In this document: positions 1-64,000 of the stretch, one piece after another
Position numbering within the stretch: position 1 is the stretch's first letter
Layout: each line of letters opens with the position of its first letter
Source of the DNA: Desmodesmus armatus
Lineage: Eukaryota; Chlorophyta; Chlorophyceae; Sphaeropleales; Scenedesmaceae
Direction: 5' to 3'
Length of the DNA stretch: 64,000 nt
Assembly: GCA_007449985.2 (NCBI GenBank)
Contig: VIIQ02000899.1
Coordinates: forward strand, 67,001-131,000
Made by a program: the position numbers and the translations under genes
Notes under the pieces: generated by a model
The model's input: the letters and a program-made list of their open reading frames with translations, nothing else
What the model was told of the DNA's origin: nothing
Database searches by the model: none

Positions 1-364
1 CGGTCAGCACTGTTCAGCCCTGGAGGTAAGGTGATTGTCCATCCCTGTGATTGACGTCTCACTGTTATTGACCCCTCACTGGTACTCACCCCTCACAGTC
101 ATTGACCCCCCCCCCCTGTCAGTGACGTAAGCACCGATGACTCGAGTTACTGCTTAGGGGGTTATCACATTGTCGCATACCTATGGGGGCTGCATAGACC
201 AGGAATCCCCTGTGGTGCATCCTAACATCTTGAGTAAGGCAAGCAGGCTTCTGGGTGCGCCTGCAATCCTGCAATTTTCTATCTAAGCCTGAGATTTTCA
301 CAGCAGCAGTCACTGAGTGCAAACCCTCCGTATGTTGTGTTGTGTGGTGTGCTGTGTATTGCAG

Positions 365-1431
365 GTGACTTGAGGTTCCTGGGCGATGTGACCACCCTGC
401 TGGGTGCGCCCCTGATCCCCTGCCTGTTCCTGGTGCTGGGGGCTAACCTGGCTGAAGGACCAGGAGCAGCACAGGTGAACACCATAGTTGTTGTTTGCAT
501 TGTGGCAATCCGACTGCTGCAGGCTTTTGGGCGCGATGTACTGACGCACACAGATCGCCTGCATTCAATCACTGCAGGCACACAATGTCTCCAGGCCAAA
601 ACTACTGCCTTAGTGCTGGCTGATGTTTTGACGCTGTATCTACGTGACTACCTACTTTCAGGTACCCTCAAGGACTGTGCTAGGCCTGCTAGTGGCCAAG
701 CTGCTGGTGCACCCCCTCCTGGGCCTGGCAGGCATCCTGGCAGCCCTGCACAAGGGGCTGCTGCCCTCAGACACTGACCCCTTGTTGGTGCTGGTTATGC
801 TGCTGGTGTGGGCGACTCCTACTGCTGTGCTGACACACTCCCTGGCGACAATGCTGCAGGTGGGGTGGGTGGGGCTGGTGGCAGGAGAGACACACCCTGC
901 CACCCCACACTGGTTGAGTCACTCAATAAGTTATTACTGAATTTTTACGGAACTGCTTTGTGACTGTATCTGTAATACTGTTTATTGGGGTGTAATTGCA
1001 GGGGGTTGTCGTGTTGCCAGGTTTGTCGTGTGCTTGATGTTGAGTGGCTTTCTGAAGGCTTGCCCTGATCAAGCTCAACGGTACCGGTGCACTGTCTTGA
1101 AGGGTTGCACTCTCAGACGGCGACATTTGAAGCTGCTCTTGCTGTGGATTTGCTTGCTTACCGCTCGGGCGTTCTGAAAGCTATGCTTGTTGCCTTGCGC
1201 GTAGCATGCTTTTGTTGGTTTCATATGTATACCCGCACCACCAATTGCTTGCAATCTTCCTCTTCTTGTGCCGTATTGTGCTGTGCTGTGCTGCAGAATG
1301 GTGAAGATCAAGTGTCATTCTTCCTCTTCTGGCAGTACCTGGCATCCCTGGTGTCCCTACCGGCCTGCCTGGCGCTGTACTTACAGCTGCTGCAGACTGG
1401 GCTGCTCAGTGCCGCTTCTGGCCAAACATGA
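365..1431 (+). CDS. PIN-LIKES (PILS) auxin efflux carrier family protein, 3' part
   Basis: This is the C-terminal part of a membrane transporter of the auxin efflux carrier family, PIN-LIKES type; plant PILS proteins sit in the ER membrane and affect intracellular auxin. Three exons are seen: 365-474, 662-859 and 1297-1431. All joins are phase 0 with AG/GT borders. The first exon reads LRFLGDVTTLLGAPLIPC then LVLGANL, matching the family pattern in which a charged loop precedes 'GxxxIPxxxLxLGxNL'. The second exon gives a helix (TVLGLLVAKLLVHPLLG) and a loop ending DPLLVLVMLLVWATPTA. The last exon carries a helix starting FFLFWQYLASLVSLP, equivalent to the family's last segment, and stops at TGA. 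The 5' exons lie before the window, so the N-terminal half is not seen. Function as an auxin carrier in an alga is inference from the family. Confidence 0.8.
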
Positions 1432-2405
1432 CTGTATGCGCGTGCATTTGAACACGTGCACACGGGTGTGTGTACGGTTCTGTCTGACCATGCATCCACC
1501 ACATGTGATGACTGTGTCATGTGTCCACTGTCGGAGGCTCGTTGACTGTGTCATGAGTCCACTGTCGGAGGCTCCCCGTTGCAATTGTACTGTGTGAGGT
1601 GTGATTGGTCTTCTGTGGACGAGGCACTCATCATTCTGTTCACGACAGTTCAAGCTCATGAGCTGTTCAGGAGCTGTGTGCAACGCTGTCTTGGCAGGTA
1701 CTGTGCTAATGGCATCATGTTGAACTTCAACAGGATTGATGCAGAGCCCTCCCGGCTGTTGTGGGTGCTGCACAACAGCTGCGCTCAGACTCAACACAAC
1801 TTGAAAGTGTCACGCGTGTTGAAAGTATGCAGAATGGCAAAAAAAACATCTGCCACACAAACATGATACAGTTTGAGGAGGGTGGCAACATCTTTTGAGG
1901 CAGCCCGGGGGTGGAGGGTGGGGAGGGCGGGGACCAAGATCTGCAGGAAAACAGTGCTGGGAGATGGGAGAGGAGGGGTTGTGAGCAAAAGCTATTTTGC
2001 CGTGGTGCCTCCCCTTCCCCCGCAGTGAATTCCTTCCCGACATACACGAACAGGGTAAACAAGAGTGCAGCCTCGAAAGTACTTCACCACAGAGTCAAAT
2101 TGTCTGTCCTGTAGACTTCGGGCAGATTTGCGACGAGCAATTTACGATCACACATCATGCATTTGCCAAGGAACTGTGCCTCATCAACTCCAGTCACCGT
2201 GAGTCCCCACAGCCTGGTGACTCATGATGACGACGTTTCAACGTCTGACCAATTGGAGGTGGAGGATCTGTCTGACTGTATGGGTGAACCACAGCTTACA
2301 AAAGCGTCTGATACCACGCCGTCAGTTGCAGATCAGCCATTCGCGCCTTTTACCACCAGCATTGTATCTGCTATTTGAGCCGCGTCGCAGCACAGACCGG
2401 TGATC
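1432..2405. other. 3' UTR and spacer between PILS and FAS1 genes
   Basis: No convincing gene. The stretch probably holds the 3' UTR of the upstream transporter and the promoter and 5' UTR of the fasciclin gene. A direct repeat of about 35 bases lies at 1510-1578 (unit beginning GACTGTGTCATG, twice in a row). The short open frames here have no recognisable motif or splice logic. Confidence 0.5.
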
Positions 2406-5400
2406 ATGGCTGTCGTATGGAAGCCCGTATGGCTTTTATGCCTTCTTATGATAACCTTGAGCGTTAATGCGCAGCAAAACGACACCTCCGATCAAGGTAA
2501 AGCGCGAACCATGGCTGGCCCAGTGGGACCTTGCGTGACAGTGCGTATGCGCTGCATGCATGAATACACAGCGCAATACAGTGTTGAGCAGCAAGTCATT
2601 CTTCACGGCGCTGATGAACCTGTGCATTCCACGCTGCTGTCCCATCAGGTATGGCTCTCGCTCAAGGTATGGACGAAGGTGCAGCTGGTGAAGACACTGC
2701 TGGTGGACAGCAACTGTCCGAGAACGGTCCCGGCCAAAACGCCACCGGCCAAAACTGCCGTCAACAGACAATGCCATCGACAATGCAGGTGGGTCTGCTG
2801 TGCCACGGTGCATGGCTGCATGCATATATCCCGGTGGCACCCTGCCTGCGACGCATTCATTCACTGAATACTTACGATTATTACTGATTACTCGCATGCA
2901 CTATGGCATGGCAGACTCCCTACAAAGGGGGCCAGGTCTTGCATGCGCTTGCTGGTGCTGCTGGTAGTGACAGCGTTGCGGCTTGTTTGGAGCATCCCTG
3001 GCATGAAATGCCTGCTCATCAAGCTGCGATCAGGTTAAGCTGCATGCACAGTTCGCATCCGGCCGCTGCACTTGGGTTGGGGGGGATCCGGCAGCATCCA
3101 TCCCAACAGCCAGCATATGCATTTTACATGCACTTATGGAACAGATGCCACCAGCTGTCTTCTGCTCTCACCACCTGCATGGACTCTTGGCAAAACCCTT
3201 GCATGCGATTGGCACTGGCGACAAAGGCCTGCCTACGGCATTGATGTATTGGCTCACCCTTCATGCATGCCCGTCCCCTTCTTCCAAACACAATCGCTGC
3301 CACCCTGCAGGTGTTCACAGCCCTGCTAGAGCCCGTCAACACTCCAGTCGGTCAAGAGGCCGCCCAGGATGCCCCCCGAGGCATGTTGACCATGTACGTC
3401 GACTCCAAGTCTGGTCAGGCCTGGGTGACTGGGGCCGTCCATAACATCCACAACCTAACCGCCGTCACCCTCAACGCAGTGAGTAGCATCAGAGCATGCT
3501 ATGATGCAGACCTGGCGTTGGTGGGGCGCACACGGTGTGCACCACACCGTGTGCTAATAGCTCGGTGCTGGCCGACATGTGTGGCATCATGCAGGCTGCA
3601 GAGACATCATCTTGCATGGAAGGGGATGAGCGTGATCAAAAGTGATCATAATGGTAGGCTGCAGAGACATCATGTTGCCTGGAGGGGGATGAGCGTGATC
3701 AAAAGTGCTAGTGCAAGCTGGCTGTATGGCACACACCCAATGTGATGACCGGGCACCAAAGACACGAGTTTAGCTTGAAAATGCAGTCAAATGGTGTTAC
3801 CAGCCCGTATGACTGCTGCCAGCAGACTCTGTGTATAATCCGTGCTGTTCTGAAGGAGTGGGAGGGTGTTTTTAACGAATGCATAGCGACTCGGTGCTGC
3901 CAGCCCTACTGTATGGCCTCAGGTGGGGGGTGTGGTAGTTCAGCATGCTAGACATGGTCACCCCTCTCAGCCAGTGGTTACTTACGTGATTCCTGTATGG
4001 CCTGACATCCCCCCTGTTTTGTGTTGACGTGCCTTGCAGGGCAACAGCACCCAGGTTGGCCCTGTCCTGCTCCCTCTGCTGCCATCCACTGCAAGAGCGG
4101 CACAGTCCCCCCAGGCCCAGGACAACCAAGAAGGTTCCCAGGGTGGTCAAGGATCCATCAACCCTTTCAACCCCGCCTTGCCCTGGGTGACCAACATGGA
4201 GTTTTCCAACAGGGTCGCTCTTTCTGACCTTCTGCCCCTGACATCCAACGCCACCCTCAACACGAGTGGCGCAGGGGCAGCAGCCTCTGCTGCCGGTGCC
4301 GACAGTGGCAACGACAATGCCGACGGTGCTAGGCCCTTCAGCTATGTCGACGTGACAGAGCTGGATCGCCAGCTCAGCCGGGCTGGCCCTGTGACTGTGG
4401 TGACCGTTTTCATGGCAGACGGCACATCCAGCACATCTTTCAACATCAGCAACACCACGGGCAATGCCGGCAACCAGGGTAGGTGTATGCAGCTCCAGGC
4501 ATCTGTTGCGGCTGGTGGCGTGCAGCCCTGGTCATGTCACCCTAATGTGGAACAGGTGGCGAACTGGTGTTGATCATCAAGTGGCTTGGTCTGGCACAGC
4601 CAAGCACAGCTGTGATCAGTATGCCAGCACATTACCCTTCAGCTCTTAGCAGTATGAGCTGCACCTAGTGCGGCAAGTACTGCTAAGAGCCAATAGTGCA
4701 GTGCAGGGTGTGCCATACTATGGTTGAACCATTCGTTACGTGGGGGTTTTGAAGCGTTGACACGCGCTGTCAATGCTGTGTGTGTGTGTGTTGCCTGTGT
4801 GCGCTGCTTGTCACTCTTTGTTACTCCCTCTCCCTGTAGGAGTGTCCTCACCCATCCGTCTGATGCAGGCTGGTCTGGCCTATGTCAGCGTCCACACCAG
4901 CCAGAGTAGACAGAGCCCAGAGCTGCGTGGACAGCTGGTATCCTACGGCAGAGTGATGGGCAACAGTGCTGCCATTGCAAAGTAGGTTGCTTGGGGTTGA
5001 TTGCAGACTGCATTACAAGTTGTGTTTTTCAAGGCAAGATGTTATGGCAGTAGTTGCCATTAAACATTCAAAGAGCAACCACTGCTTGAGATGCTGGATA
5101 ACAACTGATCTGCATCTATGGATTGACCATGGTGAAGCAGTGCTGGCTGGTAATAGGCAAAGTGGTGAGTATTGTGGAATGCCCAGAAGTCAGCTAGCAG
5201 TTAGCCAGCTTGACATGTCGGATGGATTGGACAAGCTGCCATGCGTGTTTCAACAGCATTCTCCAACAGCTCCACAATGCCAACCCGGTTGTGAGTTGGC
5301 TAACTGTTATGTTGTATCGCACCTGCTGCTGCTGCTGCGCCGCAAATGGTGTGCAGCTCGTTCCCTGACGCTTTGGCTCCCGAGGGTAATTACAACACCA

Positions 5401-6531
5401 CAGTGTGCTCCGAGCCGGAGTCCAATACCACCAGTATGGTTCCCTCAGCTGCCAACGCCACCTCCAACTACAGTGCTGGCGTGGCGCAGGAGGCTGGGAC
5501 ACGCGCTCAGAACCTCTTGGCCAATGCCACCTTTACCAACCTGGCTGGCCAGACCTTCCCTGCCGTCCGCACAGCCATGAATCAGTTGACCTCCTCAGGG
5601 CGCAACTTGAACAACAGCTACGCCACGTTCACTGCTGTTGTTCAGGCTGCAGAGGATGCCGTCAAAAACAACGGGAACATGAACTTGGGACGGCGCCTGC
5701 TGCAGAACGGCAGCACCAGTGGCAACGCCGGCGGCAGTGGCATGGGCAAGCCTGCCATCACTGTCTTTGCGCCTTCAGACCAGGCCATCCAGACATACTT
5801 GCAGCAGCAGGGTTTGACCCAGCAACAGTTGCTGGGCAACAAGGAGCAACTGGTGGAGTTGATCTCCTACCACATTGTGCCATTGCAGGCCCTCTCCACT
5901 CGGTACTTAGCCTCCCGCTCCAGGGGGAGTGTGCAGACCCTGCTGCCCAACAAGTCCCTGGCCTTCACGGCCATGAACATTAATGTTGCTGGCAACCCTA
6001 TGAGTGTGGTTCTGCTGCAGGATGCAATCGGCAGTGCGAGTGTTCGTGATCTCGACTTCAATGATGGCAGGGTGAGTGAACCTTGGACTTTGGGGGGGGG
6101 GTGACCAGCTAGTATTGCTTGACGGTTCTGCCTGCCTTGGGATATGCCTGTGTAGCCAACTTGTGTGGCTGCAACCCTACAGCACATTCCCAACAACAGC
6201 AGTGATAGGAACTTGCAGGCGGATGCAAGTGCAGTGCTGCAAGTGCAGCTCGCAGATGTTGTACCTGTCTGCACCCATTGTGACATGTGATTCAACTTGT
6301 TGCGACTGCTTCCCTAACATTCCCTTGCTTGTGCATGCACAGGTTTGGGTCCACAATGTGGACAGGGTGTTGGTCCCGGTGACACGCGCCAACAACACTC
6401 AGAATGTTGGCAATGTTGCCAATGCTGGCAATGCTGGCGATGCTGGCAATGCTGGCGAAGCTGACAGTGCCGGAATGAATGGGGGCAACAGGCGTCTGTC
6501 CATGATGCCATACCGCGGACACCTGATGTAA
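2406..6531 (+). CDS. secreted fasciclin (FAS1) domain protein
   Basis: Fasciclin-domain proteins are secreted or membrane-attached adhesion and matrix glycoproteins; in green algae they belong to the cell wall or extracellular matrix. Seven exons join in frame: 2406-2496, 2649-2788, 3311-3478, 4040-4478, 4840-4981, 5357-6071 and 6343-6531, coding 627 residues. The ATG at 2406 opens a signal peptide (hydrophobic run WLLCLLMITLSV, cleavage likely after NAQ). A clear FAS1 domain spans roughly residues 400-580: ITVFAPSDQAI, then the YH motif in ISYHIVP, then the closing strand VWVHNVDRVLVP. Many Asn-X-Ser/Thr sites (NATF, NGST, NTTS) suggest heavy glycosylation. The N-terminal half (residues 80-320) may be a diverged second FAS1 domain. 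A repeat of NAG/GDA triplets follows the domain. The frame closes exactly across all six introns (phases 1,0,0,1,2,0), so the model is firm. Confidence 0.87.
3528..3554. repeat. perfect 12-bp inverted repeat with 3-nt loop
   Basis: GCACACGGTGTG and its exact reverse complement are separated by CAC, inside the third intron of the FAS1 gene. It would form a tight hairpin in RNA or DNA. No function is evident. Confidence 0.8.
3593..3718. repeat. 63-bp tandem duplication in FAS1 intron
   Basis: Two adjacent units beginning AGGCTGCAGAGACATCAT, at 3593 and 3656, differ by only a few bases. They lie wholly inside intron 3 of the fasciclin gene and contain no exon sequence. Confidence 0.85.
4642..4690. 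repeat. 13-bp perfect inverted repeat
   Basis: GCTCTTAGCAGTA (4642-4654) and its exact reverse complement (4678-4690) flank a 23-base spacer, inside the fourth intron of the FAS1 gene. It could be the remnant of a small terminal-inverted-repeat element or an intronic hairpin. Confidence 0.75.
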
Positions 6532-6883
6532 ATACGCCATTGGTGGCCTGTTTTATGGTCTTGCTTCCAAGACGACGCATCTTGTCGCAACTTGCATGGC
6601 ACTAGTAGTGTTGTACTGAGCGACCATTTTGATCAGCCTTCTGCAAGGGCAGCACCCTTTGGTGCCCGGTGTGGTCATATTGTGCCCAGCCAGTAGGACT
6701 TGTCAGAGTAGCTGCATTTGCCTTTGCATCGTACATGGGCGTTGTGTTGTATTTATGCTATGCTTGTGCAGCGCTTGGCTGAGAAGCCAACAGACATGCT
6801 CAATGATACGTCATGTGGGCATGATTGTGGCTCAATAATGACATGCCAATTGGACTTGAATTGGACGTCTTGAGTGTGAGCAT

Positions 6884-7096
6884 TGTAGTTGTAGTCATGA
6901 TTGTTGTGGTTTGCGACATGGTATTGTGCTTGCATACCAGCATGTGTGCCGTACTGAGTGAACTGTCACTCGTAGGCTATGTCATCCGGCTGTAGTTGTA
7001 GTCTTGATTGTTGTGGTTTGCGACATGGTATTGTGCTTGCATACCAGCATGTGTGCCGTACTGAGTGAACTGTCACTCATAGGCTATGTCATTCTG
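6884..7096. repeat. 107-bp tandem duplication
   Basis: Two head-to-tail units start at 6884 and 6991, each beginning TGTAGTTGTAGTC, and are nearly identical throughout. They lie in the probable 3' UTR of the FAS1 gene. Confidence 0.9.
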
Positions 7097-7370
7097 CGTG
7101 GGCAGTACCGTATTGTTCATTTTGTACCCGACCCGACCAATGTTGGTATGGAATTTGATTGGTCAAGAGCTGCATTGTACATGGTCGATGCAGTTGGTCT
7201 ATGCTTGTGCAGCATTTGATTTATCAGCATTTGGTTGAACAGAGATGCATGGTGCATGGGTGGTGAAGTTGTGATATGGTGGTGAACGTGTAACTACTTA
7301 TGAGGAGGGAGCAATGACATGCCTGTGGACATGATTATTAATATTGGCTGTGCACTGTTGTTGTGGTAAA

Positions 7371-7375
7371 TGTAA
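7371..7375 (+). terminator. TGTAA polyadenylation signal, FAS1 gene
   Basis: TGTAA is the usual polyadenylation signal of chlorophycean algae. This one would give the FAS1 transcript a 3' UTR of about 850 bases, long but normal for the group. Assignment is by position only. Confidence 0.4.
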
Positions 7376-8157
7376 TCTTGAGTGGTACACGGCAGGGATG
7401 CTGAAATTGTGATTGTGCATGGAAATAAACCGGCAATTTGCTCACATTGCTGCCGCTACTCACCAATGCCACACAACAGGGTCTGAAATGTTAAAATTTG
7501 TCAGTACAATGCCCACTAATGACTCTGAATTTGTCTGTAAAAATGTCAACCATACAACACCACCACAGTATAGGCAATTGCTGCACATGCATTGATGCTT
7601 ACTGTGCATCATAACCAAGCATTGCAGCACAACTGTCTTGCAAACTCCCTGACTGCCAGCTGCATACATGTGTAGTTGCAAGAATGCTACCAGCACAGCA
7701 CAATCTAGCAATCAACCGTTACCACCTCACTCCTGCAAAACTACCAAACCGTTTGGTAGTGTTTTTAAAGATGCGCATACATATCACACCAACATGTACA
7801 CACACATGCACAACAGCTGATGTGTGCGGGCAACTCGTACACCAAACCTTGCTCTGGCAGATATCTCACTGGTGCATTCGTCAACCAGCAATGCAACACT
7901 CACACGTCACCACGCAAACAGCAGCAGTGCACTGCACAACTTGGCATGGTCGATAATCCCAGCAGCACCAAGCTGCACTGTGCTGGCCCACTGCCACCAA
8001 CACTCAGTGTATGCGCCCTAAGGCCAACGTCGTTCACACACACGCCCCACAGCAGCAGGCAGCCTCCCTCGCTCTCAGGTTGAGGCCACCTCACACGCGC
8101 AGACATGGGGCCTCCTTGACTTGCTGAAGTCATCTTCAAGGGAAGTGAAGATGAAGC

Positions 8158-11100
8158 TCACAGCACCACAGGTGCTTCGGTGGTGCACGTGGCAAACAGC
8201 AGTGCAGCGCTGACATTAAGCCCAGCAAACAGCAGGCACACGCTGCTGTAGGCCCCTGTTGCCTCCAGCACCATGCCTGTCAGCAGGTTGCCTGCAATGC
8301 CTGCCGCTATGCTGACGCTGTTGGTGATGCCAAACACCACACCTGCGTTGCCCTTGGACACGTCCTGCAGGTAGGAGTGGAACCCTGACGCACTGAAACT
8401 GGGGGTGGGAAAGGGGGGTAAAGGCAGGGTGGAAGGACAGGGCGGGCAGCAGTGAAGCTCAGCTAAGATAGCAAGGCCAAGGTCGAAGTGGAAGCTGTGG
8501 TGGGGAGGGTGGTGGTGGTAGTGGTGGTGGTGGTGGTGGTGGTGGTGGTGGGTGGGGTGCGGGTCAAAGATCTGCCAGCAGGGGGGGTAGGATGACAGCA
8601 GGGAATGGCACCCTTACACACCGCAGCTGTGGGGGGAAGACGAGTGGGGTGCAGGTTGGGGCAGGGGGAAAGCAAGAGCGACCTGCGTTGCCCTTGGACA
8701 CGTCCTGCAGGTAGGAGTGGAACCCCAACACACTGAAACTGGAGGGTGGCCGAGGGGGGGGGGGGGGGGGGCAGCAGCGGAGCTGTTAGCAGGGCCAAAG
8801 AAGCGCTGTGTGTGCTACCTGTGTTGCAGCATGCGCCATCCCCCTCTCACCCACCTGCATCAGCTGCCGCACCGCCAGCTGTCCCATGGTGCCACTTTTG
8901 ATCAAGTTCTTGGCCGCCTGGCCCGCCAGTGGCCCCACAACAGCAGCAGCGATCCAGGGTATGCTGCTGAGGCCCCCTGTGACAGCTATGCCCAGCCCTG
9001 GCCTGAACCACCGCAGGAGGCCAGGAAGGTGGGGATCCAGTTTTGAAGGGGGGCGGGGGCAAAGGAGGGGGGGTCAGCATGTAGGGCTGTGATGTGCAGA
9101 GTGTTGCCAGACATCACGACAGTGACATTAGTGTTTAGGGTTTAGGGTTTAGGGTGGCTACCCAGTTTGAATCATGCGCAACAGTACAAAGCAGTACAAA
9201 GAAGCAGTAGCCCATCACTGCATGGCTACAGCACAACACACCCAACTGGACCAACGTGCTCCACGGCTGCTGCAGCAACCGAGCCAAACCACTGGCACCA
9301 CTCTTACTGCTGCTGCTGCTTTGCTGGCGCCGCCGCACAGCCACGCTCGGCCCCACCCTTACTGTTGCTGCTGATGCTGGGTGCTGTTGCTAGTGTCGCT
9401 GCCCCCCACACAGCCCAGGCCATGCCAGCCAGACCGGTGGCAAAGAATGCACCAGGCAGCCCCACCAGCAGGGCCAGAGGGGGCACAGCTGCTAGACCTA
9501 ACACACCACCTGCAGGCCAACACAGCAGGAAGTGAGGGCAAGTGAATGGGTGTGGGTGTGGGTGGGAGGGGGGGGGGGCAGTGAAGGGGGGGTGGGGGGT
9601 GGTACACATTTGACTCTGACCAGGGTCCTGTCAATATTTGGCTCACCACAATTTCACCACGACCCCCACCGGGTGGCCACACACATACCAGCCAAAGAAA
9701 CACAATTCCCGTGCAGTCAAGACTGTTGCAATAAGTACTGCTGAATGTGGTGCGAGTGTACTGACGCTTGTTGGTAGGAAAGGTTTCGTCCCTCACCGGT
9801 GTTGAATGCCAAGTATGCTCCTGCCACTGCACAGGCCCTCTTTCACATTGGAAGCCCCCCCTGCCCTTGCCACCCGCCCACACGCTGCCCCTTGGCCCCA
9901 TCCTCGGGAAGAGGTGGGAGGGTACTGTTGTTTGCAGGGGGGAGGGTGATGTTGCTGGATGTCCAAAAGATGGCATGACAAGCTTGAGTGGCATCAGACA
10001 ACAGGGCATACCATATGATCACCTCTGCGGTCTGACAGCCACCTATAGTGAAAGCTGAGTATGCTCCTGCCACTGCAGAGGCCCTCTCTGCTGCAGGCAA
10101 CCCCCTAACCCGGGCCACCCACCCACACGCCTTCCCTCGGCCTCCGCCCCCCTTGGCAAGGTGGGAAGGTGTTGCTATTTGGGGAGGGGGGGTAATGTTG
10201 CTGGAATCCATGGCGAGTGTGCAGCAGACGACACGGGATACATTAACGGAGAAAGTACTCATTTGTAGCACCCCTCCCCCCAACACAACACCTCAGCGCT
10301 TTGACACCCACCTATGTTTGATGCTGAGTATGCTCCTGCCACTGCAGAGGCCCTCTCTGCTGCAGGCACGAGCTGAGCTGATGTGGCAGTCACACACAGC
10401 ATCACTGCTGCTGATGCAACACCCATCAGACCACGAGACACCAGCAGCAGCGGCAGCACCCAGCCCGCCGCTGCTGCTGCTGCTGTTGTGCCTGTGGCGA
10501 AGCAGCGTATACCTGTGAGTCATGTTGCTGCTGACCAGAGTAATAGAACAACCACCATCACCCTGCAACACAGCACAGCAGCAACAAAACAGCCAGAGGT
10601 TTCATGGTGCTGCAGCCAATTCTGTCAGGGTAGGTATATATTTTTGCACCTCAACGAAGCTGGTCCGACCTGACATGGCATGCGATTGACAGCCACAGCC
10701 TACTAACACCACTGGAGACTCAAAGAACCCAAGTGAGAGCAAGTGCAGCAAGCCCTGTGCGCAGCATGTCTTCATGCTGGTGTGCATCACAAAGGTGCAT
10801 CCAATGGTGCAGCTGCAACTTTTGTCCCACATGCGCACTCAGTGACTCACCAGGCCCTTGGGGAAACCCCAGGAAGCAGCGTGTTGCTGCCTGCAAACAC
10901 ACGCCAGCAACCTGCAGCTGCGATAACAACCAGCTGACTGAAACACTGTCCTGCTCCGCCCATCTTGTTCCAGAGAGCTGGTCAGCCAGGCGTCCAGCAG
11001 GCAGCTGACCCAGCAGGTACGTGAACAGAGTGGCAGCCTGGCGCAGCATGGCACAGCACAGCATGTCACAGTACAGCATGTCACAGTACAGCATGTCACA

Positions 11101-11637
11101 GTACAGCATGTCACAGTACAGCATGTCACAGTACAGCATGTCACAGTACAGCATGTCACAGTACAGCATGTCACAGTACAGCATGTCACAGTACAGCATG
11201 GCACAGTACAGCATGGCACAGCACAGATCGACTAGTCAGCACATCCCAAAGGCCAACACCCCGCCTGCATCTCCTTCCAAGCCCCTCCCTGCATCACAAT
11301 TCAACGCATACGCATTTTGCTCATAGTCCTGAGCGGTGTCCCCCTCCCCGCCTTGTTATAGCCTATAGCAGAACATTACGATACCCCAATCTGTCACCCT
11401 GACGTGCGTAGCCCTCGCCATGTTACACAACCCTCCCCCCCCCCCCCCACCCCTCACCTGTATCGCTCCTGCCTGTGATGGGGCGAGGCTGAGGCTGCTG
11501 CTGATCTGGGGCAGCAGCACACTGAAGGTGTTGCGCTGGATGTTGCACAACAGACGCGAACTGGACAGCACACAGCAGCAGCACAACAGGAGGCACAGGA
11601 CAGCGTCAACAGCTCCTCCAAACACAAGCAGATACAT
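8158..11637 (-). CDS. SLC17-like major facilitator (anion/phosphate transporter), frame-disrupted
   Basis: The exons resemble SLC17/plastid anion transporter (ANTR) proteins of the major facilitator superfamily. They are seen at 11637-11458 (start ATG; CNIQRNTFSVLLPQI), 11037-10851 (LLGQLPAGRLADQLSG, the loop 2-3 region), 10512-10312 (LVSRGLMGVASA and PAAERASAVAGAYS), 9509-9363 (GVLGLAAVPPLALLVGLPG), about 9350-9198 (QPWSTLVQLGVLCCSHAVMG), about 8995-8855 (GLSSIPWIAAAVVGPLAG) and about 8398-8158 (FSASGFHSYLQDVSKGNAG, then GITNSVSIAAGIAGN; stop at 8158). The first four exons join in phase (0,1,1). After that three joins fail: the linker after 9363 shifts frame across a CAG tract, the WIPTFL motif near 9010 is out of frame with the rest of its exon, and the piece after LAVRQLMQ appears to lack a helix. 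This may be a decaying copy or assembly indels. Extra copies of its exon edges sit in its introns. Confidence 0.65.
8510..8551. repeat. GGT microsatellite
   Basis: A run of GGT/GTG triplets with one interruption, inside the last intron of the SLC17-like gene. A poly-G run of about 15 bases follows near 8755. Confidence 0.9.
8681..8748 (-). repeat. copy of SLC17 last-exon head inside its intron
   Basis: This block repeats 8341-8407 almost base for base (a few substitutions). It carries the start of the last SLC17-like exon (FHSYLQDVSKGN) and its polypyrimidine/AG acceptor, lying upstream of the real exon in the gene's direction. Confidence 0.85.
9134..9154 (+). repeat. interstitial telomere-type repeat (TTTAGGG)3
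   Basis: Three perfect TTTAGGG units in a row, just downstream of the fifth exon of the SLC17-like gene. A second tract of the same core in the opposite orientation lies at 33459-33478. Such tracts mark repaired breaks or act as telobox-like sites; neither can be told from sequence alone. Confidence 0.9.
9795..9850 (-). repeat. second extra copy of SLC17 exon-3 tail
   Basis: The reverse strand reads RACAVAGAYLAFNTG followed by a GTGAGG donor, matching the tail of the real exon (10312-10370). It is the more diverged of two intronic copies but is still open, with the same phase-1 ending. Confidence 0.7.
10043..10100 (-). repeat. first extra copy of SLC17 exon-3 tail
   Basis: The reverse strand reads ERASAVAGAYSAFTIG followed by GTGGCT, a close copy of the real exon end at 10312-10370 (ERASAVAGAYSASNIG, GTGGGT). 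The copies are spaced about 250-270 bases and flanking intron is also repeated (shared G-rich block near 9915, 10165), so whole junction-spanning units were duplicated. Confidence 0.85.
11047..11226. repeat. 15-bp minisatellite, 12 units
   Basis: Unit AGCATGTCACAGTAC repeats head to tail with no spacers; nine units have CATGTCACA and the outer ones CATGGCACA. It lies just upstream of the second SLC17-like exon (in the gene's direction), so it is intronic. The 15-base period keeps a long frame open on both strands, which creates artefactual ORFs. Confidence 0.95.
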
Positions 11638-11969
11638 CAGCCAACATCCTGCTGCTGCATGAACAAGGTTATGGAGTTGCAATTGGGTGGCTCTGCCCTG
11701 CAGCCACCATCCACTGCTTTGGGTTGTCCTCAAAATATTGGGTTGTCCTCAACATATCATAGGGGGCACCCTCATGAGCCCTTGGCTCGCTGGCTAGTGC
11801 TGAGGTTGGGACCCTGTCCCCAAGATACTGTACTCTACTGTACTGTATACTGAAGCTCAGTGAAACTCAGTGAAACTCCGCAGCTGCTAGTGAAAACTCC
11901 GCCCTGCAAGTCTTCGACTTTGCATGTAAACATTGGCAGCTACAGCACCCAACTTCACAACCAACTCAC
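11638..11969. other. spacer between SLC17-like gene and P450 fragment
   Basis: About 330 bases separating the start codon of the SLC17-like gene from the last recognisable P450 exon. I looked here for P450 I-helix, ExxR or haem-binding motifs and found none. Confidence 0.4.
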
Positions 11970-12995
11970 CTGCTTCATGTTGCTCTTGCTGAAACAGGGG
12001 GCTGCAGCCTGGCGGACAGCCCTCCAGTAGCCACCATCGTCTGAAGTGAGGATGTTGGGCCGCCTCGGCACACTGGTACGAAGGCCTGATACAATGCGTG
12101 TGGCTTTGGCAGATAAGGCCCAGGCCCTGCAGGGACGATGTTGAAAATGCCGCCATCATCATACATGAAATGCATGCAAGGTGACACCATGAATCCCACG
12201 GCACGTACTGTGCCAAGATTGGTTTACAGATGCAAGCACACAAAAGGGTGTCAGTACCCAGGGCACACTTTGTTCCGCCGCCCTTGAGCATGTACACTAC
12301 TTACTACTGACAGGATGGCTTGCCAGCAGAGTGCGGCTTTGGTAATCTTGCTTGAGGCATCCCCATACATGTCTTCTTGGTAATGCGCGCAATCACGTCT
12401 GCATTTGTCAGAACCACCGCAAAAGAGTCCATGAACTGGACCCTGTAGACGTCTCCATACTCAATGGCCCATTTGAGCAAGGTGAAGGGGCCCTTGGGGC
12501 CCATTAGCTGACCCACATGACCTGAAGAAGCCGCAGACGCAGGAACTCAAGTTTTGAGTGCTGCGCTGCATGCGCCATTGGAGCAGACAGCCACGGAGCT
12601 CAGTGAAACTTCCAGACTCTGGACGCGGCTGTTTTGGCAATGGAGCCGGGCTGCATGTGTTGCAGAGTTGGGGCAGAGGTTTGTGCAGAGCTGAGCAAGC
12701 GCCATCGGGTTTGGACCATCCAATGATCCAGTGGTGTGGATGTGCCCTTGCGCATGACGCACAACTGCTGCTGCTCTCTGACTGCAGTCAGTACTGTAAG
12801 TCATGCAGTCGTAGTATGTACTGCTAAGATAGCGGTGCTGTCAATGTTGGGTGGCAATGTGGGGCCTGGACCATGTCTGAGCATGCAAGAAGTGCAGCTG
12901 TGGTGCAGAAACCTGCTGCCAGTTGCTGCGTCACTTGCGCCCTCACCCATCAATTTCATGGGCATAGGAGGCCCTGGACTGGGATGGAAAGGCAT
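11970..12995 (-). CDS. cytochrome P450, N-terminal fragment
   Basis: Cytochromes P450 are haem monooxygenases. Three exons are recognised. Exon 12995-12947 begins with an ATG and reads a proline-rich hinge (PSPGPPMPMKLM). It joins in phase 1 to 12521-12369 (GHVGQLMGPKGPFTLL, KWAIEYGDVYRVQF, VVLTNADVIARITKK), the classical P450 start. The third exon ends at 11970 and begins at 12126 or nearer 12085; it has RPNILTSDDGGYWRAVRQ then APCFSKSNMK, the C-helix WxxxR region, followed by a GTGAGT donor. Two reading frames of this exon each look P450-like on one side of base 12060, so a one-base indel is possible. Everything after about residue 110 (I helix, ExxR, haem loop FxxGxRxCxG) is absent; the next sequence in this direction is the SLC17-like gene. 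It is therefore a truncated gene or pseudogene. Confidence 0.6.
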
Positions 12996-13254
12996 TGGCG
13001 CCTAGCTTGGAGGCATGTCACAAGTATCAGAAACACCTTGGACACAAGTACAGCAACAAGCAGACATCAACATGCTGTCGCTCCTTGAATCAGCGCATGC
13101 ATGATGGCGAGAACAGCAATATGCTGACGACAGATTCAAAGAATTGAAACATTCATCTTTCAAGCAGCTTCACAGCAGGTCGCGACTAACGTTGACAGAC
13201 AGGGCAGCTTCAGCCTCTGCGATCTTATTACAACAGCAGGTCGCGCGACTAAGC
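12996..13254. other. spacer between divergent P450 fragment and SAC3-like gene
   Basis: About 260 bases between two divergent start codons, so a candidate shared promoter. No TATA-like or other element stands out. Confidence 0.3.
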
Positions 13255-15876
13255 ATGGACTCGTCAACCGCCGATGCTTTGGGCTCCCTGGCGCGATTAC
13301 TCAATACCCCAGGCCCATCGGATTCAGAGATTGTAAGCCACGGTATTTTGTTTTGAAAAAAGCGATTAACCGCAAGGGTTGTGATCATAGTGATGAGTGC
13401 ATCAACGGGACAGATCATTCCCTGCCAAGGAGTGCTTGCTGGCAGCAAATGCGTAGCCTGGGTTGCTCACCAGTCTCGACTGCCGGACAAGAAGCAGCTG
13501 GGCTCAGGCGGTGCATTTTGGTAGCCACTGCCGCATTCATCAGGTCCTGCCGGTGCTGCCGCCTGCAGTCAGCGCTGCGGCATGAAGGAGAGGGCGTCAG
13601 CCCAGGGGTTGTGCTTGGCCAGGTCGTGGGGCGAGTGGGAAGCAGCACGAAGGTGCCCTGTGCAGCATGACACACATGTGACCTCAGATGACCCGGTAAC
13701 TTGAGCACGCCGCATGCATGGAACTCCCAGATAACAATGCATGCCAGTCACAGCAGGCTGCAGTACACTGCATCATGGCCCAACTTGGAGGGGGGGGGTG
13801 CAGCGTCATGAAGGGGTCAATCCAACGTTGGCAGTGCCAGGGTGCGCACTGAGCGGGCCTTTGAAGCCTGACAGGTTGACAGCAGATGCAGGTGACAGAC
13901 TGGGTCTAGGTGTGAAGGTGCAAGCAACCACCCATTTATCCAGCAGTCAGTAGGCTAATCAATTTTCAGGATTTGCAACGCTGACTTTTGACACTGTGAA
14001 GCCGTACATGTGTCTACACATTCCTCTTGAGCCACGCAGCGTGTGCCCCAACTGATGCAGGCACGCACACACACGCTCGTGAGATCAGTGAGCAGCCCAT
14101 GTCAGCCACTACTGGGTGCTTGTTTGCGGCAGATCCAGACAAACACTGGCATACTGCTGCTCACCTGCTTCTGGAACTCCCACAAGCACCATCTTGCAGC
14201 TAACTTGCTGAAGAAAGAGCTTGGCATGCTGCAACCGCACAGTTGGCATGCAGCTGCATTGATGAAATCAAAACTGCCGCTGTGCTCACTGAAGACTGTC
14301 TCCAGCTCTGGGACACCGTTGCAGCTGGTGATCTCCCTAGTGATGACTGCCGCCATGCCATTGCTGTGGGTGCCCCTGGCCCATATTTGGCGACTTGGCG
14401 TGAAAGGCGACTGCCTTCCTGCCACTGCTACTGCTGCTGCTGGTGCTACTGCTGGTGCTTCTGCTGCTGCTGGGACTGCTGAAGATAGTTGCGGTCTTGA
14501 CAGCACAGCTGTTGCTGCACCTGATGTGAGCATAAGAGTGGGGTGTTGTGCATGCACTTGCGTGTACAGCGGCCTGGGAAAGCAGCACTTTGCGATATGT
14601 GACGCTGCCCATACTGCTGCTGGCCATATGGCCATATGTCCCCATGGGGACACAGATCTGGAGTACGCAGCAGGGAGTTCAAGAATAGTGTGTGGGGTTG
14701 GCTATGCTGACTTATCCAAGGGACTCAGTGCGGAAGTAACACAACCATGGTAGGAGTACCACCTGTTGCTTGCAAATAACCTGTGACAGAAAAACATTGG
14801 ATGCCCTGATGCCTGGTCAATGGGATCCCAGAGCGAAGTAGACGCCGCGTTTGTTTTCTTTGTTTTGATGCTTGCCTCCTGTTTTATCTGCCTCGACTGC
14901 TGTACCGTTATCAGCACTTGCTGTCGATCTGGATCAGTGATCTGGAGATCAGTGCAACCACTAGGCGTCACAGATGTCTTCAGTAGAGTGGTTCGACCTA
15001 CGGAAACATGCGCAGATGCAACTGCATCGGGCAGAGACTTCACAAGGTGCACCCCCCTCCTTGCCTACCCACCGCAGCAGTAGATACCACCTGTAGCCCT
15101 ACTGAGGCAGTAGCTTCTAGCAGGACAACAACATTGTGCTGAAGCGCCTGGTTCTTACAGTTGTCAGTCTGCTGCACCATGTGCAGTGCCGCGTGGTGAC
15201 TGGGACAACCTGCTGATGCATTTCAGGAAGCTGCGCGAGGCCCTCACAGCAGCAGCAGCACCAGCAGCCCTACGACGTGAAGTGAGTGACAGCAACTGCC
15301 GCTCACACAAGCACTGACCCTGCTTTCCCTTGCAGCAGCCCCTTCGCCCCTGGTGCATCAGTGCTAGCACTGTCTGGGCCGGGGCGGGGTAGGGGGTCTG
15401 TAGTGCTGAGGTGGTGATTGTTGCATGTGTCCTGCAGAGCTGCAACACAGCTGCCTGATACCTCGGGTGGCAGAAACATGCCTGGGGCTAGCACGCAACA
15501 CGCCGCAATACTGGATGTTGCTGATCTGAGATTTGGGTGCAGGCAGGTGCAGGCACAGGCAGGGAAACATAGGCTCTGATGTAGGGGGGGGGGGGGCAGC
15601 TCACAAAAGCACCCACAGCTTGAGGGACCTGCAAGTTTCATCAGTACAGTGACTGCTGTGATGATGCTGTGGCTAGAACTGACCCCCATCACCTTATCAC
15701 CACGTTCTGCATACTGCGCTGTGCTGTCCTGAGCTAAACAAATCGATGATGGCTGCATTGCACCGCAGGTGTATGAGGTGTCTGCTGACGTCTGTGCAGC
15801 TGCTGACAACATGGCGGAGCTGCTCAAGTGCCTGCAGCAGCTGGTGAATAACATATACCCAGACCTGGAGCGCACA

Positions 15877-15922
<46 letters not shown>

Positions 15923-16607
15923 TTAACAGCTATCGACGGCCATGTCAGCAGGAGCAGCAGGGTGTGCGCATACAACCACAGCAGCAGCAGCAGAATAGCC
16001 AGCAGGACCTAAAGGGCCATGCCACCCCAGCAAAGCCACATGCCATCAAACCCAGCAGCATCACCAATGGGCCACAGGACAGTAGCAGCAGCCGTCACCA
16101 AAGCGCTTGGAGTGACAGCAGCAGCGACGACGGTGACGCTGCTGCTGCTGCTGCTGCTGCTGCAGCGACAGACAGCAGCGGCAGCGGCAGCAGCAGCAAT
16201 GCTGCAGGGCCCCTGCAGCGGTACCCTGAGGTTGCTGCTGCGCTGCTGCTGTACTTTGTGTGCATACCGCGCAACCCTGTCATCCAGGAGGTGACAAAGC
16301 AGCTGAGGGCTGCAGGCAGGACAAGGCCTGGCCAGCAGGTGTGTGTTGGTGTCTGCAGCTGCTGCTTGTGTCTGCAGCTGCTGCTGCTGCTGCCTGTGTT
16401 GGTGTCTGCAGCTGCTGGCTTGAGGCCCTTGGGGTTGGCAGGCCTTACAGCATCCTAGGGTTATGGCATGCAAGCCCACGTTTGAGAGCAGTTGCAGACG
16501 TATAGAGCGTGTGTGCGGGCCTGAAGGTTGGCATGCAACCCCATCAATGCTTTGCTGCTGCTGCTGCTGCTGCCTGCTCTGCTTGCTGCGTACTGCTTGT
16601 TGCTGCT

Positions 16608-16640
<33 letters not shown>

Positions 16641-17398
16641 ATGTCTCCTACTTTGCTGCTGTCCCCAGGGCCCTCTCATCTCACAGCCCATCTACCACCA
16701 GGCTGTGCTGGACACAGCAGCTGCGCTGCGTTGCAACTGGTGCCAGTTCCTGTCCAGCTTCTGTGGGCAGCCGCAGCCGCCGCTGCTGGTGCGAGCAGTT
16801 ATGGCACAGCACGTGGAAAGGCTGCGTCTGCAGGCTGTTTGGAGAGTGGTAGGTATCTGCTGACATGAATATGCTGTCCCGACTGTTCATGTTGAGTTCT
16901 GATCTGAATCTCTCAGACTGACCGACGGTGGCCAGCATTGTCGGAGCTGCAGACGAGGCTACAATCAGCGTTGATGAGTTTGGAACAGGCTACATGTCAA
17001 AAATGTAGCGAGGCTGCCTGTAGAACAATGTCAAGGGATAGGGCAACAACTTGAAAGCCATTGTGGTTGATCTGCAAAGTTTGTGGTGTGTGCTTGCTGT
17101 GCAGGGTGGAGCCTACCGGATGCTGCCCACTGCTACTTTCCAGCGCTGGCTCCAGCTTCAGCAGCAAACACAGCAATGCAGCAGCAGCGGCAGCAGCAGT
17201 ACCATGGCCAGCAGCAGGAAAGACTGCACAGTGGCAGTGGGTGAAGCAGGTGCTCACAATGCACAGGTTGTGGCCTTTCAGCGGGTTGTTGGCCTACTTC
17301 AACAGGCAGCAGAGGCAGGCAGCAAGGCAGCCAGCATTGCTGCTGCCAAGTGCCTTGAGGAGGGAAGCCTGCCAGCTACGCTGCACTTCAGGGCTTGA
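13255..17398 (+). CDS. SAC3/GANP/THP3-family protein with polyglutamine tract
   Basis: SAC3/GANP-type proteins are scaffold subunits of TREX-2-like complexes in mRNA export or splicing; the THP3/LENG8 branch fits best. Confident exons: 15161-15281 (WDNLLMHFRKLREAL), 15769-16338, 16669-16848 and 17105-17398, joined phase 0. The family's helical core is seen: VYEVSADVCAAADNMAELLK, then LLLYFVCIPRNPVIQEVTKQ, then the repeat pair QPIYHQAVLDTAAALRCNW and RLRLQAVWRV, then AYRMLPTATFQRWLQ. Between the first two blocks lie (CAG)13, more Gln runs, Ser runs and an Ala run, making a long disordered insertion. The exon at 13255-13332 (ATG; ADALGSLARLLN, GTAAGC donor) is a likely first exon but its link is unproven. 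The stretch 14100-14524 is open on both strands and may hold a middle exon. The assignment rests on motif pattern. Confidence 0.55.
15883..15921 (+). repeat. (CAG)13 tract, coding polyglutamine
   Basis: Thirteen perfect CAG triplets inside the SAC3-like exon 15769-16338. Pure triplet runs of this length are prone to length change. Confidence 0.95.
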
Positions 17399-18025
17399 AG
17401 ATGCTTTTCGCTCCTTGTTCGATGTCGATTGTGTTCGGTATCTGTTCTGTATGTGTGAACGATGTGATTGGTGCAGCTTCCTTGAGTCCGTTTTGGCCAG
17501 GTGCGTGCGAAGCTTCTTCAGCCGCTCTGCATGTTGCCGAGGGATATGCAACGCTTGTATGATGACTCAATGTATAAAGTTCAACCAGTGTTGGACTTTG
17601 GCGATATCTGTATCGTTGTGTGGGCCGGCGGATGCAACCCCTCGGCTTGGCGCCCCATGTTGACTGGCGAGCGGTGACGTTGTCCACCGAGCTGATCGGG
17701 GATAATTTCATTCAGCGTTGGTGTGGAATCAAGCGTTCACGACTGTTACTGAATCAGCCTACACAGCGGCAAGGCAAGTCAGCCCGAACCATTCTGACTT
17801 TTTTCTGAAGGTATAGGAGACCTCAGCAGCCTACGATCTGACTTTGCGTATTACTATATAGTCTCTCTGCGCGCTTGAGGCGCCTGATCAGGTAATGATC
17901 AAACTGCATCGGCCTTCCCGCTCTGGCGCGTTTCCTGCAGGTGTTCAAGTTGTTGTATTTATCCCCCAATCAGGCAAGGTACTAACATGCACATGTCTTA
18001 TGTTTCACTCGTGTTACTGCAGGCC
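17399..18025. other. spacer before secreted Cys-rich protein gene
   Basis: No coding sequence supported. It holds the 3' UTR of the SAC3-like gene and the promoter of the next. The TTACTGCAG just before 18024 could end a 5' UTR intron, placing the next ATG at the start of an exon. Confidence 0.4.
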
Positions 18026-20996
18026 ATGAGGCGTGCCAGGGGGGTTGCACTGTTACTGCTGCTGGCCTCTGCAGTAGCAGCAGCATCAGTAAAGCATGTC
18101 AACAGCACAACAGCAGCATATTCAGAAGATGAAACAGACGAAGAAGGCTACCGCTATGGAGGGAAGTTTGTGCCAAACTTCTCTTCCCAGCCATACAAAG
18201 CAAAGTTTGTTCAATGTGAGTCGGGAGGGGCATGTGGATGGGTTTGACCGGCCGGCAGCACAGCACATGATGGCAGCACCGCCCTACAGGCCAACACCCT
18301 ACAGGCGCTGAGTTGAAGTTCTGCAGTTTGGGGGCACTGGATCAAGTGGCATCACTGATGCCACGGCGGCCCAGCAACACAAGCAAAGCTGTCCAGCTGC
18401 TGGCTGCAACAGCTAGGATTGCGGCAGCCTAGCTCAATGCAACCAGTACCAGCAGCTGCGCCACTGCTTGCACTGCTGTTTGGGGCTCGTATGTGTTTTT
18501 TGTAGCACAAACTACCTTTCAAGGCAGCTCAGCATATGCAGCCAGTTCCTGAGCCGAGCAATGCAGGCAGCATGGATGCCCTGCAGTGCCGGACTGTCAC
18601 GCAGAAAGGTGACCAATGTCCAGGTTGTTCAACCTGCTCCCTGCTTTTGCTTCTGCTCTGTTCCTGCTCAATTTCCTTGCAGACCCTTATGCTACCTGCC
18701 AAGCCCCCTACGACACGTTCAGCTTCGTGACAAAGATCAGGGTGTGCAGGGACACAGACGGCTTCATCACAGGTACAGACCAGGGGCACCCCGGTATGTA
18801 CAGTGAGCAGCACAAGCATTGCGCCATCCATGCTGCTCCCTGCATGCAGCAGACCCCCTTGACCTGGCAGCTGCTGCAAAGCTGGCAGCACCCTCAGCAC
18901 AAGCTGTGGGCCTCACATTTACATGTTGTGCATCCTGATCATCCCATTCCCAGCACGACCAAGGATCAATGCAAGCTCATGATTCACGTCTTTTTCAAAG
19001 AGCTCGAGCAAGGACATGAATTATGTTGTGGCGTGTATATCTGTGCAGGTCTCAAGTACTGGAGTGAGCACCCCACCCGCCACCACGACCCCACCACCCT
19101 GTGTGATGTGGTGGGTCATGAGGGTGCCACTGACTGTGAGACACTCAAGCTCTACACTGAGGACTGGAAGTGGCGCAAGTACAGGACAGTCACCAACATC
19201 AGGTACGCTTGAACGACACCCTGGACTTGATGTGGTGTGCAGTCCCTGCCAGCTGGTTGGCAGATGCGAGGTCTTTACTTGAATGTCTATGCGGCAAGGG
19301 TTGAAGTGAACATACAAAGTGGAGGGGATGGTCATGGCAGGCCCTTATGATCAGCTCTACCGTGGTGGCACACTGCAAGACATTTGCTGCCAAGCAGACG
19401 TTGGGTTGCTGCAGGGCGATTTTCTAGCAGTGGGCATGCAAACATCACTGTCACTAAGGCAGCAAAGCAACCATCAAACTTCTGGCGTTGTTGTGACTGG
19501 AAATACAGTGGCCAAAGTCCTGTGTGTACTTTCAAGCACTCAACAAGCCTTGCGGCGCTGTGTGGCCCCTAAACCCTACTAACCATGCAGGACTTCCAAG
19601 GTGAAGGATGGGCGTGACCGCTGGCGTGTGGTGTACCTGGCATTCAGCTACAGTGATGGCACCGGTGTTGAGTTTGGCAGCTACCCGCAGCAGCATGGCG
19701 CCAAGCATGAGCAGTGGTTCATGAAGCCAGAGCCAGGGAAGATCTGCGGGATGAACGGGTGAGCGCTGACACAGGGGGTTGCCCGGGACACTAGGGGAAG
19801 ATGATGCTTGCGCAGCTCCTGGCAGCAAAATGTGTGTACATCATGAGCCTCATTGGCTCCCTACGGGAGTGTGCGGGCACAGCTTTGAACCTTGAAACAG
19901 TAACAGTGACACTATTGCTGTCTTCTGGCTTGCCAGGGTACAGCTAGCGCAGTGACATGTGTGGATTGGATGGACTGGATTACATGACATCCGACTGAGT
20001 CAGTGGTGAACGCCCACGCAGCTGCCGCATGTGGCGCTAACAACCAACCGCATATGCCGCATGAGGCTTCACACCCACACAACATACATGTGTGCCTTGT
20101 ACCGCCGCTCACAGGATCTTCAGCACTGCCGCCATATGTGACGCCAAGTCAGGCTACCTGCAGTGGGTCAAGGTGAGGCTACTTGAATGACACTATGACA
20201 AAATTGTCATGACAGGATGGCTCACGGATCTACCCAATCATGCACCGTGTCCTAGGGGGCAAATTGACACAGGGTAGGGTACTTCCAACCCCAGGGTGGC
20301 AGCAGAAGTCGTCCCCACCTGTCCACAACAAGCTAGTAGCGGCTTGACCTGTGTCCCGCTCTGCTGTCCTGTGCGGCGTCCTGCACTGTCGTGTTGCTTC
20401 AGCCCTGCGGCAAGTGCATCCCCAAGCCGCACAACTACAAGTGCGACGCCGACTACTGCACCAAGGCAATCAAGCACAAATACAAGGGCGGTTACAAGGG
20501 CGACTTCGAAAAGGACGACCTCTACCAGGACATATACGAGCTTGAAAGGAAGAAACTGGAGATCGAGCACCAAATCAAGCGTGCGAAGAAGGGCCACGGC
20601 GACTACACTCCGCCGACCGTCGAGCAGCCGAAGTACGAGCAGCAGCCGCAGTACGGGCAGCAGGAGAGGCCCGAGTACGATCAGTACCAAACAGAGAACG
20701 GGCAGTATGATCATGAGCAGTACGGCGAGGGGAGTGACGAAGCTTATCAGCAAGGGCAAAGGCCTCTGCCCCTGCAGCAGCAGGTTCCAGTAATGCAGCA
20801 GCCGCAGCCGCAGGCGCCAAGCAAGCATGAGAAGCGCGAGCAGGAGAAGCAGGAGCGCAAGGAAAAGAAACAGGAGAAGCTGCAGCAGCTGCAACAGCAA
20901 CAACAGGTGCTGCAACAGCAGCAACAACAGCAGCAGCAGCAGACTAAGGAGAAGCAGGGAGGCTTGAAGCTGTGGCCCTTCCCTAAGCTGGGTTGA
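18026..20996 (+). CDS. secreted cysteine-rich protein with Gln/charged tail, unknown function
   Basis: I do not recognise the family. Six exons join without a break: 18026-18215, 18683-18772, 19049-19202, 19591-19758, 20115-20172 and 20403-20996, coding 417 residues. The N-terminus is a signal peptide (GVALLLLLASAVAAAS). Residues about 65-240 hold ten cysteines, enough for five disulfides; the last four lie close together in PCGKCIPKPHNYKCDADYC. The segment VVYLAFSYSDGTGVEFGSYP followed by PGKICGMNG faintly recalls a jacalin-type beta-prism strand pattern; this is a guess. After residue 245 the protein changes to a highly charged region (Lys/Glu/Arg, Tyr-Gln-rich repeats such as QPQYGQQERPEYDQYQ) with predicted coiled coil and Gln runs to the end. 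It is likely an extracellular or cell-wall protein. The start follows an AG, so a 5' UTR intron is possible. Confidence 0.8.
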
Positions 20997-22210
20997 GCAC
21001 CTTTTGCTCTTTAGCCGGAGTCTGCAACTGCAACACATGGCCGCTTCGAATGCATTTGCTTGATGGCATCGTATGCCATACTGCATACCAGGCCTAACCA
21101 GTAGACTTGTCACCTGGACATTCTGATATATCGTCTCTGATTGTGGCAGACTTTGCCACCTGAAGTATGGTCCTCCTGTGCAGCTTTGCACAATCGCTTT
21201 GTGGGTTTTGGAGACAGTGCTGTTGGCCCATCTTGGCCATGGGGGCGTGATGCTCCTTGCAACACTTGCAACTGCTACAGACGGCATACTTTTGAGGCAT
21301 CTGCAGATACAGCAGTGCTGCCCAGCTGGGGGTGAGAGCCAAGCTTCATGTGGGCTTGAGCTGGCAGGTGGTTGCACTGCATATGTATAATCTACCATCG
21401 GGTCCACCCACTACTGCATCACACAATTATTCTACCCCCTGTGCTGTTTGCGTGACCATGTTTACTCACTGAGCTTGTGGCAGGCTTGGTTTGGGGGATT
21501 TGGTGCTGACTGGTGACCATGACCATCTGAGAGCTGTGAATGCAGTAGCGTTGTCTTTGCCAATAACCAAAGACTGTCCACATGGCAAGTGACTTCAAGT
21601 CACTGCCTTGAAGGCTTCTAGATCTAGAAGCCCTCCAAGTCACTTGAACAGTGTTGAGACTCTTGGGCTGTCCAGTTACAGACTCAGCTTGCCAGCAGCT
21701 TGGGACAGGGCACAGGATGTCACGCCAACAGCTACTTCACAACACTGGCAAGCGCACTTGCACATCTGCATAGTGGACAGGCAACCCTCAGCACATTGAC
21801 AGCTGCTTCTGTGCTGTCGTCACACCTATGATACAGAAAGCTACGTGTCAGTGTAAAAGCAGGGTGAAACCAGCCACAAAGTTGCAGCCTGGAACTGACC
21901 TCCCCTCTTGCACATAAGCATGCTGTGCGTCAGCTTGCAACAGCCAGCAGCATCTACCCTGCTGAACTCAGCAGCACAAGAGCATTAATGAAGTATCTGG
22001 AGTACAACAGCGCCATACTACCTTGACCATCAAGCCATCAGGAGCTGACCCAACAATCAATAACCTCATGGCGCTCCCACCAACGCACAACTGACAGTTG
22101 GACGCCACCCTACTGCCACTCAAAGCACCACCCCCACCAGCACACAACTGATTGATGTATGCCACTCAACTGCCAACGAGGCAGATACAAAACCCTCAGA
22201 GCTCTAGAAT
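20997..22210. other. convergent spacer with overlapping 3' UTR signals
   Basis: Lies between two convergent genes. TGTAA on the plus strand at 21852-21856 could end the upstream transcript, while TTACA (TGTAA on the minus strand) at 21676-21680 could end the transporter transcript; if both are used the two 3' UTRs overlap by about 180 bases. No coding sequence supported. Confidence 0.4.
21613..21632. repeat. 20-bp perfect palindrome
   Basis: GGCTTCTAGATCTAGAAGCC is self-complementary over all 20 bases. Imperfect CAAGTGACTT / AAGTCACTTG arms lie outside it, so a longer cruciform is possible. It sits between two convergent genes. Confidence 0.9.
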
Positions 22211-25200
22211 CTAGGCAGCCTTGACCTTTGCTGTAACAGGGGCACTGCTCTTACTCTGGCGGCTGTACGAATAGATCACAAACCCAGCCAACGACACAGC
22301 ATACCCCAGCATGTGACGCCCCGTCACCACATCCCCATGTGTCACAACCCCGTACCACACAACCCCAAGGTTCTTCAGGCACCCTGAAACCTTGAAAGTC
22401 AACGAGCTGGTAGTAGATATCGCAAGGAAGCTCGTGAGGTTGACTAAACTGCTCATAACGCCAGCTTTGATGAAGATCCAGGGGTTGGAGGATAGCACTG
22501 CTTCAAAGGCGGTAAAGAGGCCCTTTTGCCGTTCGAACAAAAGGCTGCCGGTTATGAGGAGGGCTGAGCAAGGGAGGCCCATGTACACCAGGACATCAGC
22601 ACTGTTGTACCTGTAACAACACAACACAACACATACATACACAACACCACTATTAGTGACTGGCAGTAGCACACAAAAGAAGAAACATATGTAGGCATGT
22701 TGAGCCACAGTCGCAGTGGAAGTGGTGTAACTGCTGCAGTTCTCGGTTGCAGACTGCTGCACACAGGAGCCCTCAAAACCCTACTTGAGCACAAAACGGC
22801 CTCAGGACCACTGCGAAAAGACTCACATTACTTGCATGACCTCCGCAGCGGCTGCTGAGCATGACCCTAGCCCACCCTGATAACTCCACCCCCTGATGCC
22901 TGCTCTGCTGGAACCAAGCCTATGATCACGTTATGCACAGGCAGCGCACTCACTTTCACAGCCCCAGCAGCAGCTGGCTGAGCATTACACAACCTCTTCA
23001 ATGACTACAAACCCTCTAATGACTACAAACCCCCAGAACCCAGGTGCAAACTTGCAAGCCCAGTGCTACTCAGCGTGTACTACAAAGTGTAGTGACACAG
23101 TGCATCACAGGCAGTACACTCACTTGTAAGGCCCCAGCAGCAGCTGGCTGAGCACCACACGGCCACCTTCAGTGGTAGCACTGCCCATGAACAGAAGGAT
23201 GCCCGTCAAGTTGTAAGTGGGAGAAGAACTCTCCGCAAGTACCGCACCACTGCAGCAACAACACGGGGGTAGGGAGGGCATGAATGTGTTGTGAGGAGAA
23301 AGCAGGACCAGGAGGGACCAACCAAGTATGCAACTGAGCATGCAACAGATAACAATCTCCGTCAATTTTCCAAGCGCCCATTCTGCTGACCCTCTTGCCA
23401 CTACATCAAACCAGTAGAATCCTCCCCACAGCCGTTAGAATCACCGACAGCACCAGTGCGCCTTCTAACCCCTCCACCTCCGCAGCCAACCCCACATCAG
23501 AGTGGGGGCAGATGTAGCCGCTTTCAAACCGCTGGACAAACCTCCAGGCAGGTACATGTAGAGGAACCACACCGCCCAGACAGCCACCCTCGCCACTCCC
23601 ACCACATCCCCCCCCCCCTAAAGCCATCACTCGCCCTGTGCCAATAGCGATCAGCAGCACCGACAGGACCAGCACCCACGTCGACCGCTCCACCCCCGCC
23701 GCCACCCCCATCGTCACGTATGGGTTCAAATGCATTTCAGTATCTGACAGACGCTCACGACAGATCCTACATGTGTATTTTTGTGTCAACCTGGCGGCAC
23801 ATCCAAGACACCACCCCTCCTTCCACAACCCCTCTCTCACAAAGACAGCACTCACCCTGTGCCAATAGCGATGAGCAGCACCGACAGCACCAGCGCTCCA
23901 GTCAACCGTTCCACTCCCGCCACCACCCCCACCATCAATGTCAAAGCAGGTGTGAAGGCCTTCAATATCTGAATGAAGCTCAGCAAAACGTTACGTATAA
24001 GACTGCCCCCCCCCCCCCCCCCCACGCCGGCACTCACCCTGTTCCAATAGCGATCAGCAGCACCGACAGCACCAGCGCTCCAGTCAACCGCTCCACTCCC
24101 GCCACCAACCCCACCATCAATGTCAAAGCAGGCGTGAAGGCCTTCATTATCTGAATGAAGCTCATTGACAGGTACATGTGGGAGTTCCCCCCCCCCCCCA
24201 GACACCAGCACTCGCCCCCCCCCCCCCACCCCAAGCCGGCACTTACCCTGTTCCGATCGCAATCAGCAGCACCGACAGCACCAGCGCTCCAGTCAACCGT
24301 TCCACTCCAGCTGCCACTCCCACCATCAACGTCAAAGCAGGTGTGAAAGCCTTCAATATCTGAATGAAGCTCATTGACAGGTACATGTAGGGGGCATTGC
24401 CAAGGAACATAGTGCCTGCTGTGCAAGCGGCCAGCGGTAGGACCCGCATGACTTCTCTGTAGGAGGTGGGGGGCCCACGGGAGAGGGGCATGGCACCCAC
24501 AGCATGCAGCAGCAAGCCAGCGCCTGCTGAAAACAACTGCAAGCAGCGGCATTGCAAGGAAGGGAAAAACAACCAAGGCATGAGTGTTGGTGTGAGGGGG
24601 CATTGCCAAGGAACATAGTGCCAGCTGTGCAGGCGGCCAGTGGGAGGACTCGTAGGGCTTCTGTGTGTGAGGTGGGGGCCCCGCGGGAGAGCGGCATGGC
24701 GCCGAGCGCTGAGAGCAACAGGCCGGAGCCTGCTGAAAACAGCTGCAAGACAAAGCAGTATTGCAGGGAAGAGGACAACAAGGTGTGGATTGTTGGTGTG
24801 AGCAGGGGGCAGTGCGAGAGCGGCATGGCAGACAGCCGAAAGCAAGCCAGCACAACAAAAAACAGGTGCAAGGGGAGCATTGCAAAGCAGGTAAACACAG
24901 GTGCGGGAGAGCATTTTGGATTATGAGCAGGTCTGCAGGAGAATAGCAGGGTCCTGACAGCTGAGAGCCGGAGGCCGGCACCGGCAGAAAACAACTGCAG
25001 AAACCAGCAGCTATGCACCAGACGATTGCATGGTTGTGCTGGCACAGAGGATGCCCCTCATCCCAGCCAGATCATCGCACAAGTGTAGCCAACCATGCCT
25101 CTCCAGTCATACTAGTTTACCTGAACGAATCCTGCAAAAGCCCAAGCAAACACGCACTACACTGTAACTGACCATGAATTGGTGAAGTAGCCATGTTTGA

Positions 25201-26460
25201 CAGTAGCCAGCAGTTGTAAGGGACAACAGTAGTCAGCAGTAAAACCTGTGCCGCAACAGAACCCACAGCGGGCGAATGTTGTCCGTTACACCTGCTGGCA
25301 ACACATCTGTGAGTTGACGCAGACAGTTGCATGGACTAAAACACCACCCGCAGAGCAACCAACCCATGGGAAGGACAATCACCTTTGTGAAAGACAATGC
25401 CATTCTGCCGCATCCACAAAGATTGGAAGACGCAGAACGACATTGGCACACTCATAGGAGAATCTCAAACCCATGCACTGATTGCTGTGGGGTGCATGCC
25501 GCATTAAGTTGCTTCAAAATCAAACACCCCCCTCCCTACGTCCCCCCCACACCTTACCATGTCCAGTCCAGTGACCAACATGGGCTAAGGAAAGCCCCCC
25601 CGGCCGCTGCTAAGGGTGGTTGTGTATCAGAGCAGCAACCCAAAAACGAGCCCCCCCTCCCCCTGCCACATGTGCACATTCAGCTCACCATGCCCAGTCC
25701 AGTGACCATCATGGGGTAAGGGAAGCCCTCAAATGAAATTGAGCACAAACGAATGTCAGCTCAACATCACACCCTCCTCCCCCTCCCCCTCCGTCCCTTG
25801 CTACTCAACCCTGACCCCCCGCCCCCACCCCCAGGTCCAACCACCCCCCCCCTGCCACACACACACATACCACCACACCCCCAGGCTCACCATGCCCAGT
25901 CCTGTGACCATCATGGGGTAAGGGAGGCCCCCTTGGTAGAGGCTGTTGTTGATCACAATCAGCGCCGATGACGCAAAACATCCACAGCACTGTGCTCATG
26001 AACTCACCAAATTGCAAGCGACCCCCCCCCCCCCACACACACACAAACACCCCCCCCCCACCCCAACACGTTGTTGTCAAGTACAATCAGCGCAGAGGAC
26101 GCAAACATCCACAACACCGTGCTCATGAACCCAGCAAATGCAGCAAATACAAGCGACCCCCCCTTCCGACCCCCTGCTCACCATGCCCAGTCCAGTAACC
26201 ATCATGGGGTAAGGGAAGCCCCCCTGGTAGAGGCTGTTGTTGATCACAATCAGCGCCGAAGACGCAACCATCCACAACACGGTGCTCATGAACCCAGCAG
26301 CAAGCTGCAGCAGATGCGGGTCATGCTGCTTCTGCTTCTGCTGCTGCTGTGGGGCCTTGCACATCTGCTGCTGCTGCTGCTGCTGCTGCTGGTCCTTGAG
26401 GCTGCTGCCATCAGCTGTGGCAGAGTCTCCTGGTGCCTTGATGATTGCTGCCTTGGACAT
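22211..26460 (-). CDS. triose-phosphate/nucleotide-sugar transporter family protein (DMT/TPT)
   Basis: Members of this family are ten-helix antiporters moving sugar phosphates or nucleotide sugars across plastid or Golgi membranes. Four exons give an unbroken 364-residue frame: 26460-26182, 24536-24247, 23249-23124 and 22610-22211 (phases 0,2,2). Residues 1-60 are Gln-rich and soluble. Exon 1 ends with a helix (LWMVASSALIVINNSLY) and the loop GGFPYPMMVTGLGM. Exon 2 has LFSAGAGLLLHAVGAM, VLPLAACTAGTMFLGNAPY and the family signature LSMSFIQILKAFTPALTLMV. Exon 3 has GILLFMGSATTEGGRVVLSQ, and the last exon the C-terminal helices (NLTSFLAISTTSSLTFKVSG, GYAVSLAGFVIYSYS). The substrate cannot be told. 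All three introns contain extra copies of the adjoining exon edges, listed separately. Confidence 0.87.
22940..22985 (-). repeat. copy of transporter exon-3 tail in intron 3
   Basis: Repeats the last codons of exon 3 plus the donor (compare 23108-23160): the reverse strand reads SQLLLG-like codons in a shifted frame, then an intact GTGAGT. It lies downstream of the real exon in the direction of transcription. Confidence 0.75.
23412..24180 (-). repeat. four copies of transporter exon-2 tail in intron 2
   Basis: Copies lie at about 24037-24180, 23863-23982, 23635-23722 and 23412-23500, in order of growing divergence from the real exon (24247-24390). The first two are open in the exon's frame and read SFIQ(I/M)(M/L)KAFTPALTLMVG through LLIAIGTG; both keep a GTGAGT donor at the same codon. 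The third keeps the exon end but has a GCGAGT donor, and the fourth is degraded. Each is followed by intron sequence resembling the real intron start, including poly-C tracts. Confidence 0.88.
24600..25003 (-). repeat. copies of transporter exon-2 head in intron 1
   Basis: The copy at 24600-24758 carries the acceptor and the first 50 codons (LFSAGSGLLLSALGAMPLSR and VLPLAACTAGTMFLGNAP), open in frame. A short diverged copy lies near 24820-24870 and another at about 24950-25003 (LFSAGAGLRLSAV, with a CTGCAG acceptor). All lie upstream of the real exon 2 in the direction of transcription. Confidence 0.8.
25558..26145 (-). repeat. copies of transporter exon-1 tail in intron 1
   Basis: Near-complete copy at about 25889-26008 (125 bases; one inserted base breaks the frame, donor intact), short copies containing the exon end at 25684-25724 and 25558-25602 (the second with a damaged donor), and an internal piece at 26073-26145. 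Compare the real exon end at 26182-26310. All are on the donor side of intron 1. Confidence 0.85.
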
Positions 26461-27005
26461 GGCGGCTCTGTACTGTTGCTGCTACTGCTGCTGCTGCTGC
26501 TGCTGCTGCTTTAGTGGTGCGAGAGGGGCTCACTCAGGGGAGTTGGCGCCTGCTGCAGTGACTGGTGGGTACAGAAGGTGTATGACAAGATGAATGAAAA
26601 GATGACAGATGCTGCAGGTACAGATCACGAGGGGTTCAGGGCGACTGCTGCTGCTGCTGCTACTGCTGCAGAGGCTGAGCCGATGGTGCTTCAGGAAGGC
26701 TTGGCGTACTGCAGTCACAGCATGCAGCACAGCACAGCACGGCGCAGCACGACACAATGCAGCAGCACAGTCAGGTTTATTGTGTAACAGGGAGGTGATG
26801 AGTTACCCAGATGGTTTGGAGTCAGTTCATCTCTCTTTCACACACACCATACTGTCCTAGTGAGAGCGCATGCACCCCTTCTGCTGAGACACACCACTGC
26901 CAAAGGTGCATGTCACAGCCCAGTCTCCGCGCCCCCACCACCCCCCACCCCTGGCATTATCCCCCACCCCCCACCCCACCCCTGGCATCACACCAGACAG
27001 TTAAT

Positions 27006-27290
27006 ACCTTCTGCAGCACCTAGGCTGCGTCCTTCCGTGCCTTAGCGTGCAGCTGGGCTGCACAAAACCTGCTGCTGCTTCTTTGATTATAAGCCTGGCA
27101 CCACGTGCGCCCCCTTCAAACCCCTGCCCCAAGCACATTTCAGAGACCCCATTCTCAACCCCCACAGAAACCACTCTACCCCCCCCCCCCCACACACACA
27201 CACACAAAATGTGCACATTACCCACCTTCTGTAGCACCCAGGCTGCCTCCTGCCTTGCCTTCGCGTGCAGCTGTGCCACACAAACCATGC
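27006..27290 (-). repeat. two copies of the LYR exon-2 tail
   Basis: The blocks at 27223-27290 and 27006-27062 repeat the end of LYR exon 2 (AQLHAKARQ, then AAWVLQK) with the following bases. The first is open and has GTGGGT after the same codon; the second has an in-frame stop. They lie beyond the exon in the direction of transcription. Confidence 0.85.
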
Positions 27291-27342
27291 TGCTGCTCCA
27301 TTGATTATAAGCCCCCCCCCCCCACACACACACAAAGTGTGT

Positions 27343-27995
27343 CTACACACTGTGCACGTTACCCACCTTCTGCAGTACCCAGGCTGCGTCCTGTCGTGCC
27401 TTAGCGTGCAGCTGTGCTATCACCTCTGGGTCTGACTCAGTGTTCCAGTTGGCAAAGTACTGACGGGTGTAGTTGCGGTAGTACAGCTGGCTCCTCCTGC
27501 AGCAGCAGCAGCAGCAGCAGACATGGGGGCTGATGATAATGGATGTTTCCATGTGACTGGTATATAGGGGTGTGACAGTATGATAGGCATGTTGTCAGCA
27601 ATGTGCTGCGTTTGGGATGCTTGGGAGCAGCAGCAGCAGCACAACGCAGGGAGAATATCCTGTTTCCGCAGCTGGATACTCGTATAAGGTATACAGTAGG
27701 TACGTTGATGGGCTGATGTGTGGCACATCTTACTGGTCAAGTCGAGAGATCAAAATGCGTGGCGCAAGAAAGTCAACGGTCAGGGTGCCCAACCAACTCC
27801 CTGACTTGAAGCAGCACCCCCACCCCCCAGCTGCTGAATTGAAGCGGGCTAGGGCTGGAAGCTGCTCGCCATTAGTGAGAACAGAGACAATACTTACTTG
27901 GGAAGCTGCTTGATTTGCTTCAGGAGCTCCCTGTAAAGCTGTTTTGCAGAACCACCTTCAACTGCAGCACTGCTGAATGCTCTGGAACAGAGCAT
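27343..27995 (-). CDS. LYR-motif protein (mitochondrial Fe-S/complex assembly factor family)
   Basis: LYR proteins are small mitochondrial assembly factors and subunits that bind acyl carrier protein or the Fe-S transfer machinery. Exon 1 (27995-27898) starts with ATG and a short basic presequence (MLCSRAFSSAA), then the LYR triad at residues 20-22 in KQLYRELLKQIKQLPK. It joins in phase 2 to exon 2, which starts at 27496: YYRNYTRQYFANWNTESDP and AKARQDAAWVLQK, the family's conserved Arg/Phe and C-terminal 'WVLxK'. Reading on past 27367 gives seven more residues and a TAG at 27343, total 83 residues, normal for the family. A GTGGGT donor at 27366 leaves open a further exon. The start faces the hslV gene, 1 kb away, also for a mitochondrial protein. 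Which LYR subfamily is not clear. Confidence 0.72.
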
Positions 27996-28671
27996 GAGGC
28001 GTCTGAGTACGCCCGGCTGTCTAATACGAGAAAATACGTACGTGCTGACTCAATTGGACAGTTTGATTCTCCCAGGCAATTGGGGCAGTGGGGCAGAATT
28101 GGGGCGAAAGAACGCCTGGGCACAAGGATCGAGGGTGGCGTGCTTAACGGTTTCGGAAGGCTTACATGAAAGACTTCTAACAGTTGTGAATAGTCCCACC
28201 AGGAAACTTTCAAAGTATCCTGGGGTGTTCTTCATGGGCAGCTGGGGAGAAACTCGACCCATAAAGAAAAAATGGCTGCCCACCGAGCCAGTGATGCACA
28301 GGCCGGTTTTTGCGCAGTTGACGCGCAACTTGCCTGCTTTCGCAGAGCAAGCAATCCCTTTGCAGGGATGCAACTGAAAGTCTTGCAGACAATGCTAAGT
28401 GTACAATGCTGAAAATCTTGCCGGGCACACCGATGGTAAGGCCAAAACTAAAACACCCCCCCCCCCCCCCCCCAACACCCCACCCCCACTCAGCAGAGGG
28501 TCTCCCCTCTGCTGGGGACCTCCAAGCCCCGCGGGGCAGTTCAGCGACATTGTAAACCAATAGGCACTGCTAAACGATCTCACACATCTAGCCCAGGCAC
28601 CACCGGGGATTGGCTGATGGTGCACTGCCACCCCGCCGACACCCCCTGCTGCTGCCACAGCCGCTGCTTAC

Positions 28672-28757
28672 ACTGCTGCCCCCTCTTCTTGTCGTGGCCG
28701 CCGCTGCCGGTTTAACCAGTCCTTGCGCACCACACCCAGGAGGAAAGACAGGATGAT
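28672..28757 (-). other. possible isolated exon
   Basis: An 86-base block bordered by AG and GTAAGC reads IILSFLLGVVRKDWLN then RQRRPRQEEG, a hydrophobic stretch followed by a basic segment. No partner exon found; it lies in the divergent spacer between the LYR and hslV genes and could be a 5' exon of an unrecognised gene or chance. Confidence 0.2.
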
Positions 28758-28989
28758 CTGTGATCTGCGATAACAGGCAGTGACCCTGTGCAAGCATCAA
28801 CAATAAAACAACCACCTATTTGACTGCTTTAAAATTGAACCAAAAGAGAAGTCCAGCCGCTTGTGTCTGCGTGATACTACGAGGGCTTTTCTGCCCCAGC
28901 AGTGCTGTCAGTCATTGGCTCCGTCAGCATTGACACCGACTTACGTACAGAGATACCCTGTATTAAGTTGTACCTTCCTTGACCACACC

Positions 28990-31900
28990 ATGGCTGTGCT
29001 GCAGCATGCGCTGTCGGGCTGTCTCAGTCTCAGAAGTGCTGTGTCCTGGCAGGCGCTTCAGGCGACATCTGCTGCTCTGCCAGGTAAGCAGCCCAATGGA
29101 TCCTCGGTCTTAGACCTGAAATGTAGCTGCGGCAGCAGCAACATAATCTGATCATCCCAACCAGCAGATGCTGCCTAGTGTGTATGCGTGTGGGGCACGG
29201 GTTCAGCGGCAGGGCTGAGGTGAAGGGTGGCCGCAACCCCAGCTCCGCAGCCACAGCCACCATCAGCTGCGCCAATGCCAGAATGACCTTTGTGCTCAAC
29301 TACAATCGAAGCCCATCAGTCCATAGCAGCACCCTCAATGCGCTTTATATCTGATTGGGCGTAGTAGTACTAGTAGCTGCAGGAGCAGTTCGCATAGCGC
29401 ATTGCAGCTTACCAATGTGGAACACCAATCCCTTTCCTGCAACACTTGTCTATGACTCGTGTTCAGAATACCTCAGGCAGAATTGCGTCTGAGTTCTCCG
29501 CACCTTGTATCTGACCGCCCCAATGCCCTGAAGTTTCATCGTGTTGTCACCAACCGCTACCACCCCTGCAGGCCTCCTGCAGCAGCAGCAGCTGCAGCAG
29601 CAGCCTGCAGTGCAGGGGACGCCTCAACTTTCGCAAGATCTGCAGCTGCAGCAGCAGCAGCACTATGGTCAACTGCACCACAACCAGCAGCAGCAGCACC
29701 TATGGCAGCAGCAGTTCCCCACAGCTTGGGTGGCACGAAGCCACACTTTCTGCACAAGCAGCAGCACCGCCAGATTCAGCAGTAGCGCAAGCTCCAGCAG
29801 CAGTAGCAGCCATACAGCAGGACACAGCCGCCACAGGAGCCACATCCCTGAAATGCATGGCACCACAGTGCTGTGTGTTCGCAAGGATAACCAGGTGTGT
29901 TAGGGTGGGCTTCGCCGCTTGTCCAGCTTGACAGCTCAAATTCTGGTGTCGTGTTGAGGGTGCATTGCACCCGGTGCCGGGAGTCTGCATAGGACCAGCG
30001 CATCAGGCTGACTTAATCTCAGCTGTAGTGGCAGCGTGCACTGACAGAACTGGCACCCATGCAACCACATTGCATAGGCTCCTTGAGCACTGTTGAATGT
30101 GCGGCGCTGTGCTGGCTGCTGTTGAACTAATGGCAGCATGCGCATACACATGTTAACTCGGCATGACGTCAACATTGCCTGCGCTGAATCATGCCGCTGT
30201 GCTCTGCTGCTGCCTCCGCAGATTGTGTTGATTGCTGACGGCCAGATCACAGCGGGACCCAAGGTTGTGAAGCCCAATGCACGCAAGTTGAGGCGGTTGG
30301 CAACAGAACCGCAACCCAGCTTGGGCGGCTTTGCAGGTGGGTGGATCCGGGCCCAGCTTTGCAAAGCAGCACCGCACTGTACGGCACCTTTCCTGCTGCC
30401 TTCCTGCATGTGCACAGCCCAGGAAAGAGGATTGCTTCACACAGCTACAGTGCATTCACGCTGGGCTAGAGTGTGTTGTGGTGACAGATAGGAATCAAGA
30501 CGTTGCTGCGAATGCATCGAGTGTGCAAAGACCGTTGGCAACACGATCCTATCCTTAGCATCACTTGACGCTTTATGGTTACTGGCAGTACAGACCTTGA
30601 CAGCTGACCCCTGCCGCATGCCTTGCCTGCTGCTTTGTTGCTTGTTTCCAGCGCCAGTCAAGTCGGCTGTTGTCAAGTAAATCCTGCCCGTCCCCCTCCC
30701 TTGCCGGCTTGTGTGCATGTGTGCACCTGTCCCTCACATCCAAGTGTTAAAAATCTTGTTGCACGTGTCCGCCCTGTGCAGGCAGCACTGCTGATGGTCT
30801 GACGCTGTTTGAGCGGCTAGAGCAGCGGCTGGAGGAGCACCCTGGACAGCTGAGGCGTGCTGCTGTGGAGCTGGCTAAAGCATGGAGGCAGGACAGAGTG
30901 CTGAGGCACTTGGAGGTGAGGGGACTGGTTCAACCAGTGGTCATGCGTAGCCTACGTAGATAGTTCCTGGGAGGCCCCATGGTACAAGATGTAGGGGTAA
31001 ACTGTGGAGCTGGCAAAGGCATGGAAGCAGGACAGAGTGCTGATGCTTTGGGAAGTGAGGGGACCTCAGGTTACTGGCCATGTCGAGCATCAGTACCAGT
31101 ACAGTACTAGCGCCAGCACCAGCACTGTGTAGCAGGTGGCGATCGATTCAGAGTGCAGCAACATCTGCTAATGGGCGTAGTAGAGGTGTCTGGGAGAGAC
31201 AAATGTGCAGGTTTGTAGGGCTGGCAACAGCTTCAAGGCGGATTACATGCTTGAGACAGGTGCTGAGACAGGTGTAACATCATCCTGCATGCCGTTTGTG
31301 CGCAGGCTGTCATGATCATTGCTGATGCCACCTGCCTACAGCCATCTAGAGTCTACGAGCTCTAACATGATTATGCCTGCACTTCTGCGCAGGCTGTGAT
31401 GATCATTGCTGATGCCACCACCTGCCTGGAGGTCAGCGGCAAAGGGGAGCTGCTGGAGCCAGCAGACGGAGTACATGCCATCGGCTCAGGCTCACGCTTT
31501 GCCGTCGCTGCTGCTCGGGCGTTGATGGGCACGGCGCTGCCGCCGTTGGAGATTGCGCAGCGGGCGATGGCTATCAGTGCTGCACGCTGCGTCTACACCA
31601 ACAGGTGTGTATGAAGGGTGGCTGTGTTGTGAGGGATGGACTTGGAGGAATGGCGGGAGCGAGTGGATGAGGGCACGAGTGTGTGTTGGCTCAGGGGCCT
31701 GCTTTGCCGCTGCGCTGGGCAGTGAGCAGCCTAAGGACCGGGCGGGGTTGGCAGTGACCAGCCACCAGACCGGGTGCCAATGGCCAATCTGGCACTTGGG
31801 GTATGCTGCTGTGCTTGATCTGCTGTTGACAGGTGCACAGCTGATGTTGCCTGCTTGGCTCGCACAAACGATCGACATTTCCGTCCAGTGTTACACGTGC

Positions 31901-32077
31901 CTCTGCTCTTTTCAGTCTTACTCATCGCTGCGACTGCTGTTGCTGTTGCTATTTCGTCTGTGAATGTGCAGCAACTGGGTTTGGGAGGTCATCACAGCTG
32001 ATGGCCAGCTGGAGGGTGGAAGCAACCAAGCCAGCAGCACTAGCAACAGCGGCAACAGCAGTGGCAGCACTGCATAG
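28990..32077 (+). CDS. hslV: HslV-type threonine protease (mitochondrial)
   Basis: HslV is the proteolytic ring of the bacterial-type HslVU protease; in protists and algae it is mitochondrial. Six exons close a 327-residue frame: 28990-29083, 29572-29894, 30222-30336, 30782-30915, 31393-31604, 31972-32077 (phases 1,0,1,0,2). The start encodes a mitochondrial-type presequence ([16 protein letters not shown]). Exon 2 is nearly all Gln- and Ser-rich low complexity until [14 protein letters not shown]; by alignment with bacterial HslV the catalytic Thr would be residue 129. Then come [99 protein letters not shown] and [11 protein letters not shown], all in family order. The last exon adds [11 protein letters not shown] and a Ser/Asn-rich tail. 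The partner ATPase HslU is not in the window. Confidence 0.93.
31001..31062 (+). repeat. copy of hslV exon-4 tail in the next intron
   Basis: Repeats 30862-30918 with about eight differences: the end of exon 4 ([13 protein letters not shown]) plus the GTGAGGGGA donor region, 140 bases further on and inside the same intron. Confidence 0.88.
31299..31340 (+). repeat. copy of hslV exon-5 head in the preceding intron
   Basis: Repeats the acceptor and first codons of exon 5 (GCGCAG, then AVMIIADAT) found at 31387-31430, about 88 bases upstream; one codon shorter and one substitution in the coding part. Confidence 0.85.
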
Positions 32078-33849
32078 ACCGAGAGTGCTGCTTGGCCGTG
32101 GAAGCTGGTCCTGTTACACCCAACGGGGCAGAATGTCCTGTGTATACACAGCACCTGTGTGAAAAGCGGGCTTGCAGTGCAGCAGCCACATGTGCCGCCA
32201 GCACAGGTGCTTGTTCTGTTTCATGCACACTAGGCCGGCAATTGGACTGGTACAGCTATCTCTGGAATGCTGGTTGTGTGGTTTGCCTTTTGCTGGGAGT
32301 GCTGTGGGTGTTTTGGGCTGCTGTAGTAATGGTATTGACTGTTGACTGTTTGAGTAGTCAATGGCACCACTGGCTGGAAGGATGTGCCCACTCAGAGGAA
32401 CCAGGCCATCTTGCCGCACACCAAGGCCCTGGGCTCATCTTGGATGAGTCATCCATGTCACTTACAAGTTGAGAAGTACTTGAGATGAGTTGACGTCAAC
32501 TGCATCAACGCTGGGTACCTTATAGGCCTTTTCGAGTTGCCAAACAAAACAAGCTGTTGCTCATGCACAACGACACATCATTAAATGCCCATGCACAACC
32601 CCATTGAAGTGAGCATGTGGCAGGCGATATACGCAGTCACATGCATAACGAACTGCGCACACCATCACGTGAGCACTGCATGCCATGCGGTAACCTTTGC
32701 ATGAACACCACAAGTTGCCCGTAGTGGGACACGCCAAGCCACAAGACAAAGCTGCATTTGCCATGTTGTTGCCGGCTGTACGTGCCTCAAGCAGCAGCAC
32801 ACCAGTGTGCACTGCAGGTTTGGAAGGGCCATGGATGACATGAAGAGCAAGTGCCTTGCTGCCCTGACCCATCTGGATCCTCTACTCCTCTACAGAGTGA
32901 AAAGGCTGATATGCACCAGCAAGCCCAGCAATTAGGCCACACACATAACCCCATTCCTGTCCTGCCTGCGCACCCCATTTCAGGGCACGCCAAAGCAATA
33001 ACAGCCACTGGCAGTGCACCCACAATGACAAAAATCATCCCATCTTAGAGATCTCTAAGGTGCATTTTCAAGAACACAAGTTTCATCCCTTAGGCAATGG
33101 CCCTGTGGTGCCAGTGGATCAACACCACATGGTGTCCGGGCAGGTATTACCTGGCACATCAGCACAAGTGTTGTTGGGAACCCGTCACCCACTATGTACA
33201 GTCAAAGCACAAACAACACTGCAGGACTGTTGGCAGTCCTGCAGATCTTCATGAGGAGGCTGAATGCGGGGATGACAAGTGCCAGACAATGACAAAGCCA
33301 GCACGTGGGGGCCAGTTGTCCCACCAAGCAACCACTGCGGATGAGAGAGGCTTCCAAGGCAAAACAGACCAGCAGAATCCCAGTTGAGCTAATCACGATG
33401 CGACACACACAGGATGACAGCCAGCACAAACCACCCAAGGAGACCTTGCCAGCTGGTACCTAAACCCTAAACCCTAAACACCATCCGGCACCCTCTCCCG
33501 TCTCCACTCAAGAAGCCTTGGCAGCAGGTTGCCACCTGCTGTAGGTCAGGGGCTGACGCCTAGGTCCCGCGCGCGTTTGACTAATCATCGCTGCTTGCTG
33601 CTACATGCACTGCCCTTCCTGCCGCTACTTAGTCCATGGGATGGCTGCTGGATCTGTGGCCGCAGATGGCCGCCATGGTTGGCAGGACGATCCGATCGTA
33701 AGCCAAATGTTTCAAACCAGCTGCTCTGTGCTGGAGTGACCACCAACTTCCTTGCTGCAGCCCGTCACACAAGCACTGCCTTAAAAAGCGGGAGAAGGCA
33801 TACTAAGCTCATTGGGACCGCTGCAGCTGAGGATGGTAGCTGTCCTGCA
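32078..33849. other. 3' UTR of hslV and unassigned stretch
   Basis: The first 450 bases are probably hslV 3' UTR (also copied at 40 kb). On the minus strand two hydrophobic open frames, near 32900-33038 (MIFVIVGALPVAVIALAC) and 33240-33438 (GILLVCFALEASLIRSG), could be exons of a multi-pass membrane protein, but I find no frame-consistent splice model. The telomere-type tract at 33459 lies just beyond them. Confidence 0.3.
33459..33478 (-). repeat. interstitial telomere-type repeat (CCCTAAA)n
   Basis: CCTAAA followed by two perfect CCCTAAA units, then CACC. Same core as the tract at 9134-9154 but in opposite orientation. Confidence 0.88.
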
Positions 33850-36758
33850 TCAGGTGCGCCTCCGCCGCTTGTTCTTGTTCTGCTTCTGCTGCAGGATGGC
33901 ATCCTTCTGCTGCAGGATGGCATCCATCAGGCCCTGCATCGAACCGTCCACATGCTGCAGCTGCTGCCTGCACATCACCAATAGCAGCGTACGGCAGGAC
34001 AGCGGCAGGACATATCGGTGCTGGTGACTCCAGTCTTGACTGAACGCATGACTGGCCGCAACCCAATACACTTGGCAAGCACATGGCGCATGCAGTACCA
34101 TGCATGCCGCACATCTTACGCACTGCAATCTTCTCTGAGATGAAACCATGAGCCTCTGTGGCGTATCTTCATGCGGTACCACAGATGCTGGCCGAATCGA
34201 GCGTGGTTCAGGGCATCAGATGTTCTGCACATGCAGAAGCCTTCTGCAGAGCCTGGACAACTCTCACCTGTGGTGAGCCAGGTTGTTGAACGCAAAATCC
34301 AGGTGGTGTGGCTCCGTGCACTCCTGTGACAAGCAGCACAAAAGACATGCCACACGTTGGGTCTTGGTTGGTACTGCATCATACTATATACACAGCAAGG
34401 CCTCAGCAGGGTGCACAGCAAGGCGCTATCATTGTGGTGGTTGCGACTGTGATGAGGGACTGTTCTGACCAATTATTGGTCACACGGTGTGGCGCAAGCA
34501 ACAAAGTGCGGCGAGCTGCATCAGCTGTGACTTCACAGAGAGCCTCAACATGCACTGACTTCTTCCCAACCTTTGCTGGGAGTCTCAACACTGTGGATAT
34601 GTTCCCTTGCAAGCATCACTTACCTGGGAGGGGTCCATGCTGTCCAACATAGCCTGCATCTGCTGGAACATCTGGGAGTACTGTGTTGCCACCTGCAATC
34701 CCAGGGCTGCAGTTGCCACACTGCTGTGGGTTGCCAAGATCTCTGGGGCACCAGCTGCAGCTGAGTCAACAGTGCTGTCCTCCTGCGCCCCTGAAGATGA
34801 AGTGGAAGCCTGCATGGGAACACAGACAAGTGTATGAGCAGCAGGAACATGTGTTAGAGCCGTAGTGTCCTGTAGGTGTCAGCAGCCACTTGTTCAATTG
34901 AAAGCACAGCAGCACCAACACCCGGTGGCACGATCAACCTCTACTAATTTGACGGCATCAGGCGGCAGTGCAGGGTTATCACTACTTTTGCCAACACCAG
35001 ACATTGTCCACCCACTCACCTGTGGGTTGCCAGCCAATGCGCGCTTCACTGCCATGCCTGCATTGAGCAATACAACATACACATATGATATATCACAAGC
35101 AAACACTGTGGCACAGCCTGCTGGAAGGCACACATACATGTAGCTCAGAGCTTGCATGCATGAGCACAATCTGTCTGGTTCCCAAAACACTGGTGCTGTG
35201 CTGCTGACAGCCACTCGCTGAGAGCAAATGCATGCATGGCAATCAGTACAGCATGCCAGCACACAAGAATTAAACCCTCACGTGTCTGCCGAGTAGTGCT
35301 GGCCTCGTTGCTGGTTGTAGCTGGCTGTGGGCAGGAGTGTGCGCAACACACAGACGACAGCATGTCAAGATGGACACTGGCGCAGTTGACCGGGTCAACA
35401 TTCACAAGGGCATGGGAGGTACACACACTTTCTGCTGGCCTGCTGACAGCTATGCAGGCCCATAGCTGCACTGCCATCATTGCGCGTGTGCTGACTACCG
35501 CAGGCTGTGCTGTCCTGCAACTCACGCTGGGATCAGCTGCAGTCACACCATTTAACCGCGGCTGCAGCCGCTGCCTCCACCACAGAATCACATGTGCATA
35601 CACGCATGCGCAAGTACAAGCGAACAATACAATGCCCCCAGACAGCTTGCTGTTGGGGAGAAGCACTGGCCCCCGCAGTGCGCTTACTTGTGTGGCACTG
35701 GCAGTGGCACCGGCAGCCCCAGCTGCAGCCTCTGCCTGCAGGACAGGAACAAGGGCGTACCGGCAGCACTTGTAGGCTGTTGAAGCATACATCCACACAA
35801 CTATCAATGTACCCGACTGATTCTCAACACGAGATGTAGCCAGATGAGGCACATGCAGAGGCAGACATGGCAAGACTGGAGCCTGCCTTGCCAGCACGCA
35901 CACACATGGCCGGCTAGCACATGGCCTTGATGGAAGTCATGGTACCACTACAAGACCGCAAGCAATTGTGGTGTGCTGGTGTGCATCGAGCATTGCTGGG
36001 TATGCCATGCACCCTCACAAGCTCATGTTCAACAACCGTCAGCACACGTGCCACACATGGAACCTCTGCTTGATCGCCTTGCCAGGGTGGCCCTTCACTG
36101 ACTTTGGGTTCATACTGTATTCTCGCATTATGTACTGCGCCAGCTCCCGGCAGCAGCCTTGTTCATCTGCCTCCCGCAGCTGCCTGCCCATCTCGTGGCA
36201 GGCACTGTGTGCCACCATGAAGACGTTGCCGTGCTGCTCGCTTGTGGTGTGCAGCTTCATCCAGTAGTAGAACAATACAGCATACACATCGATCATGACG
36301 GTCGTGGAGTCACCTGCGGAAAACGACGGCTGCCGTGAGGATCATCCGACTGCACCATGGGCTGACTGTGCCAACGCTGTGCCCTTGGGTTGGGAAGTGA
36401 GTGCGACACAAGACACCTGCAGGTAGTGCCACTGTTGCTCACTGTTTACATATGTTGCGATGTCCTGGCAAAAGCTTGTGAGGGATTCCTTAGGCTTCTG
36501 CTTCTTGTGCTCCGACAAGGCAGCAACCATGTCTTTTCCCCGCTGCTCCAACTGAGGCTGCAGGTTGCGCCTAGCCTCAGGGTCCCGCAAAGCTTTTTTT
36601 ATTTCTTTGCTCCATATGCTTTGCCCTATACCATCAAAGCTGTCTGACCACAACTTTGGCCGAGCACTGCCTTGCATGTGTCCAGTGTTTTCTGCAGAGT
36701 TGTGCTGGTGCTGTTGTTCAACACGAGGGGAGAGTAGGATTGCAGGAGTACCTTGTTT
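33850..36758 (-). CDS. unrecognised protein with C-terminal coiled coil and basic tail
   Basis: I do not recognise the family. Likely exons: 36758 to 36417 or 36410 (WSDSFDGIGQSIWSKEIKKA then ESLTSFCQDIATYVNSEQQW), 36313 to about 36045 (MIDVYAVLFYYWMKLHTTS, GNVFMVAHSACHEMGRQLRE), a small one near 35732-35685 (Ala-rich), 35057-35020, 34809-34624 (VATQYSQMFQQMQAMLDSMD), 34323-34268 (TEPHHLDFAFNNLAHH) and 33967-33850 (QLQHVDGSMQGLMDAILQQK, then KQNKNKRRRRT and TGA). The last four boundaries are phase-consistent; the middle (35.1-36.0 kb) is not resolved and the 5' end is missing, since the first listed exon begins at a good acceptor rather than at an ATG. The protein looks soluble and helical, with a Met/Gln-rich coiled coil and a basic end that could be a nuclear signal. 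Confidence 0.5.
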
Positions 36759-39700
36759 CTGAAGCAAAAATTGTTGGAGGCATTAATGTTGGCTGGCTCT
36801 CAAACAAGGGTTTGGATGCAACGGTTGCAACGGTCTATAGCATTGACGGGATCGACCACAGGGCGGCAGCTTCCCGTCAACACCAGCACCACAGGGTGTG
36901 AGTGGCACTGACCAACTGCTCTCAGCGAGCTTCTTTCGTCCGCTTTCAGGAAGTGATCAAGTTGAGATCATTGGTGGTGCAGCAGCAGCGGCAGCAGCAG
37001 CACCTGTACAACTGAGGCTCAGCCTGGCTGTGGGGTGAGCTTGATACTTGGACATAGAGGGCGACAGGGGAGCATGTCAGTCCGCAGTTCCCACCGTGAA
37101 AGTGAGTGAACAGTGGGAGCCAGAAGCAGATCAGGGTGGTGCCAGGGTTCCCTAGGGAGGCAGTGCCAGCAGCAGCCAGGCATCCAGCAGCAGAGCATTT
37201 CTTGCCCAGCTTGCGTTCAAGAGCGGACTCAAGCTGCCCTTGCTGCATGCTCTGTGGTGCACCCTGCCACCTTGTGTCATGGCCGGGCTAGGCCTGGCAA
37301 TCCCTTCCTGTCCGACGCGCAGCTGGGGCGTTACAGGACTTTTTCTGGTGTCTGTCTGCCAACGCCTCAATCCAGCTGCAGCAATCACCAGGTTGGCCTA
37401 CGTGCCATGGCTGCCTGATATGCTGTTTCATGCTGTGAATGTGTGCTGTTTGCCATGTCCGACATGACGGTCAGGTGTGTGGGCCTGTGACGGTGTCAAG
37501 GTGGGAGCATAAGGTCAACAGCAGGTACGTGTGTTGGCAGCAGTGGCGTAGGGGTAGGGGTGAAGGGCCCAGGAGGTGGGTGCTGCAGCAAGCACACATG
37601 CAGCACGCAGCATCAGGCACCCAAGACCTGCTGGTGCTGCCTCCGTATGCATCCTGCACTGCCAGCCCTGTCAGGAGGTGGCAAGGCAAACCGTGTGACT
37701 GGGTGGCATGCTGGTATGCAGACGCTTGCGCCTGGAGCAGGGGGTGTGCAGGGATATTGTTGCTTGTGTGTGTGTTCCCTGCTTGCATGCTTGTGTGTCT
37801 AGCTGCTGCCGCCTCCTGCTCCTGTGGTCTTTGGTGGAGGCGTGCCAGGAAGACCTGAACTTTGGGGGGGGGGGGGGGGGGGGTGGTGCAAGCAGCTGGG
37901 GGTGGGGTGTTAAGGGGCATTGTATTGGTTTCAGTGTAGGCTTCACTGTATGTGTCTGACGACTGCCCTTGTTTTGGAAGCCCAACTTTGAAGCACAGTG
38001 CTGTCTTTTACAGGCAGTAGTACTGGTCTTTTGCTATAGCCAGTGGTTGCAACCGCAAGCAGTCCTTGCAGACAACCCTCAAGACATGACACGGATCACA
38101 GCACACAACACACCTTCATATCATGGACCCCATGCTGCCGCTGCAGGTGCAGTTGATGGTGTGTCCAAGCTCGTGCTGCCCTGCCAGCCCACCCTCTATA
38201 CCTCGGCATGACAAGCCCAGGGCCACACCTAGGCAATGCAATGCACATGCCAGCTTGCTGGTGTGCCCCCCCCCCCCACACACACACACAGTGAGTGTAG
38301 GGTGCTTGGCCCGGTCTCTGGTGATCCCATGTCAACAGTGTGTGTACCACGTCTGTGTTGGGACTGGATGGCAGTCCTTCTTTCACCGCAACTCCTGCAG
38401 GGTTGCAGGAGCGCAACTGGGCCTACAGACAATCGCCCGCCCAAGGCTCTGCACACTGCCAGCTGCAAGAGTCAGCTGCACCATGCACGCCTGCATGTGT
38501 GTGCCACATGCTGACCGCCCAGTGCATGTTGACCTGATGCGGTTGCCATGGTTGAGAACATGCTGGGCCTGAGCAAGCGTTGTTGGCATCTCCTGCAGGT
38601 TGAGGGCCCCAGCGGCTGAACCCCAAGGTCCACGTACCCTGCCTGCCTGACAGGTGGCCGCCATGCACCACAGCACGCAGGTGGGCCACAAACAACACCA
38701 CATAGCCACTATGATATGTGTGGCACTGTTTTGGCTGGCAAACACAGCCGTGGCAGTGCCTGCAGCAGCACAGAGGCATCCGTGGTGCGGCAGCAGCTGC
38801 ACGGGCACGAGCGGTGCTGGCAGCAGTGGCAGCTATTACAGCAGCACAGCTTTCACCCATCCAACCAGGCAGACCGCTAGCTAAGCAGGCCCCCTGACAC
38901 CCTCAGCCTGTTGTGCTGGCAGTATGTGCAGAATCGACTGGGGGTCACAAGTTGTGTGTTCCGCCCTTCCCTCCCCCCGCCTGTGTGTGCTGGCCCTGTC
39001 CTTGCGCATTTTGCTTGTACACCTGCAGGAGGGCATGTTTGACTGCAGCAGCTGACGTGGGGCGTGATGATGACATACCCATGCAAAGGTGGGACCATGC
39101 GACGGGCAGTATCACAGAGGGTGGGCGTGGTGTCACACCCGCAGTGTGGGTGGGCGTGGGTGTGTGTGGGGTTTTAGGGGGGGGGGGGCAAGGGGGTTGG
39201 GGAGGGGGCGGCAGGGCCATGGCAGAAATAATCATTGTCGCCTGCAGTGGTGTGATGCAGTCAGGGGCGGGATGTCTATCGTTTGTAGGGGAGGGGGTGT
39301 GAGCCGGATGATTGAAATGCAGGAAGCATGGTCGCAGCATGGGCAGGGGTGATGCAAGGGCAGCATGACTGTGCACCATTACGAGTGTATACACGCACTG
39401 TGATGCAGCTGGCGGTGAGTTGATTGAGTGTCAACATAGACTGCACCCTGAGTGTGTTCGTAGCACAGTCAACAGCATACATGGTGCATGGAGCTGCATT
39501 CAGCTTGATGAATCGAGTTGCTCTGCGCCGTCCTGTACTGTGGCATACTATGCCAAGCTGTACTGTATGTTTTGTGCTATGCCACATTCAATGTAGTACG
39601 GTAGTACCGTGTTGTATCGTACTGCACCATGCCATACCAAACTGCATAGCACTGTACTCTGGACTGTACTGTACTTTTGGGTCCACTTGCCTGCACTGTC

Positions 39701-39959
39701 ATGCACTGCATGCCCCCTCCAGGTGATGCTTCGTGGTGAGCTGGCTCGCAGTGTGTCTCAGCCGGCGGCTAAATGTCTGTGAGCCATCCCAGGCTGTGCT
39801 CAGGACGTCACTTCAGCCGGCGAGTGGCAGTGGGGAGTAGACCAACCCCCATGGAATTCAGCGCTGCTGAGGTGCGTGTGTGGTGCTGTGATGTGCTGGC
39901 TCCCTCTCCACACACTCACACACACAATCAGCTTGATATTTGGTTTTTATGAGATTGAT
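36759..39959. other. unassigned stretch
   Basis: About 3.2 kb in which I support no gene. It probably includes the missing 5' exons of the minus-strand gene (an ATG at 37248 opens QQGQLESALERKLGKK, unproven). On the plus strand 38663-38884 is a short open frame with one hydrophobic segment (ICVALFWLANTAVAV). Poly-G and poly-C runs occur at about 37865, 38270 and 39180. Confidence 0.3.
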
Positions 39960-40560
39960 TTCACAGCTGCTATGCACTGCTTGGACCGCACAAATGTTGG
40001 ACATGGCCGTTCCAAGCCAGTGAGGCATTTCTTTGAATTCAATGCTGCTGCTGCTGCTGCTGCTGCTGTTTGATTACACTGTGATCGTACTGTGTTAACG
40101 TGCAGCAACTGGGTTTGGGAGGTCATCTGATGGCCAGCTGGAGGGTGGAAGCAACCAAGCCAGCAGCAGTAGCAACATTGGCAACAACAGTGGCAGCACT
40201 GCATAGGTCCAGAGTGCTGCTTGGCCGTGAAGGTTGATCCTGTTGCGCCCAAGGGTACAAGATCTGCTGGTGTATATGCAGCGCCTGTGTGTGGAGCGGC
40301 CTTGCAGCGCAGCGGCCGCAGGTGTCGCCAGCACAGGTGCAGCGTGCTGCTGCATGCAGTTGGGGGTGTATGGCGTCCATTCAGGTTGTGCGTGACATGA
40401 CCTAAGAATGCTGTGGGTGTGTTGAGCTGTTGCTGTATTGGTCTGTATCCCTGCCTGTATGGAAACCGTTATTGATGGTATCACTGGCTGAAATTCTCCA
40501 AAGGATGAGCTCACACAAAGAATTACACAAAGCAACAAGGTCATCTCGCCCCACAGTCAG
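39960..40560 (+). pseudogene. broken copy of the hslV last exon and 3' UTR
   Basis: Sequence from about 40103 to 40206 repeats the last hslV exon (31970-32077) with its acceptor, and homology continues through the 3' UTR to about 40560 (shared blocks such as AGAGTGCTGCTTGGCCGTG and CGCCAGCACAGGTGC). Five bases missing after GAGGTCATC create an immediate stop, so the block cannot encode the tail. Weaker similarity precedes the acceptor. No other hslV exon is present, so this is a partial segmental copy 8 kb from its source. Confidence 0.8.
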
Positions 40561-41513
40561 TCATTGCTGCTCTGCCCTGTCCTTCCATCCAAAAAGGGTT
40601 TCAACTACATGATTAATAAGCTGGCAGTCGTTCGATGTCCTTGTACGAAGGCGGGAGATTCTCCTGGGGAGAATCTCCCGCCAATGCTCTCAGACCTGCA
40701 AGTCCATCTAGCTACACCCTGTGCTTGTGATGACTTTGCTTCGTATCTGAACAGGTTTCTGAAAACGCTTTTGTGCACCCAACCAAACTGACGGCCGGCC
40801 CGGCATCCCTGCAGGATACCGTTGAAGTTGCACGCAGACACGCTGTGAAGTTAATCCATCTCGTTCGGCCCTTTGCTGAAGAATTGTATTATTTCAGCAA
40901 GCTTGGAGTTTGCTTGTCACAGATGACTACAGGAGCATTATAGGCGGACTTGTCACTGTCGACATTATGATACTGTGCACCGCCAGGTGACCATACAATT
41001 TATCAGTATCTATCATAATTAAAGTATGATGTTGTAGCAGCTGTGCTCGCCGCCAGGCACCAGTCAATCAAGGACAGCAGTGGATTTGGGGACAGATAAC
41101 AAACACTCCACCCCAGGAAGCCAAGTCAGCTGCTGGCGGCCTTCAGCTGCTGGTGACCTGACGGGTTCCTTCAACCCCAGCTACACTTGGGGTTACCAGC
41201 GTTGCAGTCGCATGCCACGCACCATCACAGCCTGTGGCACATCTCAAGCAAACCGCAAAAGTGCTCAAGTCTTTACTCACTGCCAGTGGTACACAACTGC
41301 TGTCCTGCTGCAACCTGCAGAACGCACCAGAATCCATTTTCAAGGTGACAGTCTTGAGCGTGGCGAAACATCTCTGGCAGTGCCCTGCCAGGGTGTGACA
41401 CCTATCCCGCATCAGAGCAGCCTCCTCTGTATTAGCTGAAGCCCCATCCACCCCAACATTATTCCGTTCGGAACTACCCGCTCCAGCCTGATAGCACCAG
41501 GTAGCTACTCAGC
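40561..41513. other. spacer upstream of desaturase gene
   Basis: Contains the strong hairpin at 40651. No coding sequence supported; it probably carries the desaturase promoter. Confidence 0.4.
40651..40681. repeat. 14-bp perfect inverted repeat, 3-nt loop
   Basis: GCGGGAGATTCTCC (40651-40664), loop TGG, then its exact reverse complement (40668-40681). A very stable hairpin for a non-coding region; no flanking element recognised. Confidence 0.9.
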
Positions 41514-41659
41514 ATGGGTGTCACCACCCACGGCAATCACAAGCAGGCTAGGCACAGACCCAGCAGTGGTGGCTTGACTGTCCCGTCGCGCAGCAGCAGC
41601 AACATTAACTTGGTTGTGACAACCCAGACCAGCAAGAGCTACTCACCAAGCTTCCAGCC

Positions 41660-41709
<50 letters not shown>

Positions 41710-43979
41710 TCGCACGCTCACATGTGGCAGCCTTCGCCCACCCAGACAACTTCCAAGGCGCATGTGCAGTGCTGCTGACTGTTGGTTTGTGGGTCGGAGG
41801 CTTCGCTCTGGGCCGTGTGCTGTTCCAGCCAACACCCCTAAGCACCTTCTGGAGCTGGTTGCTGGCTGCTGCCTGGCTTTTTCTGCGAGTGGGGTCCCAT
41901 GTAAGGGCCTTCACAGTTATGCATGAGGCCGTACACCACTCCTTGTTCACTCATGCATGGATGGATGAGCTGGCGGCAGTGATAAGTGGGCTGCTGATCA
42001 TTCTGGATGCACCTGACTTCAGGAAGACGCACGGTCAGCACCATGCTGTGCTGGGGATGGAGGTGGGTTGAACCGCAAGGCTTGCGCTGCTGTGTGCTGG
42101 GAGGGTGTGTGACGATAGCAGTGACAGCAGCATTTGTGGTGGAAACAGCAGCAATCTGCAGTGGAACTTGTGACTGTCACAGCAGCAACTCAGTCGCATG
42201 GCATGGCAGCAGTCAGTAACAACCCCAGAAGCAGCTGCAGTAGGCCGCTGCAGCGTTCTGTGCTGGGTTGGCAGCAGCATCAGGCACCAAGTATGTGCTA
42301 TGGGTTTTTCAAGTCACTAACAGTCACCAGCGGCTGGTAGCAGTGGCAGCACCATACTGTGCTGGATGTGAGGGTCAGCAGGCGTTTGGAAAGAAGGGGG
42401 GGGTGTTCCCAGGCGGCAGCAACAGCAGCCGCTGCAAAATGCTGATGGCAGCAGCAGGAGCCTGCAACAGCAGCAGCATGTGTAACGGCAGCAGCATGAA
42501 CTGGCGACTTACAGCTGGCTCTGTGTCTGCACTAATCCAGTGCTGTGGCCCTTCCATTGAGGGTAACAGCAGCAGGTTATGAAATGGCAGCTGCCGAAGC
42601 ATCAGTAACAGGTTGGCTGGCTGTGCATTTTGCGCAGACTGCATCATCGTGGAACTGCTGATGCCTAACGAGCTTGATGGTGTGCCACGAGTCTTGTGCT
42701 CTGCACCCTGGCTGGCCAACAATGCTCCATCAGCAGCAGCGCAGCCATGTGAGCAACGCAACCTTTCATGCATACATGTGCCTGCCTGCAGGAGCATGTG
42801 CAGAAGGACCCAGACCTTATGATAATATGGACCACCAAGGAGTGGGCCGCATGGCCCACGGGAGTCAGCAAGTGCCTGGCGCGCATTATGCGCGACCCTG
42901 TGGTGTTCTATACCCTGGTGGCACCTGTGTATGTGCTGCTGCTCAATGCGGCATGGCCCCACAGGGTTGCTCATCAGTCTCTCAAGGGGCGCATGCTGTA
43001 TATCCTGACGCGCACTGTGTTTGTGATGTGCTGGGTGTTTGGGCTGACGACAGTCAGTGGAGGGCGGGCACACTTCCTGGTGAGCTAGAAACGATCGAGG
43101 AGCAGCCGTGAATTGACCCCGCTTTGGCTGAAGTAATTAGGGGATATAAAGCCCTTTTGCCTAGTCGCGTGCAGACAGGCAGTCTTGATCGCAATTAGCA
43201 CAGTAAATGGGGGGACCTTGCGGATCGGAAGGTTGACATTGGCAACGGATTGGGCTGTGATCTGTTCGCCGCGTTTGTTTTGTTTGTCATCATGCCGCGC
43301 AGGCTGAGATGGTAGGAACCTGGATCGCCACCGTCTACGCGATGTTTCTGTTCAGCGTCGAGCACGCCTACGATGGCGTCTATCTGGTGCCGCACTCGGA
43401 CCACAACCGCACACTCGCCGCCGTCGCGGGCTCGTCTTGCCTGTCAATGCCGTGGTGGTGGAAATGGGCAAGCTTCGGTGTGGAATACCATCACGTGCAT
43501 CACCTGAACGCCCGCGTTCCCGGCTACCGGCTCAAGGTGCGCAGGTCGTGCGTGGGCCGGACGCGATCATTCCGCAATCAATGCCGCACTATGCGTGCTG
43601 CCACGCTTGCCTTTGCACATACACAGTGGATCGACTGCAGAAATCCGTACAAAATGGTCAGCCTGCACGCAGAGCAGCCGCTGATGAGACCCAGTTGCAA
43701 GCAGTCTGCATAGCGCGCTCATCGCACAGCAGATGCACATAGTTTTCTACCCGGTAGAACTTGAAATGCGCTCTTGTGCCTGAACATATGCAGGAGTGCC
43801 ATGAGTCTGCCCCTCTAGGCCTGTGGGAGTCACTCGGAGTGCAGACCCTAGGAACGCGAGCTGCCGCACACACACTGCTGCTGTGCCTGTGGGACTCAGA
43901 TGTCCACTGCTATGTGCCCTTCCCTGAGTGGAGGTTCCTGGAGAAGCTGCTGTTACCTGAGAGATACGCACATCACTGA
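41514..43979 (+). CDS. membrane fatty acid desaturase
   Basis: Di-iron membrane desaturases insert double bonds in acyl chains. Four exons, all joined phase 0, give 418 residues: 41514-42062, 42792-43079, 43303-43536, 43794-43979. The three histidine boxes are present: HEAVHH (residues 137-142), HGQHH (173-177) and HHVHH (342-346) within GVEYHHVHHLNARVPGYRLK. Hydrophobic segments lie before box 1 (FWSWLLAAAWLFLRVG), after box 2 (FYTLVAPVYVLLLN, TVFVMCWVFGLTT) and before box 3 (IATVYAMFLFSVEHAY). The first 65 residues are basic/Ser-rich followed by 16-17 Gln, consistent with a transit peptide plus an expanded tract. The short C-terminus (LEKLLLPERYAHH) has no cytochrome b5 domain and no clear ER retrieval motif. 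Regiospecificity cannot be told; 'HHLNARVPxYRL' is of the type seen in delta-12-like and bacterial enzymes. TGTAA at 44482 may end the transcript. Confidence 0.87.
41661..41708 (+). repeat. (CAG)16 tract, coding polyglutamine
   Basis: Sixteen perfect CAG triplets in exon 1 of the desaturase, before the first membrane segment. Confidence 0.95.
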
Positions 43980-44110
43980 AAGCAAGCACACACAGAGGAG
44001 TATCAATGCTGTTGACCAACAGAAAGACCCCATGCTGTCCCTGCCTGTGTTACTTCTGTCAACAACGAAACAGAGGGACTGTCTGTCAAGGTGTGTCGTT
44101 CACCATTAGC

Positions 44111-44852
44111 ATGAGCAGTGTTATTGAGGCTGCCCGGCGTATTCGCCAGCAGGTTGCGTGTGAGCATTTATGGTTCAAGATCTGTTTGGGACTGCACTGC
44201 ACTACAATGTATTTCCAAGAGTGTCAGCTAGGTAGGATTCAACAACATGGTGTCCCACCGACAGCCATTGCCCTCTGTCACATCGACAGCAGCATGCTGG
44301 GTGCAAGCATGCTGGTATCGGGCTCTGCTCATGCCATAAGGCAGTAACTGACAATTCCAAGTGCTGTCTTTGTCAGCAGCGCTGAGTGTTTACGGACACT
44401 GCATCCACTGAATGCGGTGTTTTGCAGCACACTGATTAGGCAGCCACCCTGCCAGGGTGGGGTATACCTTACTGTGGGTGTTGTAATATGTTTGCCAAAT
44501 CTGGCTTGCAGCTGGCTAGCATGCAAAGTGACGGCTTTGAGGTGCACAACATTTGTTTTTGAATCCATGACACCAGCTGGCGTGCAAGCGGCCTGTGATG
44601 TTGACCACATCCAGGTAGGCAGCAAGTCAGTGTTGTTCAGTGCATAGCAGCCTGCAAGAGGCTGCTGCTGAAGCACCCTCAATTTAGCGCTAAAGTAGTG
44701 TCGTGCTGAGCCAGCTGCAACCTGCATGACACTTCACTGATTGTGCGGTGCACAGTCAGTGCCAGTGCATTTGCTGCACAGAAGATGCTCTCCAGCCTGC
44801 CCCTGGTGCTCGGCTGTGGCGACACAGCTTGTTGCCCAGGTCGCTTAGGCTC
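44111..44852 (+). CDS. candidate small three-exon gene, unknown
   Basis: A phase-consistent but unproven model: 44111 to about 44154 (MSSVIEAARRIRQQV), 44511 to about 44612 (WLACKVTALRCTTFVFES, ending DVDHIQ and GTAGGC), then about 44780-44852 (KMLSSLPLVLGCGDTACCPG, stop). It would code about 74 residues. No family recognised; the last open frame (LLKNLLEDWSLRSMGFEDL, at 44850) is in another frame and could belong to a different exon. Confidence 0.22.
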
Positions 44853-46958
44853 TTGAAGAACCTGTTAGAGGATTGGTCTTTGAGATCCATGGGCTTTGAG
44901 GATTTGCGGGCCTACCAGTACTGGGAAGTTGCCAGGTTGGTTGGAAGTGCATGCTTGAGACACAGTGTGCGAGTGTGAAGTTGACATGTTGCACTGCTGA
45001 GTAGGGCTTAGGTCATTGTGAGCGAACTCTGAGATAGTGTGCCACACTGGAAGTGTGTCTCAGACACTCGGAGTTGTTGCATTGTGTCCAGCTTGGCATT
45101 GTGTCTGCATTCATCATCATCATCATTACACGTGTTTCCGGCCAGGTTCATTGTGCATGCAGCAAGCTGCAAGCAGCAAATCGGCCTTGGTGCAAGACAA
45201 GCAAGACACCACCAGGCGACCAGTGACCTAGGACACTAGAAAGCCTGTGCCAGTTACGGCCACAACGCAGGCATACAAAGGGCATAAAATCAGCAGCACT
45301 GAAAACGGGCTGCTGACGACCACCCCAAACATGCTGCATGTGTCTGCATTTACAGCATATATTGCATCTGTTGCTGTTGCTGTTGTGTACATGTGCACAC
45401 ATGGATAGCATGCTTGCATCTGCCCTGTTGCGTGTTGGGAAGGAATGCTTAGCTGCTGCATCTGGTGTGATATGACAGCAGATGCCACATGGCACCGCGC
45501 ACCCGCCTCTTAGCTGGGGCAACGAGTGCATCATCTTTCAAGTTATGTGACAGTTGCACTCGTGTGTTGTATGATTGGATTGTGTCTGGATTATACTCAT
45601 AGCAGTTGTCAAAAAAGGCCGCTGTGTTACTGCCGCAGCATCCGAGGTATGTGTGGTCACCCTCAGTGCAGGCAACAATCAGTGACTCAAGGGGCTCTGT
45701 CCTGACTCAGGGTTAGTAATGGTTTGAGGCTGTCTGGCAGGCTGTTTGCGAGCTGCCATGATGACCAGCGTCTTTGCCAAGTGTGTCGCACCTGCTTGAG
45801 CCAAAGCATCGGCTTTCAGCATCATGACTTTGCAGAGTCAGCAGCGATGTGTGGTTGTGTGCGGCACAACTGCTGCTAGCTGACCACCAGCCTAGGGCTG
45901 GCAGCCTGCCATCTGAAATATTGCCACCCATGCTGTTCTTACGTCATCAAGGGTGTGCAGTTGAGGAGCGGGATGTCTGACATCCCGCCAAAGTGCCACT
46001 GAGGTGGATGTTGCTGGCTAGTGCTGGGTGTGGACCTCGCCCAGCAGGTCATGCACCCAGTTGGTGTGTGCAGTGAGTACAGCAGCCTGCTCACAACGGT
46101 TGCAACCGTTGCAACAGTGTTGGCTGCCACCCAATAGGATCTGGCGGGAGATCAGTGCTGGTCCAAATAGAGAGCTGCTAACCTGCCTGACTAGTGCCAG
46201 CACCAGCTTCCGTACACATGATGTGCTGACATTGCCGTTGGCAGCAGAGGTTCAGTGCCAAATGGGGGGCCGGTTTGGCATGTGCTTTGTACGCTGGATG
46301 TTTGCACTGGTTGGTTACTGTGGTACATGCGTGCGCGTCAGCTTCGATCTCTGTTATAGCAAGACTGTGGGAGCCGCTCTTTGAAGGCACTGCTTGATGG
46401 CGTCACAGGGACTGAACCAGGGTTTGAGGCCCTTGCTGTACAGGGCTGCCCTGGAGGCCATGCTTGAACTTGTACTTCAAGTGACTTTGGTACATACTGT
46501 GTTCACCACGTGTTTTGACAGCAAGGGTGGTGGCCGAGGCCCGTTGGAAGAGCATCATCAGCTTATGCTGACATGCAGTTGCTGCTGACAAAGACTTGCA
46601 TAATGAAGTTGCGCATACGGCCTGACCCATCCTGTGGGTGTCAAACCCACACAAAGTACATTTGATTTTGTTCTAAAGCTTCAAGTTAGGGTCATGCAAT
46701 AATGCAGTCACTCAAAACCTGTGGTCATACTGACGTAATGGGCCTCTGCCAAAAGTTCAAATGTGCCGCGCGGCAATTACTTGGTCATTCCTTGGTTGGA
46801 TCACTCCTTACACTGCTGTACACAAGGCACCCATGATGTTGTACACAAGTCATGCAACTGCCATACCAAAAAAGTCACATCATCAAAGCTGATTGCTCAA
46901 ACCACATGAGGCACAACTCTGTCTACAGAGCACACCAGCAGCCTGTAATGCGGCACAT
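44853..46958. other. unassigned stretch
   Basis: About 2.1 kb with several short open frames on both strands and no recognisable motif. TTACA at 46808-46812 is a good polyadenylation signal for the minus-strand ELIP gene, giving it a 150-base 3' UTR. Confidence 0.35.
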
Positions 46959-49358
46959 TCAATGCAGTGACTGCAAACCCCACGCCTGCAGCGTGTTCAT
47001 GTGTAGCACAGCCTCAGGAAACAGCATGCCAGCAAAGCCCAGCATCGCCAACCGGCCGTTCCAATTCTCTGCCAAGGGGATCCAGGGCAGACCACCAAAG
47101 GTGTTGACAAAGCCCTCCTTGCGGGTATACCCCCTGCAATCAACCGGCAGCAGCACAGTTGGCTCAGCACCGTTACTCACAGTTGTAGTGTGTAGTGCAG
47201 GCTCAGCCTGAGTGGCTGGGGTATTCCCAAGCCACTGAGCCTGCTGGAAGCTCACACTTGGATGGTGCAGGCTATGATGGCAGCCAATGCACTGCAGTTG
47301 CCGTCATAGCATGCTTGCTGCATTCATGCCACTCTGCTGTTTTTGACAGCTCAATCACCCCCCCCCCCCTGCCACACTTCATGATACTGCTACCACCATA
47401 TGCAACCTGCTGCCAGGCAGCAACTGCTTTCAAGATAATCTGCAGATCTGTACAGCTGTGCATTGCAGCCCGCTGTTGAGACAAAGGCACCAACCTGAGC
47501 ACAGGGACGGTGGTAGCAGCACCAATGGCCAGCACAACACCGATCACACGCAAAGGGTGGTCTGCTACCTGCTGCCACAAGTTGTGCTTGGTGGATGCCT
47601 CCTCAATTAGACCTGCAGGAACATGCAAAGTAGCGTAAGCCTACATGCTGCACGTAAGCTTCCAATGCAATATGCTTATGCGCAAAGGAGTACCCCACGG
47701 AATAGCCTATGACAGCAGGGGCCCCCTGGGGTAGTGGTTTCTGTTGCACTGCTGCTTGGTTGACGGCTGCGCTTGTCTTCATGCTTAAAAATGCCAAAAA
47801 ATGTAGAACAGTGGCATCCATTGAAGCATACAATTTCCAAAAAAGGCATACATGCTGCTTGCGCAGCCACCTGGTACTCACCCAATACAACGCCAATCAT
47901 AGCCAGCCTGTGCCACAGCAGCAGCAACAGCAGCAGCACACCAGCAGCAGCAGCAGCACTTCAAGCAGTGCACATCTCACTCGCACACCGTCCTGACGAG
48001 ATGTTAGGATGCCACACAGCCCGACCACCACCACCACCACCACCACAGGACAAGGGTGGGTTCTGGCAGATGTGCTGCTGCCACAGCGGCTACAGTTTGA
48101 AATGGCGTTGATCCAGGCCCAGCATTAATTCAAATTAGATTGCGTCTGGAGTAGCAGGCCTAGGTCAACGCTCAGACACCCACCTGCCGTTGGCTGTCTC
48201 AGCAATGGGTCCATCAAAGGCCTGGAGCTGTGAGAAGTCTGTGGCAGCTGCAGGGCAATAAAAGACAGCAGGGCAGGCACTGCTGAGCAACCACAGGATC
48301 TGCAACAGCAGCGTAAGGTGATGCATTGGTTGCATCGAGGCACATGCACCACCACTGCAGGAGTAGGGGGTCCGTAAGTTGCCGCTGCCTTAGGCAGCTG
48401 GCATGCAGCTTTGTTTCTTCTGAGAGACCTTTCGTCTGACTTTTGATGAAAACTTTGCTCAGCACACTGCTGTGGCTGGGCTACAAGCTGCTGTTAGATC
48501 CAGGCAGTCAACACCCACCAGTTCCCAGGTCAGCCCTCATCTCTGCTGTCTGTGCACTGATGTCACCCGGCTTCTTGAATACACCTGCGGCATCAGAAGC
48601 AAAACATCAAGCTAGCTGGCCATCTTCATGTCAGCCACTAGCTTCGCGGCTGAAAGAAGCAGCAGGGAATGCTGATAGTCTGCATGCATTTCGCCCATCC
48701 TCCATTGTCTTGAGGGAAGCTTGACGAGCCCTGGTTTGCATGAATGACGTGCCCCAAGCAAGTGCCACACTCGCATGTGGCAGGTGCAACTCACTACTTG
48801 CGCGCTAATATGAACGGCAGCAGCAAGAGCAGCTTGGTGGCATGCAGCACATATGCAAGCAGCTGGCAGCCTGCCAGGCTCCTGTACCAGCCATGACCAA
48901 AGCCAAGCGCAAGTAGGCGCCAACCCACCTGCTCCAGCTGCTCAGGCGACAGTGGGGTGTCTGTCTTGCTCTTCTGCTGCTGCTCCAAAGGACTGCTGCC
49001 TTGCTGGTTTTCCCTGTCGAACGCAGCAGATACAGCAACAGCCGTCACATGGCGATGCTTGCTTTGAGCTGGTGTTCCGCAGGTCAGGGGTCTGCACTGC
49101 GTTGCTTCCATGGACACACATGCACTGCACATGCGTGCACACATTCTGGTGTGGTGCAAGTTGCTGAGTCAGCACTGCTGCAGGTCAAAAATGCAGGTGT
49201 ATGTGTGGTCTCAATCTTTGGCATGCAGGCTGCACTGGTATGCATCCCACCCACCTGAAGCGCCTTATCACCATTCTGCCAGCAGGGACTGCACATCGGC
49301 TGGGCGCAAAGTTGGCAGGACGCCGGCCCTGGACTGCATGCTGCTGTGAAACCAACAT
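46959..49358 (-). CDS. early light-induced (ELIP-type) chlorophyll-binding-like protein
   Basis: ELIPs are three-helix relatives of light-harvesting proteins in the thylakoid membrane that bind pigments under light stress. Six exons give an exact 209-residue frame: 49358-49255, 49091-48929, 48227-48184, 47907-47882, 47612-47495 and 47133-46959 (phases 2,0,2,1,2). The N-terminus is a chloroplast transit peptide (basic, Ser/Ala/Gln-rich, no acidic residue in MLVSQQHAVQGRRPANF). Helix 1 has the chlorophyll-binding motif ETANGRLAMIG, split by an intron after NG and continued on a 26-base micro-exon. Helix 2 is LRVIGVVLAIGAATTVPVL. After GYTRKEGF comes helix 3 with ENWNGRLAMLGFAGM, again E-x-x-N-G-R. 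This pattern of two E/R motifs around a variable helix is diagnostic. The first exon's join is the only uncertain one. A related gene lies at the end of the window. Confidence 0.85.
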
Positions 49359-50407
49359 CTTGACACGTCAAGGCGATACAGAAAACGAAGTTTGAACAAC
49401 GTCCTGGCACTTGCGGAACTGGAAACTTATCAAGCGTCCACTTGCACTGCCTGCACTGCCTGCGCCATGTGACGTATGACTGTTTAGCTGCGAGACGATG
49501 ACGTCACATGACATGTGAGCGTTGTGCATTACAAGCTCATCCAAGCAGACAGCATGAAAAGATACGCCTTTGGGACGCATTGATCAATTGCGCTAGTCGA
49601 CTCTCTCTCTGACGACCCCCCGTAGCGGAACGTACACGTCCTGCCCATCCCCCCATTGGCATGAACATATGCGCACTCAGCCCTGGATGGCTCTGGCAAT
49701 AAGACGACCAAAGCTCAACGAAAACCGCCGCAACAGGTGTTACATTTGGGGCCATGATCAGCAGGGCGACAGCAGCACTGGCTGCAGGAGGTTTGCCCAT
49801 GAGATACTGACAGCTGTGCCTCAACAGCTGTGCGCAGCGAGCCTCCAACCAGACAAGGGCCCAAACCCGGAAAGATTTGGATACAATATGTCAAATGTGA
49901 GGGCTGCCTGGAAACAACCATAAACAAGGCGCACTGTTGGATGCCTATTGTCATCCGCATCGCAACCATACAAACCCTCATCTCAGCTTTCATCTCTAGA
50001 AGCACAGACCAACTCAACTCAGATCTGCTGGTGAGCAAAGCAGCTGCTCAACAAGCAGCACCTTTGAAGAGACCAAGCCCACAAACAGCACAACGCCCAC
50101 CATAACCAGCTGGTAGTGCAATTCTTGCTCAACTGCTACTTGGATCGCACTGGCGATGCCTAAAGCAGCACAACAGTTCATGCGCCAACAATGTCAAATG
50201 CCTGAGGATGCCTGACAGAAGTGCAGCACCCAGCAATTCTTGCACCGCTGTGCAACACCCAAAAGTAAGCCACTGAGTATGCAGAGGCTGCTCAAGGATA
50301 CAGGTCAACACTACAGCTTCACTGGCCAACCAACACTGGCTGTAAAAAATCACTGGCCGTGTGGCTTGGCAGCGACACGGGAAGTCCTGCTATAGCATTT
50401 GGCATGT
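49359..50407. other. ELIP promoter and OLA1 3' UTR
   Basis: Head-to-tail spacer between two minus-strand genes. TTACA (minus-strand TGTAA) at 49740-49744 could end the OLA1 transcript. The 150 bases upstream of the ELIP start carry two ACGT-core sites. No coding sequence supported. Confidence 0.45.
49499..49506. promoter_or_regulatory. TGACGTCA (bZIP/CRE-type) palindrome upstream of ELIP
   Basis: Perfect TGACGTCA, about 140 bases before the ELIP start codon; another ACGT core (GTGACGTATG) lies near 49475. In land plants the bZIP factor HY5 binds ACGT-core elements and drives ELIP genes. Whether an algal bZIP acts here is inference. Confidence 0.4.
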
Positions 50408-53400
50408 TCACTTCTTCTTGGTTGTCACATTGAACTGGAAGTGTATGATGTCCCCATCCTCCACCATGTATGACTTGCCCTCCTGCCTGTACCGCCCAGC
50501 TGCCTTGACCTCAGCCATACCCTTGCTGGTTGTCAACCTACAGCAGCAGCGACAGTAGCAGCAGCGGCAACGCATAGTCAGGGTGACGCTGGGATGATTA
50601 CTTGCCTGACCTTATGCCCTGCCAAGTTGTGCTGCGAGCCGGTCAGGTTGTCGGCCATGCCATAAGACCACACACACGTGTTGCAAGGGGGGTGCGTACA
50701 TAGCCTGCAGTTTGGAGATCCACTTCCCTCATAGATACACTCAGCCCTGCCGCCACACAGTACATACGTGCCGCACCCAGCCCACTCCTGACATCCCTGC
50801 TATGCCAGACCGGAATCAGCACTGGTTTGCAGATGTGAATGTGCTGGGCAACTTTCCCACCAGTGGTGCCTTCCCCGCTGCAGCCCTGGTCCCTCACCGC
50901 TTGAAGTCATCGAATGACACCACCTCTGCCTTGATGAAGCCGCGCTCAAAGTCCGTATGAATGACACCAGCAGCCTGAGGGGCCAGTGTGCCCTGCAGGA
51001 TGGTCCAGCACCGCACCTGGACAGGCATGCAAGCAGCACCACAAGCAAAAACACAACTCAGTAACAATTACATGAAATTCGTTTTTAGGCGCAGGAGGGG
51101 GCGGACCCCGACCCTTCTTGAACCCTTCTTGCAGCACGGCCTTGACAATTGACAAGCAGCACACCAGTGTTGCAGCCGAGTGCGCCTGCACTTGGATGTC
51201 AAGGCAAGCCGTCCATCCACAATCGCGACAACACACCACCTGCATCAATCCTGTCGCCTGACTGCATGTTCCCCATGCTCCCACCAAACAACTTGCTGAC
51301 TTGCATGCATACAGCGCTACACACCCTCACCTCTGTCTCTCCCGCTGTGAAGTAGTAGATGAGGTTGAGCTCCTTGTATCCCGTCACAATCATCTTGGGC
51401 ATTGCACTCACACACTTGGTCTCTTCAAGGTACGCCTGCACAACAACGTGTACATGAGCTTCACGTGAGTCACGCAGTGAGCCCCCTAGGGCATTGAAGT
51501 GCATATGATACCACACCTCTCAACACAGCAAACTTCCCTACTACTGCAAACACCGCACCGGAATGTCGCACTCGTCATGTTGAAGTTTCGAACTGCAGAC
51601 GTCCTCCACACAGCCAAACTGGCAACTGCCCAGTGGAGCCATTGCCCCAATCAGGAGCAGTCACGCACCTGCTTTGCTGCTGCGTTGTCCCTCAGCTCCC
51701 ACAGCTTGGCCTCCCACTCCACACTGAAGGGGATCATCACGCCACCTCCGTGCTCCTGCACCCACTGGTGGATCTTGGGCAGCCACTTGTTCTTCTTGCG
51801 TATGAAGTCAGTGGCGCTCATGTTCACGAGGTAGATCACTGGCTTGCTGGTCAACAGGTTGGGCATCTTCTCCATGATCAACTCCACCTGCAACAGCAGC
51901 AGCAGCAGAACACCAGGGTTTTGAATTGATACTCTGCCTGGACATGCGATCGCCTGCCGTCCACTGCTCCTCATCGCCAGAGACGCCTGCAACTCTCCAG
52001 CTGCATTCCCATATTCAAACCTATACAATGTGTCATCCCCTGGCCTCCCAACAAGGCATGTCTTCAAAGGTGCCCTGTATGTCTGTCATAGCTCACCTCC
52101 TTTGCTGTCCATTCTGCATCCCGCACTGGCTTGTTGCCCTGCAGCAGCTCCTTCACCTGCAGAACAGGGAAGGTCATTCAACAGTAACAATGACGCATAC
52201 AATCAAACAGGCAAGACTCAAGAGCAGGCGCTGACAAAACCTTGGCCTACTAGAAGCAGGTATCAGCAGCACTACCAACCAACAAAGCCCTCGGGGCTAC
52301 AAGCAACCTGGCCTGTCGATGCGCGCAGTGGTTGTATCCATCTGCATGAACAGACAACGATGGACAGCTGCAACCTGCGCCCACATAGACGGGGCCATCC
52401 CCTCACCTTCTCAAAGGTGCTGTAGAAGTGGATTGGCAGCTTCATGTTTGGTGTCTTCTTTACATCCTTGACCGCATCCTGCTCAGCACGCCCCACATAG
52501 TCAAGGTCCTTCTTGCACAGCTCAATCTGGTTCCGACAGGAAGAGAGCAGTAGCAGCAGAAGTACACGCAGTTGCAGCAAAAATCCAGACAGTTGATGAA
52601 TGGCATGTACAGCTGTAAACAACATTTAGGCTCTAGAGCGTCTCAGCACAGAAATCTCGCCATGCGTTCAAAAAACGAACAGCAGCAGCCATGAACAGGC
52701 AACACCATGGCTGGCAGCACCCCTCCTTCAACCACAGCACGCATGTCGCAGCTCTTGTCCCTCCCTCCCATGCCCCACTGCTGGTGCTGCTCCCTGCTGC
52801 TGCCAACCCTCGTGTGGGCAGATTGCACTCTCGAGGTGTCTTCACCATCGCGCAAGCTGCTCAGCCAGCCCTCTCACCTGTATGGTGTCCAGGTCCCGTA
52901 CTGGGTCCACGCTGTCGTCCACATGCACCACCTCATCATTGTCAAAGGCACGCACCTGGCGGCAGTAGCAGCAACACACAACAGCACCAAGTTGACAGTC
53001 ACAGACAGTGACAGACAACAGCCACAGCATGCAACAACAGCAGCAAACCAAAACAACCTGGTCCCACCATTGAGTCAGGAGTTGGGGCACAGCGCCATAT
53101 CAGTGGTGTATATATCTACCCATATTCAAACTGCCCTGCATCAGCTCAGCATGTCGAGGAGACTCCTGTATGCCATTGAGCCTGTAGCTATAACAACACA
53201 CCCGCCGCCCAGTGAGGAGGAGTCCAGCACTGCACAGCCCTGCTCACCACGTGGAAGATGCCATCCACCGCTGCGATGTGTGACAGGAAGGCGTTGCCCA
53301 GCCCAGCTCCCTCGGACGCGCCTCGCACCAGCCCAGCAATGTCTGTGATCTGGAGGTAGGCAGGGTACCTGCACAGCCGCACCAACAACACAGCAAGCTG

Positions 53401-54795
53401 TTATGGCTCATACCTCACCACTGCTGGAGCACTGCTGCCATGGTGCTGCAGTCACAAATCATCGGTCTGCTGCTGGTGTGTAGTGTGACTCAGCGTAACA
53501 TCTGCTGCCTGCTGCCCACAGAGTCCATAGCAGGACCTGTTTATGTCGCGTGCTGCGGCCGTCCACCATCAGGACTGGCTGGCTTCATATACTTCTTCCA
53601 AACACTGCGCTGATGCATGCTCACTTTGAGGGTGGCTGCCACATGTCACACAGAAAGTCATAGCGCTCATCAGGCACAGCACAGCGGGACTCATTGGGGT
53701 CAATGGTGCCTGCAGGCAGCACATGACAGGGGCAGCATCACAAAGTCAGCACGCTGGACAAACATCAGCGCCATAGACATATGCTGCAAGTGAGGAGGAG
53801 AGCCTGACCATGACGCAGGGTCAAGGTCTGAACGCATGCCATCCCTGCGACTGGTACAGGCGCTGCCAGGCTGGTATCTGGGCCATTTTGTTTGCTTGCA
53901 AAGGGTGGCTTCTGCAGCAGCTGCTGGCACAGCAGGTTGTGCTTGCGGCACCAATTGCCTATGCAACGGCTGCAGTAGGTCTGTGCAGCTGCTGCAGTGT
54001 GACAGCTGAGTTGCTGGCTGATGCAGGACAGGCTTTGCTGGGAGGCGTGCTGGCGTCTGGCCTGCACGGAAGGATTGCGCTGCACCAAATGCCAGCTCGT
54101 GTGCATGGCCAGGCTCACAAGGCATGATATGTGGTGTCTGCCCACTGCTTTGCTGCATTTCTGCTGAATCTCAAGCTCTGTACAGCAGCTGCATGTGCTT
54201 GTGCTGACATGAACCAGCGAGTACTGATCCATAGCAGCTGCTGGTGGCAGCCGTGCCGGCTTGCACTTACAGAAAGGATAGTTCTCCGCTGCAATACTCT
54301 GCGTACATTACACCATACAGTACACATGACAACGAAGAGTCGGATTTAGTCCATGAGATCAGATGCACAGCAAGCAGCACATGACTGGGAGACAGCCTGT
54401 GTCAGTTGCACGGCAGCTGCAACAACTGCTGTCGTCAGCAAAGGTAGTGAGACGACATGTGGGTTCTGCCCCGTACCTGCTCAGTAAGAAGATTGAATAG
54501 GCTGGATTTGCCGACTGGCAGATTGCATGGCAGCAGCAAGAACAGCAGCAGCAGGGAGGGTGTCACAGAAGGAGTACTCACTAGTGGGAGGTGAAGCCCT
54601 GTCCGGCTGCGCAGGCTGTCTGCTGGCGTGCACACCAAACTTTATACGATGACAGACATTCAAAAGGATTAGCCGAGGAGCCTAGGCCAGAAACATACCG
54701 TTTGGCAGTCCTACAATCCCCATCTTCAAATTATTCTTCACCCTGCCAAAGCGGGCCGCGCCTTTGGGGGCCTCATCTACCTTCTTAGGGGGCAT
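50408..54795 (-). CDS. OLA1: Obg-like ATPase 1 (YchF/OLA1 family)
   Basis: OLA1/YchF is a conserved TRAFAC ATPase that binds ribosomes and takes part in translation and stress control. Twelve exons close a 399-residue frame, the normal length: 54795-54699, 54514-54477, 54298-54271, 53709-53625, 53368-53248, 52955-52878, 52526-52407, 52156-52097, 51887-51669, 51435-51331, 51016-50898, 50537-50408. The start [17 protein letters not shown] is typical. The P-loop is GLPNVGKSS, followed by [16 protein letters not shown]; switch 2 is [27 protein letters not shown] stands at the nucleotide-base site that in this family prefers ATP. The coiled-coil part is next, and the C-terminus is the TGS domain ([34 protein letters not shown]), ending in KKK. 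Exon 3 is a 28-base micro-exon. This is the most secure gene in the window. Confidence 0.95.
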
Positions 54796-57015
54796 AGTAT
54801 ATGGGTGAGTATGATGAATCAGTGCAGGGCCAGATCGACGACACCACCAGCAGAGCTGCTCTGTAAGACGGCTGAGCAGTCGCCACCAAATTCAGTTTGA
54901 TAGGGATAGCCAGGTCCAAAACATGACTGTCAGCCTGCTATCCCTAGTAAGTCGTGGACGGTGCACTTTGACCAGGAGTCAAACAACGGTCACAGTGTCG
55001 CATTCCCAGCTCTTAACAGACGGTTCGCCCCACACGATACACATCAGAGGACAAACATTCTAACCGGACTAAATGCTCCGTCCACAAATGTCAGTGTGCC
55101 ATTATGGTGAGGTGATCTCCTGAGATCATGTGCGCAATGTGTGTGATATGTCCATCCACGAGTCACATCGGCAACATGTGCCAAAGTACGATCGACCCAG
55201 TTGGAAGCCAACTCAGTGGCGCTAGTGGGCCCCTAATTCGCCGTGTGACTCTGGCGTCGACACACAGACCTGCTGCCAGTGGAACTTGCATGTGCTGTGC
55301 TGTGCTGTGCAGGCGCTGACAGCATCTCTGCAAGCCCCTTCAACCGGCTTCGAGGGACGGTGACCACAGCAGCGCCTCAGGCTTGAGGCCTCAAAGAGCT
55401 GGGCAACTGCTGCCAACCCATGTGTGGCCAACAGCTGCAACTTGTTGAACAAGGTGTTGTTGCTGGCATCATTGGCTGTGCCCTAAGCAGTGATGGCAGT
55501 GATGACAGTGATGTGGGCTTCTAAGCTTAGGATCTCTACTGTTGCGGGCAATTTGCTGTGTCCTGAGCCTGACCTGTTCAGTGAGGGCTCTGGAGGGTAC
55601 AAGGGTGTCTGCCATCCCTACTTGCTCTCAGCTGTGATGAGGCCGCCTGCGGCAGCGGCAGCACCAGGTTGGCATGTCCCGTGCATCATCATGGCTTGGC
55701 TATGTGCAGCTGCATGATTGTGCTGCTGCAGTGTTTTTTTGTTTGGCTGCAGTGTCTTTTGCATGATTTTGCTGTGGCCAGGTTTTCAGAGCCACAGTGT
55801 GGATACCACATGGCTTATGCTGCATGTCTCCGAGAACAACACTCTGTGTGCTTGCAGCAGTACCACTCTGTGCGGTTTTGTGTTGAACACTGGTGGCAGT
55901 ACCAATGTGTGCTGAGCAGCTGGAGTTTGTTGCTTGCAGTGCTCTGTTTTGATGCATTATGAGTGGTGTTACATGCACATGCAGCCCATATGTAGCTTTG
56001 CTCCTGTGCCACCCCATGCTCCATCATATGTCATTCACAGCGTGGCCTCCTGTGCAGCAGCTGGTATATGAAGCCCTTTTGCTGCAGGGCTGCTCATTAC
56101 TCGTGGCGCTTCCTGTTGTTTCAACCTGCTGGCAGCTGGTATGCTGCGGGCTATGCTGGCATCACTCTGTCCCTTATGCATGGGTGGCTGCCCTGTGGTT
56201 GCTTCTTCCATGGGGTGAGTGGCCAAGCCATTTCCACGCCTTGATGCACTGCCAGTATGGCTGTACATGCACAGTGTGCTTGTGAGGTTCTGTAATGGTC
56301 TGCAGTCATGTTGAGGCATTGTGCAGGTTGGGTTTCCACTGACATAGTGACCATCCTTGCGTGAGTTGTGCATACCCACTGCCACATAGGTGACAGGTCG
56401 TGGGTCGTGTGGTCGTGGCGAACTTGTGTCGCAACATTGATGTCTGGCACAGCGGCCATTCCTACAAAATATGCCCATGCAGACCCTTCCCCGGTAGCAC
56501 TGCCAGTGTTGGCTGTTGTGTGTTTTTTCTCTGACATGTTTCGCGGTTGCCTGTAGGCTATGCAATGTGTTGGCCTCTGCCAGCTGTCCAAGGCATGTCA
56601 TTCTTGCTTATATATCGTCTTTTTTTCATGCTGACCTGCAAAGCTGTATTCGAATTTGTTCTTTGTGCAGTCAGAAGCAATCCTGAAACAAGCAGTACAG
56701 ATCAATGTCGTTCCAGGCGAGGCCGCGAGCATGCGAGTACGGCCAGCAAGTCGCTCTGGTTGCTCCAAGAATAAAGCAAATGGGCATTTCTAATTACAAC
56801 TCAGCAGCAAGGATGACACTGTTCGTTCGTACCAGGTTTAGCAGCCTGAACCCTCTGGCGGATACTGTCTTGTGGATAAAACACCGGCACAATTTGCCAG
56901 AGAAATACAATCAATACCAAATTCCTTCTCACAACGTGTCAGTACGACTTCTCATCCCAACCCTTTGCGCTTACGAGTGCAATCAGATCTTGCGTGTTCC
57001 GGCTATAGGAGGCGC
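54796..57015. other. spacer, divergent OLA1 and F-box/LRR genes
   Basis: About 2.2 kb. An inverted repeat TAGGGATAGC / GCTATCCCTA lies at 54901-54910 and 54937-54946, in the OLA1 upstream region. From about 55840 to 56170 the sequence resembles 60400-60840 (a dispersed repeat). No coding sequence supported. Confidence 0.4.
55840..56170 (+). repeat. dispersed repeat, copy 1
   Basis: Shares scattered blocks in the same order with 60400-60840, for example GCAGCCCATATGTAGCTTTG / GCAGCCCCTTTGAGGCTTTG and CAGCCTCCTCTGCACCAGC / TGGCCTCCTGTGCAGCAGC. Diverged, no ends recognised. Confidence 0.55.
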
Positions 57016-58774
57016 ATGGAAACCTTGGCAGCGTTGAGCGGGGCTTTGGACGACTGCTTCGATGGTGGTTCTGCTGATCTGCATGACGGGTGAGGGCAAA
57101 GCACACATAGGCTTGCACACGTCTGCACTCTGTGTCGCTGGACTGCACCAAGGGGTCGCACGCTGCTCACCTCTTATCTGTCTTATTCCCTTGTGCATGT
57201 GCAGGACGGAGAACAAGAATATCTTCCCCTTGCTGCAGCTGCCTGAGCCGTGCCTGCTTCAAGTGCTGCGCTGCTGTGCTGACGATCCTCGCAGCATGGC
57301 CAGCGCTGCTCGGGCCCACAGCAGGCTGCACCAAGCAGCTGTGCTGACAACCAGCACGATCAAGGCTGTACTGAAGCAGCCGCAGCATTGGGACAGCGTT
57401 CTGCTGTACCTCAGCAGACATGGCCAGCATGTACGCGGCCTTGAGCTGGCCGATCAGTACCGATCTGGTGATGTTAGCGACCCTGCTGACCTTGACATGA
57501 CCGACATGGACAAAGGCGAACCTTGCATCGTGCGGCAGCTGTCTGGCGACCTGCAGGGGCTGTTAACCCTGAAGTTCACTGGGCTGCGGGTGCAGCTGCA
57601 GCCTGGGGTGGGGTTCCCAGGCGTGGTGACAGCTGAAATGCCACTCGAGCACCTGGAACTCCGCAACTGCACACTGCTTGATGGGGAGCAGGGGGTGGCA
57701 GCAGCACTGTTGCTGCTGCCTGAGCTGCAGTGCCTGAGGTTCGTTTGCAACAAGCCCGGCTTTTTTGCCGCGTGCTCCCTCCCAGCAGGCACCCTGCAGA
57801 CCTTGCCGCAGCTGACATATCTGGAGTTGTCAGTCCTCCAGGTTTACCCTGACAGCTTGCTGCAGCTGCAGGGCCTGACAGACCTGAAGGATCTGCGCCT
57901 CTGCAGCACAGCACCCTACACCATCACTGCTGGCCTTCTGTCAGACATGCAGCAGCTGACGCGCCTGGAGGTGGCCAGTTCAAGCCCCGATGTGCGTGAG
58001 CCAAGCACCTTCGAGCCAGGCGCCTTGGCTGGCCACGTCCAGCTGCAGCGCCTGGAGCTGTGGTACTGCAGCATAGCCGGCGGCCCAGCAGGGACTGCAC
58101 AGCTGCTGTTCCACATGCCGCAGCTCCAGCAGCTGACTTACCTGGACCTCAGGTGCAACATGCTTGTCGACAAGTCAGGCCCTCCCGCAGCAGCCTACTC
58201 AGCACTGACTGCCAGCAGCAAGCTGTGGCACTTTGGGGTCTGCTGGTGCACGCTGCCAGCATCAGTGTGGCAGCACGTGTTCCCAGACGACAGGCAGCTG
58301 CCGCACCTAGAGTCACTGGCATTTGCGGATGTCAAACAGCTGCAGCCCATGCCAGGTGCCGACCTCACGCCCATGCCCGTGCCAGATGGAGATCGCCTCG
58401 TCCACTGCTGCCCTGGACTGCGGTCCTTTCAGGTGCCAGGTTTGTCCTACACTGCAGCGTCGCTGGCCCCACTGACAGCACTGGCTGACCTTGAAGAGGT
58501 GAACCTTTGGGCTGCCAGCAACAGCTCATCTGATGGACGGGACTTGGTGGTGCAGTTGACTGCGCTGCGGTCACTGTCTTTTGTGCAGTCTGGCAGCGAG
58601 GGCATGCTGCTGCTGCAGCTCACACAGCTGAAACAGCTGACACACCTGGACTTCACACGCCGCGTGGCAGCGCCGCCTGCCGCCCCTGGGTTCTTTGACT
58701 GGGGTGGAGGTGGCACTGAGCGCTTCAGCAAGAAGTCATACAAAGAGGAAGGTCCAAATTGTTCAGCTGCTTAG
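57016..58774 (+). CDS. F-box-like protein with leucine-rich repeats
   Basis: Two exons, 57016-57089 and 57205-58774, joined phase 2, code 547 residues. After a short acidic start (METLAALSGALDDCFDG) comes an F-box-like helix set: FPLLQLPEPCLLQVLRCCAD, DPRSMASAARAHSRLHQAA. The rest is irregular leucine-rich repeats with the LxxLxLxxC/N spacing: LTLKFTGLRVQL, LEHLELRNCTLLDG, LTYLELSVLQVYP, LKDLRLCSTAPY, LQRLELWYCSIAGG, LTYLDLRCNMLVD, LEEVNLWAASN. Such proteins usually serve as substrate adaptors of SCF ubiquitin ligases; the target is unknown. The ATG at 57016 is chosen because its exon ends in the right phase at a GTGAGG donor. The 3' end could instead splice before 58774 to the exon at 59209. 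Confidence 0.75.
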
Positions 58775-59208
58775 TCTGCAACAAAATTACCTGTCCACTT
58801 GCCCTTCATGCTACTGTTGGTGCATTGCTGGCGAGCTGGACTGATGCATGGTGGGTGGTTGCACTCGGCCGTAAGTACACATTGATTTGTGCTCCTCTTG
58901 ACTCTTTGCTTCTATTGTGCGTCGCGTTCATAAGAAACACCCCTTATCTCTGCGCATCCATGTTTTTGCATGTCATGGTGACAGCATGGCTTCATGCTGC
59001 GGCAGCCTTGAGCGTGACGCGGAAATTCAAAGTTTGTGCTGGCCAACAGACCCTGCAGCCTGCCAGGCAGTGTCAACATCTTGCTGTCCAGAGCCGTGAT
59101 GTGAACTAGCTGAGCTACAACTCCCATTATGACTGGACACAATCAGCCTGCATCTGCTTGTTACATGTGCAGTCATATGCCCCCTATTCTTCCCTGCCCT
59201 GCTGTGCA

Positions 59209-59323
59209 GACCCCCGGCGGCAACCCTGTGTGGCGGCAGGTGCTGCGTGACCATCTGTACCATGAGGACCCCAACCTGGCACTGCAGGCGCAACAGGCCT
59301 GGCAGCTTGAGGGCCTGCCATAG
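59209..59323 (+). other. likely terminal exon of unknown attachment
   Basis: After a GTGCAG acceptor the frame reads TPGGNPVWRQVLRDHLYHED and LALQAQQAWQLEGLP, then TAG. It looks coding, but no donor in the F-box/LRR exon joins it cleanly in phase 0. It may be the alternative end of that gene or belong to another one whose upstream exons I cannot see. Confidence 0.35.
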
Positions 59324-60846
59324 GCAGCACCACACAAGGTGACAGGGTGAATGTGTTGTGAAGGGTGGCACCTGGCTGTACCGGCTGGTGGGGTGCTTGC
59401 AGGCTGTGTCGTTGGCTTATAGTAACACACACCATGATGGAAGCCAGCGCACTGCGCTGTATACAGTGCAGTGCAGTGCACTGTACATTAGCTGGTCCTT
59501 GTGCCGCTGGCACGTGGCAGGGCTGCATGCATGGGCAAGGGGGTTCTGCTTAGTGCCAGCCATCAGTGGCAATGCCACGCCACACCGCAACATTACTGCA
59601 CCACTGGTACATCTATCATCAATTGCTGTTGATATGCCAACAGCAGTTGATATGCCACATCCCGCAGATAGCCCCCCTTCACTCAATCAGTCACTGACAG
59701 GAAGTTCCTGCGCCCTCCCCCGTGCTGGTGTTTCTCATGCTGTGGCCGTTGTCAACACACTCATTTGCTGATGTCTGACAGCTGTTGTGTTGCGCTGCGC
59801 AGTCATGTGCTTGAGACAACAGCACCACCTGTGAGGATCCAAGCTACCTGCGGGTGCACCAGCAGACGTACAGCCCTCTCATGGCAACGGTGCCTCGGCA
59901 TCTCTAAGCTGCTGCGGCAGTGGCGGCGGCCAATCCAGCCAAGGGCCTTGTGAGACCTGGCTGCAGGAACGAGGTTTTGCTGTGCCCTCATGTTCGGTGC
60001 ACGGTGGCGATGAGGTTTGAGGTTTGGGCATTCAGGATGTCTGCCGAAGCACGGTGCTGAGCGTATTTCTTGAGAGTGAGGGTGTGTGATACAAAACAGC
60101 ATGCAGGCTGCTGCTGCGGTTCCGACCCGAACCGGCACTGTGTCGGTGTGGATTCTGTGTGGGAGGATTTGAAAGGACATGGTCATGTAACAGTGAGTCG
60201 TGCAGTGGCAGTCAGGAGGCACCTTCAGCAGTAGGATGTCATCGCAAGCCTGTGTCTTGCTTCAGCCTGCTGTTGTACACTGTTTGCTGGCAGCAGGACC
60301 TCGGTGCCTAGAGTATTCTTGGCACCCCTGTGCTTCCCACTTTGCTTTGCTTGCTGTATCTGGTTTTCCTGCACGCTGTCAGCCTAACAGCAATGAGTGT
60401 TGTAGGCTGCAGCAGCAGCATCACTCTAGCGTTTCGTGTGTGTTTGTGTGCCAACATGCAGCTGTGTATGTATGCTGCAGCTGTGACATGTTGTTCACTG
60501 GCCCTGTCCACAGTTTTTTTGTGTTTGCTGCTGCATCACCCTGTGTGCTGGAGCAGCTGGCGTTTGTCTCGAGCCGCGTTTCAAGGGCTTAACATATGTT
60601 TGAGTGCATCGTTGTACATGCGCACGCAGCCCCTTTGAGGCTTTGTTTCTGTGCCGCATATGCTGGAACTCCATGCTCCCTTCATGTGTCATTTAGAGCA
60701 CAGCCTCCTCTGCACCAGCTGGTTTAGGGAGCCCGTTTTGTTGGCAGCTGCCAGCCTGGCACAGTGTGCAGTTGCTGCAGTTACATGTTTCAAACATGCT
60801 GGACTGTTGCTGGAGCTGTGCGCATCATCCTGTCCCCACTGCATTG
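59324..60846. other. unassigned spacer with dispersed repeat
   Basis: No gene supported. A short open stretch near 59827-59907 (EDPSYLRVHQQTYSPLM) could be a relic exon. Positions 60400-60840 are the second copy of the dispersed repeat seen at 55840-56170. Confidence 0.35.
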
Positions 60847-60850
60847 TTAA

Positions 60851-61716
60851 CCCTTCAAGGGCGGGATCAGTCCGGGCTTTACTGGCCCCAAGACCCCTCG
60901 GATGCGAATGGCAATAACTTTGGCCACACTGAGCCAATTGGAGTCAAACTTGGACCAGGGGTCAACATGACGATGCGTTACGACATGCTGCTGCGCGCTG
61001 GCCGTTCTCAGGCGTGGTCAGCTTATAGTCAGCCTCCAAAATCAACCCAAAGGTTGACCAGTCAAAGGGTCCAAGTGGGTAGTGTAGTGCGTCTCCCTGG
61101 CGACATCCCGCGCCCGCCGCAAGGCTCAAAAAGATGCATACATATGTCAGTCGTCCCTACAAAACGCACAACGGCCGTAATCCCCGATATACTGCTGCTA
61201 TAGGGCCCCTGGCTCCCACGAGCCAGGTTGACCAGTGGGAAGAAATGTCAAATCGGTGACAGCAACGGCCACTATACAGCTGTATATGTTTCAAATACAC
61301 TTGTATACTTATTTTTTGAGCGGAGAATCACTTTGCTGCACGGCCTGCTGCTGTTGAGGTCTATCCATCGACCATCTGTCACACAGCACAAAGTCCGCCT
61401 GCTGTTGCCAATACCGTGAATTACATACAGGATTAAGTTTATGTATGGCATAAATGTTACGTGAGTTTTTTTCAGCGCGTGCAAAGCCCCCCATGTTGGA
61501 TTCCAGCACACGTTGCACCACTGCTGCTGTACACCTCGACGTCAACCGGTGATTGCGCATGCATACGTGCGCGCACGATAGGAAGCACATGCAATACTAA
61601 AAGTACACATCTGTGGCTTTCGGAATCTGTGCTCAACTTGTCCAGAAACCAAGTAGGCGCAAAGAAATAATCTTGCAAACATTTGGGCCAACAATGGGCC
61701 TCCCGCCCTTAAAGGG
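60851..61716. mobile_element. non-autonomous piggyBac-like element (MITE)
   Basis: An 866-base element with 16-base terminal inverted repeats: CCCTTCAAGGGCGGGA at 60851 and the reverse complement of CCCTTTAAGGGCGGGA ending at 61716 (15 of 16 match). It is flanked on both sides by TTAA (60847-60850 and 61717-61720), the target site duplicated by piggyBac transposases, whose repeats also start with CCC. No transposase frame lies inside, so it would depend on an enzyme encoded elsewhere. Identification rests on ends and target site only. Confidence 0.75.
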
Positions 61717-61720
61717 TTAA

Positions 61721-63348
61721 GGCATGGCATGTTCCTCAGGGAAGGCTTCCTTGTTTAGGGCGCCATCGCCTACTAGGTAGTACCTTCAGGCTGCACTGCA
61801 TACTTTCTGCATCAGTTGGCTCAGACAGGCTGCCACTTCCAGCCGGGTTGCAGACCATGAGCCAAGCGGTGTTTTGAATAACTTGTAACATACCAATTTG
61901 CGCTGATACATGGTCAAGTCAGGCGCATGCAATACACCGCATGTTGCAGGCGGGCCCAAAGCCCATGCCACCACAGTTAGGAAAGCTACTCAGCAGGTTT
62001 GGTTGGGCAGATCAAGCAGTTTCAATTATGACAGGTAGGTCTGCAGATAGGCAGCTCAGGTGATTTGGGCCGTTGGGCCTGAGTTGATGCACGCCACTTG
62101 TTTGAACAGACGTGTCTGGCATGCAATGTTGGGCCAGCTGCAGGCACAACTGAGAGAGTGCTGCAGGCTGCCACGGCGTCAATGCAAACCACACAACCTG
62201 CAAAGCAATGGCCAGCGGCTGCACCCAGACTGCACATCTACTAGATGCATATACCGTAGCATCATGATGATGATGTGAGGCCCTCATTGTTTGTTGGTCA
62301 TGTAGAAGAGCATAGGATGAAACTTACTTTTTGTGTGATTCCTTGATCCCTTGGCAGCAGCAGATACCATCAGGCTGGGTTCCTTGCAAGATCACTATCA
62401 ATGTGACACATGGTAATTGGGTGTGCAATACCTGTCAGAACGTCCCAACATGTCACCTTTTTTGTGTCTACATCCGTGGTGCAGTTGGTTTCTCACATGT
62501 TAATGAATGCGTAGGTTGCATGGGCACAACATTATGCAAGTATATAAGATATTATGCCTGACTGTCAGGTCACACATTTGTCTGCCTCATTTGGCCAGAG
62601 TGTGCTACAGTATAATGTTCGAACAAGTACTGCCTTGAAGTAATGGTTGCTGCTGACTGCCACTGCCCTGCGTATGGGCAAGCCGCATTGTCATAGATGA
62701 TGACTTGTTGCCATCGTACATTACATTGAGAACGCCGTGACAAGTTCGGTGTCAGCTGTGCCACATACCAAATCTCCTCAACGTAGACAGCCTCCCCTCT
62801 GAGAGGGTCCAGCACAGCTCTGTGACACTGTGTCACGTGACAGTAGTGTGGTGCACGCTGTATATGTGCACAAGGCCACATCTGACTTGCCGCAATCGTG
62901 CGCAACTTTGCAGTTGCAAACAAACACTTGGGATATGGTATAGACAACATACCTTGGCAACTTCCACAAATTGCTGTGTCGACAATCACGTGCTGTGGCA
63001 ACAACCAATCACCACATTTGCCCACAATTGTCTGCGACAACATTCAATCACAACTTGCAACAAACTCAACGCCCACCCAAGAGATATCTACTGCACTGAG
63101 TGCTGAACTGCATGTGACCAGCAGGCTACAGGGAGAGGTGAATGCAAACAGCGTTGCTGCACCAATATCAGCCAGCATGTCCAGATGCTGACTGCCACGA
63201 GAAACACAGATCGAGCAACATGTATGCTGGAAGCATGCTCACAACACACAAGATAGGTTGGCTGGTGGTAACAAAAATGTCACCACCATTTCATTCAAGA
63301 CCAAATGAGCACTCTGACACTGTTCAGTGAACAGGTCATATCCAATAC
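61721..63348. other. 3' flank of the second ELIP-like gene
   Basis: No coding sequence supported. TTACA at 62721-62725 could end the minus-strand ELIP-like transcript. AT content is slightly higher than average. Confidence 0.35.
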
Positions 63349-63860
63349 TTACACCACTGGGGGCAGTGTGGCAGGCAGGGAAGCTGCCACGGTAGGTGCC
63401 CAGTGCAGGGACTGCAAGCCCCAGGCCTGCAGGGTGTTCACTCCAGTGAGAGCCTCGGTCAGGATCATGCCAGTGAAGCCCAGCATGGCCAGCCTGCAGG
63501 GAAAACGCAGGAATCATTCGTTCTTAAGACTGTTCAGTGCCATGCGTGATGTGCAGCAATAAGGCATACACAGCTGGCACAGGACTCGTCACTGGGTTGC
63601 CGAGTATGCAAGCATTTCCTGCATTGCAACTTGCCAAGGGCCATCAGCATGTTAGGCATGCACTGCATGACCGAGTTAGTAGTGGGACATGCATGTGTCA
63701 CCATATCCCCCATCTGATGCTGCATCATCAAGCAATCCTGCATTGCTGTAGCTTTTCACATTTCTACAGTGTGTCTCACCTGCCGTTCCAGTTCTCCACC
63801 AGAGGAGTCCAAGGCAGACCACCAATCAGGTTGGCGAAAGGCTCCTTGCGGGTGTAGCCC
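63349..63860 (-). CDS. second ELIP-type chlorophyll-binding-like protein, 3' part
   Basis: Two exons of a paralogue of the ELIP gene at 47-49 kb. Exon 63860-63780 reads GYTRKEPFANLIGGLPWTPL, then VENWNGR; it joins in phase 2 to 63493-63349, which continues the helix 3 motif as LAMLGFTGMILTEALTG, then NTLQAWGLQSLHWAP, and stops with TAA at 63349. Here an intron splits NG and RLAM, whereas the paralogue has both parts on one exon. The TAA overlaps a perfect GTAAGT donor, so a longer C-terminus by splicing is possible. The 5' exons, with the transit peptide and helices 1-2, lie beyond the window. Confidence 0.8.
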
Positions 63861-64000
63861 CTGCAGGTCGCAGCAACAGGTAATTGCAAAACACTCGTCA
63901 ACAGCTGCCAGCAGTTTACTAGCCTGTTTACATGTATGTTGTGCAGTGCCGCACTGGCAGAAACTAAAACAGACTGATCTGCTTGTGCATGATCAAATGA

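Follow-up and report, generated by a model that had tools for sequence, protein, structure and literature searches.

Why should the introns of a transporter gene carry pieces of the gene's own exons? The question is raised by a 64-kb window (the whole stretch of DNA analysed, whose coordinates are used throughout) of Desmodesmus armatus, assembly GCA_007449985.2, contig VIIQ02000899.1, positions 67,001-131,000. The gene belongs to the TPT family (PF03151), lies on the minus strand, and is predicted to have four exons (1095 nt in frame, 364 aa) and three introns, all of the GT-AG type. Its alignment to nine algal homologues is continuous across all three exon junctions, and the present splice sites are presumably those in use.

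A BLASTN comparison of the four exons with the three introns on both strands yielded 11 matches (Table 1), all in the sense orientation and all partial: four from exon 1, four from the tail of exon 2, two from its head and one from the tail of exon 3. This comparison detected no antisense copy and no match covering a whole exon. A preliminary description of the locus had counted about eleven partial copies, which agrees with our count, with h2 at chance level; dinucleotide-shuffled introns gave 4 sense matches in 200 rounds, the best at 31.1 bits, and the ten other copies, at 42.5 bits or more, exceed chance similarity. It had also assigned tail copies with a donor to the donor side of introns and head copies with an acceptor to the acceptor side. 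The sides were correct throughout, and a0 breaks the rule in having neither tail nor donor. The splice sites it named do exist, 1 to 16 nt away from where it put them (Table 1 gives the right positions for the donors of c1, c2 and a1 and for the acceptor of h1), and at least three copies are, as it held, open in frame with a retained site: a2, c1 and c2 with donors, and h1 with an acceptor.

Table 1. Exons of the TPT gene, exon copies in its introns, and similar places elsewhere in the window.
Feature	Position	Strand	Description	Basis
TPT exon 1	26182..26460	-	start codon to donor CATG/GTGAGC	gene model + homologue alignment
TPT exon 2	24247..24536	-		gene model + homologue alignment
TPT exon 3	23124..23249	-		gene model + homologue alignment
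TPT exon 4	22211..22610	-	to stop codon	gene model + homologue alignment
a0, intron 1	26072..26148	-	exon 1 nt 146-226, 84%; without tail or donor	BLASTN
a1, intron 1	25891..26009	-	exon 1 nt 162-279, 91%; donor GTGAGC intact, from 25890	BLASTN
a2, intron 1	25689..25728	-	exon 1 nt 240-279, 97.5%; donor GTGAGC intact, from 25688; exon frame stop-free	BLASTN
a3, intron 1	25558..25603	-	exon 1 nt 234-279, 87%; donor GTAAGG, from 25557; internal stop	BLASTN
h2, intron 1	24938..24994	-	possible old copy of exon 2 head nt 1-57, 67%; 29.7 bits, chance level	BLASTN
h1, intron 1	24595..24741	-	exon 2 head nt 2-148, 82%; acceptor TTGCAG intact, exon side 24742; exon frame stop-free	BLASTN
c1, intron 2	24038..24182	-	exon 2 tail nt 146-290, 90%; donor GTGAGT intact, from 24037; exon frame stop-free	BLASTN
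c2, intron 2	23856..23982	-	exon 2 tail nt 164-290, 91%; donor GTGAGT intact, from 23855; exon frame stop-free	BLASTN
c3, intron 2	23635..23774	-	exon 2 tail nt 149-290, 73%; donor GCGAGT; internal stops	BLASTN
c4, intron 2	23437..23564	-	exon 2 tail nt 144-272, 68%; donor gone	BLASTN
t1, intron 3	22961..23003	-	exon 3 nt 76-119, 84%; similarity continues past donor (AAGTGAGTG)	BLASTN
LYR-family gene adjoining TPT gene	27180..27276	-	first intronic exon-tail copy, donor-like AAG/GTGGGTAA; real tail within 27312-27417 and beyond	
LYR-family gene adjoining TPT gene	26956..27059	-	second copy of that exon tail	
Piece without Pfam match	8681..8792	-	exon-head copy with acceptor, upstream of presumed real head 8341-8452	
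MFS-like gene (PF07690, below cut-off)	9785..9841	-	exon-tail copy; another at about 10040-10100; presumed real tail about 10300-10356	
Another gene	31002..31064	+	copy of 30863-30925 with GTGAGG donor-like site	

The frequency of such copies was gauged in TPT, tRNA-synthetase and kinesin genes elsewhere in the genome, whose exon pieces were compared with their own flanks over up to 1 kb. From 183 listed matches (32 TPT, 30 tRNA-synthetase and 121 kinesin), 120 were entered and 4 dropped for two or more stops; three exon pieces without copies were added to the 116 to give 119, the edge and series counts using the 116 and the polarity counts the 116 together with the focal TPT gene. Copies were found in the flanks of 14 of the 119 pieces, on several contigs. 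Four of the six junctions of the focal gene carry copies versus 17/232 in the sample, the latter a rough rate because the HMM pieces cover exons incompletely and some may end away from a junction. Dinucleotide-shuffled flanks gave no match in 2320 exon-rounds, and with flanks taken from unrelated families 25 matches arose in 2320 trials (about 1%), the eight listed coming from two exons; these two controls replaced a flank swap (15 of 348 exon-trials matched), discarded because its flanks contained paralogue exons.

In the sample as in the TPT gene, head copies lie upstream and tail copies downstream of the parent exon. All but one of the sample copies (23/24) reach the matching exon edge to within 5 nt, as compared with 1.29 expected, and none of the 24 touches the opposite edge; five sample junctions bear at least two copies, with 1.16 expected. 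No exon-internal duplication was detected in the 116 exon pieces. By visual inspection, four other places in the window follow the same rule (Table 1). The gene is therefore not peculiar, as had been supposed, but an extreme instance of something that other genes of this genome also show. A search of the genome with the focal region, which skips very common words, listed only nine short matches at other places, of 33-68 nt, which fall on two stretches of that region. One of the 24 sample matches (C74:189016) is an exact 24-nt repeat adjoining its exon piece, and may be coding.

Judging from these sequence comparisons, the intronic exon pieces are very probably relics of local tandem duplications of about 100-340 bp that straddled an exon-intron junction and subsequently decayed. 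After such a duplication, splicing would continue at the site still joined to the body of the exon; the other exon edge, together with a donor or acceptor no longer needed, would end up inside the intron, which would grow by about one unit per event. The intronic copy would then decay unconstrained while the real exon stayed conserved, and the unit, being now a tandem repeat, would lead to renewed duplication of the same junction more often than chance, producing copies of different ages. We infer both the type of event (replication slippage, template switching or unequal exchange) and the order of the duplications. As in intragenic tandem duplication, the copies have direct orientation, adjoin their parent and lie in the same gene, both in the TPT introns and in the flanks of the 116 pieces.

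In 17/25 comparisons the duplicated unit comprises exon together with adjoining intron sequence, as judged by intron similarity at an uncorrected p <= 0.05. Several units repeat in simple tandem across the junction: in the downstream copies at C427, C797 and C728:145806 the homologous stretch roughly equals the shift or exceeds it (136/138, 184/154 and 210/142 nt, respectively), and it is shorter than the shift in the others. The remaining 8/25 comparisons lack detectable intron similarity, and in six of these the exon parts share 87-96% identity. Some breakpoints fall in C or G runs, and fast change in such runs may explain some of the undetectable intron flanks, though hardly those at C18:727568 or on the upstream side of C812. 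Alternatively, break repair might have placed short patches from around the junction in the intron by templated insertion, and some copies do stop no more than about 10 nt into the intron with exon parts at least 90% identical (C812 on both sides, C434:13908 and C427 upstream). Random patches, however, should also hit exon interiors, the opposite edge and the antisense strand, and the edge rule together with the lack of any antisense copy in the flanks of the 116 exon pieces, as well as the plain tandem repeats, make this explanation quite unlikely. Serial tandem duplication across splice junctions, already proposed in the preliminary description, is well supported by the sense-only orientation, the edge rule and the intron flank in the unit, and its term "intron-growth unit" is a fair name for the duplicated junction.

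The fate of the copies differs from that of the exons. Changes unique to the copies (polarised, in the sample and the TPT gene) are spread over first, second and third codon positions (30/22/38; evenness p = 0.12) whereas those unique to the real exons are nearly all at the third (1/0/14; p = 2 × 10−6), and for this reason neutral relics of junction-crossing tandem duplications that lengthened the intron are the best reading of the copies. Without polarisation, exon-copy differences in 34 copies show a strong third-position excess (62/48/183). Decay of the copies is seemingly free of clear codon constraint: 11 of the 34 contain stops, 12 contain gaps that are not a multiple of three, and neither c3 nor c4 retains the GT donor. 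Third-position changes on the real-exon lineage outnumber those gathered by the nearest copies, a surplus that a single neutral clock does not predict. Copies nearer the exon had been described as less diverged, which is roughly true of the exon 2 tail (90, 91, 73 and 68% identity from near to far) and untrue of exon 1 (84, 91, 97.5 and 87%); identity is also not graded with distance in the C427 downstream copies.

These decay patterns bear on whether the copies serve as functional decoy splice sites, whose use would lead to a premature stop and tune expression by alternative splicing and nonsense-mediated decay. The donors of a1, a2, a3, c1 and c2 and the acceptor of h1 are intact, and the six corresponding in-silico isoforms all stop early, at 127, 190 or 216 aa as compared with 364. 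But early stops are the outcome expected from random duplication, similar copies occur in unrelated genes, and the copy-unique changes on all codon positions, the stops, the frame-breaking gaps and the lost donors speak against maintenance, so that a decoy role appears quite improbable. The productive competition between splice sites suggested earlier finds no support, since all six copy sites tested lead to premature stops and the copies decay without clear codon constraint, though non-productive use of them may occur.

Remains of whole-exon duplications, that is, former mutually exclusive exons, are a very improbable source: the head and tail of exon 2 are both copied, one on each side, but no match spans a full exon piece, the placement of heads upstream and tails downstream contradicts such an origin, and in place of a full copy with both splice sites and a conserved frame we found partial copies with one edge and no clear codon constraint. 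An assembly artefact deserves almost no credence, even though long intronic C runs are error-prone (one of about 18 starts at 24006), because the TPT copies are not identical to one another and diverge from the exon by about 2-38%, the changes are polarised as selection predicts, and the pattern occurs on several contigs.

Junction-crossing tandem duplication would lengthen introns, and introns with copies are indeed longer: among 73 gaps between consecutive exon pieces, the nine with copies measure 418-1022 nt, versus a median of 312 nt in the 64 without (p = 0.004). An extra donor-side copy, C4:566531 (low-complexity masking), lies outside the 14 pieces and is included in these nine introns. 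Duplications spanning a junction were found in eight of the 73 introns and internal-only ones in two; we claim no excess of the former, because exon edges remain recognisable longer. G or C runs of at least 8 occur in 4/9 introns with copies versus 10/64 without, a weak link (p = 0.06), and the TPT data count against it: 4/13 introns have copies, but a single intron has a G run of at least 8 and none a C run of that length. Kinesin exons carried copies in 1/64 cases as compared with 13/52 in the other two families (p = 10−4), a difference noticed post hoc. Kinesin introns are also shorter, with a median of 273 nt versus 418 and 490 nt in the other two families.

Events of this kind are known as internal, or intragenic, gene duplication, which Gao and Lynch (PNAS, 2009) reportedly found to be frequent, tandem and often touching introns. 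Common to both is the tandem duplication of a segment within a gene; here, in contrast, the result is a longer version of an existing intron, one junction being duplicated again and again (the TPT gene has as many as four copies at a junction), and not a gained intron or altered protein; this serial reuse and its frequency are the interesting part. In the potato RdRp gene, a duplication crosses an intron-exon boundary and use of a cryptic donor gives a new intron (PMC4974935); as in our case, the unit runs from the 3' portion of an intron into the head of the exon that follows, but here the existing intron absorbs it and the coding sequence is unchanged. The Rogers model (PMC3443670, PMC4974935) derives intron gain from the direct tandem duplication of an exon segment bearing AGGT; spare splice sites arise by such duplication in both cases, whereas the unit here already has a real junction, its copies sit inside introns whose sites belong to the unit, and no intron is seen to be gained. 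Introners are described as a mutational source of intron sequence with green algae among their hosts (PMC9860276); unlike these dispersed elements, our copies resemble the exon next to them in the same gene. A literature search found no title or abstract opening on exon-edge relics within introns.

Discussions of intron lengthening usually centre on transposons. It is conceivable, and we offer it tentatively, that in this algal lineage recurrent junction duplication is a main, self-reinforcing route of intron growth, each duplicated junction seeding further duplications, with strata of dead exon edges serving as a clock, and that tRNA synthetases and TPT transporters are far more prone to it than kinesins. 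The conserved exon provides a built-in reference by which duplicated sequence in the adjoining intron can be recognised and dated. A single genome thereby holds a record of intron growth, neutral decay and repeated use of the same sites, as well as many natural tests of how the spliceosome chooses among nearly identical sites.

Comparison of the exons of the focal transporter gene with its own introns yielded eleven matches, every one of them in the sense orientation. Ten were stronger than any match obtained from dinucleotide-shuffled introns (200 rounds, 4 matches, top score 31.1 bits), whereas the second copy of the exon 2 head (h2) did not exceed this level; the preliminary observation of about eleven copies is confirmed, one of the present eleven being at chance level. 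In the alignments, similarity extends ~30 nt into the intron beyond the donor of c1, an exon 2 tail copy, and likewise beyond the donor of t1, the exon 3 tail copy, and the 58 nt of intron preceding the acceptor of the exon 2 head copy h1 are also similar (p = 0.003). Breakpoints in exon 2 cluster: h1 ends at exon nt 148, and the tail copies c4, c1, c3 and c2 start at nt 144, 146, 149 and 164, so that the h1 end and three of the four starts fall within six nt, beside the tract TGCCCCCT. This tract is found again at the far end of the exon 2 head unit, a unit being the duplicated segment that spans an exon edge and the adjoining intron.

The gene, on contig C829 of a 115.8-Mb assembly (831 contigs), occupies 26460-22211 on the minus strand, with four exons, GT-AG introns and a 1095-nt frame without a break. 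Residues 60-346 of its protein match the Pfam TPT family (E = 1e-19), and all three exon junctions are spanned by the alignment in nine relatives. The best identity among the 23 relatives listed was 60%; two of those at this level bear names (Scenedesmus sp. NREL 46B-D3 and Tetradesmus obliquus), and other green algae listed rank lower. Judged by these relatives, the source is a green alga that probably stands close to the Scenedesmaceae. CTG/CAG runs are numerous in the window, one of them encoding the glutamine-rich N-terminal part of the transporter. An LYR-family gene adjoins upstream on the same strand, and this gene order seems to be kept, because a predicted protein of another alga (P0001) joins LYR and TPT domains in one chain.

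Exon-edge copying occurs beyond the focal gene. Exon pieces elsewhere in this genome, identified by profile matches to TPT, tRNA-synthetase (PF00133) and kinesin (PF00225), were each compared with up to 1 kb per side (171,690 distinct bases), sense matches of at least 36 bits being taken as copies. Sense copies flanked 14 of 116 pieces (14/119 with three later additions), and antisense copies none of the 116 within these flanks. Dinucleotide-shuffled flanks gave 0/2320 matches, and flanks of unrelated families 25 in 2320 trials. The exon-piece edge facing the copy was reached by 23 of the 24 matches, as compared with 1.29 expected if matches were placed at random (a million simulations never exceeded 9), and the far edge by 0/24. 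Kinesin exons were nearly copy-free (1/64, versus 13/52 for tRNA-synthetase and TPT exons); kinesin introns are shorter and almost lack long G and C runs, but such runs are nearly absent from the TPT sample too, where copies are present nonetheless. Alignments judged by eye added further cases within the window (Table).

Tandem duplication spanning an exon-intron junction would leave local, direct, edge-bound copies, provided that the splice site contiguous with the exon stays in use. The copies have these three properties, which argues for such an origin, as the preliminary description had proposed for a serial process; besides the facing-edge contacts, this is supported by 17 of 25 comparisons in which the intronic portion of the unit was similar (focal gene 8/9, sample 9/16; uncorrected p ≤ 0.05) and by a homology length about equal to the shift or greater in three cases. 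By the same criterion, the whole intron part was unrecognisable in 8/25 comparisons, in three of which (C18:727568, C434:13908 and the upstream side of C812) the junction-proximal 40 nt were similar at p ≤ 0.05. Fast-changing G/C runs may explain some of the unrecognisable parts, an explanation that fits C18:727568 and the C812 upstream side poorly.

Five sample junctions bore two or more copies (Poisson expectation 1.16, from 24 copies and 232 junctions), and copy-bearing junctions made up 4/6 in the focal gene versus 17/232 in the sample (p = 4e-4, post-hoc). The claim that nearer copies are less diverged stood in part: of the seven series, three are clearly graded with distance, two roughly so and two not at all.

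Table. Window features (window positions) and copy series (identity to the exon in %, nearest to farthest copy; C numbers are contigs, with position after the colon)
Feature	Position	Observation
Exon 2 breakpoint cluster	24388-24393	exon 2 nt 144-149
CTG/CAG run	26324-26510
LYR-family gene	26460-28050	two copies, by-eye alignment
MFS-like gene		two tail copies, by-eye alignment
Piece without Pfam match	8.3-8.8 kb	one head copy, by-eye alignment
Further gene	30.9 kb	same pattern, by-eye alignment
Another local direct repeat	58088-58655 (58.1/58.6 kb)	72%, shift 505
Tandem duplication of 107 bp	6884-7092	two copies, 98% matches, apparently recent
Series, C427 upstream		92, 84
Series, C812 downstream		95, 86
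Series	C728:145806	95, 93
Series	C18:728105	89, 80, 83
Series, focal exon 2 tail		90, 91, 73, 68
Series, C427 downstream		88, 88, 91
Series, focal exon 1		84, 91, 97.5, 87

The nine introns that contain copies measure 418-1022 nt and exceed in length the 64 copy-free introns, whose median is 312 nt (p = 0.004). This difference fits intron growth by one unit per event, and also a reading in which longer introns are larger targets. In gaps between exon pieces (loci L009-L088), G runs of at least 6 concentrate in the first fifth of introns (16/31, p = 9e-5) and C runs at the other end, in the final fifth (12/24, p = 1e-3), runs of at least 8 being mainly those of tRNA-synthetase genes; the two intron ends could pair with each other.

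Changes were polarised at the seven junctions bearing two or more copies. Those unique to the real exon were distributed over codon positions 1/2/3 as 1/0/14 (p = 2e-6 versus one third), and those unique to copies as 30/22/38 (evenness p = 0.12). The real exon is constrained while the copies show no clear constraint, and we therefore read the copies as relics. Spare sites serving decay-coupled splicing would accord with the truncated proteins (127, 190 or 216 aa) that every one of the six intact spare sites of the focal gene would yield, but the spread of copy-unique changes, stops in 11/34 copies and numbers of gap letters not divisible by three in 12/34 make such a function improbable. Productive competing splice sites, as envisaged in the preliminary description, are not supported, given the same truncations and the lack of clear codon constraint in the copies. 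Unassigned differences in the 34 copies fell as 62/48/183, a third-position excess beyond that expected for a neutral copy next to a constrained exon, and the real lineage had more third-position changes than the nearest copies acquired in the same period. A candidate process, unequal exchange between diverged alleles, could explain both this surplus and the unrecognisable intron parts.

Internal gene duplication is reportedly an established and frequent process, a view attributed to Gao and Lynch in 2009. In a potato gene, an intron was gained through duplication across an intron-exon boundary (PMC4974935). The event is shared by the present copies, but the outcome here differs, serial units being absorbed by existing introns with the protein unchanged. 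The type of event is known; the significance of this serial absorption with an unchanged protein would rise if the duplication rate were exceptional among algae.
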